Shown here in pieces: positions 1 through 64,000 of a DNA stretch of 64,000 bases. The stretch lies in contig JALJPB010000012.1 of NCBI GenBank assembly GCA_022969175.1, forward strand, positions 1 through 64,000. The letters run 5' to 3'. A model generated the notes under the pieces. The model searched no databases. It was not told the DNA's origin and worked only from the letters and a program-made list of their open reading frames with translations. A program made the position numbers and the translations under genes. Source of the DNA: Colwellia sp. Lineage in GTDB: Bacteria > Pseudomonadota > Gammaproteobacteria > Enterobacterales > Alteromonadaceae. How positions within the stretch are numbered: the first letter of the stretch is position 1; the number at the start of each line of letters is the position of its first letter.

Positions 1-9
1 AGAAACAAA

Positions 10-44
10 AAAGCCTCTACATTGTTGTAGAGGCTTTTTATTTA
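10..44 (-). terminator. Rho-independent terminator of rnpB
   Basis: A perfect 10-bp stem (AAGCCTCTAC/GTAGAGGCTT) with a 6-nt loop lies directly downstream of the rnpB 3' end on the minus strand. It has A/T tracts on both sides, so it could stop transcription from either direction. Confidence 0.85.
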
Positions 45-47
45 AAT

Positions 48-481
48 AAGTGAGCTGACACTATAAGCCGGGTTTTGTATCTCTTCCGAAGAAGAGTGAC
101 AATCATTCGTCTAGGCCTTAAATCGCTCTAAGGCTCAAGCAACCTACCCGGTTTCCACGCGAACCACGCTTATACTTTTTAAACTTACGTTCAAATAGTC
201 ATGAAACCCTATTTGGTCTTGCTCCGGGTGGAGTTTACCCTGCAATTACTGTTACCAGTAATCCGGTGCGCTCTTACCGCACCCTTTCAGCCTTACCTGT
301 GAAATTTCCGAAGAAACAACCATCGGCGGTCTTCTCTCTGCTGCACTTGTCGTCGGCTTGCGCCGCCCAGGCGTTACCTGGCACCCTGCTCATTGGAGCC
401 CGGACTTTCCTCCCCTCTATCCGTATACCTTTGGTTTGCACCTCAGATACTAAGATAAAGCAGCGATTGTCTGGTCAACTC
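48..481 (-). ncRNA. rnpB: RNase P RNA (M1 RNA, bacterial type A)
   Basis: This is the catalytic RNA of RNase P, which matures tRNA 5' ends. Read on the minus strand it carries the conserved blocks of type A RNase P RNA: GAGGAAAGTCCGGGCTCC near the 5' end, GGTGCGGTAAGAGCGCACC, GGTAAACTCCACCCGGAGCA, and the 3' portion ending in ACCCGGCTTATAG. The 5' GAGTTGAC (from 481) pairs with the 3' GTCAGCTC (59-52) to form helix P1, which sets the ends to within a few bases and gives a length near 430 nt, somewhat longer than the E. coli RNA (377 nt). It has its own promoter and terminator. A broken second copy lies at about 5336-5574. Confidence 0.97.
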
Positions 482-488
482 GGGGCGC

Positions 489-517
489 ATTCTACCTGCT
501 GAGCGCTCTGGGGGCAA
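489..517 (-). promoter_or_regulatory. rnpB sigma-70 promoter
   Basis: On the minus strand a -35 box TTGCCC (517-512), a 17-bp spacer and a -10 box TAGAAT (494-489) precede the rnpB 5' end by about 7 bases. The discriminator is GC-rich (GCGCCCC), as is usual for stable-RNA promoters under stringent control. Confidence 0.75.
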
Positions 518-552
518 GCAGAAGCTTGGCCAGTGAGGTAACAATGGCAAAC

Positions 553-1302
553 TTAATTAACTAAGTTAGCATCAAACCAACGAGCAATAGTATTAACTAA
601 ATTTTTATCTTGTGCCAATAAAGGGTGGCCGTGTTCTTCTCCTTTATAAGAGATGAATTGAGAATGAATATTTTCGTTCAAAGTAAAACCACGCTTAGTG
701 CCTTCAAAGGTACCGTCTTGTTCAGCAGCAATAAACAGAGTGGCTATTTTAGCTAAAGTCGTCTGATAGTCTTCCACTGACTCATCATTGTTTTGCACAA
801 CAGCAGAAGAAAAGAAACTCATTGCAGATACCGAGTTGTTTTTTGCTAAAATTTGAGCCTGACGACCACCACAACTTGCGCCAATAACACCAATAGCACC
901 ATCCTCACCTACTTTTTCACGAAGAAAGTCATACGCTAACTGCACATCAGCTGGCCAATGTTCCATAATCATCGGCCAAGGATTTTTCCGTTCCTCTGCC
1001 GGCAATTTAGCTAACTCTTTGATATCCGTTGCTCCGCTAATACTCTCGCCATACCATCGAAAGTCCAAGCTTAATGTATGTATGCCTCTTTGACTAAGTT
1101 CCTTGCCAATTTCCTTATACATTATTCGAGTTGAGTTGCATTGATGTAACAAAACTACCGCTCTATTGGTTGGCGTTTGTGGTTGGTTGTAAGTTGTTTT
1201 TAATTCGAACCCTTGTTTTGTTGTTAAGGTTAGTTCGTTAGCATGACAAAAACTTGTCAAAGCTATTAGCGTCACTATCAGTAATTTTAATCGGCGGTGC
1301 AT
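553..1302 (-). CDS. Secreted alpha/beta hydrolase (dienelactone-hydrolase-like)
   Basis: A 249-residue alpha/beta-hydrolase with an N-terminal signal peptide (residues 1 to about 21, ending SFCHA), so it is probably periplasmic. The nucleophile elbow is G-A-S-C-G with Ser143; Asp196 (AAEQDGT) and a His of EEHGH (224 or 226) complete a plausible triad. An early LLHQC segment (51-55) may form the oxyanion-hole strand. The start has a good ribosome site (GAGGAAAG, 4 bases upstream). The substrate cannot be read from the sequence; esterase or dienelactone-hydrolase-like activity is the family guess. It stands alone between rnpB and a regulator gene on the same strand. Confidence 0.8.
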   Translation of the reverse strand: MHRRLKLLIVTLIALTSFCHANELTLTTKQGFELKTTYNQPQTPTNRAVVLLHQCNSTRIMYKEIGKELSQRGIHTLSLDFRWYGESISGATDIKELAKLPAEERKNPWPMIMEHWPADVQLAYDFLREKVGEDGAIGVIGASCGGRQAQILAKNNSVSAMSFFSSAVVQNNDESVEDYQTTLAKIATLFIAAEQDGTFEGTKRGFTLNENIHSQFISYKGEEHGHPLLAQDKNLVNTIARWFDANLVN

Positions 1303-1579
1303 TGTCTTTCCTCATTATTTTTAATTGACAAAATTATTAAATACTCAACTCAAGTTCGATGTTATTAACAATTTATTAAGTCTAATTGTGCGGATATTCT
1401 AGAAAAAAACATGATTTTTCGCTGACATTTGGCTATTTTATCTCTGATATTCATCTGAATTTAAGTGAAATTCAAATAGTTGTCATAAAAGAGCTACAAA
1501 GGTCTAAATGAAAGACGGTATTGAAAATATCATTGGGTAAAGTGTCTAGTTAAATGATGGCATAGATCAGTAAAAATTC

Positions 1580-3715
1580 TTAGTTGGACGAGCTAAGCTC
1601 GATGACATCCTTTTTAGCAGAAATAGCTTGAGTGATTAAGATTTTGTCTTGGACATCACTAATGTTCGTTACTGCCTCATTTATTGTTCTTATTACCTGA
1701 TAATGATTATTTTCTAAATTAAATGTCCAAATACTCTGATCTTTATTAATGCTATAGATTTTATCGCCACTGAGCACAAAAGAACCAATCGTTGATGCGA
1801 CTTGCAAGGCCACTATTAATTCGGCTTCGGTGGTTGATAATTGCCAAAATTGATTTTTATTGTCCAAATAGACTATATGCCCTTGCAGATTAATGGCTGC
1901 CCACCTGAAATTTCTAGCTATCGTATCGAGAAATAGATCTTGTTTTAAACTGTAGCGCGTCAATGCTGGCACCCCAGCTTTCCGTATTTTCAATAAAATA
2001 ATATCATTTTGTGCCCAACCATAAATTCCCAGTACGGGCTGTGCCAACTCAACTTGTTCAGCGATACCTTCTAAGGTAAGGCGATATAGCTCGGCATTAA
2101 CCGCAATAAGAATACTCCTGCCATCTGGTGCCCAACTATATCCCTGTATTATTGAGTCAGTTTTAAAATGGGACAGCTGTTTGAGATAACCTTGCCCTTT
2201 AAGCCATAACTGCTGACCTCCCGAGCGATTTGAAATAAAGGCGATTCCCTCTCCAGAGGGTTGGTATTTGGCATCACGCTCAATATAAATTGACCGTTCT
2301 ATACTTGTATAAGGGGTATACACTTGATTAAATTTTGGAGCGACTTGCTTGGTTGCAAGTTGGCTTTCTTGTTTACTCTCTTGTTTAGTAAGTAAAACTT
2401 CAGCGATGTCACTATCAAAAACCCCTTGAGTGGCTATGATTGACTGCCCATTTGGGTGAAATCTTGGCGAGTAAATTACACTGTTGATATTGGCATTGAT
2501 TTTAGTCACCTCACCAGAAAAAGATAAAGTGTAAAGCGCTTTTGCTGAGTTAAAAATTAATTGTTTTCTTTTGGCGTCAAAACTGGGAAAAACAAACTGA
2601 TACAATGCTAATCTCTTAGGGCGCTTAATAACGGTAGACGATTGCACCTCGCCATGGCTATTAAGTATTGATAAAATATGCTCGCTTGATTTATTTAAGC
2701 CAACCACGGCAATAAGATCAAGTTCAGGTGAATAAGTAGCACTATAGAGCTCAGTGTTTTCAGAGGAATAAAAATCTGTCAACTCGTCATTAACTAATGA
2801 ATACTTAATTAACTTCGCGTTATTTCCTTGGTATTTCAGCAGAACTATTGAGCCATTATTCAACCATAAAGGTTCATCAAAAGGACCTCGACTACAACCT
2901 AAGACTAATTCAGGAATTTGTGGTTTTATAAAGGCTTGCTTTAAGTTTATTTTCATTAAATTAAAACAATTATCTGCGATTTCCCTTAACTTGCTTGTAG
3001 TTTTTGACATGAAAATAAACTGTTTACCATCAGCAGAAAAACTGCCACTACTACAGGCTCCAACACCTTTAATTAAAGGATACTCTTGATGGTTTTTAAG
3101 ATCTTTTGCCCACAAACTATTACCACAAAAACCGTTTGAACGCTGAAAGATAATATAACTGCCATCAGGTGAATACTGAGCAACTGTTTCTTTTTCATCT
3201 GTAGCGGTTAATGGCGTTAAGACATCAAAACTTAATGGCTGATGTTGCTCTTCTACATTCCATAGATAAAGGCTTATAAAAAATAGTATTAGGCCAACAA
3301 ACCAGAAAGAATAAGGTCTAAAATTAAAGCCTTTTTGTTGTTCAGCTGCCAATGTTAAAAGTTCAAGACTATCATCCCAAGTGACATCGACCTCTAAACT
3401 GTAGCCCTTTTTAGCATGGGTTTTAATGATTTTTTGCTGCTTACCATCATCCCCAAGTACCTTTCTTAACTTGGTAATACACTGCTGAAGAGTGCTAGGT
3501 GATACTACACTATCACGCCATACATGTTCCATTAAGGCGTCGATGGTTACGACTTCACCTTGATTTTTTGCTAATAAACTCAACACAGCAATGACTTTTG
3601 GCGCCATAACCGTCAGCTCTTGGCCACGTTTTATCTCATTTCTTGAAGGGTCAACATAGGTTTTATCTAGCCAAAATTTTTGAGTCATTACATTTTTATA
3701 CCAGTGAAAGAACAC
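1580..3715 (-). CDS. ToxR/CadC-like membrane-anchored regulator with beta-propeller sensor
   Basis: A 711-residue one-component regulator. Residues about 12-112 form an OmpR/PhoB-type winged helix (it contains the LMEHVWRD and CITKLRKVLGDD helices and the wing HAKKGYSLEVDV). Residues about 135-152 (FWFVGLILFFISLYLW) are a single membrane span. The remaining ~550 residues carry repeated TolB/PD40-like propeller blades (YSPDGSYIIF, SADGKQFIF, FHPNGQSIIA, WAPDGRSILI) on the periplasmic side. The designated GTG start could be replaced by the ATG at 3688, ten codons in; neither has a clear ribosome site. The second member of this architecture in the window is at 45543-47732. The signal and targets are unknown. 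Confidence 0.82.
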   Translation of the reverse strand: MFFHWYKNVMTQKFWLDKTYVDPSRNEIKRGQELTVMAPKVIAVLSLLAKNQGEVVTIDALMEHVWRDSVVSPSTLQQCITKLRKVLGDDGKQQKIIKTHAKKGYSLEVDVTWDDSLELLTLAAEQQKGFNFRPYSFWFVGLILFFISLYLWNVEEQHQPLSFDVLTPLTATDEKETVAQYSPDGSYIIFQRSNGFCGNSLWAKDLKNHQEYPLIKGVGACSSGSFSADGKQFIFMSKTTSKLREIADNCFNLMKINLKQAFIKPQIPELVLGCSRGPFDEPLWLNNGSIVLLKYQGNNAKLIKYSLVNDELTDFYSSENTELYSATYSPELDLIAVVGLNKSSEHILSILNSHGEVQSSTVIKRPKRLALYQFVFPSFDAKRKQLIFNSAKALYTLSFSGEVTKINANINSVIYSPRFHPNGQSIIATQGVFDSDIAEVLLTKQESKQESQLATKQVAPKFNQVYTPYTSIERSIYIERDAKYQPSGEGIAFISNRSGGQQLWLKGQGYLKQLSHFKTDSIIQGYSWAPDGRSILIAVNAELYRLTLEGIAEQVELAQPVLGIYGWAQNDIILLKIRKAGVPALTRYSLKQDLFLDTIARNFRWAAINLQGHIVYLDNKNQFWQLSTTEAELIVALQVASTIGSFVLSGDKIYSINKDQSIWTFNLENNHYQVIRTINEAVTNISDVQDKILITQAISAKKDVIELSSSN

Positions 3716-3878
3716 CTTCAGCCTAACATAATAATTTTCAATGAACGAGTTGAGTAAGTGCCGTTCAATACTAAGTAACTCTTTGCGATACCAAACAATT
3801 AATGTCTAACACTGAGTAATAAATTAACTCGCCAAGACCCGCTTTCACTGAACGTAATTTCAGTTACAGCAGGCTTTG

Positions 3879-5060
3879 TTACTCAAACGAAGCAACAATT
3901 TCTCTAAAAAATGCAATGGTTTCTTGCTTCGAATCATGCTGATCTTGAAAGTTTTTATCGGCACTGTTTTTAACAATGACGATATTTGCTTTTTGGTTCA
4001 CATAGATATATTGCCCGTATACGCCAACACAGAAAAATTCGCCAGGCTCAGCTTCAGGCGGTAACCAAATTTGATATCCATAACCGAGCTTGTTTTTTTC
4101 TGACTTTAAATAGTCTTCTTGTGCAGTAGTTGCCGCTGAGATCCACTCTTGTGAGACTAATTGTTCTCCTTGCCACTGGCCGTTATTGAGCAATAACAGA
4201 CCAAAACGAGCATAATCTCGGGTAGTAACATTTAAGCCGCCAAGGGCAAACGCCGCACCTTGTGAATCAGTAATCCAAGTAGCATCACTTTCCATACCTA
4301 GCTTATTCCAAATTTTTTCTTGTAACAGCTCCACTAAAGACTTACCACTAACACGCCTAACAATCATACCGATAACATGGGTATCCATGCTGACATATTG
4401 AAAAGCTTTTCCCGGTTCAGATTCAGTTTTCAGCTCTGTGGTCATCTCATCTAACGAGCCACCAATCGCCAATACTCGGCCCATTTCATTGATATCGGAA
4501 TAAAAGTCTTGATAATCTTCATTCCATTTCACCCCTGAAGACATTTGCAATACATGTTTAACTTTAACGTTTTCATAACCCGAGCCTTGCATTTCAGGTA
4601 GATAAAAACCTACCGACTGTTCAATATCAATTTTTCCGGCATCAACCTGCATACCAAATAATACTGAAACAAAAGATTTTGCCATTGACCAAGAAATACG
4701 TTTGTCTTCTTTTTTAGTGCCTAAATAATAATTTTCGAAGCTAATTTCATTATTTTTAATGACCATAAGAGCGGTAGTGGCGCGACGTTGAAGAAATTCA
4801 TCAACAGCTAATGTTTTACCGCGATAATTAAAACTTTTTGGCAGTGCTTTGCTTGCTTGGTTAAATTGATAAACCTGTCCAGCTCTGACAATTTTTTTAG
4901 TTAGAAAAGCTGTTTCCATATTTGAAAAATTATTAACAATACTCTCTTGATTAAAAAGTGTAATAACGGAATGCAGTCTCGTTATTTTTTCCCAATTAAC
5001 CAAAGCGATAACAGCAAATATAACCATAAGGCTAATGATAATTCGTTTGATAACTTGCAA
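3879..5060 (-). CDS. Serine hydrolase, beta-lactamase class C fold
   Basis: A 393-residue serine hydrolase of the AmpC/6-aminohexanoate-dimer-hydrolase/esterase superfamily. An N-terminal hydrophobic anchor (residues 6-22) precedes the catalytic domain. The SxxK nucleophile motif is S125-M-A-K128 and a second-motif tyrosine is likely in YVSMD. Translation appears to begin at TTG (5060), supported by AGGAG six bases upstream; the next ATG lies inside the hydrophobic segment. The gene starts only about 45 bp from the lysR scrap, so its promoter must lie in or beyond that scrap. The substrate is unknown; a true beta-lactamase is less likely than an esterase or peptidase. Confidence 0.8.
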   Translation of the reverse strand: MQVIKRIIISLMVIFAVIALVNWEKITRLHSVITLFNQESIVNNFSNMETAFLTKKIVRAGQVYQFNQASKALPKSFNYRGKTLAVDEFLQRRATTALMVIKNNEISFENYYLGTKKEDKRISWSMAKSFVSVLFGMQVDAGKIDIEQSVGFYLPEMQGSGYENVKVKHVLQMSSGVKWNEDYQDFYSDINEMGRVLAIGGSLDEMTTELKTESEPGKAFQYVSMDTHVIGMIVRRVSGKSLVELLQEKIWNKLGMESDATWITDSQGAAFALGGLNVTTRDYARFGLLLLNNGQWQGEQLVSQEWISAATTAQEDYLKSEKNKLGYGYQIWLPPEAEPGEFFCVGVYGQYIYVNQKANIVIVKNSADKNFQDQHDSKQETIAFFREIVASFE

Positions 5061-5100
5061 AACTTTCTCCTATTTTTATTTTTTTATTCGAAGTACTCGT

Positions 5101-5338
5101 CTACACTTTTTGTAATTCTTCTAAGTAAGCTTCTAAAATTAAATGTCTTCGAGCGCCTTTACTGGTGATCACTGAAAAATTAGTATAAAAACCACGGTGC
5201 TGAAAATCAACGTTGCGTAACTTATCTTGTGCTGTCCAACGTTGGGCAAAATGTATGGGTAAAAAACCAATAAAACGCCCTGTTAAAATTAAAAAGGCGA
5301 TGCCTTCTCTATCGGTTGAATTGGCGATTGCTCTATAG
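5101..5338 (-). pseudogene. lysR 3'-end fragment (duplicate of the LysR gene at 9650)
   Basis: Encodes the last ~71 residues of a LysR regulator, about 94% identical to the C-terminus of the intact LysR at 9650-10567, and stops at the equivalent codon. The DNA is about 92% identical over ~225 bp, and many differences are silent. No HTH or start is present. The homology breaks at 5336-5340, where the sequence passes into a partial rnpB copy. The short open frame is unlikely to be expressed as a functional protein. Confidence 0.88.
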
Positions 5339-5574
5339 CTCAAGTAACCTACCCGGTTTCCGCGCTTATACTAGTTAACTTGCGTTAATTAGTCATGAAA
5401 CCCTATTTGGTCTTGCTCCGGGTGGAGTTTACCCTGCAATTACTGTTACCAGCAATCCGGTGCGCTCTTACCGCACCCTTTCAGACTTACCTGTTCCGCA
5501 AAAGCGGCCATCGACGTTCTTCTCTTTGCTGCAATTGTCTGGTCAACTCGGGGCGCGTTCTACTCGATCATAAA
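5336..5574 (-). pseudogene. rnpB: Truncated, internally deleted rnpB copy
   Basis: A second RNase P RNA sequence in the same orientation as the intact gene. It includes the -10 region and 5' end (5574 side), the central conserved blocks (GGTGCGGTAAGAGCGCACC, GGTAAACTCCACCCGGAGCA) and the segment ending at the GGGTAGG...TTGAG block. It lacks about 120 nt, including the essential GAGGAAAGTCCGGGC block, and lacks the whole 3' part that pairs with the 5' end. It therefore cannot be catalytic. The terminal hairpins differ from those of the intact copy yet still pair: CCGC-AAAA-GCGG, and ACTAGTTAAC with GTTAATTAGT. This suggests the parent was a functional RNA of another lineage. Confidence 0.9.
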
Positions 5575-5744
5575 TAAAAGTCCACAATATTCGTAAGATC
5601 AAATTTATTAACTGAAACAAGAGTTAGCAAAAATAATGATGTCGTAGCCGCCAAATAAACGTCTAATCTGAAAGAATATTAAGCACTTTAAAAGTTAGTA
5701 TTCATTGACTGTATAGGCAACTAATTAATATCAACGCAATTTCT

Positions 5745-8528
5745 TTAAGATTCAATTTGTTGTTTAATAGCCTTTGCCAATGCGGCAGCATCAGCTCTTT
5801 CACTAAAATCACGTGATGATGAAAGTGCCTTTAATAATTCATCATTGGCTTCATCAATTCTGCCAAGTTTGAATAAGGTGTAGCCCAAATGATAATTGAT
5901 ACTAGGATCGGTTGAGTTCATTGAAAATGCATGTCGTAATACAATTAAACCTTCTTCATGCTTTTCTCTTAAGGTCAATATCCAACCGTAGGTATCATTA
6001 ATAGCCGATGAAGTACTATTTAACTGAAGAGCTTGAAGGACATGTTTTTCGGCATTAAGTAAATCTGACTCAATATAAATATTTGCTAAGTTATTAAGAA
6101 TAGATGACTTATTCGGCAAATCATCAACTTTACTTAATATAATATAATGTTCTTTAGCTTGATTTAAATCACCAGTATTTAGTAAAAAATCAGCATACAA
6201 ACTTCGCATAAAGTGCTTATCAGGATTTTCATTTAATATAGCTTGAACGGTTGTTGAAAATGATTTGTTGCCTATATTGTTTAATGTTAATTGATACAAC
6301 TTAGTTAACGCTGAATTAAAGTTATGATCTAACTTAAGTGCTTTTAAGTATTTTGACTGTGCTTTGGTTAATTGATCTTTTTTCATTAACCAGTTGCCAC
6401 GTGTTAATAAAATATTGGCATTATTTTTCATTTCTACTTCAAGCGCTTTTAATTGTTTATTAGTTGCTATTAAATTGCCTAAATCAATATCAATTTGAAT
6501 AAGCTCAAGTTTGATAATTAAGTTATTAGGGCTAACTTTTAACGCGTAATTTAGTGTTTTAATGGCAGCAGTTGTATCTTCTGCTTTCATTTGTAATAAG
6601 CTTACGCGATAGAGTTCTATAGGGGACTCTATCAAACCACGTAATTTCCCTAATTCCTTTAATGCTTTCTTATTGTCATGTAATGCTAAGTATATTTCCG
6701 CTTTTTGTTCAATATATTGAGGTTTAAGAAAGACGAGCTTACTCAGTTGGTCTGATAATACTAAAGCTTCTTGATAGTTCTTTTGATTTAACTGGATGTT
6801 GAGCAATGTTTCAATCGCATAAATATTAGTGCTATTAGCATTAATTAATTTTTTTAGCATAGCTACAGCTTCAGTTATATTGCCTTTATCTCTTGCTAGC
6901 TTAGCAATTAGTATTTTTAACGATAGGTTATCCGGATATAACTGTATCAATATACTCGTACTCTTTTCTGCCTCGTCAAAATGTCCTAAGGCGCCTAGAG
7001 CCGTTGCTTTATTGAATTCTGCTGATAAGTTATCTGCATCACTCTCTAGTATTTGGTCAAATAAAACAATCGCTTTTTGCCACTGTTTTTGTTGTAAAAA
7101 TAGTGACCCTTTAAAAGCAATATAATCGATATTATTTGGGAACTTTGTCAGTAATAAATCAGCGCATTGGTTAGCCTCAGTAAATTTTCCTATTTTTTTA
7201 TAAAGAAAACCTTTTGTCAGTAAATAACGAGGATTAAACTCTTTAGGCTCATTTTGCTCTAACAGCGTCATCGCCTTGCTATATTGTTTGTTTTTAGCAT
7301 ACCAATTCGTTTTTGAAATAATAAAATCACTATTGTTTTTATATTTAATCTCAAGATTTGTTAACATTAATTCTGCGCTATATAATTTATTTTTAACTAA
7401 ATAAAGATCGACTAAAATTAATGAAAGCTGTAAATCGTCAATAAATAGCTTTTCTTTTGACTCTAATAAGTTAAAGGCTTTATCTGATTGTTTTTGACGT
7501 ATAAAAATATCAACGAGCAAATATAAAGCTTGTAGATCTTCAGGTTTCTCGTTGACATAAAACTGTAGATTTTGTTGAGCTACTTCCAAATTGTTTTGTA
7601 AGTAAGCGGCAGTACCTGCTATATAGGCTAATGAGGCATCAGTAGATTTTTGCTCGTCTGTTAATCGAGATAGCTTTTCACTTAGACTAATTAATAATGC
7701 ATTAGCCTCTTCATCACGATCAACACTGATCAATAACTGGCTTTTTAATAAAGCCGCAAAGGGGTCATTAGGTGTTTTAAGCAATACTTTTTCTGCAATA
7801 ACAAGTGCTTTGTCGTACTGTTTGTCATTAGTGTATGCATGCACTAATGCTCTTTGAACAAAAGGATCATTGGCATTAATTAGATAGGCACGCTCAAACG
7901 AAATTAGCGCATTAACATCATCTTTTTTACTATTGTAATATTGGCCTTGAAGATGCCATATTCGACTATCTTTAGGAGATAAAGCCATGGATTTATCAAT
8001 CATTTTTTTAGCTGAATCAAAGCGACCTTGATTCAATTCAAAAGCCGCAAACGCATTCAGTGAACGAATGTTGGTTGGAGCAATAACCAGGGCATTTTGA
8101 AATGCTTGTTTTGCTTTTGAATATTCTTTAAGTGATGAATAGGCATTTCCTGACAATAATAACCAAGTGAGTTTATTTTCAGTTGTCAGGGTTTGGCTTT
8201 TTCCTAATTGTATTGTTTGCTCAAATGCTTGAGTAACCATTAACGCGTTACCTAAATCTGACAGTAGTAAATTTATATCGGCACCAAAAGATAAAGCTTC
8301 TTGTAATTCTTCGATGCCTTCTTGAAAAAGCTTTTTCTGTATTAATATTTTACCCATTAAAATTTTTGCAGGTAAGTTGTTAGGAGTGGTTTTTAAAGTA
8401 TTTTTGAGATGGATATAGGCAGAATCGATGTCATTATTTTCAAAATCTGTCAGGGCTTTTTCATAGTCATTCGTAGCAAAAGCGGAAAATGAAAATAAAC
8501 AAATTAGTAAGAAAATTATAGTGCGCAT
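5745..8528 (-). CDS. PEP-CTERM-system TPR protein, PrsT-like
   Basis: A 927-residue protein with an N-terminal signal sequence (residues 1-18, ending FSAFA) followed almost entirely by tetratricopeptide repeats, for example AKQAFQNALVIAPTN, ALISFERAYLINANDP and AEKHVLQALQLNS. Length and N-terminus (YEKALTDFENNDIDSAYIHLKN) fit the PrsT family found beside exosortase/PEP-CTERM exopolysaccharide loci. The next gene upstream on the same strand encodes a PEP-CTERM protein, supporting this reading. PrsT proteins are often lipoproteins; here I see no lipobox cysteine, so signal-peptidase I cleavage and a soluble periplasmic scaffold are more likely. No exosortase or polysaccharide gene is in the window. 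Confidence 0.78.
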   Translation of the reverse strand: MRTIIFLLICLFSFSAFATNDYEKALTDFENNDIDSAYIHLKNTLKTTPNNLPAKILMGKILIQKKLFQEGIEELQEALSFGADINLLLSDLGNALMVTQAFEQTIQLGKSQTLTTENKLTWLLLSGNAYSSLKEYSKAKQAFQNALVIAPTNIRSLNAFAAFELNQGRFDSAKKMIDKSMALSPKDSRIWHLQGQYYNSKKDDVNALISFERAYLINANDPFVQRALVHAYTNDKQYDKALVIAEKVLLKTPNDPFAALLKSQLLISVDRDEEANALLISLSEKLSRLTDEQKSTDASLAYIAGTAAYLQNNLEVAQQNLQFYVNEKPEDLQALYLLVDIFIRQKQSDKAFNLLESKEKLFIDDLQLSLILVDLYLVKNKLYSAELMLTNLEIKYKNNSDFIISKTNWYAKNKQYSKAMTLLEQNEPKEFNPRYLLTKGFLYKKIGKFTEANQCADLLLTKFPNNIDYIAFKGSLFLQQKQWQKAIVLFDQILESDADNLSAEFNKATALGALGHFDEAEKSTSILIQLYPDNLSLKILIAKLARDKGNITEAVAMLKKLINANSTNIYAIETLLNIQLNQKNYQEALVLSDQLSKLVFLKPQYIEQKAEIYLALHDNKKALKELGKLRGLIESPIELYRVSLLQMKAEDTTAAIKTLNYALKVSPNNLIIKLELIQIDIDLGNLIATNKQLKALEVEMKNNANILLTRGNWLMKKDQLTKAQSKYLKALKLDHNFNSALTKLYQLTLNNIGNKSFSTTVQAILNENPDKHFMRSLYADFLLNTGDLNQAKEHYIILSKVDDLPNKSSILNNLANIYIESDLLNAEKHVLQALQLNSTSSAINDTYGWILTLREKHEEGLIVLRHAFSMNSTDPSINYHLGYTLFKLGRIDEANDELLKALSSSRDFSERADAAALAKAIKQQIES

Positions 8529-8607
8529 AAGGGTTTAATAAATTAACGTTTTATTATAGTTAAAAGCCATAATCTACTAAGTAATAAGGTAATGCTAGAG
8601 TTGATTA

Positions 8608-8640
8608 GCTAAATAAAGCAAAAATATCACTTTATTTAGC
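8608..8640 (-). terminator. Hairpin downstream of the PEP-CTERM gene
   Basis: A perfect 11-bp inverted repeat (GCTAAATAAAG/CTTTATTTAGC) with an 11-nt loop lies just after the PEP-CTERM stop codon on the minus strand. It has no strong T tract, so it may be a weak terminator or an mRNA-stabilising hairpin. Confidence 0.5.
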
Positions 8641-8649
8641 TATTAAATA

Positions 8650-9453
8650 TTAAATGCTTTTTTTACGGTTTGAAGCGAGTAGACCCATTAGACCTAATGC
8701 GAATATAGCGATAGAGCTTGGCTCAGGCACCGATGTTGATGAAGTCGGCGTGCCTTTAGTAAAAGATACTCCGGCTAATTTCATGCCATCATTACCTTCC
8801 ATAGCATAATCACCACCAAATACAGTGTTTAATGCACCAATTAACCAGTAAGTTGATTCTACTCCTGAGGTATTGCCGTTAGAGAAATTAGTATAATAAC
8901 CACTAGAATTTTCCATCTGAGAATAATCAGATGCTAGGGTGTGGTTTGTTTGAACACCAGACCATGTCATATTAAACAAATCACCACTAAATGTGTCTGC
9001 ATCTAACGCAGCAACACTCACTTGGTTTTGACTTGCATTGCCCTCACTAACCCAACCGTAGGTTGCCTGAGTTAAGGTGACCTTTTCTGAAAACTCTAAT
9101 AAAAAGAAATCATAATCACGGTAACCACCACAGTTAGAACCAAAATTATCAGCCGAATGACCATTAGAGCCACAATAGTTATTTGGCTCATCAGCATTTT
9201 GCATTGCCCAGCCACCATTGTATTCATCTAAATCTGTAGCTCTTCTTATCCAATCGTCATGACCACCTTGGTTAAAAGTGTCAGACCAGCCAGATACATT
9301 AATGGTGACATTATCAACATTAACGCTAAATTGATTCATATTATTTCCCGTATCTACAACACTACCAAAACTAGCAGTTGTAACACTCGCTAGAGCTGTT
9401 GTAGAGGTTAAAACTAAACCAACAAATCCCAATACTTTTACTGTTGACAACAT
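8650..9453 (-). CDS. PEP-CTERM surface protein (exosortase substrate)
   Basis: A 267-residue exported protein. It has an N-terminal signal peptide (residues 1-22) and a Gly/Asn/Ser/Asp-rich body. The C-terminal PEP-CTERM sorting signal comprises VPEPSS at about 242-247, a hydrophobic span IAIFALGLMGLLA, and the basic tail SNRKKSI. Exosortase (XrtA/EpsH family) cleaves such signals, and substrates are usually found in the exopolysaccharide or biofilm matrix. Two Cys pairs (NYCGSNG and SNCGG) might form disulfides. The start has a strong ribosome site (AAGGAGT, 7 bases upstream). The body resembles no domain I can name with confidence. Confidence 0.85.
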   Translation of the reverse strand: MLSTVKVLGFVGLVLTSTTALASVTTASFGSVVDTGNNMNQFSVNVDNVTINVSGWSDTFNQGGHDDWIRRATDLDEYNGGWAMQNADEPNNYCGSNGHSADNFGSNCGGYRDYDFFLLEFSEKVTLTQATYGWVSEGNASQNQVSVAALDADTFSGDLFNMTWSGVQTNHTLASDYSQMENSSGYYTNFSNGNTSGVESTYWLIGALNTVFGGDYAMEGNDGMKLAGVSFTKGTPTSSTSVPEPSSIAIFALGLMGLLASNRKKSI

Positions 9454-9649
9454 TCTGATGACTCCTTGCTGGTTTATATAAACCGCTTGCTAATGATATA
9501 TTTAAGCAAATAACATTCCATAAACAAAAAACCCTGTAAATACAAAGACAAAATCAATTTTGTTTATTGATAAATTACAATTTGTAAAATAACCTGACAC
9601 ATTATGATAGTTCTTTAATGCGTTGACCTTGTATTTACAATAACTGTTG

Positions 9650-10567
9650 TTAAACTTTTTGTAATTCATCTAAATAAGCGTCTAAAATCAAATGACTGCG
9701 AGCGCCTTTACTAGTGATCACTGAAAAATTAGTATAAAAACCACGGTGCTGAAAATCAACAGTGCGTAACTTATCTTGTGCTGTCCATCGTTGGGCAAAA
9801 TGTATGGGTAAAAAACCAATAAAACGCCCTGTTAAAATCAAAAAAGCAATGCCTTCACGATCCGTTGAACTGGCGGTAGCTTTAAGTTTTTTCTGCTGCT
9901 GTTTAATTTCAGGCGATTGTGGGTAACTTGGTACAACAGCGTCGTATTGAGCCAAAGCATCATCACTTATAGTGTGAAGGTCTTGCTTAAATAATGGATG
10001 TTGATCGCTGCAATATAATAACGACTGTTCCTTATAAAGTGGCGCATAAGTTAACCCTGGTAAGGTGCGTAAATCTGGCACAACACCAAGATGCAATTGG
10101 CCATTTAATACTGCAGTTTCAATATCTTTAGGCGGCATCATCCGAATATTGATGATGACCTCAGGGGCTCGATGTTTGAGCGAGCTTAATGCCCGAGTAA
10201 TGCTCATTTGCTCGATGGTAACTAAATTATCAGTGATGCCAATATTAAACTCACCAACCAAATCAGTATTAATGGCATTAATTTCGGCTCTAAAATTTTC
10301 AATACTCCCCAACAACTGCATCGCTGATTGATAAACCTCTTCACCCTGCGGCGTAATTGAAAACCCTGAACGGCCACGATGGCAAAGTTTCATATTCAAT
10401 AAAGATTCAAGCTCTGAAATTGCTAAACTAATGGCGGGGCGACTAATATTTAATTCTACTTCAGCTGCAGAAAAACCACCAGACTCAATAACAACTTTAT
10501 AAATACGTAATAACCGAATATGTGCATCGCCTAGTTGCCTTGGTAATAAGTTCTTATTTTTTGTCAT
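9650..10567 (-). CDS. LysR-family transcriptional regulator
   Basis: A 305-residue LysR regulator. The winged HTH is at about 15-75 (LLRIYKVVIESGGFSAAEVELNIS... is its first helix region), followed by a coinducer-binding domain (about 100-300). It is divergent from the omega-aminotransferase gene, with 155 bp between them, the classical layout for a LysR activator of its neighbour. It is therefore a plausible regulator of the amine/beta-alanine cluster at 10.7-17.8 kb; the inducer is unknown. The last ~71 codons are duplicated at 5101-5338. Confidence 0.88.
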   Translation of the reverse strand: MTKNKNLLPRQLGDAHIRLLRIYKVVIESGGFSAAEVELNISRPAISLAISELESLLNMKLCHRGRSGFSITPQGEEVYQSAMQLLGSIENFRAEINAINTDLVGEFNIGITDNLVTIEQMSITRALSSLKHRAPEVIINIRMMPPKDIETAVLNGQLHLGVVPDLRTLPGLTYAPLYKEQSLLYCSDQHPLFKQDLHTISDDALAQYDAVVPSYPQSPEIKQQQKKLKATASSTDREGIAFLILTGRFIGFLPIHFAQRWTAQDKLRTVDFQHRGFYTNFSVITSKGARSHLILDAYLDELQKV

Positions 10568-10722
10568 GCTAGCCCTCAGATGTTCAAAATCACTTCACTA
10601 AAACTTAGTTAACCATTTACTTAACTTAACTTTAAAAACATTAACTTTAATAACCTATTAAATCATTGATAATGAAGTCAAGCAATCGCATTTACCAATT
10701 GAATAAATTGTGAGGCAACAAA
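10568..10722. promoter_or_regulatory. Divergent lysR / aminotransferase control region
   Basis: A 155-bp AT-rich spacer between divergent start codons, with several TTAACTT/AAGTTAA-like half-sites (10605-10655), including GTTAACCATTTACTTAAC. These could be LysR sites (T-N11-A type), but no single operator is decisive. The aminotransferase ribosome site is TGAGGCAAC, just before ATG 10723. Confidence 0.45.
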
Positions 10723-12078
10723 ATGACTAACAACAAAACAAATAACCATGGCATTAGCCAAGCACAACTTGATGCTCACTGGATGGCATTTACCGGTAAC
10801 CGTGAATTTAAAAAAGATCCACGAATTATCGTCTCCGCTAAAGGTAATTATTATACCGACAGTAATGGCCGACAAATTTTTGATGGCCTTTCAGGCTTAT
10901 GGACTTGTGGTGCTGGTCATGCTCGTCCAGAAATCACCGAAGCGGTCAGTAACCAAGTGGCTACTTTAGATTACTCGCCAGCGTTTCAATTTGGACACCC
11001 TAAATCTTTTGAACTAGCCCATCGTATTACCGAACTGATGCCTGAGGGGCTCAATCGGGTATTTTTCACTGGTTCGGGTTCTGATGCAGTAGAAACCGCG
11101 TTAAAAATTGCTCGTGGTTACTGGCGTAAAAAAGGTATGGCAAGTAAAACTCGCTTCATTGGTCGAGCAAAAGGTTATCACGGAGTTAACTTTGGTGGCA
11201 TAAGTGTTGGTGGCATAGGCCCTAATCGCGCTATTTATGGTCAAGGTATTGAAGCCGGCCATCTACCACATACCATGATAAACGAAAATAAGTACGCTAA
11301 AGGTATGCCAGCACATGGGGCTAATTTAGCTGACGAGTTAGAAGAAATGGTTGCCTTATATGATTCTTCGAACATTGCTGCGGTTATTGTTGAGCCTTTA
11401 GCCGGTTCCGCTGGCGTTATTCCACCGCCAGTAGGCTATTTAAAACGATTACGTGAGCTTTGTACTAAACATAATGTTTTACTGATTTTTGATGAAGTAA
11501 TCACCGCTTTTGGCCGTATGGGTTCCAATACTGGCGCTGAAGAATTTGGTGTAACTCCGGATTTAATGACAGTAGCAAAACAGCTGACCAATGGGGTAAT
11601 TCCTATGGGGGCGGTTATTGCGAAACAAGAAATTTACGATACCTTTATGGACACTGCAGGCCCTGAATATATGTTAGAGCTACCTCATGGCTACACCTAT
11701 TCAGCACACCCAGTTGCTTGTGCGGCAGCATTGGCTTCCCTTGATATTTTGGCTAAAGATAATTTACCAGAGCGTGTTAAATCTATTGCACCTTATTTCC
11801 AAGAGGCTCTACATGGTTTAAAAGGCTTAAGCCATATTACTGACATTCGTAATTACGGTTTAGCTGGCGCATTAAGTATTGGTGCATTTGGTGCTGATCA
11901 AGGTAAAGCAGAACCGGGTAAACGCCCTTATGAGATAGCGATGAAAATGTGGCAAAAAGGTTTTTACGTCCGTTATGGCGGCGACACCATTCAACTTGGC
12001 TTGCCATTTACTACTGAGCTGACGGAAATTGATAGCTTAATGAACGCATTGGGTGAAACTTTGAGCGAAGTGAAATAA
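10723..12078 (+). CDS. Omega-amino acid:pyruvate aminotransferase (beta-alanine type)
   Basis: A class III PLP-dependent aminotransferase of 451 residues, the usual length. The N-terminal HWMAFTGNREFKKDPR and GLSGLWTCGAGH segments are typical of beta-alanine:pyruvate transaminases (EC 2.6.1.18). The PLP-binding lysine is K286 in AKQLTNG, preceded by the DEVITAFGR motif. The expected reaction is beta-alanine + pyruvate to malonate semialdehyde + alanine. The next gene is a CoA-acylating semialdehyde dehydrogenase, which would take the product to acetyl-CoA. Related enzymes accept other terminal amines (putrescine, GABA, taurine), so substrate choice is inferred from context. Confidence 0.85.
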   Translation: MTNNKTNNHGISQAQLDAHWMAFTGNREFKKDPRIIVSAKGNYYTDSNGRQIFDGLSGLWTCGAGHARPEITEAVSNQVATLDYSPAFQFGHPKSFELAHRITELMPEGLNRVFFTGSGSDAVETALKIARGYWRKKGMASKTRFIGRAKGYHGVNFGGISVGGIGPNRAIYGQGIEAGHLPHTMINENKYAKGMPAHGANLADELEEMVALYDSSNIAAVIVEPLAGSAGVIPPPVGYLKRLRELCTKHNVLLIFDEVITAFGRMGSNTGAEEFGVTPDLMTVAKQLTNGVIPMGAVIAKQEIYDTFMDTAGPEYMLELPHGYTYSAHPVACAAALASLDILAKDNLPERVKSIAPYFQEALHGLKGLSHITDIRNYGLAGALSIGAFGADQGKAEPGKRPYEIAMKMWQKGFYVRYGGDTIQLGLPFTTELTEIDSLMNALGETLSEVK

Positions 12079-12117
12079 GAGCGGAGTAAACCACATCAAT
12101 TAGCAGAAAAATAACTA

Positions 12118-12190
12118 CGTCATTCCCGAAGTTTTTTTATCGGGAATCTAAAGAATGATAGATTCCGGCCTAAAAACCACCGGAATGACA
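12118..12190. repeat. REPIN-like palindromic intergenic element, copy 1
   Basis: Two hairpins in inverted arrangement: GTCATTCCCG pairs with CGGGAATCTA, then TAGATTCCGG pairs with CCGGAATGAC. The outermost 10-mers are also near-inverse. This is the most complete copy of a family found in six intergenic gaps of the window. Confidence 0.75.
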
Positions 12191-12246
12191 GACCTTACGT
12201 TGTTCCAATGAACAAATAAAATTTATACAGATTTAAGGAATATAAA

Positions 12247-13737
12247 ATGACAACTATTGGCCACCTAATTAACGGTGAAATGATCAATAATGATACTCGT
12301 ACCCAAGACGTATTTAATCCAGCTACTGGCGAAGTAACTAGAAAAGTAGCCCTTGCGAGCAAGCAAACGGTTGAACAAGCAATTACTGCTGCTGAAGCTG
12401 CTTTTCCAGCATGGCGTAATACTCCACCAATTAAACGTGCCCGCGTAATGTTCCGTTTTAAAGAGTTATTAGAGAAAAATGCTGATAAAATTTGCCAGTT
12501 AATTGGTCAAGAGCACGGTAAAATTTCTCATGATGCCGCCGGTGAGTTACAACGTGGTATTGAAAACGTAGAATATGCCTGTGGAGCACCTGAATTATTA
12601 AAAGGCGAGCACAGCAAAAACGTTGGGCCTAACATTGATTCTTGGAGTGAGTTTCAACCACTTGGTGTTGTTGCTGGTATCACACCCTTTAATTTTCCTG
12701 CCATGGTGCCAATGTGGATGTTCCCACTAGCAATAGTGTGTGGAAATACTTTTATCCTTAAGCCGTCAGAGCGCGATCCAAGCTCAACGTTATTTATTGC
12801 TCAATTACTTAAAGAAGCCGGTTTACCTGATGGCGTAATGAATGTTGTTAATGGCGATAAAGAAGCGGTTGATACATTGCTTAACGATCAACGTATTAAA
12901 GCAGTGAGTTTTGTGGGTTCAACACCGATTGCTGAATATATTTATGCCACAGCAAATGCTAATGGCAAACGTTGTCAAGCTTTAGGCGGTGCTAAAAATC
13001 ACGCTATAATTATGCCCGATGCCGATATGGACAATGCAGTAAATCAGTTATTAGGTGCTGCTTTTGGTTCATCTGGTGAGCGTTGTATGGCTCTTTCTGT
13101 TGCTGTTGTCGTTGGTGATGACGCTGCGGATACTTTAATTGCTAAGATGACAGAAGGCATGAAAGGTTTAAGTGTTGGTGATTATAGCAATGCTAATAAC
13201 GATTTTGGTCCAGTTATTACATCTGCACACCGCGATAAAGTCAATGGCTTTATTGAAAGTGCTAAAGAAGAGGGCGCTACGGTTGTGGTTGACGGCCGTA
13301 ACCCTGAAGTTGCTGGTTTTGAAAATGGTTTCTTTGTTGGTGCAACGTTAATTGACCACGTAACTCAAGACATGTTCAGTTATCAAGCCGAAATTTTTGG
13401 CCCTGTATTACAAGTCGTTCGTGTTAAAACCATGCAAGAAGCCATGCAATTAATTAACGATCACGAATACGGTAATGGTACCTGTATCTTTACCCGTGAT
13501 GGTGAAGCAGCGCGCTATTTTTCTGATAATATTCAAGTAGGTATGGTTGGCATCAACGTACCATTACCTGTGCCAGTGGCTTATCATAGTTTTGGTGGCT
13601 GGAAACGTTCATTGTTTGGTGATTTACACGCCTACGGCCCAGATGGCGTACGTTTTTACACTAAACGTAAAACCATTACCCAACGTTGGCCTTCAAGTGG
13701 AGTACGTGAAGGTATTAGTTTCGCTTTTCCTAGCTAA
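12247..13737 (+). CDS. mmsA: Methylmalonate/malonate-semialdehyde dehydrogenase (CoA-acylating)
   Basis: A 496-residue aldehyde dehydrogenase of the MMSDH branch. It has the family motifs GVVAGITPFNFPAMVPMWM (the start of the Rossmann fold) and SSGERCMALS with catalytic Cys280. The C-terminal FGGWKRSLFGD segment is also typical. The enzyme converts malonate semialdehyde or methylmalonate semialdehyde, CoA and NAD to acetyl- or propionyl-CoA, CO2 and NADH. Placed 168 bp behind a beta-alanine-type transaminase, its likely role here is beta-alanine catabolism, although valine degradation is the classical mmsA role. Confidence 0.9.
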   Translation: MTTIGHLINGEMINNDTRTQDVFNPATGEVTRKVALASKQTVEQAITAAEAAFPAWRNTPPIKRARVMFRFKELLEKNADKICQLIGQEHGKISHDAAGELQRGIENVEYACGAPELLKGEHSKNVGPNIDSWSEFQPLGVVAGITPFNFPAMVPMWMFPLAIVCGNTFILKPSERDPSSTLFIAQLLKEAGLPDGVMNVVNGDKEAVDTLLNDQRIKAVSFVGSTPIAEYIYATANANGKRCQALGGAKNHAIIMPDADMDNAVNQLLGAAFGSSGERCMALSVAVVVGDDAADTLIAKMTEGMKGLSVGDYSNANNDFGPVITSAHRDKVNGFIESAKEEGATVVVDGRNPEVAGFENGFFVGATLIDHVTQDMFSYQAEIFGPVLQVVRVKTMQEAMQLINDHEYGNGTCIFTRDGEAARYFSDNIQVGMVGINVPLPVPVAYHSFGGWKRSLFGDLHAYGPDGVRFYTKRKTITQRWPSSGVREGISFAFPS

Positions 13738-13770
13738 ACTTAATTTTGTACATGACCAATAGATTAAGAT

Positions 13771-13867
13771 CATCCCCGAATTTACTTGTCGGGGATCTCG
13801 TTTATATTGCTCAACAAGACGTATAATAATTATTACATTCCGTCCCCGACTAGTAGCTTCGGGGATG
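13771..13867. repeat. REPIN-like palindromic element, copy 2
   Basis: Two hairpins, CATCCCCG...CGGGGATC (13771-13797) and GTCCCCGA...TCGGGGATGA (13842-13868), in inverted arrangement about 45 bp apart. This is the GC variant of the copy at 12118. It fills the spacer between mmsA and the cupin gene. Confidence 0.7.
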
Positions 13868-13921
13868 AAGAAAATACTAACGGAATAACAGAAACATTTC
13901 ACCTATTTAACCGAGTAACTA

Positions 13922-14704
13922 ATGTCAGAAAAAAAAATCATCCGATTAAATTCTACTCCTAAAGGTTTTGGCAAAGTAGCTGACGAACTAAAAAGTGATA
14001 TGTTCGAATCAGCATTACCGACCCAACATACTCATAGTTATTATGAAGATGATGAATTAGGACTTTATATTGGTGTTTGGGACACCACCGATATGGTTGA
14101 AAGTGCAGCACCTTATGCTTGTGATGAGTTTATGGTATTGCTTGAAGGCCAAGCCACCATCAAAAACATTAAAACTGGCCAGCTTGAAACCGTTAACGCT
14201 GGCGATACTTTTATTATTCCAAAAGGATACGACTGCCAATGGCAACAAACGGGTTACTTACGCAAATTTTATCTGATTTCTGAACACCCTGATGAAATTG
14301 CACCGGTTGTGCCAACGTTTGAAGGCATCATAAATATCAGCGAAGTTCACCGCAGTAGTTCAAAAAATAGCATAGCTGTCAAAGCTTCTGCTATTCCTAA
14401 TACGAGCTTTGTGATGAAATCAGGCAAACCGGTAAAAAAAGGCCAACATCTTTATCAAGACGATACCGGTAATTTTTTCTCTGGCATTTGGCAAAGCCAA
14501 CACTTTGAGACTGAGCAACAAGCCTTTCCCCGTAACGAGTTTATTTATATTCAATCAGGTGAATTAGAGTGTATTGATGAAGATAACCAAAGCCATAAAT
14601 TCATCCAGGGTGATGCCTTATTTATTCCTAAAGGCACACTTTGTCATTGGCGAGTAGCTGAAAGTGTTGCTACTTTTTATGCTGTGCTTCAATCAGATAA
14701 CTAA
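13922..14704 (+). CDS. Two-domain cupin protein
   Basis: A 260-residue bicupin. The N-terminal cupin (about 60-125) contains ACDEFMVLLEGQATI and DTFIIPKGYDCQW; the C-terminal cupin (about 180-255) contains PRNEFIYIQSGELECI and DALFIPKGTLCHWR. The canonical metal-binding histidines are largely absent, so it may bind a ligand or have a rearranged site (cupin_3-like). Bicupins of this type occur beside polyamine oxidase and aldehyde dehydrogenase genes in proteobacteria. The reaction is unknown. It lies between the CoA-acylating dehydrogenase and a second aldehyde dehydrogenase on the same strand, suggesting co-expression. Confidence 0.72.
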   Translation: MSEKKIIRLNSTPKGFGKVADELKSDMFESALPTQHTHSYYEDDELGLYIGVWDTTDMVESAAPYACDEFMVLLEGQATIKNIKTGQLETVNAGDTFIIPKGYDCQWQQTGYLRKFYLISEHPDEIAPVVPTFEGIINISEVHRSSSKNSIAVKASAIPNTSFVMKSGKPVKKGQHLYQDDTGNFFSGIWQSQHFETEQQAFPRNEFIYIQSGELECIDEDNQSHKFIQGDALFIPKGTLCHWRVAESVATFYAVLQSDN

Positions 14705-14768
14705 ACTAATAAAGTTAACTAAAATTAACTAAAATTAAATAAAGCTAATAAAATAAAAGGTCAGACTT

Positions 14769-16250
14769 ATGATTACCGTTAAAGGCCATTACATTAATGG
14801 CCAATGGCAAGCGCCAAGTAACAATGAAACTTTTGCCACCATAAATCCGGCAACAGAACAAATTATCGCTGACATTCCCGCGGGTAATCTTGACGATATT
14901 AATGCTGCCGTAGCCGCTGCCCGCCAAGCATTTGATCTTGGCCCTTGGCCGAAAATGACAGGTAAAGAGCGTGGTGGTTATTTACGGAAAATTGCCGAAA
15001 TTATCACTCGTCGCTTAGATGAATTAGCAAAATTAGAAGTACTCGATAACGGCAAACCTTACCCCGAAGCCAAATGGGATATTGAAGATACCGCTGGAAC
15101 TTTCGAGTTTTACGCCAAACTTGCTGAAGAAATGGATGAAACACCAGAGCAACACATTCAATTACCAGAGCCAGACTTTTCATCAACTGTATCAAAAGAG
15201 CCTATTGGTGTAGCTGGCGCTATTATTCCGTGGAATTTCCCGATGTTAATGGCTGCTTGGAAAGTTGCCCCAGCCCTTGCCGCGGGCTGTACCATGGTAT
15301 TGAAACCTTCTGAAATCACTCCACTTACCGCCCTAGCTTTAGCTGAAATCATTGAAGAAGCAGGTTTGCCTGCTGGGGTATTTAACCTTGTTAATGGCCT
15401 AGGTAAAGAAGCCGGCCAAGCACTGGTTGAGCATCAAGACATCGACAAACTAGCCTTCACAGGCTCGGTACCAACAGGGTCAAAAATCATGGCGATGGCA
15501 GCTCGTGATATCAAAAATATTAGTCTAGAACTTGGCGGAAAATCGCCCTTTGTTATTTTTGCTGACTCAGATATTGAAAAAGCCGTTGAGTGGATCATGT
15601 TTGGCATTTTCTGGAATCAAGGCCAAGTATGTTCAGCGACATCGCGTGTATTGGTAGAAGAGTCACTTTACCCTGCACTTCTTGAGCGTTTAGTCAGTGA
15701 AGCGAAAAAAATCACTATTGGTGAAGGTAATCAAGACGGGACATTATTAGGCCCTTTGGTTAATAAAGACCAATACCAAAAAGTAATTGCCGCTATTGAA
15801 AAAGGTGTTCAACAAGGCGCTAGTATTGCCACTGGCGGTCAACGTCCTCAAGGTTTTGATCAAGGTTATTACCTTGAACCTACCGTACTTACCGATATGG
15901 ATGAAGACAGCTGGGTTTGGCAAGAAGAAATATTTGGACCTGTAGTTTGTATTAAAACGTTTAAAACAGAGCAACAAGCTATTGCCATGGCAAACAACTC
16001 AAGATTTGGTTTAGCTGCTGCAGTGATGTCTAAAGATGAAGAGCGATGTGATCGAGTAGCCAAAGCGTTTAGAGCGGGCATTGTTTGGGTAAATTGTTCA
16101 CAACCGACTTTTGTTGAAGCGCCTTGGGGTGGTTACAAGCAATCAGGTATCGGACGTGAGTTAGGTGAATGGGGCTTAAATAATTATCTTGAAACCAAAC
16201 AGATCACTCGCTTTAACACGACCGAACCTTGGGGTTGGTATATAAAGTAA
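14769..16250 (+). CDS. NAD(P)-dependent aldehyde dehydrogenase (aminoaldehyde/betaine-aldehyde type)
   Basis: A 493-residue ALDH with the motifs GAIIPWNFPMLMAAWK, LELGGKSP (general-base Glu) and WNQGQVCSATSR with catalytic Cys288. The C-terminal GGYKQSGIGRELGEWGL is also typical. It best fits the betaine-aldehyde/aminoaldehyde (PuuC/BetB-like) branch. Next to a PuuB-like amine oxidase and a beta-alanine transaminase, an attractive substrate is 3-aminopropanal or a related omega-aminoaldehyde, oxidised to beta-alanine. This pathway placement is inference. A ribosome-like AAAAGGTC lies just upstream of ATG. Confidence 0.85.
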   Translation: MITVKGHYINGQWQAPSNNETFATINPATEQIIADIPAGNLDDINAAVAAARQAFDLGPWPKMTGKERGGYLRKIAEIITRRLDELAKLEVLDNGKPYPEAKWDIEDTAGTFEFYAKLAEEMDETPEQHIQLPEPDFSSTVSKEPIGVAGAIIPWNFPMLMAAWKVAPALAAGCTMVLKPSEITPLTALALAEIIEEAGLPAGVFNLVNGLGKEAGQALVEHQDIDKLAFTGSVPTGSKIMAMAARDIKNISLELGGKSPFVIFADSDIEKAVEWIMFGIFWNQGQVCSATSRVLVEESLYPALLERLVSEAKKITIGEGNQDGTLLGPLVNKDQYQKVIAAIEKGVQQGASIATGGQRPQGFDQGYYLEPTVLTDMDEDSWVWQEEIFGPVVCIKTFKTEQQAIAMANNSRFGLAAAVMSKDEERCDRVAKAFRAGIVWVNCSQPTFVEAPWGGYKQSGIGRELGEWGLNNYLETKQITRFNTTEPWGWYIK

Positions 16251-16268
16251 ACTCGAATAAATTGTATC

Positions 16269-16350
16269 GTCATTCCGGTGAGATTTTTGGCCGGAATCCA
16301 GCTCATGCTTTTAAAAACGAGATCATCGACTAATACAGTTTGATGATGAC
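16269..16350. repeat. REPIN-like palindromic element, copy 3
   Basis: GTCATTCCGG pairs with CCGGAATCC (16269-16299). A degenerate second half with GAGATCATCGAC ends in GATGATGAC (16350). It lies between the aldehyde dehydrogenase and FAD-oxidase genes. Confidence 0.6.
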
Positions 16351-16372
16351 GTTATCAATAATAGAGTAATTT

Positions 16373-17788
16373 ATGCAACAACATTTAGCAGCCATTAAAG
16401 ATTCAAAATATTGTCCACTGTGGCATGATCAACCTGATATACGTCCAGAAGTACTTCCTGCGTTATCAGAAGATACTAACTGCGAATTACTCATTGTTGG
16501 TGGTGGTTTTACCGGGCTTTGGGCTGCTCTTCAAGCCAAAGAGCGTAAAGCTGATGCTGATATTGTCTTAATTGAAAAAACCTTTATTGCCGACGGGGCA
16601 TCTGGCCGTAATGGGGGTTTTCTAAATTCAAGTTTAGCCCATGGTGAAACCAATACTGATCATCATTTCCCTGGTGAAGCAGACCGTTTACATCAGCTTG
16701 GCCAACAAAATATGGCGGAGCTACTGGAAACACTTGAACGTTACAATATTGATGCCCACTATGAAAAAGTAGGCGAAACTGAGGTAGCGACCAATCAAGG
16801 TTCAGTTGACGAAATGCGTAAGGATTTTGAAGAAGAAAAAGCAGCTGGTGATGATGTGGTTTGGTTTGATAAAGAAGCGATGCAAGCACAAGTGAATTCA
16901 CCGACTTACCTAGCAGGAATTTGGCGACGAGATGGACAAGATGGCATTATTGATCCCGCTCGTATTTGTTGGGGACTTAAAAGAGTATTGCTTGAATTAG
17001 GTGTTCGGATTTTTGAAAACTCACCCATTGATACCTGCAAGCCTTTAGGCAATGAACAAATGCGGTCAACTGCACTTGGCTTTACCATCACGAGCGATAA
17101 AGTATTGATGGCAACAAATGCTTATCATAACCCTGTTTCAGCCGTTAGCCGTACCACCATTCCGGTATGGGATTACCAAATGGCCACTGAGCCACTAAAT
17201 GATGAGCAACTTACCGCTATTGGCTGGCACAAAACTCGTCATGCGCTGGGTAACCACGCAAACATGTTCCACTATTATCGCATGACCAAAGACAATCGCA
17301 TTACATGGGGCGGTGGTGGAGCGGTTCGATATTACTTTAATAAAGGTACTGATTTCGCAAGTTTTGCTGATATTCCAGAGCGTTTTGAGCAATTATCAAA
17401 AGAGTTTTTTGAGACCTTTCCGCAACTTGCCGGACTAAAATTTAGTCATAGGTGGAGTGGCATTATTGCGACATCAACTCGTTTTTGTATGGTACCGGGG
17501 GCGACTTATAATGGCCGATTAGCTTGGGCTGTTGGTTATACTGGTTTAGGTGTTGGCGCAACTAGATTTGGTGCAAGAATAGGCATTGAATTATTAGGCT
17601 ATCAACCCTCTGATATTTTAAAAATGCAGTTTGTCACTAAAAAGCCTATGCCTTGGGCGCCTGAGCCCTTCCGTTGGTTTGGTGTTAAATTTACTCAAAG
17701 TGCTTTAGTTAAAGCCGATGCTAATAATGGTAAACGTGGTTTATGGTTGAAGCTGCTTGATGCAATGAACCTTGGTTTTACTTGTTAA
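16373..17788 (+). CDS. FAD-dependent amine oxidoreductase (PuuB/DAO family)
   Basis: A 471-residue DAO-fold flavoenzyme. The dinucleotide motif GGGFTG is at 43-48 and a PuuB-like GASGRNGG segment at about 74-81 contacts FAD. PuuB oxidises gamma-glutamylputrescine; related enzymes oxidise free amines. No gamma-glutamyl-putrescine synthetase (puuA) or hydrolase (puuD) is present nearby, so a direct amine substrate is possible. Together with the aldehyde dehydrogenase, transaminase and MmsA it would make a diamine-to-acetyl-CoA route. The product aldehyde and H2O2 would form in the cytoplasm. Substrate assignment is uncertain. Confidence 0.8.
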   Translation: MQQHLAAIKDSKYCPLWHDQPDIRPEVLPALSEDTNCELLIVGGGFTGLWAALQAKERKADADIVLIEKTFIADGASGRNGGFLNSSLAHGETNTDHHFPGEADRLHQLGQQNMAELLETLERYNIDAHYEKVGETEVATNQGSVDEMRKDFEEEKAAGDDVVWFDKEAMQAQVNSPTYLAGIWRRDGQDGIIDPARICWGLKRVLLELGVRIFENSPIDTCKPLGNEQMRSTALGFTITSDKVLMATNAYHNPVSAVSRTTIPVWDYQMATEPLNDEQLTAIGWHKTRHALGNHANMFHYYRMTKDNRITWGGGGAVRYYFNKGTDFASFADIPERFEQLSKEFFETFPQLAGLKFSHRWSGIIATSTRFCMVPGATYNGRLAWAVGYTGLGVGATRFGARIGIELLGYQPSDILKMQFVTKKPMPWAPEPFRWFGVKFTQSALVKADANNGKRGLWLKLLDAMNLGFTC

Positions 17789-17833
17789 GTAAGGCTTGAA
17801 CTTAGTCTTATTTAACAAAAGTGCTAATAAAAC

Positions 17834-17865
17834 ATCATCCCCGAACTATCTGAGTCGGGGATCTC
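17834..17865. repeat. REP-like hairpin, copy 4 (single)
   Basis: ATCCCCGA...TCGGGGAT hairpin of the same family, followed by CTCGTTTAACG as in copy 2. It lies between the convergent FAD-oxidase and channel genes and might also limit read-through. Confidence 0.6.
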
Positions 17866-17892
17866 GTTTAACGTTCACGGCAGCGTTAGTCG

Positions 17893-18597
17893 TTAAAAAT
17901 GATACTTAACTAGCAAGTTAGCATTTTTTTCATCAACACCATCAATACCAAACTTATTTTGCCAATACACATATTCTATTCCAAGATAAAGTTTAGAACT
18001 TAAACCTAATAAAGAGGCTAAATCATATTTCAATTGCGAGGTGAAATTTATACTTGTCGCATTGTCATCATTACTGGTGGCATAGTCAATAAAACCATCA
18101 TAATACAGTGGCCCTAGAGGCATTGCCCAAGCTAAAGTTGTTTGATAATTATTATCGCCATGTTCATTATTACGATGGTAAACATTCACTTTAAAGAAGT
18201 TAAAATAAGGTATTTTGACATCTACACCTAAACCTACCAGGTAATTAGTAACATTAGATGTATACCCTGAAGCTCCTGAAAATGCTCCCATTTCAACAGT
18301 GGTGGCAATATATAAATTAGTGATAACGTCGGAATCTAGCTGCATCAATTTAAATCTCGGGGAAAATTCACCATAAATTTCAACATCGCCATTGTCAGAG
18401 TGAAGATTATCAACAAACATAAAATGGTCTCCCCAACTGGTGCCACTGACATATTCGAAAGTAACAACTTTCCGGTTTTCATCCCCAACTTCATAATGAC
18501 TGCCTTGAAGATAAGTCACACTGTAGTCAGACCATAGTGTTTCAGCATAAACACTATTTGAAAACATCACTAATAACAAACAATAAACAATTCTCAT
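17893..18597 (-). CDS. Tsx/OmpK-like outer-membrane channel
   Basis: An outer-membrane beta-barrel of about 234 residues with a signal peptide (MRIVYCLLLVMFSNSVYA). The mature protein consists of alternating amphipathic strands and ends in a terminal Phe (LLVKYHF), the barrel-assembly signature. WSDYSVTYLQGSHYE and the overall size resemble nucleoside-channel Tsx/OmpK proteins. An upstream in-frame ATG (18633) lies inside the preceding gene; the ATG at 18597 has AGGGAT seven bases ahead and is preferred. Only 10 bp separate it from the chemoreceptor stop codon, so the two are probably co-transcribed. Confidence 0.72.
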   Translation of the reverse strand: MRIVYCLLLVMFSNSVYAETLWSDYSVTYLQGSHYEVGDENRKVVTFEYVSGTSWGDHFMFVDNLHSDNGDVEIYGEFSPRFKLMQLDSDVITNLYIATTVEMGAFSGASGYTSNVTNYLVGLGVDVKIPYFNFFKVNVYHRNNEHGDNNYQTTLAWAMPLGPLYYDGFIDYATSNDDNATSINFTSQLKYDLASLLGLSSKLYLGIEYVYWQNKFGIDGVDEKNANLLVKYHF

Positions 18598-18607
18598 ACT
18601 TTCATCC

Positions 18608-20551
18608 CTAACTAGTTTTAAATTGAGCGACAAGTTGCTCTAAACGTATCTTTTGTTCATCAAGTTCACTAAGGACTGACTTGGTTTCTTGCGATAAATC
18701 TGCCACTCGGGTCGACATGTCAGCAATACGGGTGATATTCACATTAAGCTCGCCAATAACATTAGATTGTTCATTGGTTGCTGTTGCCACTGAAGTATTC
18801 ATATTGGCAATTTCACTGATCTCTGCGACAACTTCATTTAACGCACTGGTGGCAACATTTGTTTTTTCTAAACCCTCTTTCGCTAACTGGCCATTTTCTG
18901 TCATAGCTAATACGGTTTCTTGTGCTTGTTTCTGGAGTTTTTCAATAACTTCATTAATTTCTCCGGTAGAATTTTTAGTCCTGCCAGCAAGGGAGCGAAC
19001 TTCATCTGCAACAACAGCAAAACCACGACCTTGTTCACCTGCTCGTGCAGCTTCTATCGCCGCATTTAAAGCTAATAAGTTGGTTTGTTCAGAGATACTG
19101 CTGATGGTTTCGACCACCGAACTTATCATTTGGGTTTGATCAGCTAATGCCTGTATTTTTTCTTGGGTAGCAGCATTACTAATATCAAGTTGCTGCATAA
19201 CTTTACTAGTCTCTAATACTTGTTGATTAATTTCTTCAACTTGCGTTTGAGTGACTTCGGTTTTATTTGCCGTATTACCTGCTAAGTTGCTGACTTCTTG
19301 AATACTATGGTTCATTTCAGTAGTGGCCGTAGCAACTGAGTCTGACTCTAATTGCTGAGATTTAGCATTTTTGTCAATTTCATCGGCCATGCTATTGAGT
19401 AATTCAAAAGATGAAGCCATTACGTTCTCTGTGGCTTTAATATCAATCATGATATTACGTACTTTTTCAATAATGGCATTAAAGCCTTTTGCTAATAAAC
19501 CTAACTCATTATTTTGGTTTTCATCTAACTTTTGCGTTAAATCACCACCATGCTGAGCCATTTCAAGTAAGCGATCACCTATGTCAACAATGGGTCTGGT
19601 TATTCGATTCGCTACTGCGATCATTAATAAAATAAAGACAATGGCAATAATAAAGTTAAGTATTGCCGTTTGGGTAAGTGCAGAACGAACAGCCGACATT
19701 GGCTCATCAACCGGTAACATCGCAAGTATCTTCCAATTAAACTCTGGTAAACCAATACTGGCAACATAATAGTCAATATCCTTATGAGTCACCAAATCAA
19801 AAACATAGGCTGAATTTGAAGTTAATAACTTACTTGATACTGTTGAAAAACCATCGAACTGGTTAAGTTTTTTACTTTCATTCGAAGATAAATTTGGATG
19901 AACAATAACATTACCCGCATTATCAGTGACGAACACGTATCCTGCTTCACCCACTTTATTGCTTAAAATATCCTCACTAACCTGACTAACTCGATAGCCT
20001 AAACCGACAACAGCAAGGTCACGGCCTTCAAAACTTACTCTGTAGTTAACAAATGCCGTAAGACCAGAATTACCTTCAGCCTCATCAAACGCTATTTCAA
20101 AAGGTTTATCACCTGCTAAAAAATTATAAAACCAAACATCTTTTTGGTCATCTAATGTCTTAATTACCCCTTCTTGAGTAATATAATTTTTCGATACATT
20201 GGAGACCCAATAAACAGTCAATGCATTATTTTCTTTTTGCATTAATGCCAAAAAATCAATGACTTGTTGCTGACCTTCCTCAGGCTCGCCAGCTAAAGCC
20301 CAATCAATTAAGAATTTATTTTGACTCATGCTTTGAGACAATACTAAAGGTGTACTTAATTGATGCCTGACTTGAGCGGCTACTTTAGCAAGCTGATTAG
20401 GCAATAAACCTGATTCAATACTCTGCTCGGAAACTTTGGTAAAGGCATTGTTAGATAATAAAGTGCCTGCTATAGAAAGGGTTAATAAAGAAGTTGCTAT
20501 TATTGCGATTAGCGCATGTCTTATTTTTATTTTTTTTAGCCATTCACTCAT
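18608..20551 (-). CDS. Methyl-accepting chemotaxis protein
   Basis: A chemoreceptor of about 647 residues from the preferred ATG at 20551 (AGAGG ten bases upstream). It has a first membrane span near the N-terminus, a large periplasmic sensor of the double-Cache type (it includes [19 protein letters not shown]), and a second span ([26 protein letters not shown]). A HAMP domain leads to the signalling tip containing [34 protein letters not shown], split here by the hairpin turn. No C-terminal NWETF-like CheR/CheB pentapeptide is visible. The upstream ATG at 20614 would add 21 residues without support. The ligand is unknown; its neighbour is an outer-membrane channel. Confidence 0.92.
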
Positions 20552-20714
20552 TTTCAATGCCTCTATGTTAATGTTATTAAAGAGTATAGATGTAAATGAA
20601 ATATTTGATAGCATTAGTTAAATTTTAAAAAAAACGCTTAAATAGCTAACTTAATTCAGACGATTAGGTATACTTTAACCATCAATTTTATCGCCTTTTG
20701 CTTAGAGCTCTCCT

Positions 20715-22727
20715 GTGAAATATTTTTTTTCTTTACTGCTATATCGCTCTTTTTTGTTAGTACTTTCACCGCTTATTGTTATCTTCTTTTTGTGGCGATC
20801 TAGAAAAAACAAAGCTTTCCGTCATCGATTAACAGAGCGTTTTGCCATACAACCTAAGTCATTAAAAGCCGGAGGAATTGTTGTTCATGCCGCTAGTGTT
20901 GGTGAGGTTATTGCGCTTAAACCTTTTATTGATAAATTATTATTAGCTTATCCAAAGTTGCCAATTACCCTAACAACTTTTACGCCAACAGGCTCTGCTC
21001 AGGTTATTAAGTTATTTGGTGACAAAGTCCAACATTGTTATTTACCTTTAGATATTTATCCTTGCACTTGGTTATTTCTGCAAAAACTTAAGCCCCAAGC
21101 AATGATTTTTATGGAAACAGAGCTTTGGCCTAATTTAATCGCTCAAGCAGCTAACAGAAATATTAAGTTATTACTAATTAATGCCCGTTTATCGAGCCAT
21201 TCAATGAAGAGCTACCAAAAGTTAAAGTGGCTCATTCAACCCTGCCTCAATCACTTCAATAAAATATTGCCTCAGTCTCAGGACAACCTTCAAAATTTTA
21301 TTAAACTGGGTGCAGACGATTCCCGCTGTCATTGTCTTGGTAATTTGAAGTTTGATATTAGCAATAATAGTAAAATAGACGCGAAGAAAGCTGAATTAGC
21401 GGCGCTGCTTCCCAATAATCGTAAGTTATGGTTAGTTGCCAGCACCCATCAAGGTGATGAAATTCTCGCATTAGCAGTATTCAAAAAGTTACAACAAGCA
21501 CATCCAGAGTTATTACTTGTCCTTGTTCCCAGACATCCTGAACGATTTACCGCCGTTGCTGAGTTATGTCGTACTCAAAGAGTCAATGTTGTCCAGCGTA
21601 GTACAAAGTTGCCGGTTACAGATTCTACTCAAGTATGGTTATTAGACTCATTAGGAGAGTTAATGGCGGCTTATGCCTTAGCCGATGTTGTCACCTTGGG
21701 GGGTAGTTTTAGTGAAATAAATGGCCATAACCCATTAGAGCCCGCATTGTTTAAAAAGCCCATTATTACTGGCCCTTACATGGGAAATTTTACCGAAATC
21801 AATCAACTGCTCAAAGCAGTTCAAGGCATTGTGCAATTAACGTCAACAGATGAAGAAGAATTAACTCAAGCAATGCAATTTTTACTTGTTGATGAAAACA
21901 AACAACATCAACTTGGCAATAATGCTTACCAAGTTGTTATTGAAAACCAAGGGGCAAGCCAAGGAAGTATCGAGCAGTTACAAGCATTATTGCCAACTGA
22001 AGAACAAGTAATAACGATAAACAATAATGATGTATTTTGTCGATATGATGGCAATTTATTCTCTAAGTTAAACTCTGAATTTAGCCCTGAAATGTTATCT
22101 TCATCATATTGGCAGCATCAACAGGCAATTACTGGCTCAGCACAAGGCAGGGGCACAACTTGGTTTGTTCAGCATCAGAAAAGCCACTGGGTTTTACGAC
22201 ATTATTATCGTGGTGGCTTAATAGGTAAATTTAATAAAGACCACTATATTTTCACCTCGCAAGCAGCGACCAGAGCAGCAAAGGAGTTTAATCTACTCAG
22301 CTTAATGCAAACTTGGAATTTACCGGCGCCTAAACCAGTGGCTTATAGGGTGGTCCGTAACGGCTTATTTTATCGGGCCGACCTGCTGAGTTCTAGAGTT
22401 GAGAACGCTCAGGATTTAGTGGCAATATTAACTGAGCAGCCAATATCAGCTGATGTCTGGTTTGATATTGGCCAAACCATTAAAAAGTTTCACCATAAGG
22501 GTGTCTATCATCATGACCTAAATATCCACAATATTTTGCTCGATAGTGATAACAAGTCTTGGTTAATAGATTTTGATCAGGGCGAACAACGACAAATTCA
22601 GCAAAGCTGGCAGCAAGCGAATATGCATAGATTGTTGCGCTCTTTTAGAAAAGAACAAAATAAACTGACCAGTTTTTTTTGGTCAGAAGAAAACTGGAGG
22701 ATGTTATTAGAGGGTTATGAACACTAA
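20715..22727 (+). CDS. waaA: Fused Kdo transferase / Kdo kinase (WaaA-KdkA)
   Basis: A 670-residue protein of two enzymes. Residues 1 to about 425 are WaaA (KdtA): a membrane anchor (1-26), the HAASVGEV motif and the ETELWPN segment of the GT30 glycosyltransferase that adds Kdo to lipid A precursor. Residues about 440-670 match the KdkA Kdo-kinase family: VLRHYYRGGLIGKF, the catalytic HHDLNIHNILLD (Asp601) and the metal-binding IDFD (Asp619). KdkA phosphorylates the single Kdo left by monofunctional WaaA in Haemophilus and Vibrio. The proteins are normally separate; WaaA alone is about 425 residues. A GTG start is used. The fusion implies a phosphorylated mono-Kdo core. Confidence 0.88.
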   Translation: MKYFFSLLLYRSFLLVLSPLIVIFFLWRSRKNKAFRHRLTERFAIQPKSLKAGGIVVHAASVGEVIALKPFIDKLLLAYPKLPITLTTFTPTGSAQVIKLFGDKVQHCYLPLDIYPCTWLFLQKLKPQAMIFMETELWPNLIAQAANRNIKLLLINARLSSHSMKSYQKLKWLIQPCLNHFNKILPQSQDNLQNFIKLGADDSRCHCLGNLKFDISNNSKIDAKKAELAALLPNNRKLWLVASTHQGDEILALAVFKKLQQAHPELLLVLVPRHPERFTAVAELCRTQRVNVVQRSTKLPVTDSTQVWLLDSLGELMAAYALADVVTLGGSFSEINGHNPLEPALFKKPIITGPYMGNFTEINQLLKAVQGIVQLTSTDEEELTQAMQFLLVDENKQHQLGNNAYQVVIENQGASQGSIEQLQALLPTEEQVITINNNDVFCRYDGNLFSKLNSEFSPEMLSSSYWQHQQAITGSAQGRGTTWFVQHQKSHWVLRHYYRGGLIGKFNKDHYIFTSQAATRAAKEFNLLSLMQTWNLPAPKPVAYRVVRNGLFYRADLLSSRVENAQDLVAILTEQPISADVWFDIGQTIKKFHHKGVYHHDLNIHNILLDSDNKSWLIDFDQGEQRQIQQSWQQANMHRLLRSFRKEQNKLTSFFWSEENWRMLLEGYEH

Positions 22728-22758
22728 AGGCTATGTGACTCCAGTAAACCCGATTAAT

Positions 22759-22842
22759 GTCATTCCGCTTAGCTCTTAGCTCTTAGCTGGAATCTAGCGA
22801 TTTTAAACACGAGACTCCCAACGATACACTTAGAGAATGACC
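22759..22842. repeat. REPIN-like palindromic element, copy 5
   Basis: GTCATTCCGCT pairs with AGCTGGAATC, with a short tandem TTAGCTC in the loop. The element closes with GAGAATGACC, the inverse of the opening end. It lies in the spacer between the convergent waaA-kdkA and HDOD genes. Confidence 0.6.
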
Positions 22843-22855
22843 AATACTCTAGTTA

Positions 22856-24010
22856 TTAAGCAGAAGTTTGCTCAATCACTTTGTTGATTTTTTTCCGGAA
22901 AGTAGCATCAGCAATAACAGCATTGATTTTATCCAGACCCGTTCTTTTGATATTTTCTTGAGTATAATAAAAATCTACTTCGCCCAAAGCCTCAAAGCTT
23001 ACTTCACCTACCGTTGAGATGTCTCGAACATCGCCAAATGCTACTAAATCGCCTAATCGACATGACAGGTAGCATATTAAAATATGCCTTAATTGTTCAC
23101 TTGATAGATCTTTGTCTACAGTGCCATTAGTAAGCGGCAATATACTGTAATCTATTCCAGATTCAATCGACTGAGGTAATTGCCATTGCTGAGCTAAATA
23201 TTTACCAACTACCGCCGCATTAGTGCCAATAGTATTTTGAAACACCTTAGTGCGCTCATATAGGGTGTAATCATCAAGATAAAAAACAGCGACTGATGGT
23301 TGATAAGAGAGAATAGCTAAGTCACCCAAGTATGAGAGCAGACAATGGGTAGATAATTCTGCCGCATTATCTTCACCCATTTCTTTGGCAAAGAGTAAAC
23401 AAAACGCGCTTGCTAAATAGCTGGCTTTCCAAAGTTTATTATATGCATCATTCTGAGCTTTATCTCTAAATTCCATATTACTTTGTACCGCAAATTGCAA
23501 AGCAATATTTTTAACTTGCGTTATACCTAAAAAAATAATCGCATGGTTTATATTAGTGATAGGTTGGCGAAGGGCAAATAATGGTGAATTAACCGCATTT
23601 AAAATTTTTGCTGTCATTTCCGCATCAGTTTTAATCAAATCAAATAACTCGCTAGGCTCAAACGAACTTTGCGTTAATGGCAATAATAAAGGATGGGGCT
23701 TTCGAAAAGATTGACTAATGATAGTCACAGCTTTCTGCTGCTCATCATCAAGATTTTCTGAAGGAATTAACTTAAAGTCTAAAAAATCAGCAGGTACTTT
23801 ATATTCATGCTTTTCTTGATTGAGCTCATCAGAGTTGTCTACAGCACTAGTTTGCGAAAATTGATTGATTTTAGGAGCAAGGTTGCTAACGCTATTACTT
23901 AGGGGGATATTCGCATTGTTTTTTGTGGTTTTTTTTGTGCGATTTATTCGCCATACAATATAAAACAAAACCACCAGTACACTAACTGGTATCACAATAT
24001 CAGCCGACAT
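22856..24010 (-). CDS. HDOD-domain signalling protein, membrane-anchored
   Basis: A 384-residue protein. An N-terminal membrane span (IVIPVSVLVVLFYIVWRI, 5-22) is followed by a linker and an HDOD domain (about 105-310) with the typical DAEMTAKILNAVNSPLFALRQPITNINHAI region. HDOD domains resemble HD phosphohydrolases but usually lack activity and act as scaffolds in two-component, motility or c-di-GMP signalling. The partner is not evident. It lies on the same strand as a TetR regulator about 100 bp upstream. Confidence 0.8.
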   Translation of the reverse strand: MSADIVIPVSVLVVLFYIVWRINRTKKTTKNNANIPLSNSVSNLAPKINQFSQTSAVDNSDELNQEKHEYKVPADFLDFKLIPSENLDDEQQKAVTIISQSFRKPHPLLLPLTQSSFEPSELFDLIKTDAEMTAKILNAVNSPLFALRQPITNINHAIIFLGITQVKNIALQFAVQSNMEFRDKAQNDAYNKLWKASYLASAFCLLFAKEMGEDNAAELSTHCLLSYLGDLAILSYQPSVAVFYLDDYTLYERTKVFQNTIGTNAAVVGKYLAQQWQLPQSIESGIDYSILPLTNGTVDKDLSSEQLRHILICYLSCRLGDLVAFGDVRDISTVGEVSFEALGEVDFYYTQENIKRTGLDKINAVIADATFRKKINKVIEQTSA

Positions 24011-24112
24011 TAAAACATCCTACTTAAATAGTTAGGTAGCTAGCTTACAACATATCTATTGAAGCAACAAATGTATCTCGGATAGCCATATTTTACCCGA
24101 TAACTATTGAAC

Positions 24113-24769
24113 TTATGCAACATCTAAGGCTTTTTCACAGCGCTTCATGTACATTTCGCGCGCTTTCATAAATTCAGGTAAACCAACATCAGTAGTATAT
24201 GGGCGGATGATAACTAAAATCTTTAAGACCCCTTGATAAAAAACGGCATCATTGATTACTACGTTATTATTTTGAGTTTGATAAAAACTCAACCAAAAAG
24301 TATTGACTAAACGCAATAAACTAACGATATCTGCTAACTCATCATTCTCAAAGGTAATGACACCAGCTTCTTTCAAAGAAATCATCATGTCACTCACTCT
24401 ATCAGTAATAATATGTTGAACTTCAACGTATTTATCATGAAGAGAAGGATTTTTAGCTAATAAAACCGGCAGGTTGCTATAGAAAAAACGAAACTTCATC
24501 ATCGCTTGAAACACAGCATCCATGTATAAAATAATAGCATCGAGTGGTTTTACATCAGGGGTAACTTGAGGGAAAGTATCTAGGACAATATTACGCGCAT
24601 ATTCTTCGTAAATAGAAAGAATAATGTCTTCTTTATTACGAAAATGATAATACAAATTACCAGGACTAATACTAAGGTGAGCGGCGATATGGTTCGTTGT
24701 TACGTTTCGCTCCCCTTGATCATTAAATAATGCAATGCTCGCCTGTATTATTTTATCGCGTGTCTTCAT
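24113..24769 (-). CDS. TetR/AcrR-family transcriptional regulator
   Basis: A 218-residue TetR repressor-type protein. Its N-terminal HTH (residues 5-50: KIIQASIALFNDQGERNVTTN..., LSISPGNLYYHFRNKEDII) is canonical; residues 60-218 form the helical ligand domain. It diverges from coaD, with 168 bp between starts. Target and ligand are unknown. The co-oriented HDOD gene downstream may be part of its transcription unit. Confidence 0.88.
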   Translation of the reverse strand: MKTRDKIIQASIALFNDQGERNVTTNHIAAHLSISPGNLYYHFRNKEDIILSIYEEYARNIVLDTFPQVTPDVKPLDAIILYMDAVFQAMMKFRFFYSNLPVLLAKNPSLHDKYVEVQHIITDRVSDMMISLKEAGVITFENDELADIVSLLRLVNTFWLSFYQTQNNNVVINDAVFYQGVLKILVIIRPYTTDVGLPEFMKAREMYMKRCEKALDVA

Positions 24770-24928
24770 GAATTATCGCTATTTTACTTAAAATTGAATT
24801 TTTCCATCATACTATCAAAAAGCCTCTAACGGGAAGTCTTTCGAGTAAATACTTTAATAAAACTTGTTTTGTTAGTTGTCTTTTGGTAAAAATGCACTTT
24901 ACAATAGCCCTATCGGCACACACATTAA

Positions 24929-25420
<492 letters not shown>

Positions 25421-25430
25421 CGGGATTGCG

Positions 25431-26246
25431 CTAATCTGTTTGGCAGCTCGGACAAAATACTGAGCTGCGGTTAGATTGCCTGATTTCTTTTAATGCTGTC
25501 TGGCAATGTAAACACTTTTCTCCTTTACGGCCATAAACAAATAACGACTGAGCAAAATAGCCAGGCCGACCATCTACTTGGGTAAAATCTTTTAATGTTG
25601 TCCCTCCCTGCTTAATCGCATCACTCAATACTTTTTTAATAATAATCGTTAGTTGGTCCAATCTTACTTCACATATACTACCAACTAACGTTGTAGGTAA
25701 AATACCCGCTAAAAATAAAGCTTCATTAGCATAAATATTACCAACACCAACAACAATATGGTTATTCATTAAAAAACTTTTAATGGGCACTTTTCGCTTT
25801 TTAGCTTTGGTAAATAAGTAACCTGCCGAAAATTCATCACTTAACGGCTCTGGCCCCAGTTTAACTAATAACCCCTTTTCATCAATATGTCTATCAAACC
25901 ACAATACCGCACCAAAGCGCCTCGGATCATTAAGTCGTAGAGTTTTATTATGCTCAAAAGTTAAATCAAAGTGATCATGCTTAGCAACAGGGGTTGAACT
26001 ATCAATAATACGAATAGTTCCTGACATTCCTAAATGTAATACCAGAGTGCCAGAGGAAAACCTTATTAATAAATACTTGGCTCTTCGCTCTACTCGCTCA
26101 ACTTTTTGTCCTGTTAGTAATTTTACTTCATCGGGTATTGGCCAACGAAGTTGAGCAATACGTACAACAACATCAGACACTGTTTGATCGATAATATGGG
26201 GGCTGATACCTAATCGACACACTTCTACTTCTGGTAATTCCGGCAT
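25431..26246 (-). CDS. mutM: Formamidopyrimidine-DNA glycosylase
   Basis: A 271-residue Fpg/MutM, which removes 8-oxoguanine and ring-opened purines from DNA and nicks abasic sites. After the initiator Met comes PELPEVE, whose Pro is the catalytic nucleophile, fixing the start at 26246; an in-frame upstream extension cannot be correct, because processing must expose that proline. The C-terminal zinc finger CLHC...CPSC is intact, as is the GVGNIYANEALF helix-two-turn-helix segment. Confidence 0.96.
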   Translation of the reverse strand: MPELPEVEVCRLGISPHIIDQTVSDVVVRIAQLRWPIPDEVKLLTGQKVERVERRAKYLLIRFSSGTLVLHLGMSGTIRIIDSSTPVAKHDHFDLTFEHNKTLRLNDPRRFGAVLWFDRHIDEKGLLVKLGPEPLSDEFSAGYLFTKAKKRKVPIKSFLMNNHIVVGVGNIYANEALFLAGILPTTLVGSICEVRLDQLTIIIKKVLSDAIKQGGTTLKDFTQVDGRPGYFAQSLFVYGRKGEKCLHCQTALKEIRQSNRSSVFCPSCQTD

Positions 26247-26263
26247 GATTTTCTTCGCTATTG

Positions 26264-26770
26264 TTAAATGGGATAAAGTTGTACTGGTATTAACTGTCGA
26301 TAAAGCTGTGGCGGCAGTGCAAGCCATCGGTTAAGTTGTTTATCATGAATAAGTAACTGGTCAACTAAAGGGTACAAAGTGAATGTTTTAGTAGCGGTTT
26401 TTCCTGCTACATTGATTAAAACATCAATGCCGGTTTGTCCAGAAACCTCAATGCTGTCGGCTTGTATCAAACCTGAACTTTGCTGCCATGCTGTTATCAT
26501 TTGTTCGACTGCCTGTTGGTGTACTTGTATTTGACTTCTAGGGCTTACAATACGCCACGATTGCCCTGAGCGCTCAATAAGAAACCGCTCTCGAACTTCT
26601 AAGGTTAAAATGACCGCGTGCGACGATAAAATTAACTGCTCGCCCTTAGTATTAGTTAAGTCTTCATTATTATCAGGAAAAAGTCGATGGTTCATCAAGT
26701 TAATTAATAAAATCAATATCATAACGCTAATTATAATAACGTTATTCCAAGCTGCGCGGGAAAGTTTCAT
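26264..26770 (-). CDS. Hypothetical single-span membrane protein upstream of mutM
   Basis: A 168-residue protein with one N-terminal membrane span (VIIISVMILILLINLM, about 11-26) and a soluble region likely facing the periplasm. The region has beta-rich segments (FLIERSGQSWRIVSP and GIDVLINVAGKTATKTFTLYP). I recognise no family with certainty; a small DUF4340-like fold is a weak guess. It ends 17 bp before mutM and is probably co-transcribed with it. Confidence 0.65.
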   Translation of the reverse strand: MKLSRAAWNNVIIISVMILILLINLMNHRLFPDNNEDLTNTKGEQLILSSHAVILTLEVRERFLIERSGQSWRIVSPRSQIQVHQQAVEQMITAWQQSSGLIQADSIEVSGQTGIDVLINVAGKTATKTFTLYPLVDQLLIHDKQLNRWLALPPQLYRQLIPVQLYPI

Positions 26771-26823
26771 TTAGGCTATAAGTTAAAGGAGTATAAAGAC
26801 CATCATACTGAATTTTAGGCAAT

Positions 26824-26848
26824 AAAAAACCCGGTAAACCGGGTTTTT
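26824..26848 (-). terminator. Terminator of rpmB-rpmG
   Basis: The hairpin AAACCCGG-TAAA-CCGGGTTT with a T tract on the minus strand lies 20 bp after the rpmG stop codon. Its A tract on the other side may also allow plus-strand termination. Confidence 0.9.
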
Positions 26849-26867
26849 GAAAATCCTAGAGGCAAAA

Positions 26868-27023
26868 TTACTTAATTTTAGCTTCTTTATAGATTACGTG
26901 TTTACGTACTCTTGGATCGAATTTTTTTATTTCCATTTTTTCAGGCATGGTTTTTTTATTTTTATCTGTAGTATAAAAATGACCAGTACCAGCACTAGAA
27001 ACTAAACGAATTTTATCACGCAT
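26868..27023 (-). CDS. rpmG: 50S ribosomal protein L33
   Basis: A 51-residue L33, exactly the expected size, beginning [19 protein letters not shown] and ending [11 protein letters not shown]. It belongs to the large ribosomal subunit near the E site. No zinc-ribbon Cys pair is present, so this is the C-minus, zinc-independent form. It starts 9 bp after the rpmB stop codon and is followed at once by a terminator: the standard rpmB-rpmG operon. Confidence 0.97.
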
Positions 27024-27032
27024 GATGATTCC

Positions 27033-27269
27033 TTAAACTTTTTCGCCACGGGCACGAATATCAGTTAATACTGCATCGATGCCTTTTTTATCGATAATAC
27101 GCATTCCTTTCGGAGTTAAACGTAATTTAACGAAACAATTTTCACTCTCAACCCAAAAACGGTGAGATTGAAGGTTAGGTAAAAAACGACGACGAGTCGC
27201 GTTTCTTGCATGCGAACGGTTGTTTCCAACCATTGGCTTCTTGCCGGTTACTTGGCAAACTTTAGACAT
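27033..27269 (-). CDS. rpmB: 50S ribosomal protein L28
   Basis: A 78-residue L28 starting [23 protein letters not shown], the canonical N-terminus. This fixes the start at 27269 rather than the in-frame codon 81 bases upstream. It is the first gene of the rpmB-rpmG operon. Confidence 0.97.
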
Positions 27270-27350
27270 GTGAGTACTCCAAAAATTAATGTCAGCTCGA
27301 GCTATTTTTCCACTAGGCCGTCGCCTAAGGATCGTAAAATTAGGTGGCAC

Positions 27351-27356
27351 ATTATA
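27351..27356 (-). promoter_or_regulatory. -10 box of the rpmB-rpmG promoter
   Basis: A perfect TATAAT on the minus strand about 82 bases before the rpmB start codon, followed by a G/C-containing discriminator (GTGCCACC). No good -35 box is visible. The mRNA would carry a leader of about 75 nt. Confidence 0.55.
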
Positions 27357-27440
27357 GAGAAACTAAATGTTGAATGCTAGCTTTTCTGACTTTTTAAGGT
27401 AAATGTTTATCTTTACCTTGGTTTTACAGGAGATTAGAGC

Positions 27441-27467
27441 AAAAAACTCGCCGATATTGACAAGTTT
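27441..27467 (-). terminator. Terminator of the parA-RHH unit
   Basis: The minus strand reads AAACTTGTC-N6-GGCGAGTTT (with G-U pairs) followed by TTTTTT, about 65 bp after the RHH gene stop codon. Confidence 0.65.
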
Positions 27468-27529
27468 TAATACTAATTTGTCGTTTTATCGATCTATTTT
27501 TGCTACTTCCTTATGCGGTTTGTCATTAA

Positions 27530-27919
27530 TTAACCAATTTTTGACTTAAGAAGCCGCCTTAATTTCTCTTGTTGCTCTTCATTACATAAATCATTCACTA
27601 AAATTCTAATGATATGAGATTTAGCTAAGTTACTTTCTTTGGATAACATCTCTAGCTGAGCAATGGCATCTTCACTTAACGTGAAAGTAGCATGACGTTT
27701 TGCTGGTTTTGATTTTTTCGATTGATATTTTGGCCAATCATTTTCTGCCGCTCTTTGCTTAGCCAGAATAACGGCTTGCTCTAAATTCATATTTTCAGAG
27801 CTAACCACTTTGGGTTTACCAACAGCATAATCTTCAGCATCAGAAATAAATTCATCAACAGTAAACTTTTTCTTTTTGGCTTTACTGCCTTGAGACTTTT
27901 TTAAATCAATTAAACTCAT
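27530..27919 (-). CDS. Ribbon-helix-helix-like partner of the ParA protein
   Basis: A 129-residue basic protein. Residues 1-60 are polar and Lys-rich and look disordered. The C-terminal ~60 residues (HATFTLSEDAIAQLEMLSKES..., SHIIRILVNDL) have the strand-helix-helix pattern of MetJ/Arc DNA-binding domains, as in ParG/centromere-binding proteins. The start overlaps the end of the parA gene by 14 bp, implying translational coupling. Its probable role is DNA binding and stimulation of the ATPase. The exact family is not certain. Confidence 0.65.
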   Translation of the reverse strand: MSLIDLKKSQGSKAKKKKFTVDEFISDAEDYAVGKPKVVSSENMNLEQAVILAKQRAAENDWPKYQSKKSKPAKRHATFTLSEDAIAQLEMLSKESNLAKSHIIRILVNDLCNEEQQEKLRRLLKSKIG

Positions 27920-28574
27920 GCGAGTCGTCCGGTTTCATGGCCATAAGCTCTTCGGCAATGGCAATCATTTCATTCGCCGCTTTTCCTTCAGGATCAAGCT
28001 CGAGTACCGATGACCCTTGCTCTTCACTATCATCATAAATGTTTCGGTTATAGGTCACCGCATTCAATACATTGATACCGTATGAACTGCAAACCTCTTT
28101 AGCTTCTGCAATGCGTTTTGCTTGGCTCGGCAAAGATGGACATTGCGCAATAAGAAATGACGCTAATAGCTTAGGATTAACCATTTTACAGGTACTAAGC
28201 ATATCTTCCATATGCGGTACTGTTTTTAAATCGCGTCTTTTAGGCCTTAATGGAATAACAACATGGTCGGCTACTGACATCGCCGCACGCAGTGCGAGGT
28301 TATCTTGTCCACCACAGTCAATAATCACGTAATCGTAATGTTGATTTAAACTCAGTAAATCATTACGAATTTTACCATAAAGTTGAATACAATTAATTGC
28401 TGGTAATGTTGGGTCGGTATTACGTGCTTGTATCCAATCAGATGTGGTTCTTTGTGGATCACAATCCACCATTAAAACAATAGCTTCTTTATCTCGAGCA
28501 AAATACACTGCTAAATTTTGAGCAAGACAGCTTTTTCCACTGCCGCCTTTCTCACCACCCACTAATATCATCAT
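27906..28574 (-). CDS. Orphan ParA/ParF-family ATPase
   Basis: A 222-residue ATPase of the ParA/MinD superfamily. It has a deviant Walker A KGGSGKS with the signature Lys9 and Lys14, a Walker B-type VIIDCGGQD (about 90-98) and a MVDCDPQRTTSDW switch. The short length without an N-terminal HTH matches the ParF (type Ib) class of plasmids and of some chromosomal cargo-positioning proteins. It is not the chromosomal parAB pair, and no replication gene is nearby. The downstream overlapping RHH gene is its likely partner. The cargo is unknown. Confidence 0.85.
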   Translation of the reverse strand: MMILVGGEKGGSGKSCLAQNLAVYFARDKEAIVLMVDCDPQRTTSDWIQARNTDPTLPAINCIQLYGKIRNDLLSLNQHYDYVIIDCGGQDNLALRAAMSVADHVVIPLRPKRRDLKTVPHMEDMLSTCKMVNPKLLASFLIAQCPSLPSQAKRIAEAKEVCSSYGINVLNAVTYNRNIYDDSEEQGSSVLELDPEGKAANEMIAIAEELMAMKPDDSHEFN

Positions 28575-28657
28575 TTGCTATATTCCTTTTGCCCTATTTG
28601 ATCAACAACATGTTTAATTATAGTTGAAATTATCCATGTGATTAGTTTTTTTAAATT

Positions 28658-28975
28658 TTAAGATTTATTGGTAGTGTCCAAAATCAAGCCGATTTCAAAC
28701 CAACCATTTTTTTGTTTTATACAACGTAAAACTTTACCTTCGAGCTTTTGGCTTTTAGGATCTGAAGCCCTAAAGATAACAGTCACTATAGTTGTCAAAG
28801 GGATTGGTTCGTCACAATCGAGCTTTAAGCCCCCACGAGAAAAATCAAGACAGGCAATTTTTTTCTTCTTGTGGTTACCTTTATCATCATGCCAAGTGAT
28901 GTCTACCAGTTCTTTTTCCATATCGAGACGAAAGAATTTTCGACGTTCAATCTCATTATCACTGCTTTCGCTCAT
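28658..28975 (-). CDS. PilZ-domain protein
   Basis: A 105-residue single-domain PilZ protein. The c-di-GMP-binding signature is visible as ERRKFFRLD (RxxxR-like) near the N-terminus and DFSRGG (D/NxSxxG) about 30 residues on. It lies 83 bp upstream of the orphan parA on the same strand. A role as a c-di-GMP effector is expected from the family, but the process controlled is unknown. Confidence 0.85.
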   Translation of the reverse strand: MSESSDNEIERRKFFRLDMEKELVDITWHDDKGNHKKKKIACLDFSRGGLKLDCDEPIPLTTIVTVIFRASDPKSQKLEGKVLRCIKQKNGWFEIGLILDTTNKS

Positions 28976-29051
28976 AAAATGTTCCTTATTAACTACTCAA
29001 AAAATTTTATTAAAATTAACTGGCATTCGGCCTTGTTGCAACATTTTATTT

Positions 29052-29723
29052 TTATAAATCACCATTTTCGGCAAAAGAATAACAGCGATTACCTGCCACA
29101 ATAATATGATCTAGAACCCTAACATCAACTAATGCTAATGCTTGTTCAAGTCTAGTAGTTATTTGTTTATCTGCAATACTGGCTTCTGCAACACCTGATG
29201 GGTGGTTGTGGGTCAAAATTACTGCGGCTGATTTATACTTTAACGCGTGTTCAACAACGACTCTAGGATAAACTGCAGCGGCGTCTATCGTACCGAAGAA
29301 TAAAGTTTCAAATTTTAATATTTGATGCTGATTATCTAAAAACATTACCGCAAATACTTCTCGAGTTTGATGACGTAACTCGGTAACTAAATAATCACGA
29401 GTGGCTTGAGATGAGGTCAAAACCTTACCCTGTTTAAGCTCCTCAGCTAAAAAACGCTTAGACATTTCTAAACAGGCCTGCAGCTGAACATACTTTGCTT
29501 GACCTAAACCATGTTGGGCACAAAATTCAAGTTGAGTGGCTTGATAAATTCCGGCAATACTGCCAAAACTTGATAATAGCTTTCGGGCAAGATCAACGAC
29601 ATGACAACCCTTTACACCCGTTCTTAAAAATATTGCTAACAGTTCTGCATCACTTAAACTATTCGCACCTTGGTTTAATAATTTTTCTCTGGGGCGTTCT
29701 TTATCAGGCCAATCTTTTATCAT
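29052..29723 (-). CDS. radC: RadC-family JAB-domain protein
   Basis: A 223-residue RadC (UPF0758). The N-terminal helix-hairpin-helix region is followed by a JAB/MPN domain with the metal motif H-N-H-P-S-G...D (LTHNHPSGVAEASIADKQ). Despite the name, a DNA-repair role has not been confirmed in E. coli; a metal-dependent hydrolase activity is inferred from the fold. It is divergent from coaBC, the usual arrangement. Confidence 0.93.
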   Translation of the reverse strand: MIKDWPDKERPREKLLNQGANSLSDAELLAIFLRTGVKGCHVVDLARKLLSSFGSIAGIYQATQLEFCAQHGLGQAKYVQLQACLEMSKRFLAEELKQGKVLTSSQATRDYLVTELRHQTREVFAVMFLDNQHQILKFETLFFGTIDAAAVYPRVVVEHALKYKSAAVILTHNHPSGVAEASIADKQITTRLEQALALVDVRVLDHIIVAGNRCYSFAENGDL

Positions 29724-29836
29724 TTTTGCATCCTTGCAGTTGTTTACCTTGAATAGTCACGGGTATAGTATTTTCAACTATTGGCAATAAATGCTATCTT
29801 AGCGACAAGCATTTATAACTTTAAGATTAGCAGGTT

Positions 29837-31048
29837 ATGCAAATACTTCAGGATAAAAACATTGTTCTTGGTATCACAGGCGGAATTGCTGCCTACAAAA
29901 CTCCCGAGTTAGTTCGTCGTTTAAAAGACCATGGCGCAAATATTCGTGTGGTGATGACTCAAGGCGCTAAAGCTTTTATTACCCCGCTTACCCTGCAAGC
30001 AGTATCGGGCAATGCCGTTGCTGACAGCTTACTTGATACTCAAGCAGAGCTGGCGATGGGCCATATTGAATTAGCAAAATGGGCTGACTTAATTTTAATT
30101 GCGCCTACCACAGCTGATGTTATTGCTAAAATAAGCTGTGGTTTAGCCAATGATTTATTATCAACCCTATGCTTAGCAACTGCGGCACCCATTGCCATTG
30201 CACCAGCGATGAATCAGCAAATGTGGCATGCTGCGCCAACCCAAGACAATATAAAAACATTAACCCGCAGAGGTGTGGCCATTTGGGGACCAGGCGCAGG
30301 CGAACAAGCGTGCGGGGATATTGGTTTAGGGCGAATGTTAGATGTTGATGATTTAGTTGAGTTAACTTGCAATTTTTTTTCAACAACACTAAAGCAAAGC
30401 CTCAAAGGACAGCACTGGATATTAACCGCAGGCCCTACTCGAGAAGCGATTGATCCCGTTCGCTACATCTCCAACCATAGCTCAGGAAAAATGGGTTATG
30501 CCATTGCCAAAGCAGCACAAAGTGCGGGGGCAAAAGTAACTATAATATCAGGTCCGGTAACTATAGAAGCACCAAGTAATTGCACAATAATTAAGGTGAA
30601 TAGTGCTTTAGAGATGCATCAGCAATCGTTAGAACAAGCAGCTAGTGCCGATGTATTTATTGCTTGTGCCGCTGTTGCCGATTATAGAGTTGCCGACATT
30701 AGTAAACAAAAAATAAAAAAATCGAGCGATACCCTGCAACTCAATTTAATTAAAAATCCTGATATTGTTGCCGATATAGCCGCCATGACTAATAAACCTT
30801 TTACCGTAGGTTTTGCTGCAGAAACTCAGGATATGAGTCAATATGCCCTAGGGAAACTGCAAAAGAAAAACCTGGATATGATTGCCGCTAATGATGTGGC
30901 TAAAACAGGACAAGGGTTTAATAGTGATAACAACGCTCTGACTATTTTTAACCAACGGGATGGCCAAGTGAGTAAAATTGAAATACCATTAGCAAGTAAG
31001 CAAGTAGTTGCTAACCAGTTAGTTACTATAATTGCTGATAACCTTTAG
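29837..31048 (+). CDS. coaBC: Phosphopantothenoylcysteine decarboxylase/synthetase
   Basis: A 403-residue bifunctional flavoprotein Dfp. The N-terminal CoaC half has GITGGIAAYK and the active-site ACGDIGLGRM with catalytic Cys. The C-terminal CoaB half (after about 190) has AGPTREAIDPVRYISNHSSGKMG and the KxKK-like KKSSD segment. It makes 4'-phosphopantetheine from phosphopantothenate, Cys and CTP. coaD, which acts next, is 5 kb upstream. Confidence 0.96.
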   Translation: MQILQDKNIVLGITGGIAAYKTPELVRRLKDHGANIRVVMTQGAKAFITPLTLQAVSGNAVADSLLDTQAELAMGHIELAKWADLILIAPTTADVIAKISCGLANDLLSTLCLATAAPIAIAPAMNQQMWHAAPTQDNIKTLTRRGVAIWGPGAGEQACGDIGLGRMLDVDDLVELTCNFFSTTLKQSLKGQHWILTAGPTREAIDPVRYISNHSSGKMGYAIAKAAQSAGAKVTIISGPVTIEAPSNCTIIKVNSALEMHQQSLEQAASADVFIACAAVADYRVADISKQKIKKSSDTLQLNLIKNPDIVADIAAMTNKPFTVGFAAETQDMSQYALGKLQKKNLDMIAANDVAKTGQGFNSDNNALTIFNQRDGQVSKIEIPLASKQVVANQLVTIIADNL

Positions 31049-31099
31049 AAAAATATAATAACAAGAACCCGATTTAATAGCCAAAGAGATGAATAAAAT

Positions 31100-31684
31100 A
31101 TGACGGCCAACGCAAAACCCAACCGTAAACAACAAATTTTAGAGTGTTTAGCTTTAATGCTACAAAACAGTCAAGGCCAGCGTATTACCACGGCAAAATT
31201 AGCTGCCGAAGTGGGCGTTTCAGAAGCGGCTTTATATCGTCACTTTCCTTCAAAGGCAAGAATGTTTGAAGGCTTAATAGAGTTTATAGAAGAATCTGTT
31301 TTTTCACGAATTAATTTAATTCTATCTGACCATAAAGAAGCGTTAGTTCGCAGCCATCATATTTTGCATGTACTACTCATTTTTGCCGAACGAAATCCTG
31401 GCATGTGTCGCATTCTTTCCGGTGATGCACTTATGGGCGAAAACGAACGTTTACGTGCCCGGGTTCATTTGTTTTTTGAAAAGTTAGAATCGCAATTCAA
31501 ACAAGTATTACGAGAAAGAAAATTACGAGAAGGTAAAGGTTTCACCATTAATGAACAAGCTTTGGCTAATTTATTAGTGGCCTATGCTGAAGGTAAAATT
31601 GGCCAATTCGTTCGTTCAGATTTCACTAAAAAGCCAAGCGATAACTTTAACGAACAGTGGCAATTTTTTATGGCAAGTGCTTAA
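31100..31684 (+). CDS. slmA: Nucleoid occlusion factor SlmA
   Basis: A 194-residue TetR-fold protein with the SlmA-specific N-terminus [19 protein letters not shown] and the [32 protein letters not shown]. SlmA binds chromosomal SBS sites and blocks FtsZ-ring assembly over the nucleoid. Location after coaBC matches most gammaproteobacteria (often with dut between, absent here). Confidence 0.95.
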
Positions 31685-31824
31685 CGTCAAAAAAGAATGA
31701 AAACGAAACAACATAACCCGATATTCATAGTGGCGTGTATTACTTAAATACTCTTACACGCCGATACTAGTCAGTAGTTTATTGCTATCTTGGTGATAAA
31801 CAGACCATCTAAATTAGGACAATC

Positions 31825-33294
31825 ATGAGCGCACTTTCACACCTTAAACCGGCTTCTTTATGGCAATTATTTGAAAAAATTTGCAGTATTCCTCATCCAT
31901 CAAAACATGAACAAAAAATATCGCTGTGGATTCAAGAATGGGCCACAGAGCTCGGTTTGGTGGTTAAAGAAGATGCTGTTGGTAACTTATTCATTAAAAA
32001 GCCAGCTACTGTAGGCATGGAGAATCGTAAAGGCGTTATATTACAGGCACACATGGATATGGTGCCGCAAAAAAATAATGATACCGTTCATGACTTTGTA
32101 ACCGACCCCATTCGCCCATATATTGTCACTGAAAACGATGGCGACTGGGTAACAGCTGAGGGAACAACTTTAGGCGCCGACAATGGTGTTGGTTTAGCTT
32201 CTGCACTGGCAGTTTTAGCGAGCAATGATATTGCTCATGGTCCTCTTGAAGTATTAGTTACTATAGATGAAGAAGCCGGTATGACCGGTGCTTTTGGTTT
32301 AGAAGCTGGTTGGTTAGAAGGCGATATTCTAATTAATACCGACTCTGAACAAGAAGGTGAAGTATACATGGGCTGTGCCGGCGGTATTGACGGCTTGGCA
32401 AGTTTTGATTTGACCTTTGAGAACGTTCAAAATAACAGCCAAGCTTTCAACCTGTCAATTTCTGGTCTTAAAGGCGGTCACTCTGGTGTTGATATTCATA
32501 CCGGTCGTGCTAATGCCAATAAACTATTAGTGCGTTTTCTTTTAACCGCCAGCGAACAATTTGGCATTCGTTTAACTGAACTTAATGGCGGCAGTTTACG
32601 CAATGCGATTCCTCGTGAAGCCAATGCTAGCTTTGTCATCGTTCAAGATCAAATCCCAGCATTAAAACAAGCTTTAAGCGACTATTTAGCAACTATTCGT
32701 CATAACCTTGGTTCAATAGAAACTGATATTGATATGTTATTAATATCACCAGAAGATTTTGACCAATGCTGGACAGCTAATACACAACAGCAAATTCTAC
32801 GTGCATTAAATGCCTGCCCTAACGGTGTTATTCGTATGAGTGATGATATTGAGGGTATTGTTGAAAGCTCACTAAACCTTGGCGTAATGCGTTGCAAAGG
32901 CCCTAAGTTTGTTGCCATGACTCTTATTCGTAGCTTACACGATGACGGCCGTTTAGAAACCCAACAAATGGTTCGGTCTGTCTTTGAGTTAGCAAACGCT
33001 AATATCAAATTTAGTGGCGCATATCCTGGCTGGAAGCCTGATACGAGTTCAGCAATCATGAAAACAGTACGTGATACTTATCAAGATATATTTGGCAAAA
33101 TCCCAGAAGTGATGGTCATTCATGCTGGTCTTGAGTGTGGCTTATTTAAAACCGCTTACCCAGATTGGGATATGGTTTCTTTTGGTCCAACCATTAAATT
33201 TCCACACTCCCCCGATGAAAAAATTGAGATTGCCACCGTTGAACAATATTGGCAATTGTTAGTGGCCACCTTAAAAGCAATCCCTGTTAAGTAG
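31825..33294 (+). CDS. pepD: Aminoacyl-histidine dipeptidase (M20 family)
   Basis: A 489-residue metallopeptidase of the M20C/PepD family. Zinc-binding motifs include LQAHMDMVPQ, GTTLGADNGVGL, the catalytic DEEAGMTGAFGL and the terminal FGPTIKFPHSPDEK. It cleaves Xaa-His and other dipeptides in the cytoplasm. The ATG follows AGGACAATC. An inverted repeat GGCGTGTA/TACACGCC at 31732-31762 in the spacer after slmA may be a weak terminator. Confidence 0.95.
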   Translation: MSALSHLKPASLWQLFEKICSIPHPSKHEQKISLWIQEWATELGLVVKEDAVGNLFIKKPATVGMENRKGVILQAHMDMVPQKNNDTVHDFVTDPIRPYIVTENDGDWVTAEGTTLGADNGVGLASALAVLASNDIAHGPLEVLVTIDEEAGMTGAFGLEAGWLEGDILINTDSEQEGEVYMGCAGGIDGLASFDLTFENVQNNSQAFNLSISGLKGGHSGVDIHTGRANANKLLVRFLLTASEQFGIRLTELNGGSLRNAIPREANASFVIVQDQIPALKQALSDYLATIRHNLGSIETDIDMLLISPEDFDQCWTANTQQQILRALNACPNGVIRMSDDIEGIVESSLNLGVMRCKGPKFVAMTLIRSLHDDGRLETQQMVRSVFELANANIKFSGAYPGWKPDTSSAIMKTVRDTYQDIFGKIPEVMVIHAGLECGLFKTAYPDWDMVSFGPTIKFPHSPDEKIEIATVEQYWQLLVATLKAIPVK

Positions 33295-33387
33295 CTGGGC
33301 ATAATTGTTAACGCTATTTTCAATCACATAGGTTAGGATAGCGATAGCACTTTATTTGAATTAAAGTCAGCCAAAACAGGAAACAAT

Positions 33388-34044
33388 ATGATTCAGCCAG
33401 AAAAAATAATAATAGCTGATGATCATCCGTTGTTTAGACAAGCATTGTTAGGCACACTAAAAACAAAATTTGTCACAACCCAATGGTTAGAAGCTCAAAC
33501 AATTGAAGAGTTAGAACAATTGTTACGCCAAAATAATGATAGCGATTTAGTACTACTAGATCTCAATATCCCTGGGGCTCATGGATTCAATACCTTAATA
33601 CACGTTCGAAATCATTTCCCTCAAATTCCTGTCGTTATCGTTTCGGCTTATGAAGATCACGACACCATTAGTAAAGCTATGGAATATGGCGCTTCGGGTT
33701 TTGTGCCAAAATCAACTCCGGTTGATGAAATATTTAATGCTATTGAGCAAGTGCTCATTGGTGAATTATGGTTACCTGCTAAATTTCAAGCATTAGAACA
33801 ATCAGCAGATAATATAAATATTGCCGAACGAGTCGCCAGTTTAACCCAGCAACAATATCGTATTTTAATGATGTTCGCCCAAGGCATGCTTAATAAACAA
33901 ATAGCCTATGACTTGAATGTATCAGAAGCGACGATTAAAGCTCACGCTACTGCTATTTTCCGCAAACTTGATGTCCGCAATAGAACTCAAGCCGTTATTG
34001 CTATTGGCCAGTTGAATTTAACGGATACTCGCTTTGCTGAGTAA
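33388..34044 (+). CDS. crbR: LuxR-family response regulator, CrbR-like
   Basis: A 218-residue response regulator. The receiver domain (1-125) has the acidic pair DD at 11-12, phospho-acceptor Asp58 (LVLLDLNIPG) and Lys in PKST. A LuxR-type HTH (about 145-210: LTQQQYRILMMFAQGMLNKQIAYDLNVSEATIKAHATAIFRKL) binds DNA. It converges on a kinase whose domain structure matches CrbS, and an acetate-type symporter follows. In Vibrio cholerae CrbSR activates acs for acetate uptake; the same role is inferred. The possible binding motif is described at 40362, 48612 and 48689. Confidence 0.85.
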   Translation: MIQPEKIIIADDHPLFRQALLGTLKTKFVTTQWLEAQTIEELEQLLRQNNDSDLVLLDLNIPGAHGFNTLIHVRNHFPQIPVVIVSAYEDHDTISKAMEYGASGFVPKSTPVDEIFNAIEQVLIGELWLPAKFQALEQSADNINIAERVASLTQQQYRILMMFAQGMLNKQIAYDLNVSEATIKAHATAIFRKLDVRNRTQAVIAIGQLNLTDTRFAE

Positions 34045-34078
34045 GGCTCTTTTTACTCCTCTGACTACAATCACTTGG

Positions 34079-37000
34079 CTAATCTAAATAATTCGCCGAC
34101 AATTTTTGCGCAAGTTTAGCACTCATCATTGCTCTGAGTGCTGCGGGTTTAACCAGCTTTTTCATAAAGCCGATGTCTGATTTTATTGCTTTTTCTTCAA
34201 TGCCTTCATCTGTTGTTGCGGTGATTAAAATCGCGGGTATGTCATGATGACATTTAGCTCTAAGATCGCGAATCAAGGTTAAACCATCGTCATTTTGACT
34301 TGATGAGTTATGGCATAATTGATAGTCCACTAACATAATCTCAATCTCATCTCTATGTTCATCAAAAGCTCTCTTGGCAGAGTTTACCGAATCAGCGATA
34401 ATTACCTGACATTGCCAAGCAGTTAACAACTCTTTCATGCCATGTAATATATCGAGATCATTATCAATACATAAAACACAGACACCTTTTAAGCCATGCT
34501 GCATTTTCGGTAATAATACCGGAGAAACTAATTGCTTAGCCACTTTGGGTAAACTCACTTTAAAATTACAGCCCTGTTCTGGTATCGATTTAAGTGTTAA
34601 TGGGTGATTAAGTAATTGACAGAAACTTTGAGTAATACTGAGTCCTAAGCCCAAGCCTTTCATTGATTGTTTGTTATTCATTGGTGTATCTAGTTGGGTA
34701 AATTGTTCAAAAACCAATTTTTGTTTGTCATAGGGAATACCTGGACCATTATCAAGTACTTGAATACTTACGGTGTTATTTTCAAGTCTTGCACCCAACA
34801 ATACTTTTCCTGGACTGGCATAACGAAAAGCATTACCAATCAAATTTTGCAAAATTCGGTGCAACAAATTTTTATCTGATCGAATCCAAACTTTGGTTTT
34901 GACCACCTTAAAGTTCACACTATATTCTTCAGCTTTTGCTGAAAACTCTAATGCTAAACTGTCAAAGATCTCTGCCAAAGCAAAGCTTCTTAAGTGAGGT
35001 TTGATATTACCACTTTCAATACGAGAAATTTCGCCCAAATCGGCCAACAAATCATTGGCGACCTTTAGTGAATGATCAATATTGTCTACTTGTCTTTGTT
35101 GACTATCTGTTAGGTTATTTTGCTCGCTTAGCGCTGCAGTAAATAATCTTGCCGCTTCAAGAGGTTGCATTAGGTCATGGCTACAGGCTTTTAAATACTG
35201 ACTTTTTTTAATATGAGCTTGTTCAGCTTTTTCTCTAGCTATGGCTAATGCTTCATTGGTTTGTGCTAATTTTTGAGTTCGTTCTTGCACTCTTGTTTCT
35301 AGATCTTGATTAGCTTCTTTTAGGACATTTTCAGCTTGTCGGTAGGCGGTGATATCAGAAAAAATCATGACAAAGCCGCCACCTGGTAAAGGGTTACCTT
35401 CAATACGAATAACCTGACCGTTATGGTGTTGGCGTTCTGACCTATGCTCTGAGCTAGTGCGTAAGTGTTCTAGGCGCTTAAGCACCATCTTGTTAATATC
35501 ACCAGCACCACACAAACCTCGTTTAACGTTAAAACGGATAAGATCTTCTATTGGGCTACCAACAAAAACCAGCTCTTTAGGGTAGTCAAAGAGATCTAAG
35601 TACTTTTTATTCCACGCTACTAATTTTAAATGATGATCAACAATCGAAATTCCTTCGCTGGCATTTTCAATGGCGCTGTGTAATAAGTTCTGACTAAACG
35701 CTTGCTGCTGATTTGATGCGTCTTCTACCATGGCAGCAACTTCATCAAAAGCGATATCACGACCATCTAATGCAGACGATAATACCAAACGAGCACTTGA
35801 TGCTCCCATGACACTCGCCAAAGTATTTTCGGTATGAAGCAGTAATAACTGATTGTAGGAATTATTACCATCCTGCTTATTAAAGTGCTGCAATTGGAAC
35901 TGACTGAAACTGACCTTAGCTTTTTCAACACCAACAAAACGAGAAACTAATAACTCTAACTCGCGATAATCAATTAAACGGTTTTTTTGAAAAGTTGATA
36001 ACTTGGGTGGCTGCCATTCTAAAAATAGTGATGCCTGAACACGTTCTTGCACACTTTGGCGACTAATTTGCGAAAGCGCCCACATCACAATAAAATTAGC
36101 TGCCAAGCTCATCAGTGTTGCCGTAGTATTGGCAGGTAAAAAACCCTCAGTAAAAGGTTGTTGATATAAACCAAACTGAGGCAGAAAATTAAGAATTAAC
36201 CACGCCATAAAGCCAACTAAAATACCACCATAAACCCCGGTTAAACTAGCTCTTCGCCAATAAAAGGCGGCAACTAATGCCGGCGCTAATTGTGCAAAAG
36301 CACCAAAGGCTATTTCACCTAATGACGACAAAGTATCTGGGGATGCCATTAAAAACACACCATAACCAAGTAAAATCACCATTAATACCAGCAGTTTTCT
36401 GATATTTAATAAACGCATTCTAAATTGGTCAAAATCACGACTTTCTGCTTTTGATGAGCGGAATAACAGTGGAAAAACGATTTCATTACTGAGCATAGTG
36501 CTTAAGGCTATTGCCGAGATAATAACCATCGAACTTGCTGCTGATATCGCACCTAAAAAGGCAAGTAAGGTTAACCATGATTGCTGACCTGACCAAGGCA
36601 AAAATAAGACATACGCATCAGCAGGAACACTGTCTGCCAATAAAAGCTTGCCAGCCAAGCCAAGTGGAATGGGAAATATAGCAAAAACCAGTAAATATAG
36701 TGGGAAGATACGGCGGCTGAGCCAGGTATCTTTCTCATCCTTAAGTTCCACCACCATCACTTGGAATTGTCGAGGCAGTGAAATAAAGGCCGCCATGGTG
36801 ATCACTGTCATTGCGAGCATTGCGCCAATGTTTGGCATTTCAAGTTGTTGATCTAATAATTCACTTGCGCCAGCTTGACGCCAGATATCCATCGGTGAAT
36901 CAAACAAAACAAAACAAACAAATAAACCAACCGCAATAAAGGCGATAAGTTTAATTAATGACTCAAAGGCAATGGCTAACATTACGCCAGGGTGACGTTC

Positions 37001-37537
37001 CGTGACATCAAGATTTCGAATACCAAAGACCACAGTAAAAGCTGCAAGGGTAAGACTAGCAATTAAACCAAAGCGCCAAGAAATTATATCCTGCTCGCTT
37101 TGTAGCTGGCTAAAGGAATATACAATGGCCTTAAGCTGCAGGGCGATATATGGCATAGTGCCAACTAAAGCAACGACGGTTACCATAATGGCTAAGTTAT
37201 GTGACTTACCAAACCTCGCGGCAAGTAAATCAGCAATAGAGGTTAAATTCAGCTTTAAGCTAACGCGAATAATGCGCTGAATAAAAGGCCAAGCAAAAAC
37301 AAATAATAAAATAGGCGCAAAATAAATAGGTAAATGGGAGAGAAAATTAGTTGAGGCTTGCCCGGTAGTACCTAGAAAGCTCCAAGAAGTACAATAAACG
37401 CCAAGAGTGAGAGCGTAAATTATCGGCTGAGACTTTTTAACTAAACTATGGCGAAATTTATCGCCCAAATAAGCGATTAAAAACAGTAAACCAATATAAG
37501 TTAAACTTAGGGTAACAAGTTGCCAGTTGGGAAACAT
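34079..37537 (-). CDS. crbS: Hybrid sensor kinase with sodium:solute-symporter domain, CrbS-like
   Basis: A 1152-residue membrane kinase. Residues 1 to about 490 form an SSS-family transporter domain with about 13 membrane spans. A PAS domain follows at about 630-745 (ASEGISIVDHHLKLVAWNKKYLD), then a coiled segment and a HisKA box SHDLMQPLEAARL with His at about 787. An HATPase domain (NLIGNAFRYASPG, DNGPGIPYDKQ, GLGLGLSI) and a C-terminal receiver with Asp at about 1071 (MLVDYQL) complete the protein. This order is that of CrbS. It converges on its likely response regulator, and actP-like genes are on the same strand upstream. Confidence 0.9.
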   Translation of the reverse strand: MFPNWQLVTLSLTYIGLLFLIAYLGDKFRHSLVKKSQPIIYALTLGVYCTSWSFLGTTGQASTNFLSHLPIYFAPILLFVFAWPFIQRIIRVSLKLNLTSIADLLAARFGKSHNLAIMVTVVALVGTMPYIALQLKAIVYSFSQLQSEQDIISWRFGLIASLTLAAFTVVFGIRNLDVTERHPGVMLAIAFESLIKLIAFIAVGLFVCFVLFDSPMDIWRQAGASELLDQQLEMPNIGAMLAMTVITMAAFISLPRQFQVMVVELKDEKDTWLSRRIFPLYLLVFAIFPIPLGLAGKLLLADSVPADAYVLFLPWSGQQSWLTLLAFLGAISAASSMVIISAIALSTMLSNEIVFPLLFRSSKAESRDFDQFRMRLLNIRKLLVLMVILLGYGVFLMASPDTLSSLGEIAFGAFAQLAPALVAAFYWRRASLTGVYGGILVGFMAWLILNFLPQFGLYQQPFTEGFLPANTTATLMSLAANFIVMWALSQISRQSVQERVQASLFLEWQPPKLSTFQKNRLIDYRELELLVSRFVGVEKAKVSFSQFQLQHFNKQDGNNSYNQLLLLHTENTLASVMGASSARLVLSSALDGRDIAFDEVAAMVEDASNQQQAFSQNLLHSAIENASEGISIVDHHLKLVAWNKKYLDLFDYPKELVFVGSPIEDLIRFNVKRGLCGAGDINKMVLKRLEHLRTSSEHRSERQHHNGQVIRIEGNPLPGGGFVMIFSDITAYRQAENVLKEANQDLETRVQERTQKLAQTNEALAIAREKAEQAHIKKSQYLKACSHDLMQPLEAARLFTAALSEQNNLTDSQQRQVDNIDHSLKVANDLLADLGEISRIESGNIKPHLRSFALAEIFDSLALEFSAKAEEYSVNFKVVKTKVWIRSDKNLLHRILQNLIGNAFRYASPGKVLLGARLENNTVSIQVLDNGPGIPYDKQKLVFEQFTQLDTPMNNKQSMKGLGLGLSITQSFCQLLNHPLTLKSIPEQGCNFKVSLPKVAKQLVSPVLLPKMQHGLKGVCVLCIDNDLDILHGMKELLTAWQCQVIIADSVNSAKRAFDEHRDEIEIMLVDYQLCHNSSSQNDDGLTLIRDLRAKCHHDIPAILITATTDEGIEEKAIKSDIGFMKKLVKPAALRAMMSAKLAQKLSANYLD

Positions 37538-37603
37538 ATATACTCAATGCACAAAACGCTAATTAACTAATGTTGTATCATTAATTAAGGGTATCTTCCG
37601 CTA

Positions 37604-38044
37604 TTATTTCGTGGTTTGTGTATAAAACTCAGAAATATAACGACCACCTTTAATATTGACAATCAAACGCATTTTATGACTTTGTCCTTTCTCACCAACT
37701 AAGGATCTCAGGTTGGTTTTAGTATGCCAATAATAAGGACTTTCAATCATCCCTAATTGGTATTGAGTAGGGTTGTTATTTTTATCGACTAAAAAAAGTG
37801 TCGCACTATCAAGAGGAAAAGTAGAATTTACTGTAGTCATGCCTTTTTTGTCAAAAACATTCACTTCAAATTCACCCGCTTTTAAAATACACCTTTCATT
37901 AATAACATCACAATGACCATAAGGCACAAGTTGGATGATTTTATCATCACTTGCTTTATTTTCTTTATAATAATCAGCACCAATATATCCTAACACCGCA
38001 AGAATCGGTGCAACCATAAAGGCAACTCTAGTATGTCTATTCAT
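37604..38044 (-). CDS. Hypothetical membrane-anchored protein between crbS and actP
   Basis: A 146-residue protein with an N-terminal anchor (VAFMVAPILAVLGYIGADYY, 7-26) and a periplasmic beta-rich domain. It contains one Cys pair (GHCDVINERC, about 44-51), probably a disulfide. I recognise no named family. It lies between the symporter and CrbS on the same strand, so it may act in the acetate/short-chain-acid system, for example as an accessory or sensor subunit. That is context inference only. Confidence 0.65.
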   Translation of the reverse strand: MNRHTRVAFMVAPILAVLGYIGADYYKENKASDDKIIQLVPYGHCDVINERCILKAGEFEVNVFDKKGMTTVNSTFPLDSATLFLVDKNNNPTQYQLGMIESPYYWHTKTNLRSLVGEKGQSHKMRLIVNIKGGRYISEFYTQTTK

Positions 38045-38080
38045 TTATATGTCATCTTTATTAAGTATAAAAAGGTTGAT

Positions 38081-38127
38081 AAAAAACTTTGAGCAGGGGA
38101 TAAAATATCACTCCCCAACCCAAAGTT
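38081..38127 (-). terminator. Terminator after the actP-like gene
   Basis: On the minus strand AACTTTG...CAAAGTT encloses an inner GGGG/CCCC pairing and is followed by TTTTTTAT. It lies 30 bp after the symporter stop codon and separates it from the hypothetical gene. Confidence 0.7.
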
Positions 38128-38155
38128 CGAAACGTTTTACTTAAGTCAGCACGTA

Positions 38156-39892
38156 CTAATGAGCGTGTACTGCAGCAGTACCACCTGGTGTCCGCATATT
38201 CTCAACCATTTGTTGAATATGTGCAGGTGCAGGACCGGTAACTTTAAGTACTACAAAGGCAACAGTAAAGTTAACAATAGCGCCAACAACACCAAACGCA
38301 TTGGGTGATATACCGAAGAACCAGTTAGGACCCATATCACCTAAGAATGACGTGCCTTGAATAAACATTATGCCTTTATGTTGGAAAACGTAAAGCATAG
38401 TGATACCAATACCAGAACACATACCCGCAACCGCTGCGGTGCCACTCATGGTTTTAGAGAATATCCCCATCATTAATGCAGGGAAAATTGAGGACGCGGC
38501 TAAACCAAAGGCGAGCGCGACCGTTCCTGCGGCAAATCCCGGCGGATGTAACCCCAAGTACCCAGCAATAAGAATAGAAATGGTCATCACGATTCGACTC
38601 GACAGTAACTCATTTTTCTCACTTAAATCAGGCACTATTATCCCTTTCATTAAATCATGGGATATCGACGAGGATATGGCCAGTAACAAACCCGCGGCCG
38701 TTGACAGTGCGGCGGCTAAACCACCTGCAGCCACCAAAGCAATCACCCAATTAGGTAAATTAGCAATAGCGGGATTAGCCAATACCATAATATCGCGATC
38801 AATTTTCACCATTTCGTTGGTTGCTTTATCCGCAGAATATTGAATTTTTCCATCGCCATTTTTATCTTCAAATTTTAATAAACCGGTTTTTTCCCAGTCT
38901 TTAAACCATTGAGGACGCTCAGCATATTCCATATTTTGACCCGCTACTGGCTCAATAGTATTCATTAAGTTTAAACGAGCCATAGCACCAACCGCAGGAG
39001 CCACTGTGTACAACAAAGCAATAAACACTAACGCATAACCTGCAGAAGAACGTGCCGCTTTAGCTGATGGTACAGTAAAGAAACGCATAATTACATGAGG
39101 TAAACCCGCAGTGCCTATCATCAGTGACATAGTATAAGCGAACATATTCAACGTGCCGCCCATGTTGTCAGTGGTATACTCATTAAAGCCTAATTCAGTG
39201 ACTACAGCGTCTAACTTATCAAGTAAATAAACCCCGCTACCGTCAGCTAAGGTGCTACCCAAACCAAGTTGAGGAATAGGATTACCCGTTAACTGCAATG
39301 AAATAAATACAGCGGGAATGGTATAAGCAAAAATCAATACCACATATTGCGCAATTTGCGTATAAGTGATGCCTTTCATGCCACCAAGCACCGCATAAAC
39401 CCAAACAACTCCCATGCCTATGCCTAAACCTAGACCATAATCAACTTCTAAGAAGCGAGAAAAGGCAACACCTACCCCTTTCATTTGACCGATGATATAT
39501 GTTAATGAGGCAATAATTAAACAAACAACTGCAACAACACGAGCCGTTTTTGAATAATAACGATCAAAAATAAACTCAGGTACGGTAAATTTACCGTGTT
39601 TACGCATGTAAGGTGCAAGTAATAGCGCCAACAAAACATAGCCCCCGGTCCAGCCCATCAAAAATACTGAGCCGCCGTAACCTAAAAAGGCAATTAATCC
39701 CGCCATGGAAATAAATGACGCAGCACTCATCCAATCGGCACCAATCGCCATACCATTTTGCATCGGTGAAATATTACCACCGGCAACATAAAACTCACTG
39801 GTTGAACCTGCACGAGCCCACCAGGCAATAGCAAAATACATCGCAAAAGATCCAAAAACAGCGATGTAAGTATATAATTTTAACTCATCCAT
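38156..39892 (-). CDS. Sodium:solute symporter, ActP/VC_2705 type
   Basis: A 578-residue SSS-family symporter with about 13 spans (GADWMSAASFISMAGLIAFLGYGG is the diagnostic N-terminal segment). A hydrophilic loop carries an EF-hand-like DKNGDGKIQ sequence (about 340-350), a feature of this branch. It overlaps functionally with the small DUF4212 subunit encoded 3 bp upstream, and both are beside CrbS/CrbR, supporting acetate or another small organic acid as substrate. Differs from classical E. coli ActP, which lacks the small partner; the substrate is inferred. Confidence 0.88.
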   Translation of the reverse strand: MDELKLYTYIAVFGSFAMYFAIAWWARAGSTSEFYVAGGNISPMQNGMAIGADWMSAASFISMAGLIAFLGYGGSVFLMGWTGGYVLLALLLAPYMRKHGKFTVPEFIFDRYYSKTARVVAVVCLIIASLTYIIGQMKGVGVAFSRFLEVDYGLGLGIGMGVVWVYAVLGGMKGITYTQIAQYVVLIFAYTIPAVFISLQLTGNPIPQLGLGSTLADGSGVYLLDKLDAVVTELGFNEYTTDNMGGTLNMFAYTMSLMIGTAGLPHVIMRFFTVPSAKAARSSAGYALVFIALLYTVAPAVGAMARLNLMNTIEPVAGQNMEYAERPQWFKDWEKTGLLKFEDKNGDGKIQYSADKATNEMVKIDRDIMVLANPAIANLPNWVIALVAAGGLAAALSTAAGLLLAISSSISHDLMKGIIVPDLSEKNELLSSRIVMTISILIAGYLGLHPPGFAAGTVALAFGLAASSIFPALMMGIFSKTMSGTAAVAGMCSGIGITMLYVFQHKGIMFIQGTSFLGDMGPNWFFGISPNAFGVVGAIVNFTVAFVVLKVTGPAPAHIQQMVENMRTPGGTAAVHAH

Positions 39893-39895
39893 TAT

Positions 39896-40141
39896 TTAAT
39901 CCTCCACGTGATATTTTTCGTCTAAGGCGTTCATTTTTGAGCTATACCAAAAAATTAAACCGACAAATGTATAAATTGAACCTTGTTGAGCAAACCAGAA
40001 ACCTAGTTTGTAACCACCAAGGCGAATCGCGTTAAGCGGCTCTACCAACAATATGCCAAAGCCATATGATACGACAAACCATATAACGAGACATATTGCT
40101 ATTAAGCGCAGATTTTCCTGCCAATATGTTTTCTCTTTCAC
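39896..40141 (-). CDS. DUF4212 symporter small subunit
   Basis: An 81-residue protein with two membrane spans (about 11-33 and 45-65) and the hallmark N-terminus KEKTYWQENLRLI. These subunits are always paired with the large SSS protein, as here (3 bp between the genes). Translation starts at GTG with AGGAG six bases upstream. Confidence 0.88.
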   Translation of the reverse strand: MKEKTYWQENLRLIAICLVIWFVVSYGFGILLVEPLNAIRLGGYKLGFWFAQQGSIYTFVGLIFWYSSKMNALDEKYHVED

Positions 40142-40456
40142 AATATTCTCCTAAACCGAAAGCGTTTTTAATGTTTTTATACGCCTAAGATCTTATATTT
40201 ACAGTTGTAATAAAGTATTTATTGTTTAAGAAGAAGCTAGCTATAGATTTAATTTCAAACGCTCAAATAACGTTAAAATTAACATCGAGAACTGATTAAA
40301 ATAAATCCATAGTCAACTTATCCTAATGACCACACTAGCAAGCATCTTTTTTAACGGGTATTAAACTTTAGTCTAGATCTTTGTTTTTACCGTTGACTTG
40401 AAAGGGCGAACAACTCTAAATTAACCCACCTATAGTTTTGGCATAAGGCATTTCAT
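40142..40456. promoter_or_regulatory. Control region between the DUF4212-actP operon and truncated CNMP gene
   Basis: A 315-bp AT-rich divergent region. It holds the inverted motif TAAAC-TTTA-GTCTA (40362-40375), like the sites upstream of the porin. A plus-strand promoter candidate TTGACT (40393-40398) - 18 bp - TAAATT lies downstream, placing the motif near -60. On the minus strand no convincing promoter was found, though one must exist for actP. Confidence 0.45.
40362..40375. promoter_or_regulatory. Candidate CrbR-type inverted repeat (site A)
   Basis: TAAAC-TTTA-GTCTA, one mismatch from the TAGAC-N4-GTCTA core. It shares its sequence and spacing with the two sites ahead of the porin gene. 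The binding protein is inferred, not shown. Confidence 0.4.
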
Positions 40457-40762
40457 ATGGACGCTGATTTATCTGAAATCACCGCTTTTATACAAAAAAT
40501 CCCACCTTTTGATTTATTATCTCAGCAGGTAATTGATAAACTTGTCCGCGGAATTAGTATTTGTTATCTCAGGGCGGGAGAAAAACTACCGCCAAAAGGT
40601 AGCACTGAAGCCAAATTATATATCTTGCGCAAAGGAGCTCTTACTTATTTAGCCGCAGATAAAGAGATTATTGCTAAATATGGTGAAGGCGATGTCTGTA
40701 CGGTTTATTGCCATGACGGTCTCGACAACATTAACGAAACAACACTTAAAGCATTACTTTAA
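40457..40762 (+). pseudogene. Truncated DUF294/CBS nucleotidyltransferase-like protein (CNMP domain only)
   Basis: A 101-residue open frame matching only the N-terminal cyclic-nucleotide-binding-like domain of the ~600-residue proteins (CNMP-CBS-CBS-DUF294) typically encoded beside DUF4212-ActP symporters. The start (MDADLSEITAFIQKIPPFDLL) and the GEGDV turn are recognisable. It stops in the middle of the CNMP fold, and the following 343 bp show no CBS or nucleotidyltransferase sequence. It is probably a decaying remnant; a stand-alone short CNMP protein is the alternative. Confidence 0.7.
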
Positions 40763-41105
40763 AATTTAACATCATCTTTTATAATTTATTATCATCGTGA
40801 ATCATTGATTTTTATATCAATTATTTCTTCACCATCAAAAACGCATTTATTAAACTCAAACCTGGCCAGGACGAACCAATAAACTTTCCCTTTAAATCAA
40901 CGCTTTGCAGCACAAAATAATCAGACCATATTTTTTCGATTGAAAATCATTCACAAATGATAAAAATTGATAGCGTTGCAACTACAGGTTTTACTTTTTC
41001 TTGAACTATTTATTCTCCCAAAAAATAGGTACTTTAGTGCCACTAATAGTAATTAGTTAACAACTATCGGACAAAGATACTTAAGAAACAATCAAAGGAA
41101 TAGCC
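40763..41105. other. Non-coding spacer before the GntR gene
   Basis: 343 bp, AT-rich, no open frame of note. It probably holds the GntR promoter in its last ~100 bp, but no confident -35/-10 pair was identified. No remnant of the missing CBS/DUF294 part was recognised. Confidence 0.5.
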
Positions 41106-41753
41106 ATGTCATTACAAAGCCTTCTTCAATTTAAAACACTGACTGAACTTGTTTTAGAAAACCTGAGAGAGAAAATAGTTTCTGGTGGCTTTCCTTTAAA
41201 TGAACGAATTAAACAAGACACCTTAGCTAACGAATTCAAAGTAAGTGTTAATACCATTAGAGGGGTTTTACAAACACTGCAAGGTGAAGGACTGGTCACA
41301 ATTGATAAAAATAAAGGTGCAATGATCTCACAAATATCAAAAACACAAATTAATGAAATATTTTCATTAAAACTACTGATTGAAACCGAATTATTAGAAG
41401 ATTCGCTGCCACATATTTCTGGAGAAAAGTTAACTGAAGCAAAAGACATTATCAATCAACTTTGTCTTACCACATCAGCCAGTAATTGGTGTGAACTCAA
41501 TAGTCGTTATTATCACTGTTTGTATTCCGGAGCTCAACGTCCTCAAACTCAAGAAATACTCAAGGTATTATCAAGTAAAATTGAACCATACCGTCGACTT
41601 CACTTTATGAAAAATATTGATTCCAAACAAACATACGCTGGCTTAAGCAACCTTTTAGAACAATGTTTACAAAAGAAAACATCTAAAGCAGTTAACCTGT
41701 TAAAGCAACATATTAACTCATACCGTGATGAGATCAGCACAATAGTGTCTTAA
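41106..41753 (+). CDS. GntR-family regulator with FCD domain
   Basis: A 215-residue GntR regulator. The N-terminal winged HTH (residues 10-75: LVLENLREKIVSGGFPLNERI, LANEFKVSVNTIRGVLQTLQGEGLV) is followed by an all-helical FCD-type effector domain (about 85-210). These regulators usually respond to organic acids or sugars and repress adjacent catabolic genes. The next gene, a TonB-dependent receptor 745 bp downstream on the same strand, is a possible target. The ligand is unknown. Confidence 0.85.
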   Translation: MSLQSLLQFKTLTELVLENLREKIVSGGFPLNERIKQDTLANEFKVSVNTIRGVLQTLQGEGLVTIDKNKGAMISQISKTQINEIFSLKLLIETELLEDSLPHISGEKLTEAKDIINQLCLTTSASNWCELNSRYYHCLYSGAQRPQTQEILKVLSSKIEPYRRLHFMKNIDSKQTYAGLSNLLEQCLQKKTSKAVNLLKQHINSYRDEISTIVS

Positions 41754-42497
41754 CCGATCATAAAACCATCTTTAACACTGATTGCTATATCATTGCCATT
41801 GTTTGGCAAATGAATGCTACCCGAACTTATTCACCCGCTCTTTATCTAATCACGATGTGATATTCACCTACATCGTTCAACAATGTATAGCTTTATCCTT
41901 TATAACCACTATTAAGTTTTAAATAACACCAAATCAATGCCTGTTTTGTTAATATTTAGCTTTATTACCTATTCAACTAATACCGATAAGCAAACACTCT
42001 AATAGAGCTAATTATAACTATTTCTCTCACTTCAATTTCAGGCCAATTACATATATAAACTTTAATTTTCCCAACTTTGTTGACGTTTAAGTACAAAACT
42101 AATTTTTCTGCCAACTTTTTCGATAACTTATCCTCTTTTATCATCCTCATTACATCATCTTGAAAATCATCTGCCTTTATTAATTTAACCAATGACAAAA
42201 ATAAAACAGCAAATCATGTAGAGACTTAATACATTGATAGTTAATAACATAAAGACAAATACACTCAAGAAAAATTGCGAACATATATATCATCTCGACG
42301 AGAAACAGCCATTTTCCAGCTGTTTTACCTCATATTTTCTCTCAGCCAATGCTGAGGTATATTTTATACCGAAGATTGATTAACCATTATAAAAATCATC
42401 TGTACGTACTTTGAATGAGCCACTCAAGACTATATGTGTTGATGCACTCAAGAGTATAAGCAGTTAAAAATATGAAACAGTAAATCGGAGAATAAGA
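41754..42497. other. Long AT-rich intergenic region before the TonB-dependent receptor
   Basis: 744 bp with no convincing gene; one weak 73-codon frame on the minus strand (41977-42198) starts at TTG without a ribosome site. The last ~150 bp hold a small hairpin CTCAGC-CAAT-GCTGAG (42343-42358) and a 14-bp direct repeat (42421-42458). The receptor ribosome site is CGGAGAATAAG before ATG 42498. Confidence 0.6.
42421..42458. promoter_or_regulatory. Direct repeat upstream of the TonB-dependent receptor
   Basis: CACTCAAGACTATA (42421-42434) and CACTCAAGAGTATA (42445-42458) are 24 bp apart start to start, about two helical turns. The second has ACTC...GAGT dyad symmetry. They lie 40-77 bp upstream of the start codon, a suitable place for an operator of the GntR or propeller-type regulator. 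Confidence 0.5.
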
Positions 42498-45353
42498 ATG
42501 AAATTTAAGAACACCCCAGTTGCACTTGCGCTGTTTGCCGCATTATCAACATCGCATGTTTATGCTGAAGAAACTTTAGCAACAGAAAAAGCTGAAGAAG
42601 AAGTTGAACGTATTGTAGTGACAGGCTCACGCATTGCTCGGATAAATACCCATACCCCTTCTCCAATAGTATCTATTGATGCTGCAGCAATAAAGGGAAC
42701 TGGCGTTTTAAATATCAATGAACTGTTAACCCAGTTACCACAATTTGCTTTAGGTACCGATAGCTCTTCAGGCAATTCGAGCTTTGGAAATGCTGGGTTA
42801 AATACCGTTAATCTACGTAACTTAGGCGCAGACAGAACATTGATATTAGTAAACGGTCGCCGCATTGTTAGATCAACTTACGATGATGGTTTTATGACCT
42901 CTGATACTGGTTATATCCCTGTAGATTTACTTGAGAGAGTTGACATATTAACCGGCGGCGCGGCATCAACTTATGGTGCTGATGCTGTAGCTGGTGTAGT
43001 CAATTTTGTGATGAAAAAAGAATATGAGGGCACCCGAGTATCGGCACAATACGGAAAGTCTGATATTGGCGATGGTGAAGAAACTTCTATAACACTTACT
43101 TCAGGTCATAATTTTAATAATGATAAAGGCAATATTGTTTTTTCTTTAGATTATTATGATGCGGGAAGCGCTAGCTTAATGGACCGTCCTGGATCAGGTG
43201 AACAAACGGCTTGGTTAAATAATCCATTAAATACTGGCGAACCTGATGACGGTCAACCATCAAGAATTGCTGGATATAATTTAGCTTGGCCAGACTATAA
43301 TGTTTATGGACAAATGGCGGGCATTGAGGATGCTAATGGTATAATCAATTATTACAATGTTACAGGCAACCAGTCGGCATACATGTATAACGATAATGAT
43401 TTCCGCTCTCCTTATTATGTTCAAGAAGGCGAAAATGCCGAAGGTTGGAATATAAATCGCTATAACAAAGTTCAAAGCCCTTATGAAAGAGCTACTTTTT
43501 ATACTTTATTTAACTATGAGCTTAGTGATGAACTACAACTTACTGCGGACCTACGTTACTCAAAAATTACGAGCCAAAACCAAATATCCCCTGTTTATAA
43601 CTACTGGATTGGTGAGGTAAATGATAGTTGGTTTGATCAAAGTATTGAACGCCCTGCGCATATTGCCGAATTATTAGATCAAAGCGACGGTTGGTTTTAT
43701 TCATCCATTGGCTTAAATGAACTTGGCCCACGAACTAGTGACGTTGAGCGTGAACTTTTTGCATTTTCAAGCAGTTTAGCCGGTGAGTTTTCTAACGGCT
43801 GGTTATGGGACGCTTACATCTCTAGCGGTAAAACAAAGCATGATACAGTATTATCAAACCGCACCAATCAAAATAGATTCAGTAACAGCCACGACTCAAT
43901 CACCAATGATAATGGCGACTATTGTGGTGTTGATGTATTTGATTGTCCAAGCAGCCATCCATTAATCCCAATGACTCAAGAAGCACTCGATTACATCACT
44001 TTAGATCCATACGGTAGTCAAATAACCTCTGAACAGAACGTTTTTTCTGCTGCCGTTTCTGGCGATATTTTAGAATTACCTCACGGTGAATTAATGTTCG
44101 CCGCAGGTATCGATGTACGTCGTGAATCAATAGAGATGGAGGTTGACGATACTTGGCAAAGTGGCCTTGGCGGCAATATGAAACAGCCGTGGGATGCTGC
44201 TAAAACCGTTCAAGAAGTTTTTCTAGAATTAGAAGCTCCAATATTAGCTGATATCTTCTTAATTGATGAGTTAGTTTTAAACGTTGCTGGCCGTATGTCT
44301 ACTTACACTTATGCGGGCACTAACAACACTTGGAAACTTGGAGCTACTTGGAGCATTATCGAGGGTTTAGCCATGCGCTCAACTTATGCCCATACTGCAC
44401 GAGCACCTCAACTAAGTGAACAATTTTCAGCAGTACGAACAGGGTTTTCTAACGGCAAAGAAGACCCATGTGACAGTGTAGAAATCCTTGGTGCTTCTGC
44501 AGAAAATAAAGAACAAATTATTGCTAATTGTCAATCATGGGGTATTGCAGATCCTGTAAACTTCGACTCACAAGCAAAACTAAATGGTGGCGTTGATGTT
44601 ACTACAACCGGTAACATCAACTTACAACCAGAAAAAGCGGATACGCTAACAGTTGGTATAGTTTATACACCAAGTTTTATCGATAATCTTTCTTTAACTA
44701 TTGATTATTATGATATTGATATAACAGATGTTATGGGCGGTTCTGGCATCCAAAATACGCTAGATAAATGTGCTAGGGAGGAAGATGTTACTAATAGTAT
44801 ATATTGTCCACTAGTCGTTCGAGGTAGCGATGGTAATGTCCTTGATGTTTTAAACACTACAGTAAACCAAGCCTATACAAACATTAAAGGGGTCGATTTT
44901 GAAGCCTCTTATTTACTAAGTCTAAATGAATATGGTCAAATTGATTTTTCTTTTAATGCGACAAAACTTCTAGACTCTAGCTATAGCGATAGTGATGAAG
45001 ACGAAATTCATGATGTTACAGGTATCGGCTATAACAATGTTGAGCTTAAAGCTCGCTTTGTGATGAATTATTCATATGAAGATCTTACAGCAAACTGGAC
45101 AACAAACTATGCTGAAGGTTTTCAAGTTAGTGAATATGGCACTTATGAATTATACGACAAGCCATTTGCACCACATTCGATTATGCATAATGCCCGCGTT
45201 AGTTATACTTTGAATGATAATGCCAATATTTATTTAGGCATTAATAATGTTTTTGACAAATCTTATTACAACCATCCATCGACATCATATGGCCGTAGCC
45301 AATATGACTCTATGGGGCGTTACTTTTATACAGGTTTCTCGTATGAGTTTTAA
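42498..45353 (+). CDS. TonB-dependent outer-membrane receptor
   Basis: A 951-residue receptor. It has a signal peptide (1-23, ending SHVYA), a TonB-box-like EEEVERIVVTGSRI at 31-46, a plug domain (about 45-170, with LRNLGADRTLILVNGRRIV and GGAASTYGADAVAGVVNFV), and a 22-stranded barrel ending in Phe (YFYTGFSYEF). This subtype, common in Alteromonadales, imports oligosaccharides, peptides or other large nutrients rather than siderophores. No Fur box is upstream, consistent with a non-iron substrate. It lies between a GntR regulator and a propeller-type regulator, suggesting a nutrient-responsive uptake locus. Confidence 0.9.
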   Translation: MKFKNTPVALALFAALSTSHVYAEETLATEKAEEEVERIVVTGSRIARINTHTPSPIVSIDAAAIKGTGVLNINELLTQLPQFALGTDSSSGNSSFGNAGLNTVNLRNLGADRTLILVNGRRIVRSTYDDGFMTSDTGYIPVDLLERVDILTGGAASTYGADAVAGVVNFVMKKEYEGTRVSAQYGKSDIGDGEETSITLTSGHNFNNDKGNIVFSLDYYDAGSASLMDRPGSGEQTAWLNNPLNTGEPDDGQPSRIAGYNLAWPDYNVYGQMAGIEDANGIINYYNVTGNQSAYMYNDNDFRSPYYVQEGENAEGWNINRYNKVQSPYERATFYTLFNYELSDELQLTADLRYSKITSQNQISPVYNYWIGEVNDSWFDQSIERPAHIAELLDQSDGWFYSSIGLNELGPRTSDVERELFAFSSSLAGEFSNGWLWDAYISSGKTKHDTVLSNRTNQNRFSNSHDSITNDNGDYCGVDVFDCPSSHPLIPMTQEALDYITLDPYGSQITSEQNVFSAAVSGDILELPHGELMFAAGIDVRRESIEMEVDDTWQSGLGGNMKQPWDAAKTVQEVFLELEAPILADIFLIDELVLNVAGRMSTYTYAGTNNTWKLGATWSIIEGLAMRSTYAHTARAPQLSEQFSAVRTGFSNGKEDPCDSVEILGASAENKEQIIANCQSWGIADPVNFDSQAKLNGGVDVTTTGNINLQPEKADTLTVGIVYTPSFIDNLSLTIDYYDIDITDVMGGSGIQNTLDKCAREEDVTNSIYCPLVVRGSDGNVLDVLNTTVNQAYTNIKGVDFEASYLLSLNEYGQIDFSFNATKLLDSSYSDSDEDEIHDVTGIGYNNVELKARFVMNYSYEDLTANWTTNYAEGFQVSEYGTYELYDKPFAPHSIMHNARVSYTLNDNANIYLGINNVFDKSYYNHPSTSYGRSQYDSMGRYFYTGFSYEF

Positions 45354-45385
45354 GCTTAGCCACTTGGTTTAATTGGCTTTATGTA

Positions 45386-45419
45386 AAAACACAAGCGTTC
45401 AACTGCTTGTGTTTTTTTA
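45386..45419 (+). terminator. Terminator of the TonB-dependent receptor gene
   Basis: The stem AAACACAAGC/GCTTGTGTTT with an 8-nt loop is followed by a T7 tract, 33 bp after the stop codon. Confidence 0.9.
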
Positions 45420-45542
45420 CTTAAAAGTAATTTTAAAAAAAATCAACCATACTAGGATGTATTGACTTTAGCTGACCAAAATGTGACGGTGACTTTAAGT
45501 AATAAATGACCGTTAAACAATTATAAGAAATAATTACTCACT

Positions 45543-47732
45543 ATGATCGATATCCAACAACCCTTCAAACTTGCCAACATCACCATCACTCCGACGACAG
45601 ATGAGCTAAGTTTTGATGGTAAAACTATTGAAATAAAATCGATGGCAATGAAGGTCATTTGTTATTTTGCCATTCACAAAGATGAAATTATTAGCCGAGA
45701 CAGTTTACGTGAGAACGTATGGCAAAACTCTACCGCCTCAAATCATACCATCAACAACCATATTTACAGCTTACGCCAAACCTTGGCAAAATTAGACCCT
45801 GATACTAAGTTCTTTCATACGGTAACAGGCAGTAAAAGTGGCTACCGCCTAGTGGCTGCTATTACCCAGGAATCAGCATTATCCTCGCCTAGCTCAGCAG
45901 TGCTAGCGTCAACAAGCATTTCAGCGAATGCTACAGTCGAAGCAATCACTAATCAGCAAATACAAGCCGTCTCTCCCATCAGTGGAGTTTCGTTTCAAAA
46001 ATCTCAGAAAGTAGTTTATTTAAAAACAATTATTTTAACGGTACTTTTATTTGTGTTATCGGTGAGCATATATTTCTTTTCTGCTGACAAACAATACAAC
46101 CACATCACACCTTTAAGTCAACAGCCGGGTCGAGAACAAAGCCCAGCCATCAGCCAAGATGGCCAAATTATAATTTACGCCAACCGGGTAAGTAGAGGTG
46201 AGACTTGGGAGCTATATGCCAGCAAAATGCAACTCCCTTTACAACCAATAAAAATATTTACCACTAGTGGCAATAGAGACAATTTTGTCAGTATTTCTCC
46301 CAATAAAAAATATATTGCTTTTCTTCGGTACGCTAAAGGCGAAACAGGTATATACATTGCAGATTTTAATTCTCAACGTTTAACTGCCCGTAATGAAAAA
46401 CTATTGATTCCGCTTAATGCTGCCAATTTATCACCTGCAATCAGTTGGTTAAGTAACAGTCAGTTTTTTTACACCGCCACTGAAGCAGTATCAGCACCAC
46501 TTAAAGTGTATTTGTATGATTTGGCACTTGACCGTTCAGAACAAATTAGCGCTCCGGCTTTAAATACCTTCGGCGATATGTCAGTCGTGGTTTCACCCAA
46601 TAACAAATTGTTAGCGATTATGAGATCTGACAATTTTGATGGTCATCAATTATATTTATATGACTTAGCCAGTAAAAACCTGATTAAAACTGAGGTTAAA
46701 AGCACCGAAGTCAGGTTAAACATTAGCTTTAGTGACGACTCTAAACAAGTCTTTTATGTTGATCAACAAGGCTTTTTATCAAGCTACTCCATTGAGGCTC
46801 AAGTAATAAAGCAAATATCTCAACAACAATATATAGGCTACTGGCCATTAAAAGTACCGAATAAAAATCAATTTATTATGCAACAAGACTGGGGACTTTC
46901 TTCCCTCACTACCCAAATAATTAAAATCAATAACCCACAAACAGGCGGCGACGGTACAAGTGAAACCATAGTAAGCAATGGCTTATCAATAAGATCAATA
47001 GCTGGTATTGATAACGGGCTCATCTTTGCTTCAATAAAAGCCAACCAGCAGCTCGAATTATGGAAATACCAAAATGGTAAAACCAATAAACTTGAAGAGT
47101 TTAATGAAAAAGCACAATACCGCTACCCGCTAAGTTTAAGTTGGTTAAAAGGCTCAAATAAAGCGTTATTATCTATCAATAAAAGCTGTAGAATAATAGA
47201 TATCATCACAGGTAAAGACACTCCTTTGTGTCCAGATAATGAAAACTTATACGCCGGTAATTTCTCTTATGATGGCCAACATATATACTTAGCAGGCTTT
47301 GATAATAATGGTGATAAAGCTGTAAAAATTGGTATTAGTGGCTTTCCATTAACTCCATTAAAACAATTAAAGTCCGCAAACTCAATTCAACAAGACGCCC
47401 ATGGAAATTTCTATTATAGCCAGGAGCCTAATTATGATATTTATTTTTACCAGTCTTCAACGGGTGAAAATAGAAAAATTATAGAACGCACTTATATCAA
47501 CAATCGATACTCTGTAAACGACTTTGTCACCACTGAAAAGGGTATTTATTTTATGGATCGAGTAAGAGTAGGCAGCAATGCGATTTATTATTATAACTTT
47601 TCAGATCAAAAAACCAGTTATCTTATCAAGAGTCATGATAACTACCCCAATATTGTTTTAAGTGAAGATGAACAGTTCATTTATTTAATTAAATCATTTG
47701 ATAATGACAGTAAATTATTACTTGTTGAGTGA
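45543..47732 (+). CDS. Membrane-anchored winged-helix regulator with TolB-like propeller
   Basis: A 729-residue protein of the same architecture as that at 1580-3715. A winged HTH at 10-108 (SRDSLRENVWQNSTASNHTINNHIYSLRQTLAKL) is followed by a Ser/Ala-rich linker, a membrane span at about 159-179 (TIILTVLLFVLSVSIYFF), and a ~540-residue periplasmic PD40/TolB-type propeller (SPAISQDGQIIIYAN, SPNKKYIAFLR, SEDEQFIYLIK). It follows the TonB-dependent receptor by 190 bp and probably regulates it or senses the same substrate; this is inferred from position. Confidence 0.82.
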   Translation: MIDIQQPFKLANITITPTTDELSFDGKTIEIKSMAMKVICYFAIHKDEIISRDSLRENVWQNSTASNHTINNHIYSLRQTLAKLDPDTKFFHTVTGSKSGYRLVAAITQESALSSPSSAVLASTSISANATVEAITNQQIQAVSPISGVSFQKSQKVVYLKTIILTVLLFVLSVSIYFFSADKQYNHITPLSQQPGREQSPAISQDGQIIIYANRVSRGETWELYASKMQLPLQPIKIFTTSGNRDNFVSISPNKKYIAFLRYAKGETGIYIADFNSQRLTARNEKLLIPLNAANLSPAISWLSNSQFFYTATEAVSAPLKVYLYDLALDRSEQISAPALNTFGDMSVVVSPNNKLLAIMRSDNFDGHQLYLYDLASKNLIKTEVKSTEVRLNISFSDDSKQVFYVDQQGFLSSYSIEAQVIKQISQQQYIGYWPLKVPNKNQFIMQQDWGLSSLTTQIIKINNPQTGGDGTSETIVSNGLSIRSIAGIDNGLIFASIKANQQLELWKYQNGKTNKLEEFNEKAQYRYPLSLSWLKGSNKALLSINKSCRIIDIITGKDTPLCPDNENLYAGNFSYDGQHIYLAGFDNNGDKAVKIGISGFPLTPLKQLKSANSIQQDAHGNFYYSQEPNYDIYFYQSSTGENRKIIERTYINNRYSVNDFVTTEKGIYFMDRVRVGSNAIYYYNFSDQKTSYLIKSHDNYPNIVLSEDEQFIYLIKSFDNDSKLLLVE

Positions 47733-47784
47733 TTCTCTAAATAGTTGCTGAAATTAAGATAATATCTATGAAAAGTAATAAATG

Positions 47785-47814
47785 TTAAAAGCCATAAAAA
47801 ATCATGGCTTTTAA
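47785..47814. terminator. Bidirectional terminator hairpin
   Basis: A perfect 11-bp stem TTAAAAGCCAT/ATGGCTTTTAA with an 8-nt loop lies between the convergent propeller regulator and YdcH-like genes. T-rich flanks are weak. Confidence 0.7.
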
Positions 47815-47842
47815 AGTAAAAACATTTCGATAAGTGAAGCTG

Positions 47843-48094
47843 TTAAACCGACACTTTATGTTTTTTTATCATACTAAACAGTCCATCTTTAAGGCGAAGT
47901 CTTCTCACCTTTAATTGATCAAGATAATCATCAGAGGTATTTTCAACACCTTGCTCAATTCGATTCACCTCATGGTCGACTTCATGATAATCCTTAAATA
48001 ATCGTGCAAAATGAGTATCGTTAATTTTTAAATCATGTATCTCGTCAGTGAACTCTGGAAATTCATGGTGTAGATCGTGTTTTTCAATTGACAT
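47843..48094 (-). CDS. YdcH-family (DUF465) small protein
   Basis: An 83-residue helical protein with the DUF465 signature: HEFPEFTDEIHDLKINDTHFARLFKDYHEVDHEVNRIE, then QLKVRRLRLKDGLFSMIKKH. The helices form a coiled-coil hairpin. The function of the family is unknown. It lies 67 bp downstream of the DksA-like gene, on the same strand. Confidence 0.9.
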   Translation of the reverse strand: MSIEKHDLHHEFPEFTDEIHDLKINDTHFARLFKDYHEVDHEVNRIEQGVENTSDDYLDQLKVRRLRLKDGLFSMIKKHKVSV

Positions 48095-48161
48095 AATTTG
48101 TCCTTGTTTTTCTTTTTAGTAAATTATTAGTACTTATTAAGTGGTTAAGTTTTTAAGCTTA

Positions 48162-48476
48162 CTATTGGGCGCATGAAATACAAGTATTTGCATAAGGTAA
48201 TGCTTTTAAACGCTCAGTTGCGATAGTTGCTGTGCATTTTATACAAACACCATATTCATCGTTTTCAATTTGTGTTAGCGCAGAATTTATTTGCCGTAAC
48301 TCTGACTTAGCTTCATGATGAATTTCATCAAGTACCTCATTATTTTCACTTTCTGTGGTTTGTTCTTCAAAATCAGCAGAGCGGCCTTTTTTAAAATCAC
48401 GCTCAATAGCGTCAATGCGAACCATCAATTGTGATTGCTTGTTTCTCAATGCGTTTTTAATATCGTTTACCGGCAT
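48162..48476 (-). CDS. DksA/TraR-type zinc-finger protein
   Basis: A 104-residue DksA/TraR C4-type protein. The zinc finger is formed by Cys78, Cys81, Cys99 and Cys102 (CIKC...CISC), after a helical hairpin at about 5-70. It is shorter than DksA (about 150) and lacks the DxxDxA coiled-coil-tip motif, so it is unlikely to replace DksA at RNA polymerase. Short relatives with a YdcH neighbour are found in marine bacteria. Confidence 0.88.
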   Translation of the reverse strand: MPVNDIKNALRNKQSQLMVRIDAIERDFKKGRSADFEEQTTESENNEVLDEIHHEAKSELRQINSALTQIENDEYGVCIKCTATIATERLKALPYANTCISCAQ

Positions 48477-48611
48477 TTCTATCTCCTTATAACTAATACA
48501 AATAAGTCTCTCTATATCTATTAACTTACTCCGTTAATAGAATTAATCTTTGATCTAAAACATGATTTATTTGACAACTAAATATAGTCAATCATAGCGA
48601 GTTCTCTTTTA

Positions 48612-48627
48612 TTAGACCAAAGTCGTA
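48612..48627. promoter_or_regulatory. Candidate CrbR-type inverted repeat (site C)
   Basis: TTAGAC-CAAA-GTCGTA, five of six pairing positions, 62 bp upstream of the outer edge of the perfect copy at 48689. The protein bound is inferred. Confidence 0.4.
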
Positions 48628-48688
48628 GTTGTTGATTTTATCCCCAAAGACCAATAAAAATGCAGCTAAGAAAACTTTATGACAGCCC

Positions 48689-48704
48689 TTAGACTTAGGT
48701 CTAA
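48689..48704. promoter_or_regulatory. Candidate CrbR-type inverted repeat (site B)
   Basis: TTAGAC-TTAG-GTCTAA is a perfect 6-bp inverted repeat with a 4-bp spacer. It lies about 117 bp upstream of the porin start codon. Confidence 0.55.
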
Positions 48705-48820
48705 TTACATCTTGTACTTTATTTATCTATGTTAGTAACCAAGTGGTAAAAAACAATAAAACACTGCCAAAAAAGTCAGCAGTATAAGGCTTTGGCTATT
48801 TCAATCATGGGGAAGATAAA

Positions 48821-49903
48821 ATGTTTAACAAAACTAAATTACTATTGGTCACTGGTTTATTAACCTTGGCTGGTACCGCCAACGCCGATTATGAATTTAA
48901 AATTTCAGATGAAGATACAATAACTTTTGGTGGCTACGTTAAAGTCGATACCAGATATGTAAGTGGTAATATTCAAGCGACTGATTACTGGTATGGTAGT
49001 GGAACTGTACTGGCTGAGGATGCTTCAAATTTCGGTATTGCTGTCAATGAATCACGATTAACGACAAAATACGTTCATGGTGATGTTACCGCATATATTG
49101 GTATGGATTTTTATGGCGGTGCAGTAAATGGTGGCGGTAATGAAGTCATCTCAAACTCATCGAATTTACGTTTACGACAAGCCTTCATAAAATATAAAGA
49201 CGTATTAGTAGGTCAAGCATGGACAACGTTTCAAAACACCAGTGCCTTAGCTGAGGCCGCAGATTTTGCAGGTCCTTTAGTTGCTTCTGCTTTCATTCGT
49301 CAAGGTCAAATTCGCTATACCATGGGCAATTTACAAGTATCCATTGAAAATCCAGAAACCTATGGTGGCAATAGACCTTCGGCAGGTGTACGTGATGATA
49401 ACGTACCTGACTTCATTGCTAAATATACTTTTAAAGGTGACTGGGGCAATGTTTCTGTTTCTGGTTTAGCTCGCCAATTACAATCATTAGAAGGAAATGC
49501 CGAATCTGCTTTTGGTTACGGTGTTGCTGGTCGTATTAACACGTTTGGCAAAGATGACTTTCGCTTCCAATTGCATGGCGGCAACGTAGGTCGCTATGTT
49601 GGCGTAACTGCATCTACAGATATGGTGGGTGAAGAAGTCGAAGACACCACCTCTATTATGTTCGCCTATCGCCACTTTTGGACTAAAGATCTGCGTAGCT
49701 CGGTATTTTATGGTAATACCACCACCGACTTAACCGATAGAGACCGCACACATTGGGGCGTAAATTTATTTAAGAACATCACTAAACATTTATCATATGG
49801 CATTGAAGTAGGTCAATTTGAAATGGCCAATGCTGATGATTTAAATGGTGGTGTTGGTGCTGATTCATTCTACGGTCAATTTTCTGTGAAATTCGCTATT
49901 TAA
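48821..49903 (+). CDS. DcaP-like outer-membrane porin
   Basis: A 360-residue outer-membrane barrel with a signal peptide (1-22, ending GTANA) and the strand FGGYVKVDTRYVSG typical of DcaP-family porins. LRLRQAFIKYKDVLVGQAWTTFQ is another family segment. The C-terminus YGQFSVKFAI has the aromatic/alternating pattern of a barrel end strand. DcaP porins pass small dicarboxylic and other organic acids; here the upstream motif links it to the actP locus. That link is inferred. Confidence 0.82.
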   Translation: MFNKTKLLLVTGLLTLAGTANADYEFKISDEDTITFGGYVKVDTRYVSGNIQATDYWYGSGTVLAEDASNFGIAVNESRLTTKYVHGDVTAYIGMDFYGGAVNGGGNEVISNSSNLRLRQAFIKYKDVLVGQAWTTFQNTSALAEAADFAGPLVASAFIRQGQIRYTMGNLQVSIENPETYGGNRPSAGVRDDNVPDFIAKYTFKGDWGNVSVSGLARQLQSLEGNAESAFGYGVAGRINTFGKDDFRFQLHGGNVGRYVGVTASTDMVGEEVEDTTSIMFAYRHFWTKDLRSSVFYGNTTTDLTDRDRTHWGVNLFKNITKHLSYGIEVGQFEMANADDLNGGVGADSFYGQFSVKFAI

Positions 49904-49945
49904 CTTTTTTACCTTACATCAGTTACCTCTGTTGAGGTTATTTTT

Positions 49946-49974
49946 GAGGGGAGCTTTTGCTTCCTCTTTTTATT
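49946..49974 (+). terminator. Terminator of the porin gene
   Basis: GAGGGGAGC...GCTTCCTC with a T5 tract lies 43 bp after the porin stop codon. A smaller hairpin CCTC-TGTT-GAGG precedes it. Confidence 0.65.
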
Positions 49975-49992
49975 AAACGGTTAATTTAAATT

Positions 49993-50020
49993 AAAAAAAA
50001 CCAGCTGCGCAAGCAGCTGG
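49993..50020 (-). terminator. Terminator of the putative Fur-regulated sRNA
   Basis: On the minus strand the 8-bp GC-rich stem CCAGCTGC/GCAGCTGG with a 4-nt loop is followed by eight Ts. It is 210 bp from the tex stop codon, and a promoter lies between. The TTAGCCAGC lead-in resembles that of the E. coli RyhB terminator. Confidence 0.85.
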
Positions 50021-50166
50021 CTAACCATCAAAAAGTTTCTCTTTAGTGTCGCTAGAAGAGAACATAACTCGCAACTTAGTTATTAAGCGTCCTGAGTCTT
50101 AATAGTTAAGTTGCGAATTACTATTATCACAATATTCTAGAGAGCAACCAGAGAAGTCGTGACAAC
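49993..50166 (-). ncRNA. Putative Fur-regulated small RNA (RyhB-like)
   Basis: A transcript of about 174 nt predicted on the minus strand between the porin and tex genes. It is bounded by a promoter overlapped by a Fur box (50172-50201) and by a strong intrinsic terminator (49993-50020). A long imperfect hairpin, TCGCAACTTA...TAAGTTGCGA (about 50069-50117), occupies the middle. Near the 5' end is CACGAC followed ten bases later by TTGCT and then TATT, a loose echo of the RyhB core. No open frame with a ribosome site is present. RyhB-type RNAs repress iron-using proteins under iron starvation. The identity is inferred. Confidence 0.65.
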
Positions 50167-50171
50167 AAGTA

Positions 50172-50201
50172 AATGATAATCATTCCTATTTAGATTGTCA
50201 A
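50172..50201 (-). promoter_or_regulatory. sigma-70 promoter overlapped by a Fur box
   Basis: Minus strand: -35 TTGACA (50201-50196), 17-bp spacer, -10 TATCAT (50178-50173). The palindrome AATGATAATCATT (plus strand 50172-50184) is the perfect 13-bp core of the Fur consensus and covers the -10 element, the classical position for Fur repression. Confidence 0.75.
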
Positions 50202-50228
50202 GCTTTAATTTATCTCAATACATAGCCT

Positions 50229-52628
50229 TTATTTCTTAAGCTTTGCAAATGCATTGGCAAAAGCATTACCCATAGCGGCATTACCTGAGTCTTTTGCTTT
50301 ATTAGTAGTTTTATTCGATTTTTTATGTGCTGGTTTAGTTTTATCATTCTTCTCACTAGCTACTTTAGCATTAGAGCTAGGGCTAGTCTTATTTTGGCTT
50401 CTAGGTGCTGGACTAGCATCGTCTAAACGCATCGTTAAGCTGATTCGTTTTCGCGCTGCGTCTACTTCAACAACTTTTACTTTGACAACATCACCGGCTT
50501 TTACAATTTCTCTAGGATCACTAACAAACTTGTTTGTTAGTGATGAGATATGTACTAAACCATCTTGATGAACACCAATATCAACAAAGGCACCAAAATT
50601 AGCGACATTGGAAATAACTCCTTCTAAAATCAAACCTACTGTTAAATCAGCAACCGTATTAATTCCCTCTTTAAAGGTAGCGGTTTTGAATTCAGGACGC
50701 GGATCGCGACTAGGTTTTTCTAATTCACTAATAATATCTTTGACCGTTAATTCACCAAAGCTAGTATTGTTAAGTTGATTGACAATTTCATTGCAATTAA
50801 TTTTATTTAGCTGCTCACTATTGCCAAGCAATGACTGGGTATCGAGGTTTAGTTGGGCAATAATAGCTTCGACCACAGGATAAGTTTCTGGATGAACACC
50901 AGATCGGTCTAAAGGATTTTTACCATCGATAATCCGTAAAAAACCTGCCGCTTGTTCAAAAGCTTTTGGCCCTAGTCGAGCGACTTTTTTTAATTCTTTT
51001 CGATCGTTAAAACGGCCATGTTCATCACGATAATTAACGACATTTTGTGCCATGGTTTTATTGAGCCCTGAAACTCGTGTTAACAAAGCAGCTGATGCGC
51101 TATTTAGATCTACACCCACGGCATTTACACAATCTTCGATGACATTATCAAGTGATTTGATTAATTGGCTCTGACTCACATCATGTTGATATTGGCCAAC
51201 ACCAATAGCTTTAGGATCAATTTTCACTAACTCCGCCAGTGGGTCTTGTAATCGACGAGCAATAGATACCGCACCTCTAATTGAAACATCTAAGTCAGGA
51301 AATTCATTGGCGGCAAATTCTGATGCTGAATAAACTGAGGCTCCAGCTTCACTGACAATAACTTTTGTTAACTTAATCGGCGTTTTATCTGGTGATTGTT
51401 CTGCAGACTTTGCTGCAAGAGCGACAATAACATCAGCAATAAGTTTGTCACTTTCTCTTGAGCCAGTGCCATTACCAATAGCGACTAATTCAACTTTATA
51501 TTGCTGAGATAAATTAACCAAAGTACGTACTGACTTCTCCCAATGATTTTGTGGAGCATGAGGAAAAATAGTTGCCGTTTGCAATAACTTGCCAGTACCA
51601 TCAACAATCGCTAATTTACAACCAGTACGCATACCAGGATCTAGCCCTAAGGTTGTTTTTGCGCCCGCTGGAGCCGCCATTAATAAATCACTTAAGTTAG
51701 TAGCAAATACTTTTATTGCTTCAACTTCGGCTTGCTCTCTGAGGTTACCTAATAAATCAGTTTCTAAAGATTGAGACAATTTAGCTTTCCAAGCACTACG
51801 AACGACTTTAGTTAAAAATTTAGCCCCTGCTTGTGAGCTTAATCGTAAATTATAATGTTCACTAATTATCTGCTCGGCACTTGAATAACCACTAGCTTCT
51901 TGCCCAGGATCAACATCAATAATTAACTTTAAAAAACCTTCGTTACGACCACGAAGCATCGCTAACATACGATGAGAAGGCACAGTTCTTAATTTTTCTG
52001 AGTGCTCAAAATAATCTTTAAACTTAACACCCTCTTGTTGCTTACCCTTAACCATTTTACTGGTGAGGTGAGCCTGTTTTAATAAATGTTTACGCAGTTT
52101 TTGTAATAAATTAGCGTCTTCAGCAAAACGCTCAATTAAAATGGCGAGTGCTCCTTCAAGTACTGATTTATCATCTTGGAAACCAGCGTCTTTATTAATA
52201 TAACTTTGTGCTTCATCCTCTGGCACTAATAACCAGTTCTGATAAAGCTTATTGGCCAATGGTTCTAAACCTGCTTCAATGGCAATTTGGCCTTTAGTTC
52301 TTCGTTTTGGCCGATAAGGCAGATATAAATCTTCTAATCGGGTTTTATTATCCGCTTGTTCAAGCTCTTTTTTTAAAGCCGGGGACAATTTACCCTGTTG
52401 TTCTATATTCGTTAAAATCAGTTGACGACGTTCGGTTAGCTCTCTTAAATAAGTCAAACGCTGAAACAGATGGCGTAAGTGATTATCATCTAAGCCCTTC
52501 GTTGCTTCTTTACGATAGCGCGCGATAAAAGGTACCGTAGCACCATCATCTAATAAGGTGATTGCCGAAGTTATCTGTGAAGTTTGTACTTTAAGTTCTT
52601 GAGCAATTTGCTCAGCGATTGAGATCAT
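50229..52628 (-). CDS. tex: Tex-family S1 RNA-binding transcription accessory protein
   Basis: A 799-residue Tex protein of typical length plus a basic C-terminal tail. It has the N-terminal helical region ([19 protein letters not shown]), the YqgF/RNase-H-like domain ([17 protein letters not shown]), a helix-hairpin-helix pair ([19 protein letters not shown]) and an S1 domain at about 650-725 ([25 protein letters not shown]). Tex binds nucleic acids and is linked to transcription/RNA homeostasis. The Lys/Ser-rich low-complexity tail after about 735 is common in Alteromonadales. Confidence 0.95.
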
Positions 52629-52827
52629 TGAGTCGAAAATCCGTAGTTAATCATCTTGATATTAAACGCATTCTACCAGTAATTTTGATCAAGTGTAGCC
52701 TAAAAGTACAAGTTGCTGATCATCCTAATGAACTACAAAAAATAACAATTTTACCACAAGCTAAAACAATAATTTAAATCCATTTGTATAAAATAACACC
52801 AGATTTAAATAAATAGGTGACTTACAT

Positions 52828-53100
52828 ATGCAAAACTCTTTAAGCCAAGTAGTTCAACATCACCCAATTAGTAACGATCGAAGAAAGTCCCAGCCAGCTA
52901 GTATTGATGCTATGTGGGACGAGTTAACATTAGCCCAACAATTCTCTATCTCTAGTTTAGGACAATTTGGTTATACGCTGAGTTTTATTCGAAATGTTAA
53001 TTTAAAAGCTTTAGCTGTTTTACATTTAAACGATAAAACAGCGACCATTAATGAAGAAGGAGCGATAAACATTACTGCCGGGTTAGATCTTCGCCATTAG
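52828..53100 (+). CDS. Small conserved-looking hypothetical protein
   Basis: A 90-residue protein without signal or membrane segment. Its middle (IDAMWDELTLAQQFSISSLGQFGYTLSFIRN) is followed by a strand-turn-strand end (LAVLHLNDKTATINEEGAINITAGLDLRH). The start has a possible ribosome site AGGTGA. Balanced composition and sensible position between tex and greB make it likely real. I do not recognise the family. Confidence 0.65.
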   Translation: MQNSLSQVVQHHPISNDRRKSQPASIDAMWDELTLAQQFSISSLGQFGYTLSFIRNVNLKALAVLHLNDKTATINEEGAINITAGLDLRH

Positions 53101-53210
53101 GGCTTTAACCAAAGAAGAAACTTTGTAATCTGGATATAATGATTTTGTATCTCAGTAAATTTCCACATACAATGTAAATTAAGCAAGTTACCAACTAATT
53201 TACCTAAACA

Positions 53211-53684
53211 ATGAAAAAATCAAACTATATTACCCGTGCAGGTTGGGAACGACTTGACCAAGAATTAAAATTTCTTTGGAAAGATGAACGCCCTAAAATT
53301 ACCCGCTCGGTGTCTGAAGCGGCAGCACAAGGTGATCGAAGTGAAAATGCCGAATACATTTATGGTAAAAAACGGTTACGTGAAATAGACCGACGAGTGC
53401 GCTTTCTAATAAAACGTTTAGACGACTTAAATATTGTTTACCCTGAAAAGCAGCAAGAAGGTAAAGTTTTTTTTGGTGCTTGGGTCACATTAATTAATGA
53501 AGATGATCAAACAAAAGTTTATCGACTCGTTGGCCCTGACGAGTGGGATGTTAAGCAAGGAGATATTAGTATTGATTCTCCTATGGCCAGAGCGCTTTTA
53601 GGCAAACGAGTAGATGATGAAGTAGTAGTACAAACGCCTGAAGGTGAACGCGTTTTTGATGTGGTTTCAATTAGCTATTCTTAA
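53211..53684 (+). CDS. greB: Transcript cleavage factor GreB
   Basis: A 157-residue Gre factor. The N-terminal coiled coil with the acidic tip is in AAAQGDRSENAEYIYGKKRLREIDRRVRFL, where the catalytic D and E residues stimulate RNA polymerase hydrolysis of backtracked RNA. The C-terminal FKBP-like domain includes VTLINEDDQTKVYRLVGPDEW and SPMARALLGK. KKRLREIDRRVRFL favours GreB over GreA. Confidence 0.95.
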   Translation: MKKSNYITRAGWERLDQELKFLWKDERPKITRSVSEAAAQGDRSENAEYIYGKKRLREIDRRVRFLIKRLDDLNIVYPEKQQEGKVFFGAWVTLINEDDQTKVYRLVGPDEWDVKQGDISIDSPMARALLGKRVDDEVVVQTPEGERVFDVVSISYS

Positions 53685-53721
53685 TATTTAAAACCCGAGC
53701 TAAACAAGTACTCAACTAGGG

Positions 53722-55194
53722 CTAATAATCAAACTGTACGCCTATTCTAATATTCAACCCACGCTTCATTTCATTACCATCGAGAGTCACTGTGTCTAAG
53801 GTGGCTGCAAGGTCAATATTAATTAATTTCATCACGGTAACGCCAGCATTCAAGTAACCTAATTTTGTCCCCGCCATATTGCGACTCATGCCAAATCTTG
53901 CACTAGGCAACCACCAACTATCGGCGGCATAACCTGCGGTAAGGGTGAACCATTGGTACCTATCTCGCATAGGATCTTCAACTGGATTTGCATCGAACTC
54001 AGCGTGCAGGCTCCAATGTCTTTGAGCTGTATATATCCCCGCTTCTAATTTAATCTGGCGTTGCATGGTAAATTCTTTATGGTGATCAATTTTTCTCAAT
54101 ACGTCAACCGATTGAAAAGCGCTTTGATCAAGCTCTGGATATTTATAGGTGTGCTCTATTAAATTTGTGACTGATGCCCCTAACTGGTAATGGGGTGCAG
54201 CCCAAACCAAACCTAAGTCAACATCAAAACCATTTTTATAAATAAAATCAGCATTTTTAATATCTTCAAACAAAGCTTCAGAATCAGTAACTTCTCCTAT
54301 TCGAGCACTCACATTGGTTAAACCTACTCGATAGAAAGAAGGTTTAACTCCCCAATACAAAGCCCCTTCATTATGTTCCATTAATTTTTGACTGAATGAT
54401 AATGAGAACTGGCTAATTTTAGTCGCTTTAATTAATAAAAAGCTGTCGTTATCAATGGTAAATTTAATATTTTTATTTGCCGGATTATAAAATAAGGTTA
54501 TACCACCTGATAAATCTAGTTCTTGCATAGGATCATCCTCGGTAAAGTCAGGAATCGTTTGCAAGGCAGTTTTCGCTTGTTCGCTATCAAATTCAATATC
54601 CTCAAATATACCTACTGCTTTAGCATCTCCTTTAAAAGCTAATCCCATTAACAATGTGCCACCGTATAGGTTTTCGTTTAATACAAAGCTGGCATTACTG
54701 GTCGCTTCCGCTTTACCATAACCTTCAGCAGCGATAAGCGCGATAAGTGCGGCAACACTAACGGCCTTACCTTTAATGACATCAATTCTGTCTTCTAATT
54801 CAGGGTATTCTCTAAATAAATCTTGCCAAGTGTAATCTCTAATCGGTTGCTCTGGTAAGGGTGGCAATTCTGAATCATCGGGATCACTCGGCGGCCGGAA
54901 GTCATTGGCTAGTTCATCTAGTTTCTCAAAGAGCTCATCAAAATCGCCATATTCAAGACCTGCACCTATTTCAATTGCCCCGCCAGTCATAACATGTGGA
55001 TCTTTACGTTCAACAATTAATGCCGCTGCCGCAGGATTCCCTGCATTTGATAAAGATTTTTGAGAATAATTTAAACTGGCATTACGTGGTTGAATATCGG
55101 CTAAAGCAGACTTTATTGGCAAAATAAAAGCCATTGCCGCAATAATTAGTTGAAGATAATGAGGTAAGAAAAATTTATTTACTTTGTTTGTCAT
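53722..55194 (-). CDS. TraF-like (conjugal-transfer-named) outer-membrane protein
   Basis: A 490-residue exported protein of the PF13729-like 'TraF' family: signal peptide (to about residue 33, KSALA), then ARNASL...SLSNAGNPAAAAL. It ends in a beta-barrel (RGLNIRIGVQFDY). Despite the name, no conjugation gene is nearby; chromosomal members in Alteromonadales and Vibrio are FadL-like outer-membrane proteins of unknown function. It converges on greB with 37 bp between the stop codons. Confidence 0.72.
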   Translation of the reverse strand: MTNKVNKFFLPHYLQLIIAAMAFILPIKSALADIQPRNASLNYSQKSLSNAGNPAAAALIVERKDPHVMTGGAIEIGAGLEYGDFDELFEKLDELANDFRPPSDPDDSELPPLPEQPIRDYTWQDLFREYPELEDRIDVIKGKAVSVAALIALIAAEGYGKAEATSNASFVLNENLYGGTLLMGLAFKGDAKAVGIFEDIEFDSEQAKTALQTIPDFTEDDPMQELDLSGGITLFYNPANKNIKFTIDNDSFLLIKATKISQFSLSFSQKLMEHNEGALYWGVKPSFYRVGLTNVSARIGEVTDSEALFEDIKNADFIYKNGFDVDLGLVWAAPHYQLGASVTNLIEHTYKYPELDQSAFQSVDVLRKIDHHKEFTMQRQIKLEAGIYTAQRHWSLHAEFDANPVEDPMRDRYQWFTLTAGYAADSWWLPSARFGMSRNMAGTKLGYLNAGVTVMKLINIDLAATLDTVTLDGNEMKRGLNIRIGVQFDY

Positions 55195-55308
55195 TAATAT
55201 TTTTTCAAGATGATAGGTGATAATTTAGCCTATTATCTTGAAAAACTTACTTTGACACAAGACAAAGTAACCGATAGTTACAAATGGGTAAACTTCTGTA
55301 CTTAACCT

Positions 55309-55340
55309 TTCTTTATTTCTTTATTTCTTTATTTCTTTAT
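55309..55340. repeat. Four-copy octanucleotide tandem repeat
   Basis: (TTCTTTAT)x4 overlaps the stop codon and last codons of the cyclophilin gene. On the minus strand the repeat (ATAAAGAA) includes TAA in every frame within three copies. Confidence 0.9.
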
Positions 55341-56187
55341 TTAGCATTCGGCTACGCACTGAAATTTGGCAAACATCCAACACGGGGGGTGGTTTGTTAT
55401 AGAAAAACTCATTTTCCCTATTACGTCTCTTAACTAATCGTTTGGCAAAATTGTCACTCTCAGTATCTTCGACTTCAAGAATAATTTGTTGCTCTTTTGG
55501 TACTTCAGACATTAATTGCATGGCAATAATTTTTGTATGATCCCGACTATCTATCGCAACTTCGCCTTCAATGGTTGAGGTGCGCTTTATTGATTGAATA
55601 TGTTCCATACCATAAACAACTCGGCCAAATACCGTCATTAACCTATCTAAGTAACGGGGTGCTTGGCCAATAACAAAATAAAAATGGCTAGTAGCTGTAT
55701 CAGCTCCACTCTCGCGCGCCATCGCTAAAGTTCCCGGACAATGGGTTAACCAAGCTTTTTGTTCTTTAGCAGAATGAGCAATAGCAAAACCATTACTAAA
55801 CCCAGTTTGCTGGGCATACAAATCATTGCTTTGGACTTTAGTGAATAAAAAATCTTTGTTGGTTTGCCACTGATCTTCCACTTTCAGTATTGGCACTGAC
55901 TTATCTTTTTCACTGTCCTCTTTAGGTCCTGCTTGAGCAACAAAACCATCAATGACACGATAAAAGGTTGTTTCATCGTAGAAATGTTCACTTGTTAGTT
56001 GCTCAAATTGTGCAACATGTTTAGGCGAAAACTGTGGTGCTAATTCAATAACTACTTTACCTTGGGACAATGTCATTAAAATCGTATGTTTTGGGTCTAA
56101 TTTTCGCCAACTAATGTCTGTTGTATTGGCGGCACCACAAACATTTACTATTAGTAGGCTTGTCATCAATATTATTTTTTTCATCAT
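55321..56187 (-). CDS. Periplasmic cyclophilin-type peptidyl-prolyl isomerase
   Basis: A 288-residue cyclophilin with a signal peptide (1-19, ending VCGAA), so probably periplasmic. The catalytic domain (about 35-215) has FYDETTFYRVIDGFVAQAG, AMARESGADTATSHFYFVIG and FGRVVYGMEHIQSIKR. A C-terminal charged region (ESDNFAKRLVKRRNRENEFF) extends beyond the normal fold. The gene ends within an 8-bp repeat. Confidence 0.9.
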   Translation of the reverse strand: MMKKIILMTSLLIVNVCGAANTTDISWRKLDPKHTILMTLSQGKVVIELAPQFSPKHVAQFEQLTSEHFYDETTFYRVIDGFVAQAGPKEDSEKDKSVPILKVEDQWQTNKDFLFTKVQSNDLYAQQTGFSNGFAIAHSAKEQKAWLTHCPGTLAMARESGADTATSHFYFVIGQAPRYLDRLMTVFGRVVYGMEHIQSIKRTSTIEGEVAIDSRDHTKIIAMQLMSEVPKEQQIILEVEDTESDNFAKRLVKRRNRENEFFYNKPPPVLDVCQISVRSRMLNKEIKK

Positions 56188-56355
56188 TCCAATTAAAACC
56201 TATAGGTGATTTTTAAAGACAATTATTGCTGAATTATTGATGAAAATTCAACAAGTTTTCCGATAATATTAGCAAAGCTTGGAATAAACTAACTTGCCAT
56301 TAGCCAAAATTGCTATTATATGGCAAAAATATTGTTCGTTATTATGGGATTTACT

Positions 56356-57066
56356 GTGAATAAAAGCATTATCACCAATTTACTCGCGTTAATTTGTACT
56401 TTAGTTGGCCACTTTTTAAATCAACACTTAGTTTTCACTATTGGTTTATTTGCCCTTTCCGGTGCAATTACTAACTGGCTTGCTGTGCACATGTTATTTG
56501 AGAAAGTACCAGGATTATATGGTTCAGGGGTTATTCCTGCTCGTTTTGAAGATTTCAAATCAGCTATTCGCAGTTTAATGATGGAACAGTTTTTTACTAA
56601 AGAGAACATTGATCGTTTTCTGTCTGATAGTTCAGGCAAAGCTAGTACTTTAGATTTAGCTCCTGTTATTGCCAAAGTAGACTTAAGTCCAGCATTTGAT
56701 AGCCTAGTTGAAGTCATTGAAAATTCTTCTTTTGGCGGTATGTTAGCCATGGTTGGTGGTACTGAAGCTTTAACTCCACTAAAAGAACCTTTTATTGAAA
56801 AAATGAAAGTGACGGTAACTCAAATCACCCAAAGTGAAGAATTTACCGCAATGCTTCGTGATGAACTTGAACAACCAAATGTTATTGAAGGCATGCAAGA
56901 AAAAGTAAGTGACATTATAGAGAAGCGCCTCAATGAATTGACTCCAGAGCTTGTTAAAGAGATTATTCAAACGATGATCAGAAAACATCTTGGCTGGTTA
57001 GTTGTTTGGGGTGGTGTTTTTGGCGGCATTATCGGTTTAATTGCAGCTTTAACAAATAATTTTTAA
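56356..57066 (+). CDS. DUF445 membrane protein
   Basis: A DUF445 family protein of about 236 residues. The N-terminal membrane pair (NLLALICTLVGHFL and LVFTIGLFALSGAITNWLAVHMLFEK) and the C-terminal span (HLGWLVVWGGVFGGIIGLIAAL) enclose a helical region with the family motif GAITNWLAVHMLFEKVPGLYGSGVIPARF. A GTG at 56356, with GGGA seven bases before, is preferred over ATG 56344 or 56320. Its function is unknown. Confidence 0.8.
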   Translation: MNKSIITNLLALICTLVGHFLNQHLVFTIGLFALSGAITNWLAVHMLFEKVPGLYGSGVIPARFEDFKSAIRSLMMEQFFTKENIDRFLSDSSGKASTLDLAPVIAKVDLSPAFDSLVEVIENSSFGGMLAMVGGTEALTPLKEPFIEKMKVTVTQITQSEEFTAMLRDELEQPNVIEGMQEKVSDIIEKRLNELTPELVKEIIQTMIRKHLGWLVVWGGVFGGIIGLIAALTNNF

Positions 57067-57150
57067 TGCAAGCCATTGATTGATATACCGTGTGGTAACT
57101 AATATAACGTTAAAGTTACCACCTACAGTTTTTGTAATTGTGTCGATATC

Positions 57151-57190
57151 ACTGAGGTAACCACTGAGGTAACCACTGAGGTAACCACTG
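57151..57190. repeat. 12-bp tandem repeat (iteron-like)
   Basis: ACTGAGGTAACC is repeated three times without interruption, with a fourth partial ACTG. Each copy contains the palindrome GGTAACC. Confidence 0.9.
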
Positions 57191-57354
57191 TAAATATTCC
57201 CTTTTTTATTCCACCATGTGGTATCAATACACAAAGCCGTTATTTATTAGTGCCAAACGGCATAAAGATCTATGGTTTTTTTCACACAAAGTACTTTAGT
57301 TTACCCCTGCTTTTACGCTATGCTTGCCCTTTAAATATAGGGTTGTCTATTAAA

Positions 57355-57376
57355 ATAATTACGATGGCGTAATTAT
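57355..57376. promoter_or_regulatory. Inverted repeat near the aminotransferase transcription start
   Basis: ATAATTACG and CGTAATTAT form a perfect 9-bp inverted repeat around ATGG, ending 37 bp before the ATG. It could be an operator or a leader hairpin. Confidence 0.5.
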
Positions 57377-57413
57377 CGATAAGTTGCCCGTCAAAAATAA
57401 GGTAAATGGAGTC

Positions 57414-58601
57414 ATGTTTGCTCGTTTAAAAGCTTTGCCTGCCGATCCTATTTTAGGATTGTTGGCTAAATATAGAGAAGATGTTAACCCACAAAAAATC
57501 GATTTGGGTGTTGGTGTTTACAAAAATGAAGCTGGACACACCGCAGTTTTAGATTGTGTGAAAAAAGCAGAACAACACAGAACCGATACCGAAGATAGCA
57601 AAGTTTACATTGGCCCAACTGGCTCTCCTTTATTTAATGTAGAAATGAGCAAGCTTATTTTTGGCACCCACAAAGTTTTACTTGAAAACCGTGCCCGCAC
57701 ATTTTCAACCCCAGGCGGCACTGGTGCTTTACGTGTTGCTGGCGAGTTTATTAATAAATGTAAATCTGGCACCACCATTTGGGTCTCTAATCCAACGTGG
57801 GCAAATCATAATGCAGTATTTGAAGCGTCTGGCTTAACCGTTAAAACATACCCGTACTATGATTATGAAAATAAAACTTTAGACTTTGACGGCATGTTAG
57901 CTGCGCTAAAAGAAGTACCTGCAGACGATGTGGTTTTATTGCACGCTTGTTGTCATAACCCAAGTGGTATGGACTTAACTAATGAGCAATGGCAACAAGT
58001 TGTTGAAGTCACTAAAAGTGTTGGTTTTACTCCACTAATAGATATGGCTTATCAAGGCTTTGGTGCAGGTTTAGACGAAGATGCCTATGGCCTTCGCTTG
58101 ATGGCTGAAAACGTGAAAGAAATGATCGTTTGTAGTTCATGTTCTAAAAACTTCGGTTTATACCGTGAACGTATTGGCGCTTGTACATTAATTGCCGAAA
58201 CTAGCCACAGTGCCGACTTGGTCGCTTCAGTTTTAGCCTATGTTATTCGTGGTATTTACTCTATGCCGCCAGCACATGGTGCTGCTATTGTTGAAACTAT
58301 TTTAAGCTCAACAGAATTAACAACTTTATGGCATAGCGAATTAAAAGAAATGCGCGACCGCATAAATGGCAATCGCCAATTATTGGTTGATAAACTTGTT
58401 GAAAATGGCGTTACTCGTGACTTTAGTTTTATTGCTGAACAATCGGGGATGTTCTCTTTCTTAGGTATAACTCCTGAGCAGGTACAACAGCTTCAAGATG
58501 AATATAGTATTTACATGGTAGGTTCTAGCCGTATGAGTATTGCTGGTATTGCTAATCGTAATGTAGATTATTTAGCGAAGTCTATTGCTAAAATATTATA
58601 G
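57414..58601 (+). CDS. Aromatic/aspartate aminotransferase (class I)
   Basis: A 395-residue class I PLP-dependent aminotransferase (AspC/TyrB family), the normal length. The PLP-binding Lys is about K245 in SSCSKNFGLYRER, and the substrate-binding Arg lies near the C-terminus (GSSRMSIAGI). The start is ATG 57414, supported by GGAG three bases upstream. It transfers amino groups from Asp, Tyr or Phe to 2-oxoglutarate. AspC and TyrB cannot be distinguished by eye. Confidence 0.92.
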   Translation: MFARLKALPADPILGLLAKYREDVNPQKIDLGVGVYKNEAGHTAVLDCVKKAEQHRTDTEDSKVYIGPTGSPLFNVEMSKLIFGTHKVLLENRARTFSTPGGTGALRVAGEFINKCKSGTTIWVSNPTWANHNAVFEASGLTVKTYPYYDYENKTLDFDGMLAALKEVPADDVVLLHACCHNPSGMDLTNEQWQQVVEVTKSVGFTPLIDMAYQGFGAGLDEDAYGLRLMAENVKEMIVCSSCSKNFGLYRERIGACTLIAETSHSADLVASVLAYVIRGIYSMPPAHGAAIVETILSSTELTTLWHSELKEMRDRINGNRQLLVDKLVENGVTRDFSFIAEQSGMFSFLGITPEQVQQLQDEYSIYMVGSSRMSIAGIANRNVDYLAKSIAKIL

Positions 58602-58622
58602 ACGCTACTAAGTAGATTTTAG

Positions 58623-58657
58623 AGGCTGATCTTCGAAAGAAGCTCAGCCTTTTCTTT
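58623..58657 (+). terminator. Terminator of the aminotransferase gene
   Basis: Stem AGGCTGA/TCAGCCT with an inner TCTTCGAAAGA helix is followed by TTTTCTTTT, 21 bp after the stop codon. Confidence 0.85.
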
Positions 58658-58747
58658 TGCCATTATTGATAAAAGTATTACAATACAAAAATCATATAGT
58701 GTTCCTCTTTAATACTCGAGGATAAAACATAATTCCAAGGAAATTCC

Positions 58748-59389
58748 GTGACTGTAACTGGTAACTTATTTATCCTATCGGCACCAAGTGGTGCCGGTAA
58801 ATCAAGCCTAATCAATGCCTTGCTCAACCCAGAGCAAACATCAGCCTTTGATAAGCGCAGCATGCAAGTATCAGTGTCCCATACCACTAGGGAACCACGC
58901 CCTGGAGAAAATAACGGCGAGCATTATCACTTTGTTTCAGTAGATGAATTTAAAAAACAAATCAATCAACAGGCTTTTTATGAATACGCCGAAGTATTTG
59001 GTAACTATTATGGTACTTCAGAAAAGGCCATTGATGAACAGCTTGCCCAAGGCATTGATGTATTTTTAGATATAGATTGGCAAGGCGCTCAACAAGTACG
59101 AATGAAACAGCCACAAGTCACTACTATTTTCATTTGCCCACCATCAAAACAAGAATTAGAAAGTCGCTTACGTGGTCGAGGTCAAGACTCTGAAGATGTA
59201 ATTAAGTCACGTATGGCTGCAGCAAGAAGTGAATGCTCACATTTTGAAGAGTTCGATTACATTATTGTTAATGATAATTTCGATGAAGCATTGCTTGATT
59301 TAAAAACTATTGTCTATAACCAACGACTCAAACAGTCTCAACAAGCGATGAAATTTCAAGCACTGTTTAATGACCTGACCTCGAGTTAA
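58748..59389 (+). CDS. gmk: Guanylate kinase
   Basis: A 213-residue GMP kinase. The P-loop is [10 protein letters not shown] (residues 11-20), and the GMP-binding [20 protein letters not shown] and YYGT segments are intact. It converts GMP + ATP to GDP + ADP. A GTG start is used, with AAGGAAATTCC ahead. It begins the gmk-rpoZ-spoT block. Confidence 0.96.
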
Positions 59390-59522
59390 GGTAAACTCCG
59401 CAGTATAAAGTAAACTAAATTCAATTTATACTGTCAAGATGCGCTGCTCAAGCTTGCTTAATAAGTGATAGACCAGTAAACTACGCAGCTATTTTATACA
59501 TTTTGATTGTTGGAGAGACCAA

Positions 59523-59810
59523 ATGGCTCGCGTAACTGTTGAAGATGCCGTAGATAAAGTCGGTAATCGTTTTGATTTGGTGCTAGTTGCATCACGTCGT
59601 GCTCGTCAAATTGCAACGGGCGGTAAAGAACCATTGGTTGAGGTAGAAAATGACAAACCAACAGTATTAGCTTTACGTGAAATTGAAGCAGGTTTAATTA
59701 CCACTCAAATCATGGACGGCTATGACCGTCATACTCAAATCGAGCGAGATACTGCAGAGTTAGATGCAGTTGCTGCGATTGTTGGCGGTCAACAAGAAGA
59801 AATTTTATAA
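59523..59810 (+). CDS. rpoZ: RNA polymerase omega subunit
   Basis: A 95-residue omega subunit, [37 protein letters not shown], with the usual length. It assists beta' folding and contributes to the ppGpp site of RNA polymerase. The ribosome site is GGAGAGACCAA. SpoT, which controls ppGpp, is downstream, as in E. coli. Confidence 0.97.
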
Positions 59811-59856
59811 ATTAGGCCGTACCTAAGGTACAAACAACCTAATTTAGTGAGTTAAA

Positions 59857-59893
59857 AACGCGTGATGATTTTATTAATTATCACGCGTTTTTT
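59857..59893 (+). terminator. Terminator after rpoZ
   Basis: Stem AACGCGTGAT/ATCACGCGTT with a 13-nt AT-rich loop and a T6 tract. It implies that spoT has its own promoter in the ~110 bp that follow. Confidence 0.88.
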
Positions 59894-60006
59894 ATTTTTA
59901 TAAATAGCCACTTAATTGTTTGGCTTTGCCTTTAAATACACGTATTCTTTGAGAATAGTCGCAAAGACAAAATCATTATCAAGTTTTCATCGTTCAGGAG
60001 TATTAG

Positions 60007-62121
60007 ATGTATCTATTTGAACCCTTAAAAGAGTTGGTTTCAAGTTACCTCTCCAAAGTACAGATCGATCTACTCAAGAAAGCATATTTGGTGGCAAGAG
60101 ATGCCCACGAAGGCCAAATGCGCTCAAGCGGCGATCCGTACATTACTCATCCTGTAGCCGTTGCGCTTAATCTTGCTCTGATGAATTTAGATCATGAAAC
60201 GTTAATGGCTGCGCTATTGCATGATGTTATTGAAGATACCCCTGTTACCAAGGATGAGCTAGCTGAATTATTTGGCCATACGGTCGCCGAACTTGTTGAG
60301 GGTGTTAGTAAGCTCGATAAATTAAAATTTACCAACAAAGAAGAAATGCAAGCCGAGAATTTCCGCAAAATGGTACTAGCCATGGTGCAAGACATTCGCG
60401 TTATCCTCATTAAACTTGCCGACAGAACCCACAACATGCGCACCTTAGAGTCTTTACGTCCTGATAAGCGCCGACGTATCGCTCGTGAAACCCTTGAAAT
60501 TTATGCGCCTATTGCTAATCGATTAGGTATTCACGGCATAAAAAATGAACTTGAATTATTGGGTTTTGAAGCCATGTACCCGATGCGCGCTCGTGCATTG
60601 AAGTCTGCAGTAAAACAAGCCCGTGGTAACCGTAAAGAAATTATCAATAACATCAGTGATGAAATTTCTGCCCGTTTAAAAGAAAGTGGCATTAAAGCAG
60701 AAGTGATTGGCCGTGAAAAACACTTGTATTCTATTTACCGAAAAATGCTCAATAAAGAATTAATGTTCAATGAAGTTATGGACATTTACGCATTTAGGGT
60801 AATTGTTGAAGATAACTTCGACAATTGTTATCGAGCGTTGGGCGCGGTACATAATTTATTCAAGCCGATAGAATCACGTTTTAAAGATTATATCGCTATT
60901 CCTAAAACCAATGGCTACCAATCATTACATACTTCTTTGATTGGGCCTCACGGAATCCCTGTTGAAATTCAGATTCGTACCAATGATATGGATCAAATGG
61001 CCGATAAGGGTATTGCCGCCCATTGGTTATACAAACAAAATGGTGACGGCAGCGGAACAACCTCTCAAATGAAAGCCCGCCGTTGGATGCAGTCTTTATT
61101 AGAGCTGCAACAAAGTGCAGGTAGTTCATTTGAGTTTATAGAAAACGTTAAATCTGATTTGTTTCCAGAAGAAATTTATGTCTTTACCCCTGATGGTCGA
61201 ATTATTGAATTGCCGATGGGCGCAACCGCGGTAGATTTTGCATATGCGGTACATACCGATGTTGGTAATTCTTGTGTCGGGGTTAAGGTAGATCGAAAAC
61301 CCTTCCCTCTTAGCCATCCTATAGATTCAGGGCAAACCATAGAGGTTGTTACCTCTTCTGCAGCCAGACCTAATGCGACATGGTTAAACTTTGTGGTAAC
61401 CGCTAAAGCTCGTTTACAAATTCGTACTTATTTGCGCTCACAAGAAAAAACTGAATCTCATGCCTTAGGGTTAAGGTTGCTAAGTCACGCACTCGGCAGT
61501 AATAAATTAGAAGATATCAGTCAAGAAAAAATAGATCAGGTAGTCAAAGAAACTGGCAATAATAATATTGATGAACTTATGGTCAATATTGGCTTAGGTA
61601 ATGCCCTAAGTATCGGCATTGCCAGACGACTCACTGATGAATTTACTGAAGATTCACCATTAGCATCAGCAACACCATCAACAAAAGCTAAAATGCCAAT
61701 TAAAGGCACAGAAGGCATGTTGGTAAGTTACGGTAAGTGTTGTCGACCAATTCCTGGTGATTCAATTCTTGCTTATCTTAGCCCAGGTAAAGGCCTGATG
61801 GTTCATCAACAAGGTTGCCGTAATATCAAAGGCCATGAACAAGGCAGTTTATTCCCGGTAAAATGGGATGGCGACATAGATCGCGACTTTATTGCTAAGC
61901 TTCGTGTTGAAATCATTAACCATCAAGGCGCACTAGCCTCATTAACCAATATTGTCGCTAAATGCGGCTCAAATGTGCATACCTTAAATTCAGGTGAAAA
62001 AGATACCGGTCTATATACTATAGATATGGAAATTACCTGTCGTGATCGAATTCATCTTGCCAACATCATCAGGAAAATTAAAGTAATGGTTGATGTACAA
62101 CGTGTTATTCGAAACAAATAA
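60007..62121 (+). CDS. spoT: Bifunctional (p)ppGpp synthetase/hydrolase SpoT
   Basis: A 704-residue RelA/SpoT homologue. The HD hydrolase region is intact (YITHPVAVALNLALMN..., LHDVIEDTP), followed by the synthetase domain (about 230-370), a TGS domain (about 390-450, EIYVFTPDGRIIELPMGATAVDFAYAVHTDVG) and a C-terminal ACT domain (about 625-700). It mainly degrades ppGpp and makes it during carbon or iron starvation. The ribosome site is CAGGAG seven bases before ATG. Confidence 0.97.
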   Translation: MYLFEPLKELVSSYLSKVQIDLLKKAYLVARDAHEGQMRSSGDPYITHPVAVALNLALMNLDHETLMAALLHDVIEDTPVTKDELAELFGHTVAELVEGVSKLDKLKFTNKEEMQAENFRKMVLAMVQDIRVILIKLADRTHNMRTLESLRPDKRRRIARETLEIYAPIANRLGIHGIKNELELLGFEAMYPMRARALKSAVKQARGNRKEIINNISDEISARLKESGIKAEVIGREKHLYSIYRKMLNKELMFNEVMDIYAFRVIVEDNFDNCYRALGAVHNLFKPIESRFKDYIAIPKTNGYQSLHTSLIGPHGIPVEIQIRTNDMDQMADKGIAAHWLYKQNGDGSGTTSQMKARRWMQSLLELQQSAGSSFEFIENVKSDLFPEEIYVFTPDGRIIELPMGATAVDFAYAVHTDVGNSCVGVKVDRKPFPLSHPIDSGQTIEVVTSSAARPNATWLNFVVTAKARLQIRTYLRSQEKTESHALGLRLLSHALGSNKLEDISQEKIDQVVKETGNNNIDELMVNIGLGNALSIGIARRLTDEFTEDSPLASATPSTKAKMPIKGTEGMLVSYGKCCRPIPGDSILAYLSPGKGLMVHQQGCRNIKGHEQGSLFPVKWDGDIDRDFIAKLRVEIINHQGALASLTNIVAKCGSNVHTLNSGEKDTGLYTIDMEITCRDRIHLANIIRKIKVMVDVQRVIRNK

Positions 62122-62170
62122 CGCACTATTTAACGATTAATCAATATTAAATTTATAAAGGACGTATTAC

Positions 62171-62560
62171 ATGAAAACTATTATTTCAACAGACAAAGCA
62201 CCAAGTGCAATCGGTACCTATAGTCAAGCAGTTCAAGTTAAAAATACGGTATATCTTTCTGGGCAAATTCCTCTTATCGCTGAAACAATGGAAGTAGTAG
62301 AAGGTGGTTTTGCCGAGCAAACGGAACAAGTATTTAAAAACTTAGTGAGTGTTTGTGAAGCGGCAGGCGGCGGTATTAACGACATGGTTAAAGTTAATAT
62401 TTTTATGATCGACTTAAACAACTTCGCCATCGTAAATGAAGTAATGAGCAAATATTTTAAAGAACCGTATCCAGCACGTGCTGCAGTTCAGGTTTCTCGT
62501 TTACCAAAAGATGTTGAAATCGAAATCGACGGCATTATGAATTTACCTAACATCGATTAA
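62171..62560 (+). CDS. ridA: RidA-family reactive intermediate deaminase
   Basis: A 129-residue RidA/YjgF protein with the conserved AIGTYSQAVQVKNTVYLSGQIPL start, the catalytic Arg in YPARAAVQVSRLP and VEIEIDGI near the end. It hydrolyses the 2-aminoacrylate made by PLP enzymes. It follows spoT by 50 bp. Confidence 0.95.
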   Translation: MKTIISTDKAPSAIGTYSQAVQVKNTVYLSGQIPLIAETMEVVEGGFAEQTEQVFKNLVSVCEAAGGGINDMVKVNIFMIDLNNFAIVNEVMSKYFKEPYPARAAVQVSRLPKDVEIEIDGIMNLPNID

Positions 62561-62579
62561 TTACCCCTTACTTTATGTA

Positions 62580-62653
62580 TTGTCATTTTAGCCCGGAACC
62601 CATGCCAGTTAAGCGCCAGATTTCCGACCAGAACAGAACACCTGGAGGATGAC
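62580..62653. repeat. REPIN-like element, copy 6 (degenerate)
   Basis: Outer ends GTCATTTT and GGATGAC are still nearly inverse, with CCCGGAACCCA and CAGATTTCCG between. It fills the ridA-trmH spacer. Confidence 0.45.
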
Positions 62654-62688
62654 AAATAAATTAAGCTATTTAATAGAGAACAGACCAA

Positions 62689-63396
62689 ATGACACCACAA
62701 AGACACCAGCGCATTAAAGACATGTTAGACAAACGCCAGCCGGATTTAACGGTATGTATGGAAGGTGTGCATAAAACTCATAACCTCGCTGCCGTGGTTA
62801 GAACCTGTGATGCCATAGGCGTTAGTGATGTGCATGCCATTTGGAAAAATGAGCAAATGCAAGTACGTGGTGGCAGTGCGGCAGGTAGTCATAATTGGAT
62901 TGATGTTCATAATTACAGTCAAACAAAAGACGCCATCAACACCCTTAAAGCACAAGGTATGCAAATATTAGTGACTAACCTTTCTGATACTGCAGTAGAT
63001 TTTCGTGACATTGATTACACCAAACCAACGGCAATAATTTTGGGCCAAGAAAAGTTTGGCGCATCTGATACTGCCTTAGCCATGGCTGATCAAGATATTG
63101 TTATTCCTATGGTTGGCATGGTGCAATCGCTTAACGTGTCGGTTGCTTGTTCAGTAGTACTCTACGAAGCCCAACGCCAGCGTCAAATTGCCGGTATGTA
63201 CGACAAACCAACATTGCCAGAGCAACGCCGTCAGAAAGTTTTATTTGAAGGTGGGCATCCAATATTTGCTGAAGCATGCCAGCGTAAAGGTTTGCCTTAC
63301 CCTGTAATTGATGAAGACGGACAAATTGTCGCGAGTGAAGGCTGGTGGCAGAAAATGCAAATGAATAAGAGTGCTTGGCAAAGCCTTGATGACTAA
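62689..63396 (+). CDS. trmH: tRNA (Gm18) 2'-O-methyltransferase
   Basis: A 235-residue SPOUT methyltransferase with the TrmH motifs HNLAAVVRTCDAIGV, GQEKFGAS and IPMVGMVQSLNVSVACSVVLYEA (the knot). It methylates G18 of the D-loop of some tRNAs. It precedes recG, as in E. coli, and their reading frames overlap by 8 bp. Confidence 0.96.
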   Translation: MTPQRHQRIKDMLDKRQPDLTVCMEGVHKTHNLAAVVRTCDAIGVSDVHAIWKNEQMQVRGGSAAGSHNWIDVHNYSQTKDAINTLKAQGMQILVTNLSDTAVDFRDIDYTKPTAIILGQEKFGASDTALAMADQDIVIPMVGMVQSLNVSVACSVVLYEAQRQRQIAGMYDKPTLPEQRRQKVLFEGGHPIFAEACQRKGLPYPVIDEDGQIVASEGWWQKMQMNKSAWQSLDD

Positions 63397-64000
63397 AAAA
63401 CCTCAGCTTAATGGAATAAGCAACCTTGCCCATACACCAATCACCGTTTTAAAAGGTGTCGGTCCGGGCATGGCTAAAAAACTTGAAAAAATAAACCTGC
63501 ATACTCTGCAAGATTTGTTATTTCACCTACCACTGCGCTACGAAGACAGAACACGCATTACCACCATTCGTGATTTATTACCCGGCACCCATACTAATAT
63601 TATCGGTGAGATCACCGATAACCAAATCATTAACGGCAAACGCCGTATGTTAGTTGTTAGCCTCAATGATGGAACTGGCTCCATCAACCTGAGATTTTTC
63701 CATTTTTCTGCTAATCAAAAAAATAGTTTATCAATAGGTACTAGTATCCGATGTTATGGCGAAATTAATCGTGGTCCACGTGGTTTTGAAATAGTTCATC
63801 CTGAATACAAATCACTTGATCAAGACCAGCCACTAACGCCAGTTGAAGAAACTTTAACCCCTGTTTACCCAACAACCGATGGTCTAAGACAAGTTTCACT
63901 GAGAATGCTTACCGACCAAGCATTAATTCGATTAACACGAGGCCAAGTAGAAGAGTTATTACCGCAAGAGTTTGTCCTTGAGTCGTATTCGTTAGCACAA
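63389..64000 (+). CDS. recG: ATP-dependent DNA helicase RecG (5' part, cut by the window)
   Basis: The first 204 residues of RecG, running past position 64000. The start ATG (63389) overlaps the end of trmH by 8 bp. The N-terminal segment ITVLKGVGPGMAKKLEKI is a helix-hairpin-helix, followed by the wedge/OB domain (about 55-160) that splits fork DNA. The helicase motifs lie beyond the window. Confidence 0.93.
   Translation, partial: MTKKPQLNGISNLAHTPITVLKGVGPGMAKKLEKINLHTLQDLLFHLPLRYEDRTRITTIRDLLPGTHTNIIGEITDNQIINGKRRMLVVSLNDGTGSINLRFFHFSANQKNSLSIGTSIRCYGEINRGPRGFEIVHPEYKSLDQDQPLTPVEETLTPVYPTTDGLRQVSLRMLTDQALIRLTRGQVEELLPQEFVLESYSLAQ

Follow-up and report, generated by a model that had tools for sequence, protein, structure and literature searches.

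A putative Fur-controlled, iron-sparing small RNA gene downstream of tex in Colwellia and related bacteria

A non-coding transcription unit next to tex

The window, that is, the whole stretch of 64,000 nucleotides of Colwellia sp. DNA that was analysed, carries the gene tex on its minus strand (50229 to 52628). Downstream of tex, on the same strand, lies a short transcription unit whose -35 box begins 27 bp after the tex stop codon, with no terminator between the two. The -35 box TTGACA (50196 to 50201), of which TTGAC is kept in nearly all copies in the family, and the -10 box TATCAT (50173 to 50178) are separated by a 17-bp spacer, and together they give 11 of 12 possible matches. The 13-bp Fur core AATGATTATCATT (50184 to 50172) overlaps the -10 box. 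It matches the core exactly. No other position in the 64 kb comes within one mismatch of the core, and shuffled sequences lead one to expect 0.38 such sites. The perfect match is confined to this core; the full 19-bp Fur consensus finds no match within three mismatches.

The RNA would be about 174 nt long (174–175 nt; 49993 to 50166), with its 5′ end placed 7 nt past the -10 box, at the start of hairpin 1; for the relatives a length of 200–240 nt is predicted. Its fold has a predicted energy of -62.3 kcal/mol, against -37.6 ± 3.8 kcal/mol for shuffled sequences (z = -6.55; none of 200 shuffles equalled it), and no ORF of at least 20 amino acids overlaps the unit. In the predicted fold, hairpin 1 (50123 to 50166) forms the 5′ end, and its helix 1 shows compensatory changes in 5 of 8 pairs among the relatives. 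It presents the loop UUGCUCU (50141 to 50147), which with its flanking inner stem makes up the putative seed UGGUUGCUCUCUA (50138 to 50150). Hairpin 2 (50064 to 50121) has a long stem, with compensatory changes in 6 of the 14 pairs of helix 3, and carries loop 2, ACUCAGGACG (50088 to 50097). A conserved U-rich linker, UUUUUGAUGGUU (50023 to 50034), which is a likely Hfq site, precedes the intrinsic terminator (49993 to 50022), in which a GC stem of 10 pairs (50022 to 49999) runs into eight Ts (50000 to 49993). The promoter, the Fur core, the structured RNA devoid of a protein gene, and the terminator are thus all present as a preliminary description, made from the sequence alone, had read them.

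Two other features of the window may be mentioned. On the plus strand, 48821 to 49903 encodes a 360-residue outer-membrane-type protein, the “porin” of the preliminary description, for which there is no Pfam match at 1e-5. An RNase P RNA of class A (47 to 482, minus strand; 307 bits) is the window's only match above an Rfam gathering cut-off.

Conservation of the unit in related genomes

A BLAST search of 150 genomes of the family with the window copy returned mostly unrelated Fur boxes. In the Colwellia MAG L047, a homologous unit lies downstream of tex, and with that copy as query strong matches appeared, among 399 family genomes, in about 30 that all belong to the genus g40. In BLAST the family came to light only when the relative's copy served as the query. 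We infer that g40 is Colwellia, given that the copy in one of its genomes (G418) is identical to that of L047, and from its tex relatives. The g40 genomes contain one to four full units each, often head to tail and each with its own promoter, and six further genera of the sample (g1, g9, g27, g34, g42, and g48) have homologues. As for position, the unit is adjacent to tex in L047, L024, L154, L159, and L164.

A structural alignment of 18 copies is the basis of the two-hairpin consensus. This consensus has 26 pairs, with 97.2% of cells paired and two-sided changes at 11 of the 26; none of 500 shuffles scored as high on any measure, and all the slid controls were far lower. The covariance model built from it, R1, matches the window at 50065 to 50166 with 65 bits (E = 1.7e-10), the window copy being part of the training set. 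Diverged copies are matched in g42, g9, and g34 at 29–38 bits and in g48 at 35.7 bits; all four genera have a Fur core immediately upstream that deviates at no more than one position, and in g42 the unit adjoins tex. A weak R1 match in g29 (L166, 33 bits) has no Fur box on inspection and was left out of the counts. Beyond the family, R1 matched none of about 110 genomes sampled from the order, nor was a comparable unit seen by eye in the tex neighbourhoods of Pseudoalteromonas, Alteromonas, and Shewanella.

Covariance model matches show that promoter and Fur core accompany the unit nearly always in the relatives, and linker and terminator usually. Of the 49 distinct R1 matches, 42 are immediately preceded by a Fur core with no more than one mismatch; the others are mostly explained by an extended site with two mismatches, an internal duplicate module, a copy split by an insertion, or a contig end. 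The joint conservation of promoter, Fur core, and terminator, and the synteny of the unit, which the preliminary description had proposed as checks, were thus looked for and found. Since promoter, Fur core, and RNA recur jointly in relatives, chance is not the explanation. The locus is a conserved gene, and its assignment as a Fur-controlled small RNA gene is strongly supported by the conserved promoter and Fur core and by the covariation in the RNA.

The two loops are the single-stranded parts of the RNA that are conserved, to different extents. In hairpin 1, the loop sequence UGCUCUC is kept in g1, g27, and g40, while hairpin 2 has CAGGAC(G/A), of which GGAC is retained almost throughout and is the family's most widely kept loop sequence. 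Loop 1 of the window's genome, GGUUGCUCUCUAG, differs from the Colwellia loop 1, GAAUGCUCUCUCA, and another relative (G080) carries UUGCUCA. Four diverged members, L002 (G084), L165 (G254), L167 (G008), and L168 (G033), have another hairpin-1 loop and a recognisable hairpin 2; the loop ACUACUACU is found in three of them. In two genomes (G039 with L024 and L135, G078 with L134 and L157), duplication has placed two or three hairpin modules within one Fur-driven unit, so that the RNA would carry two or three CAGGAC loops. In L136 and L138 (G136 and G233), an insertion of about 200–270 bp, apparently a small mobile element, lies between hairpins 1 and 2.

Predicted targets

Complementarity of the loops was screened in start regions from -40 to +20, with ORFs called and starts chosen by a simple procedure, in samples of two genomes comprising 618 genes of Colwellia G110 and 786 genes of the window's genome; iron proteins were classed by our reading of NCBIfam family names. 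In the window's genome, fumA, which encodes the iron-sulfur class I fumarase, ranks first of the 786 start regions at -22.0 kcal/mol, and the next follows 4.6 kcal/mol behind at -17.4. Its site, UAGAGGGCAACCA, forms 13 consecutive pairs with the genome's own variant of loop 1; these pairs would extend over the ribosome site and end at the A of the start codon. Of 5000 shuffled loops, 1 does equally well. After correction for accessibility, applied to the 12 best matches, fumA stays first (-11.2 versus -7.6). The gene fumA had been picked beforehand from the Colwellia list; corrected for eight gene-by-loop tests, the probability that it ranks first by chance is about 0.01. In a comparison of genomes, GAG(A/G)GCA stands ahead of fumA in 10 of the 11 that have a UGCUCUC loop and in none of the 5 that lack it (Fisher 0.001, the Colwellia genomes being related to one another); the exception, G026, has the loop and lacks the site. 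We regard fumA as the best-supported predicted target in the window's genome.

In Colwellia G110, Edd, NadA, SodB, SdaA, the class I fumarase, NapA, a FadH-like Fe-S flavoenzyme, and SdhA are found among the 20 best of 618 matches to loop 1. Thus 8 of these 20 are iron or Fe-S enzymes or partner subunits of such enzymes; among 40 random genes, 1 is iron-related (Grx4; Fisher p = 0.0004). NqrM, a maturation protein of the Na+-NQR, is also among the 20 and was left out of the iron count. A reversed loop 1 in which the purine-binding stretch CUCUC was retained gave 2 of 20 iron-related genes (p = 0.03 versus the real loop). For loop 2, the best 20 comprise NadA, SdhB, AcnD, RlmN, and a 4Fe-4S domain protein (5 of 20, p = 0.013), and complementary sites are found in the start regions of nadA, acnD, rlmN, and sdhC. 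When Fe-S proteins were defined by motif, which left 9 and 7 proteins and hence too few, there was a weak trend in three of four tests (p ~0.07–0.10), with 0.75 in the fourth. In genomes G350 and G285, the nadA leader, GUGUCCUGAAUUAGAGAGA, holds a complement for each loop in an order that permits simultaneous pairing, and GGAGAGCA directly precedes the start of sodB in 5 of 6 Colwellia genomes, which are not phylogenetically independent. In Colwellia, the predicted targets form a wider set, namely sodB, fumA, edd, nadA, sdaA, napA, the gene of the FadH-like enzyme, and sdh genes.

A wide regulon is proposed here for Colwellia only, because, judged by eye among its 786 start regions, the window's genome has no evident Fe-S enrichment beyond fumA. 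There, sodB, edd, sdaA, and rlmN pair poorly with the RNA, and nadA was not found in the assembly, which is 85% complete. Codons 4–6 of sdhC read CGUCCUG (within AACGUCCUG) in 11 of 11 genomes, complementary to CAGGACG, with -12.2 kcal/mol in the window's genome; being coding sequence, this stretch may be conserved for reasons other than pairing.

Relation to known iron-sparing RNAs and proposed mode of action

The preliminary description had called the RNA RyhB-like and iron-sparing. What stands is a Fur-controlled gene with predicted pairing to iron-enzyme mRNAs; homology with RyhB is not supported. The Rfam RyhB model, RF00057, which had been named as a check, has no match at E ≤ 10 in window positions 49500 to 50700, and four homologous loci have no Rfam match at E ≤ 0.5. 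CACGAC, taken for a word of the RyhB core, belongs to one arm of a stem that the family has not conserved, and the lead into the terminator, TTAGCCAGC, taken for another likeness, is this copy's version of a variable stem that reads TTTAACCAG or TTTGCCAG in relatives. The caution that the resemblance in the core was weak and could be chance was well placed, for the words that recall RyhB are not kept by the other family members. The Pseudomonas PrrF model, RF00444, aligns along the whole length of the unit, from the -35 box to the terminator, with 25.5 bits (E = 0.079), against a gathering cut-off of 90 bits; membership is rejected on this score, the signal of which comes mostly from promoter, Fur core, and terminator. 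In 60 relatives the same model gave weak, scattered matches, none above the cut-off, and as control genomes match too, these are uninformative. Rfam holds no family corresponding to this RNA.

In its Fur control, its T-run terminator, and its predicted iron-enzyme targets, such as sodB, fumA, and sdh, the RNA is like RyhB, from which it is set apart by sequence, by gene neighbourhood, and by the two-loop architecture. PrrF1 and PrrF2 resemble it in their tandem copies, Fur control, and the weak whole-length alignment just described, and differ from it in their loops. Tandem ryhB copies are also on record, in one Shewanella (PMC2964681). The closest parallel by description is BrrF of Burkholderia, a Fur-regulated small RNA that is unlike RyhB in sequence and has among its targets fumA, acnA, sdhA/C, sodB, an Fe-S 2-methylisocitrate dehydratase, and probably edd (PMC7377471), nearly the set predicted here; BrrF has been tested experimentally and belongs to an unrelated lineage. 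Homology to RyhB, PrrF, or BrrF is not demonstrated, and the RNA probably works as they do.

Could the gene nevertheless be a true RyhB orthologue that has diverged, with an ancestor in common with the RyhBs of the enterobacteria, Vibrio, and Shewanella? The control logic and the target class are alike, and UUGCUC, which we take to be part of the RyhB core, is common to both (it recurs as UUGCUCA in G080), while by inspection the rest of the core differs. Set against this are the missing RF00057 match described above, the location downstream of tex rather than of VC0106 or SO4716, as is ryhB in Vibrio and Shewanella (PMC2964681), six outgroup tex loci, with Vibrio among the genera examined, that give no Rfam match, and the silence of R1 in the order outside the family. 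Common descent with RyhB is thus improbable.

We consider it quite improbable that the RNA is mainly a protein decoy, whose loop 2 would titrate CsrA in iron starvation with or without pairing by loop 1. Loop 2, with CAGGAC(G/A) on a long stem, resembles what we take to be the CAGGA(U/C/A)G motif of CsrB-type RNAs, its GGAC is the loop sequence most widely conserved across genera, and some copies have two or three such hairpins per transcript. Most copies, however, have one per RNA, far fewer than CsrB; loop 2 is complementary to the start regions of nadA, acnD, rlmN, and sdhC; the pairing evidence accounts for the data without CsrA; and no csrA gene turned up in the DNA sampled. Least plausible is that the unit serves only as a 3′-untranslated element or shared terminator of tex. 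The short, terminator-free interval behind tex would suit such a role, but the unit's own promoter, with its Fur core, is conserved alongside the RNA, and complete copies stand in tandem and at other loci.

We propose that the locus is, most probably, the gene of a Fur-repressed, trans-acting, iron-sparing small RNA of a Colwelliaceae-type family. The Fur site over a sigma-70 promoter is conserved with the RNA, which is non-coding and structured and ends in a terminator and U-tail, and its complementarity to start regions of iron-enzyme mRNAs exceeds chance, strongly for fumA here and more broadly in Colwellia. This complementarity, in the Colwellia relative and at fumA in the window's genome, supports a RyhB-like function. 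With sufficient iron, Fe-Fur, a protein encoded in the window's genome, would occupy the core at the -10 box and block transcription, as the position of the site and Fur biology suggest. When iron is low, the RNA would be made and would present its two apical loops, with Hfq presumably bound at the U-rich linker and tail; no hfq gene turned up in the contigs sampled. Pairing with the start regions of iron-enzyme mRNAs would then lead to a translation block or to decay, and iron would be spared.

Less securely, we raise a modular arrangement as one possibility for how the family evolved. Loop 2, with its GGAC, might be the older and widely kept part, possibly docking on sdhC codons 4–6, and loop 1 a fast-evolving seed retargeted between genera (UGCUCUC, UUGCUCA, ACUACUACU) with a matching change at fumA; in some Colwellia both loops might bind nadA mRNA side by side, and hairpin modules would have been duplicated within one transcript.

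Colwellia-type bacteria live in iron-poor seawater. RNAs of the RyhB type set the iron economy of the cell, and our search of open-access papers found none described for Colwellia. These bacteria thereby gain a defined candidate for an iron-sparing RNA, with a testable seed and target, in a family whose loop and target seem to vary in concert from genus to genus. It would be one more, apparently independent, origin of this regulatory solution, alongside RyhB, PrrF, and BrrF.

Other Fur-type boxes were noted in passing. In two relatives, such a box directly precedes a small TPR-like ORF (L015 in G008, L264 in G110). In the window's genome, a second good match (L041, G000:C155:3716-3761) lies upstream of an ORF that by eye is pseudoazurin-like; pseudoazurin is a copper electron carrier, and a Fur box there would be in keeping with a change from iron to copper.
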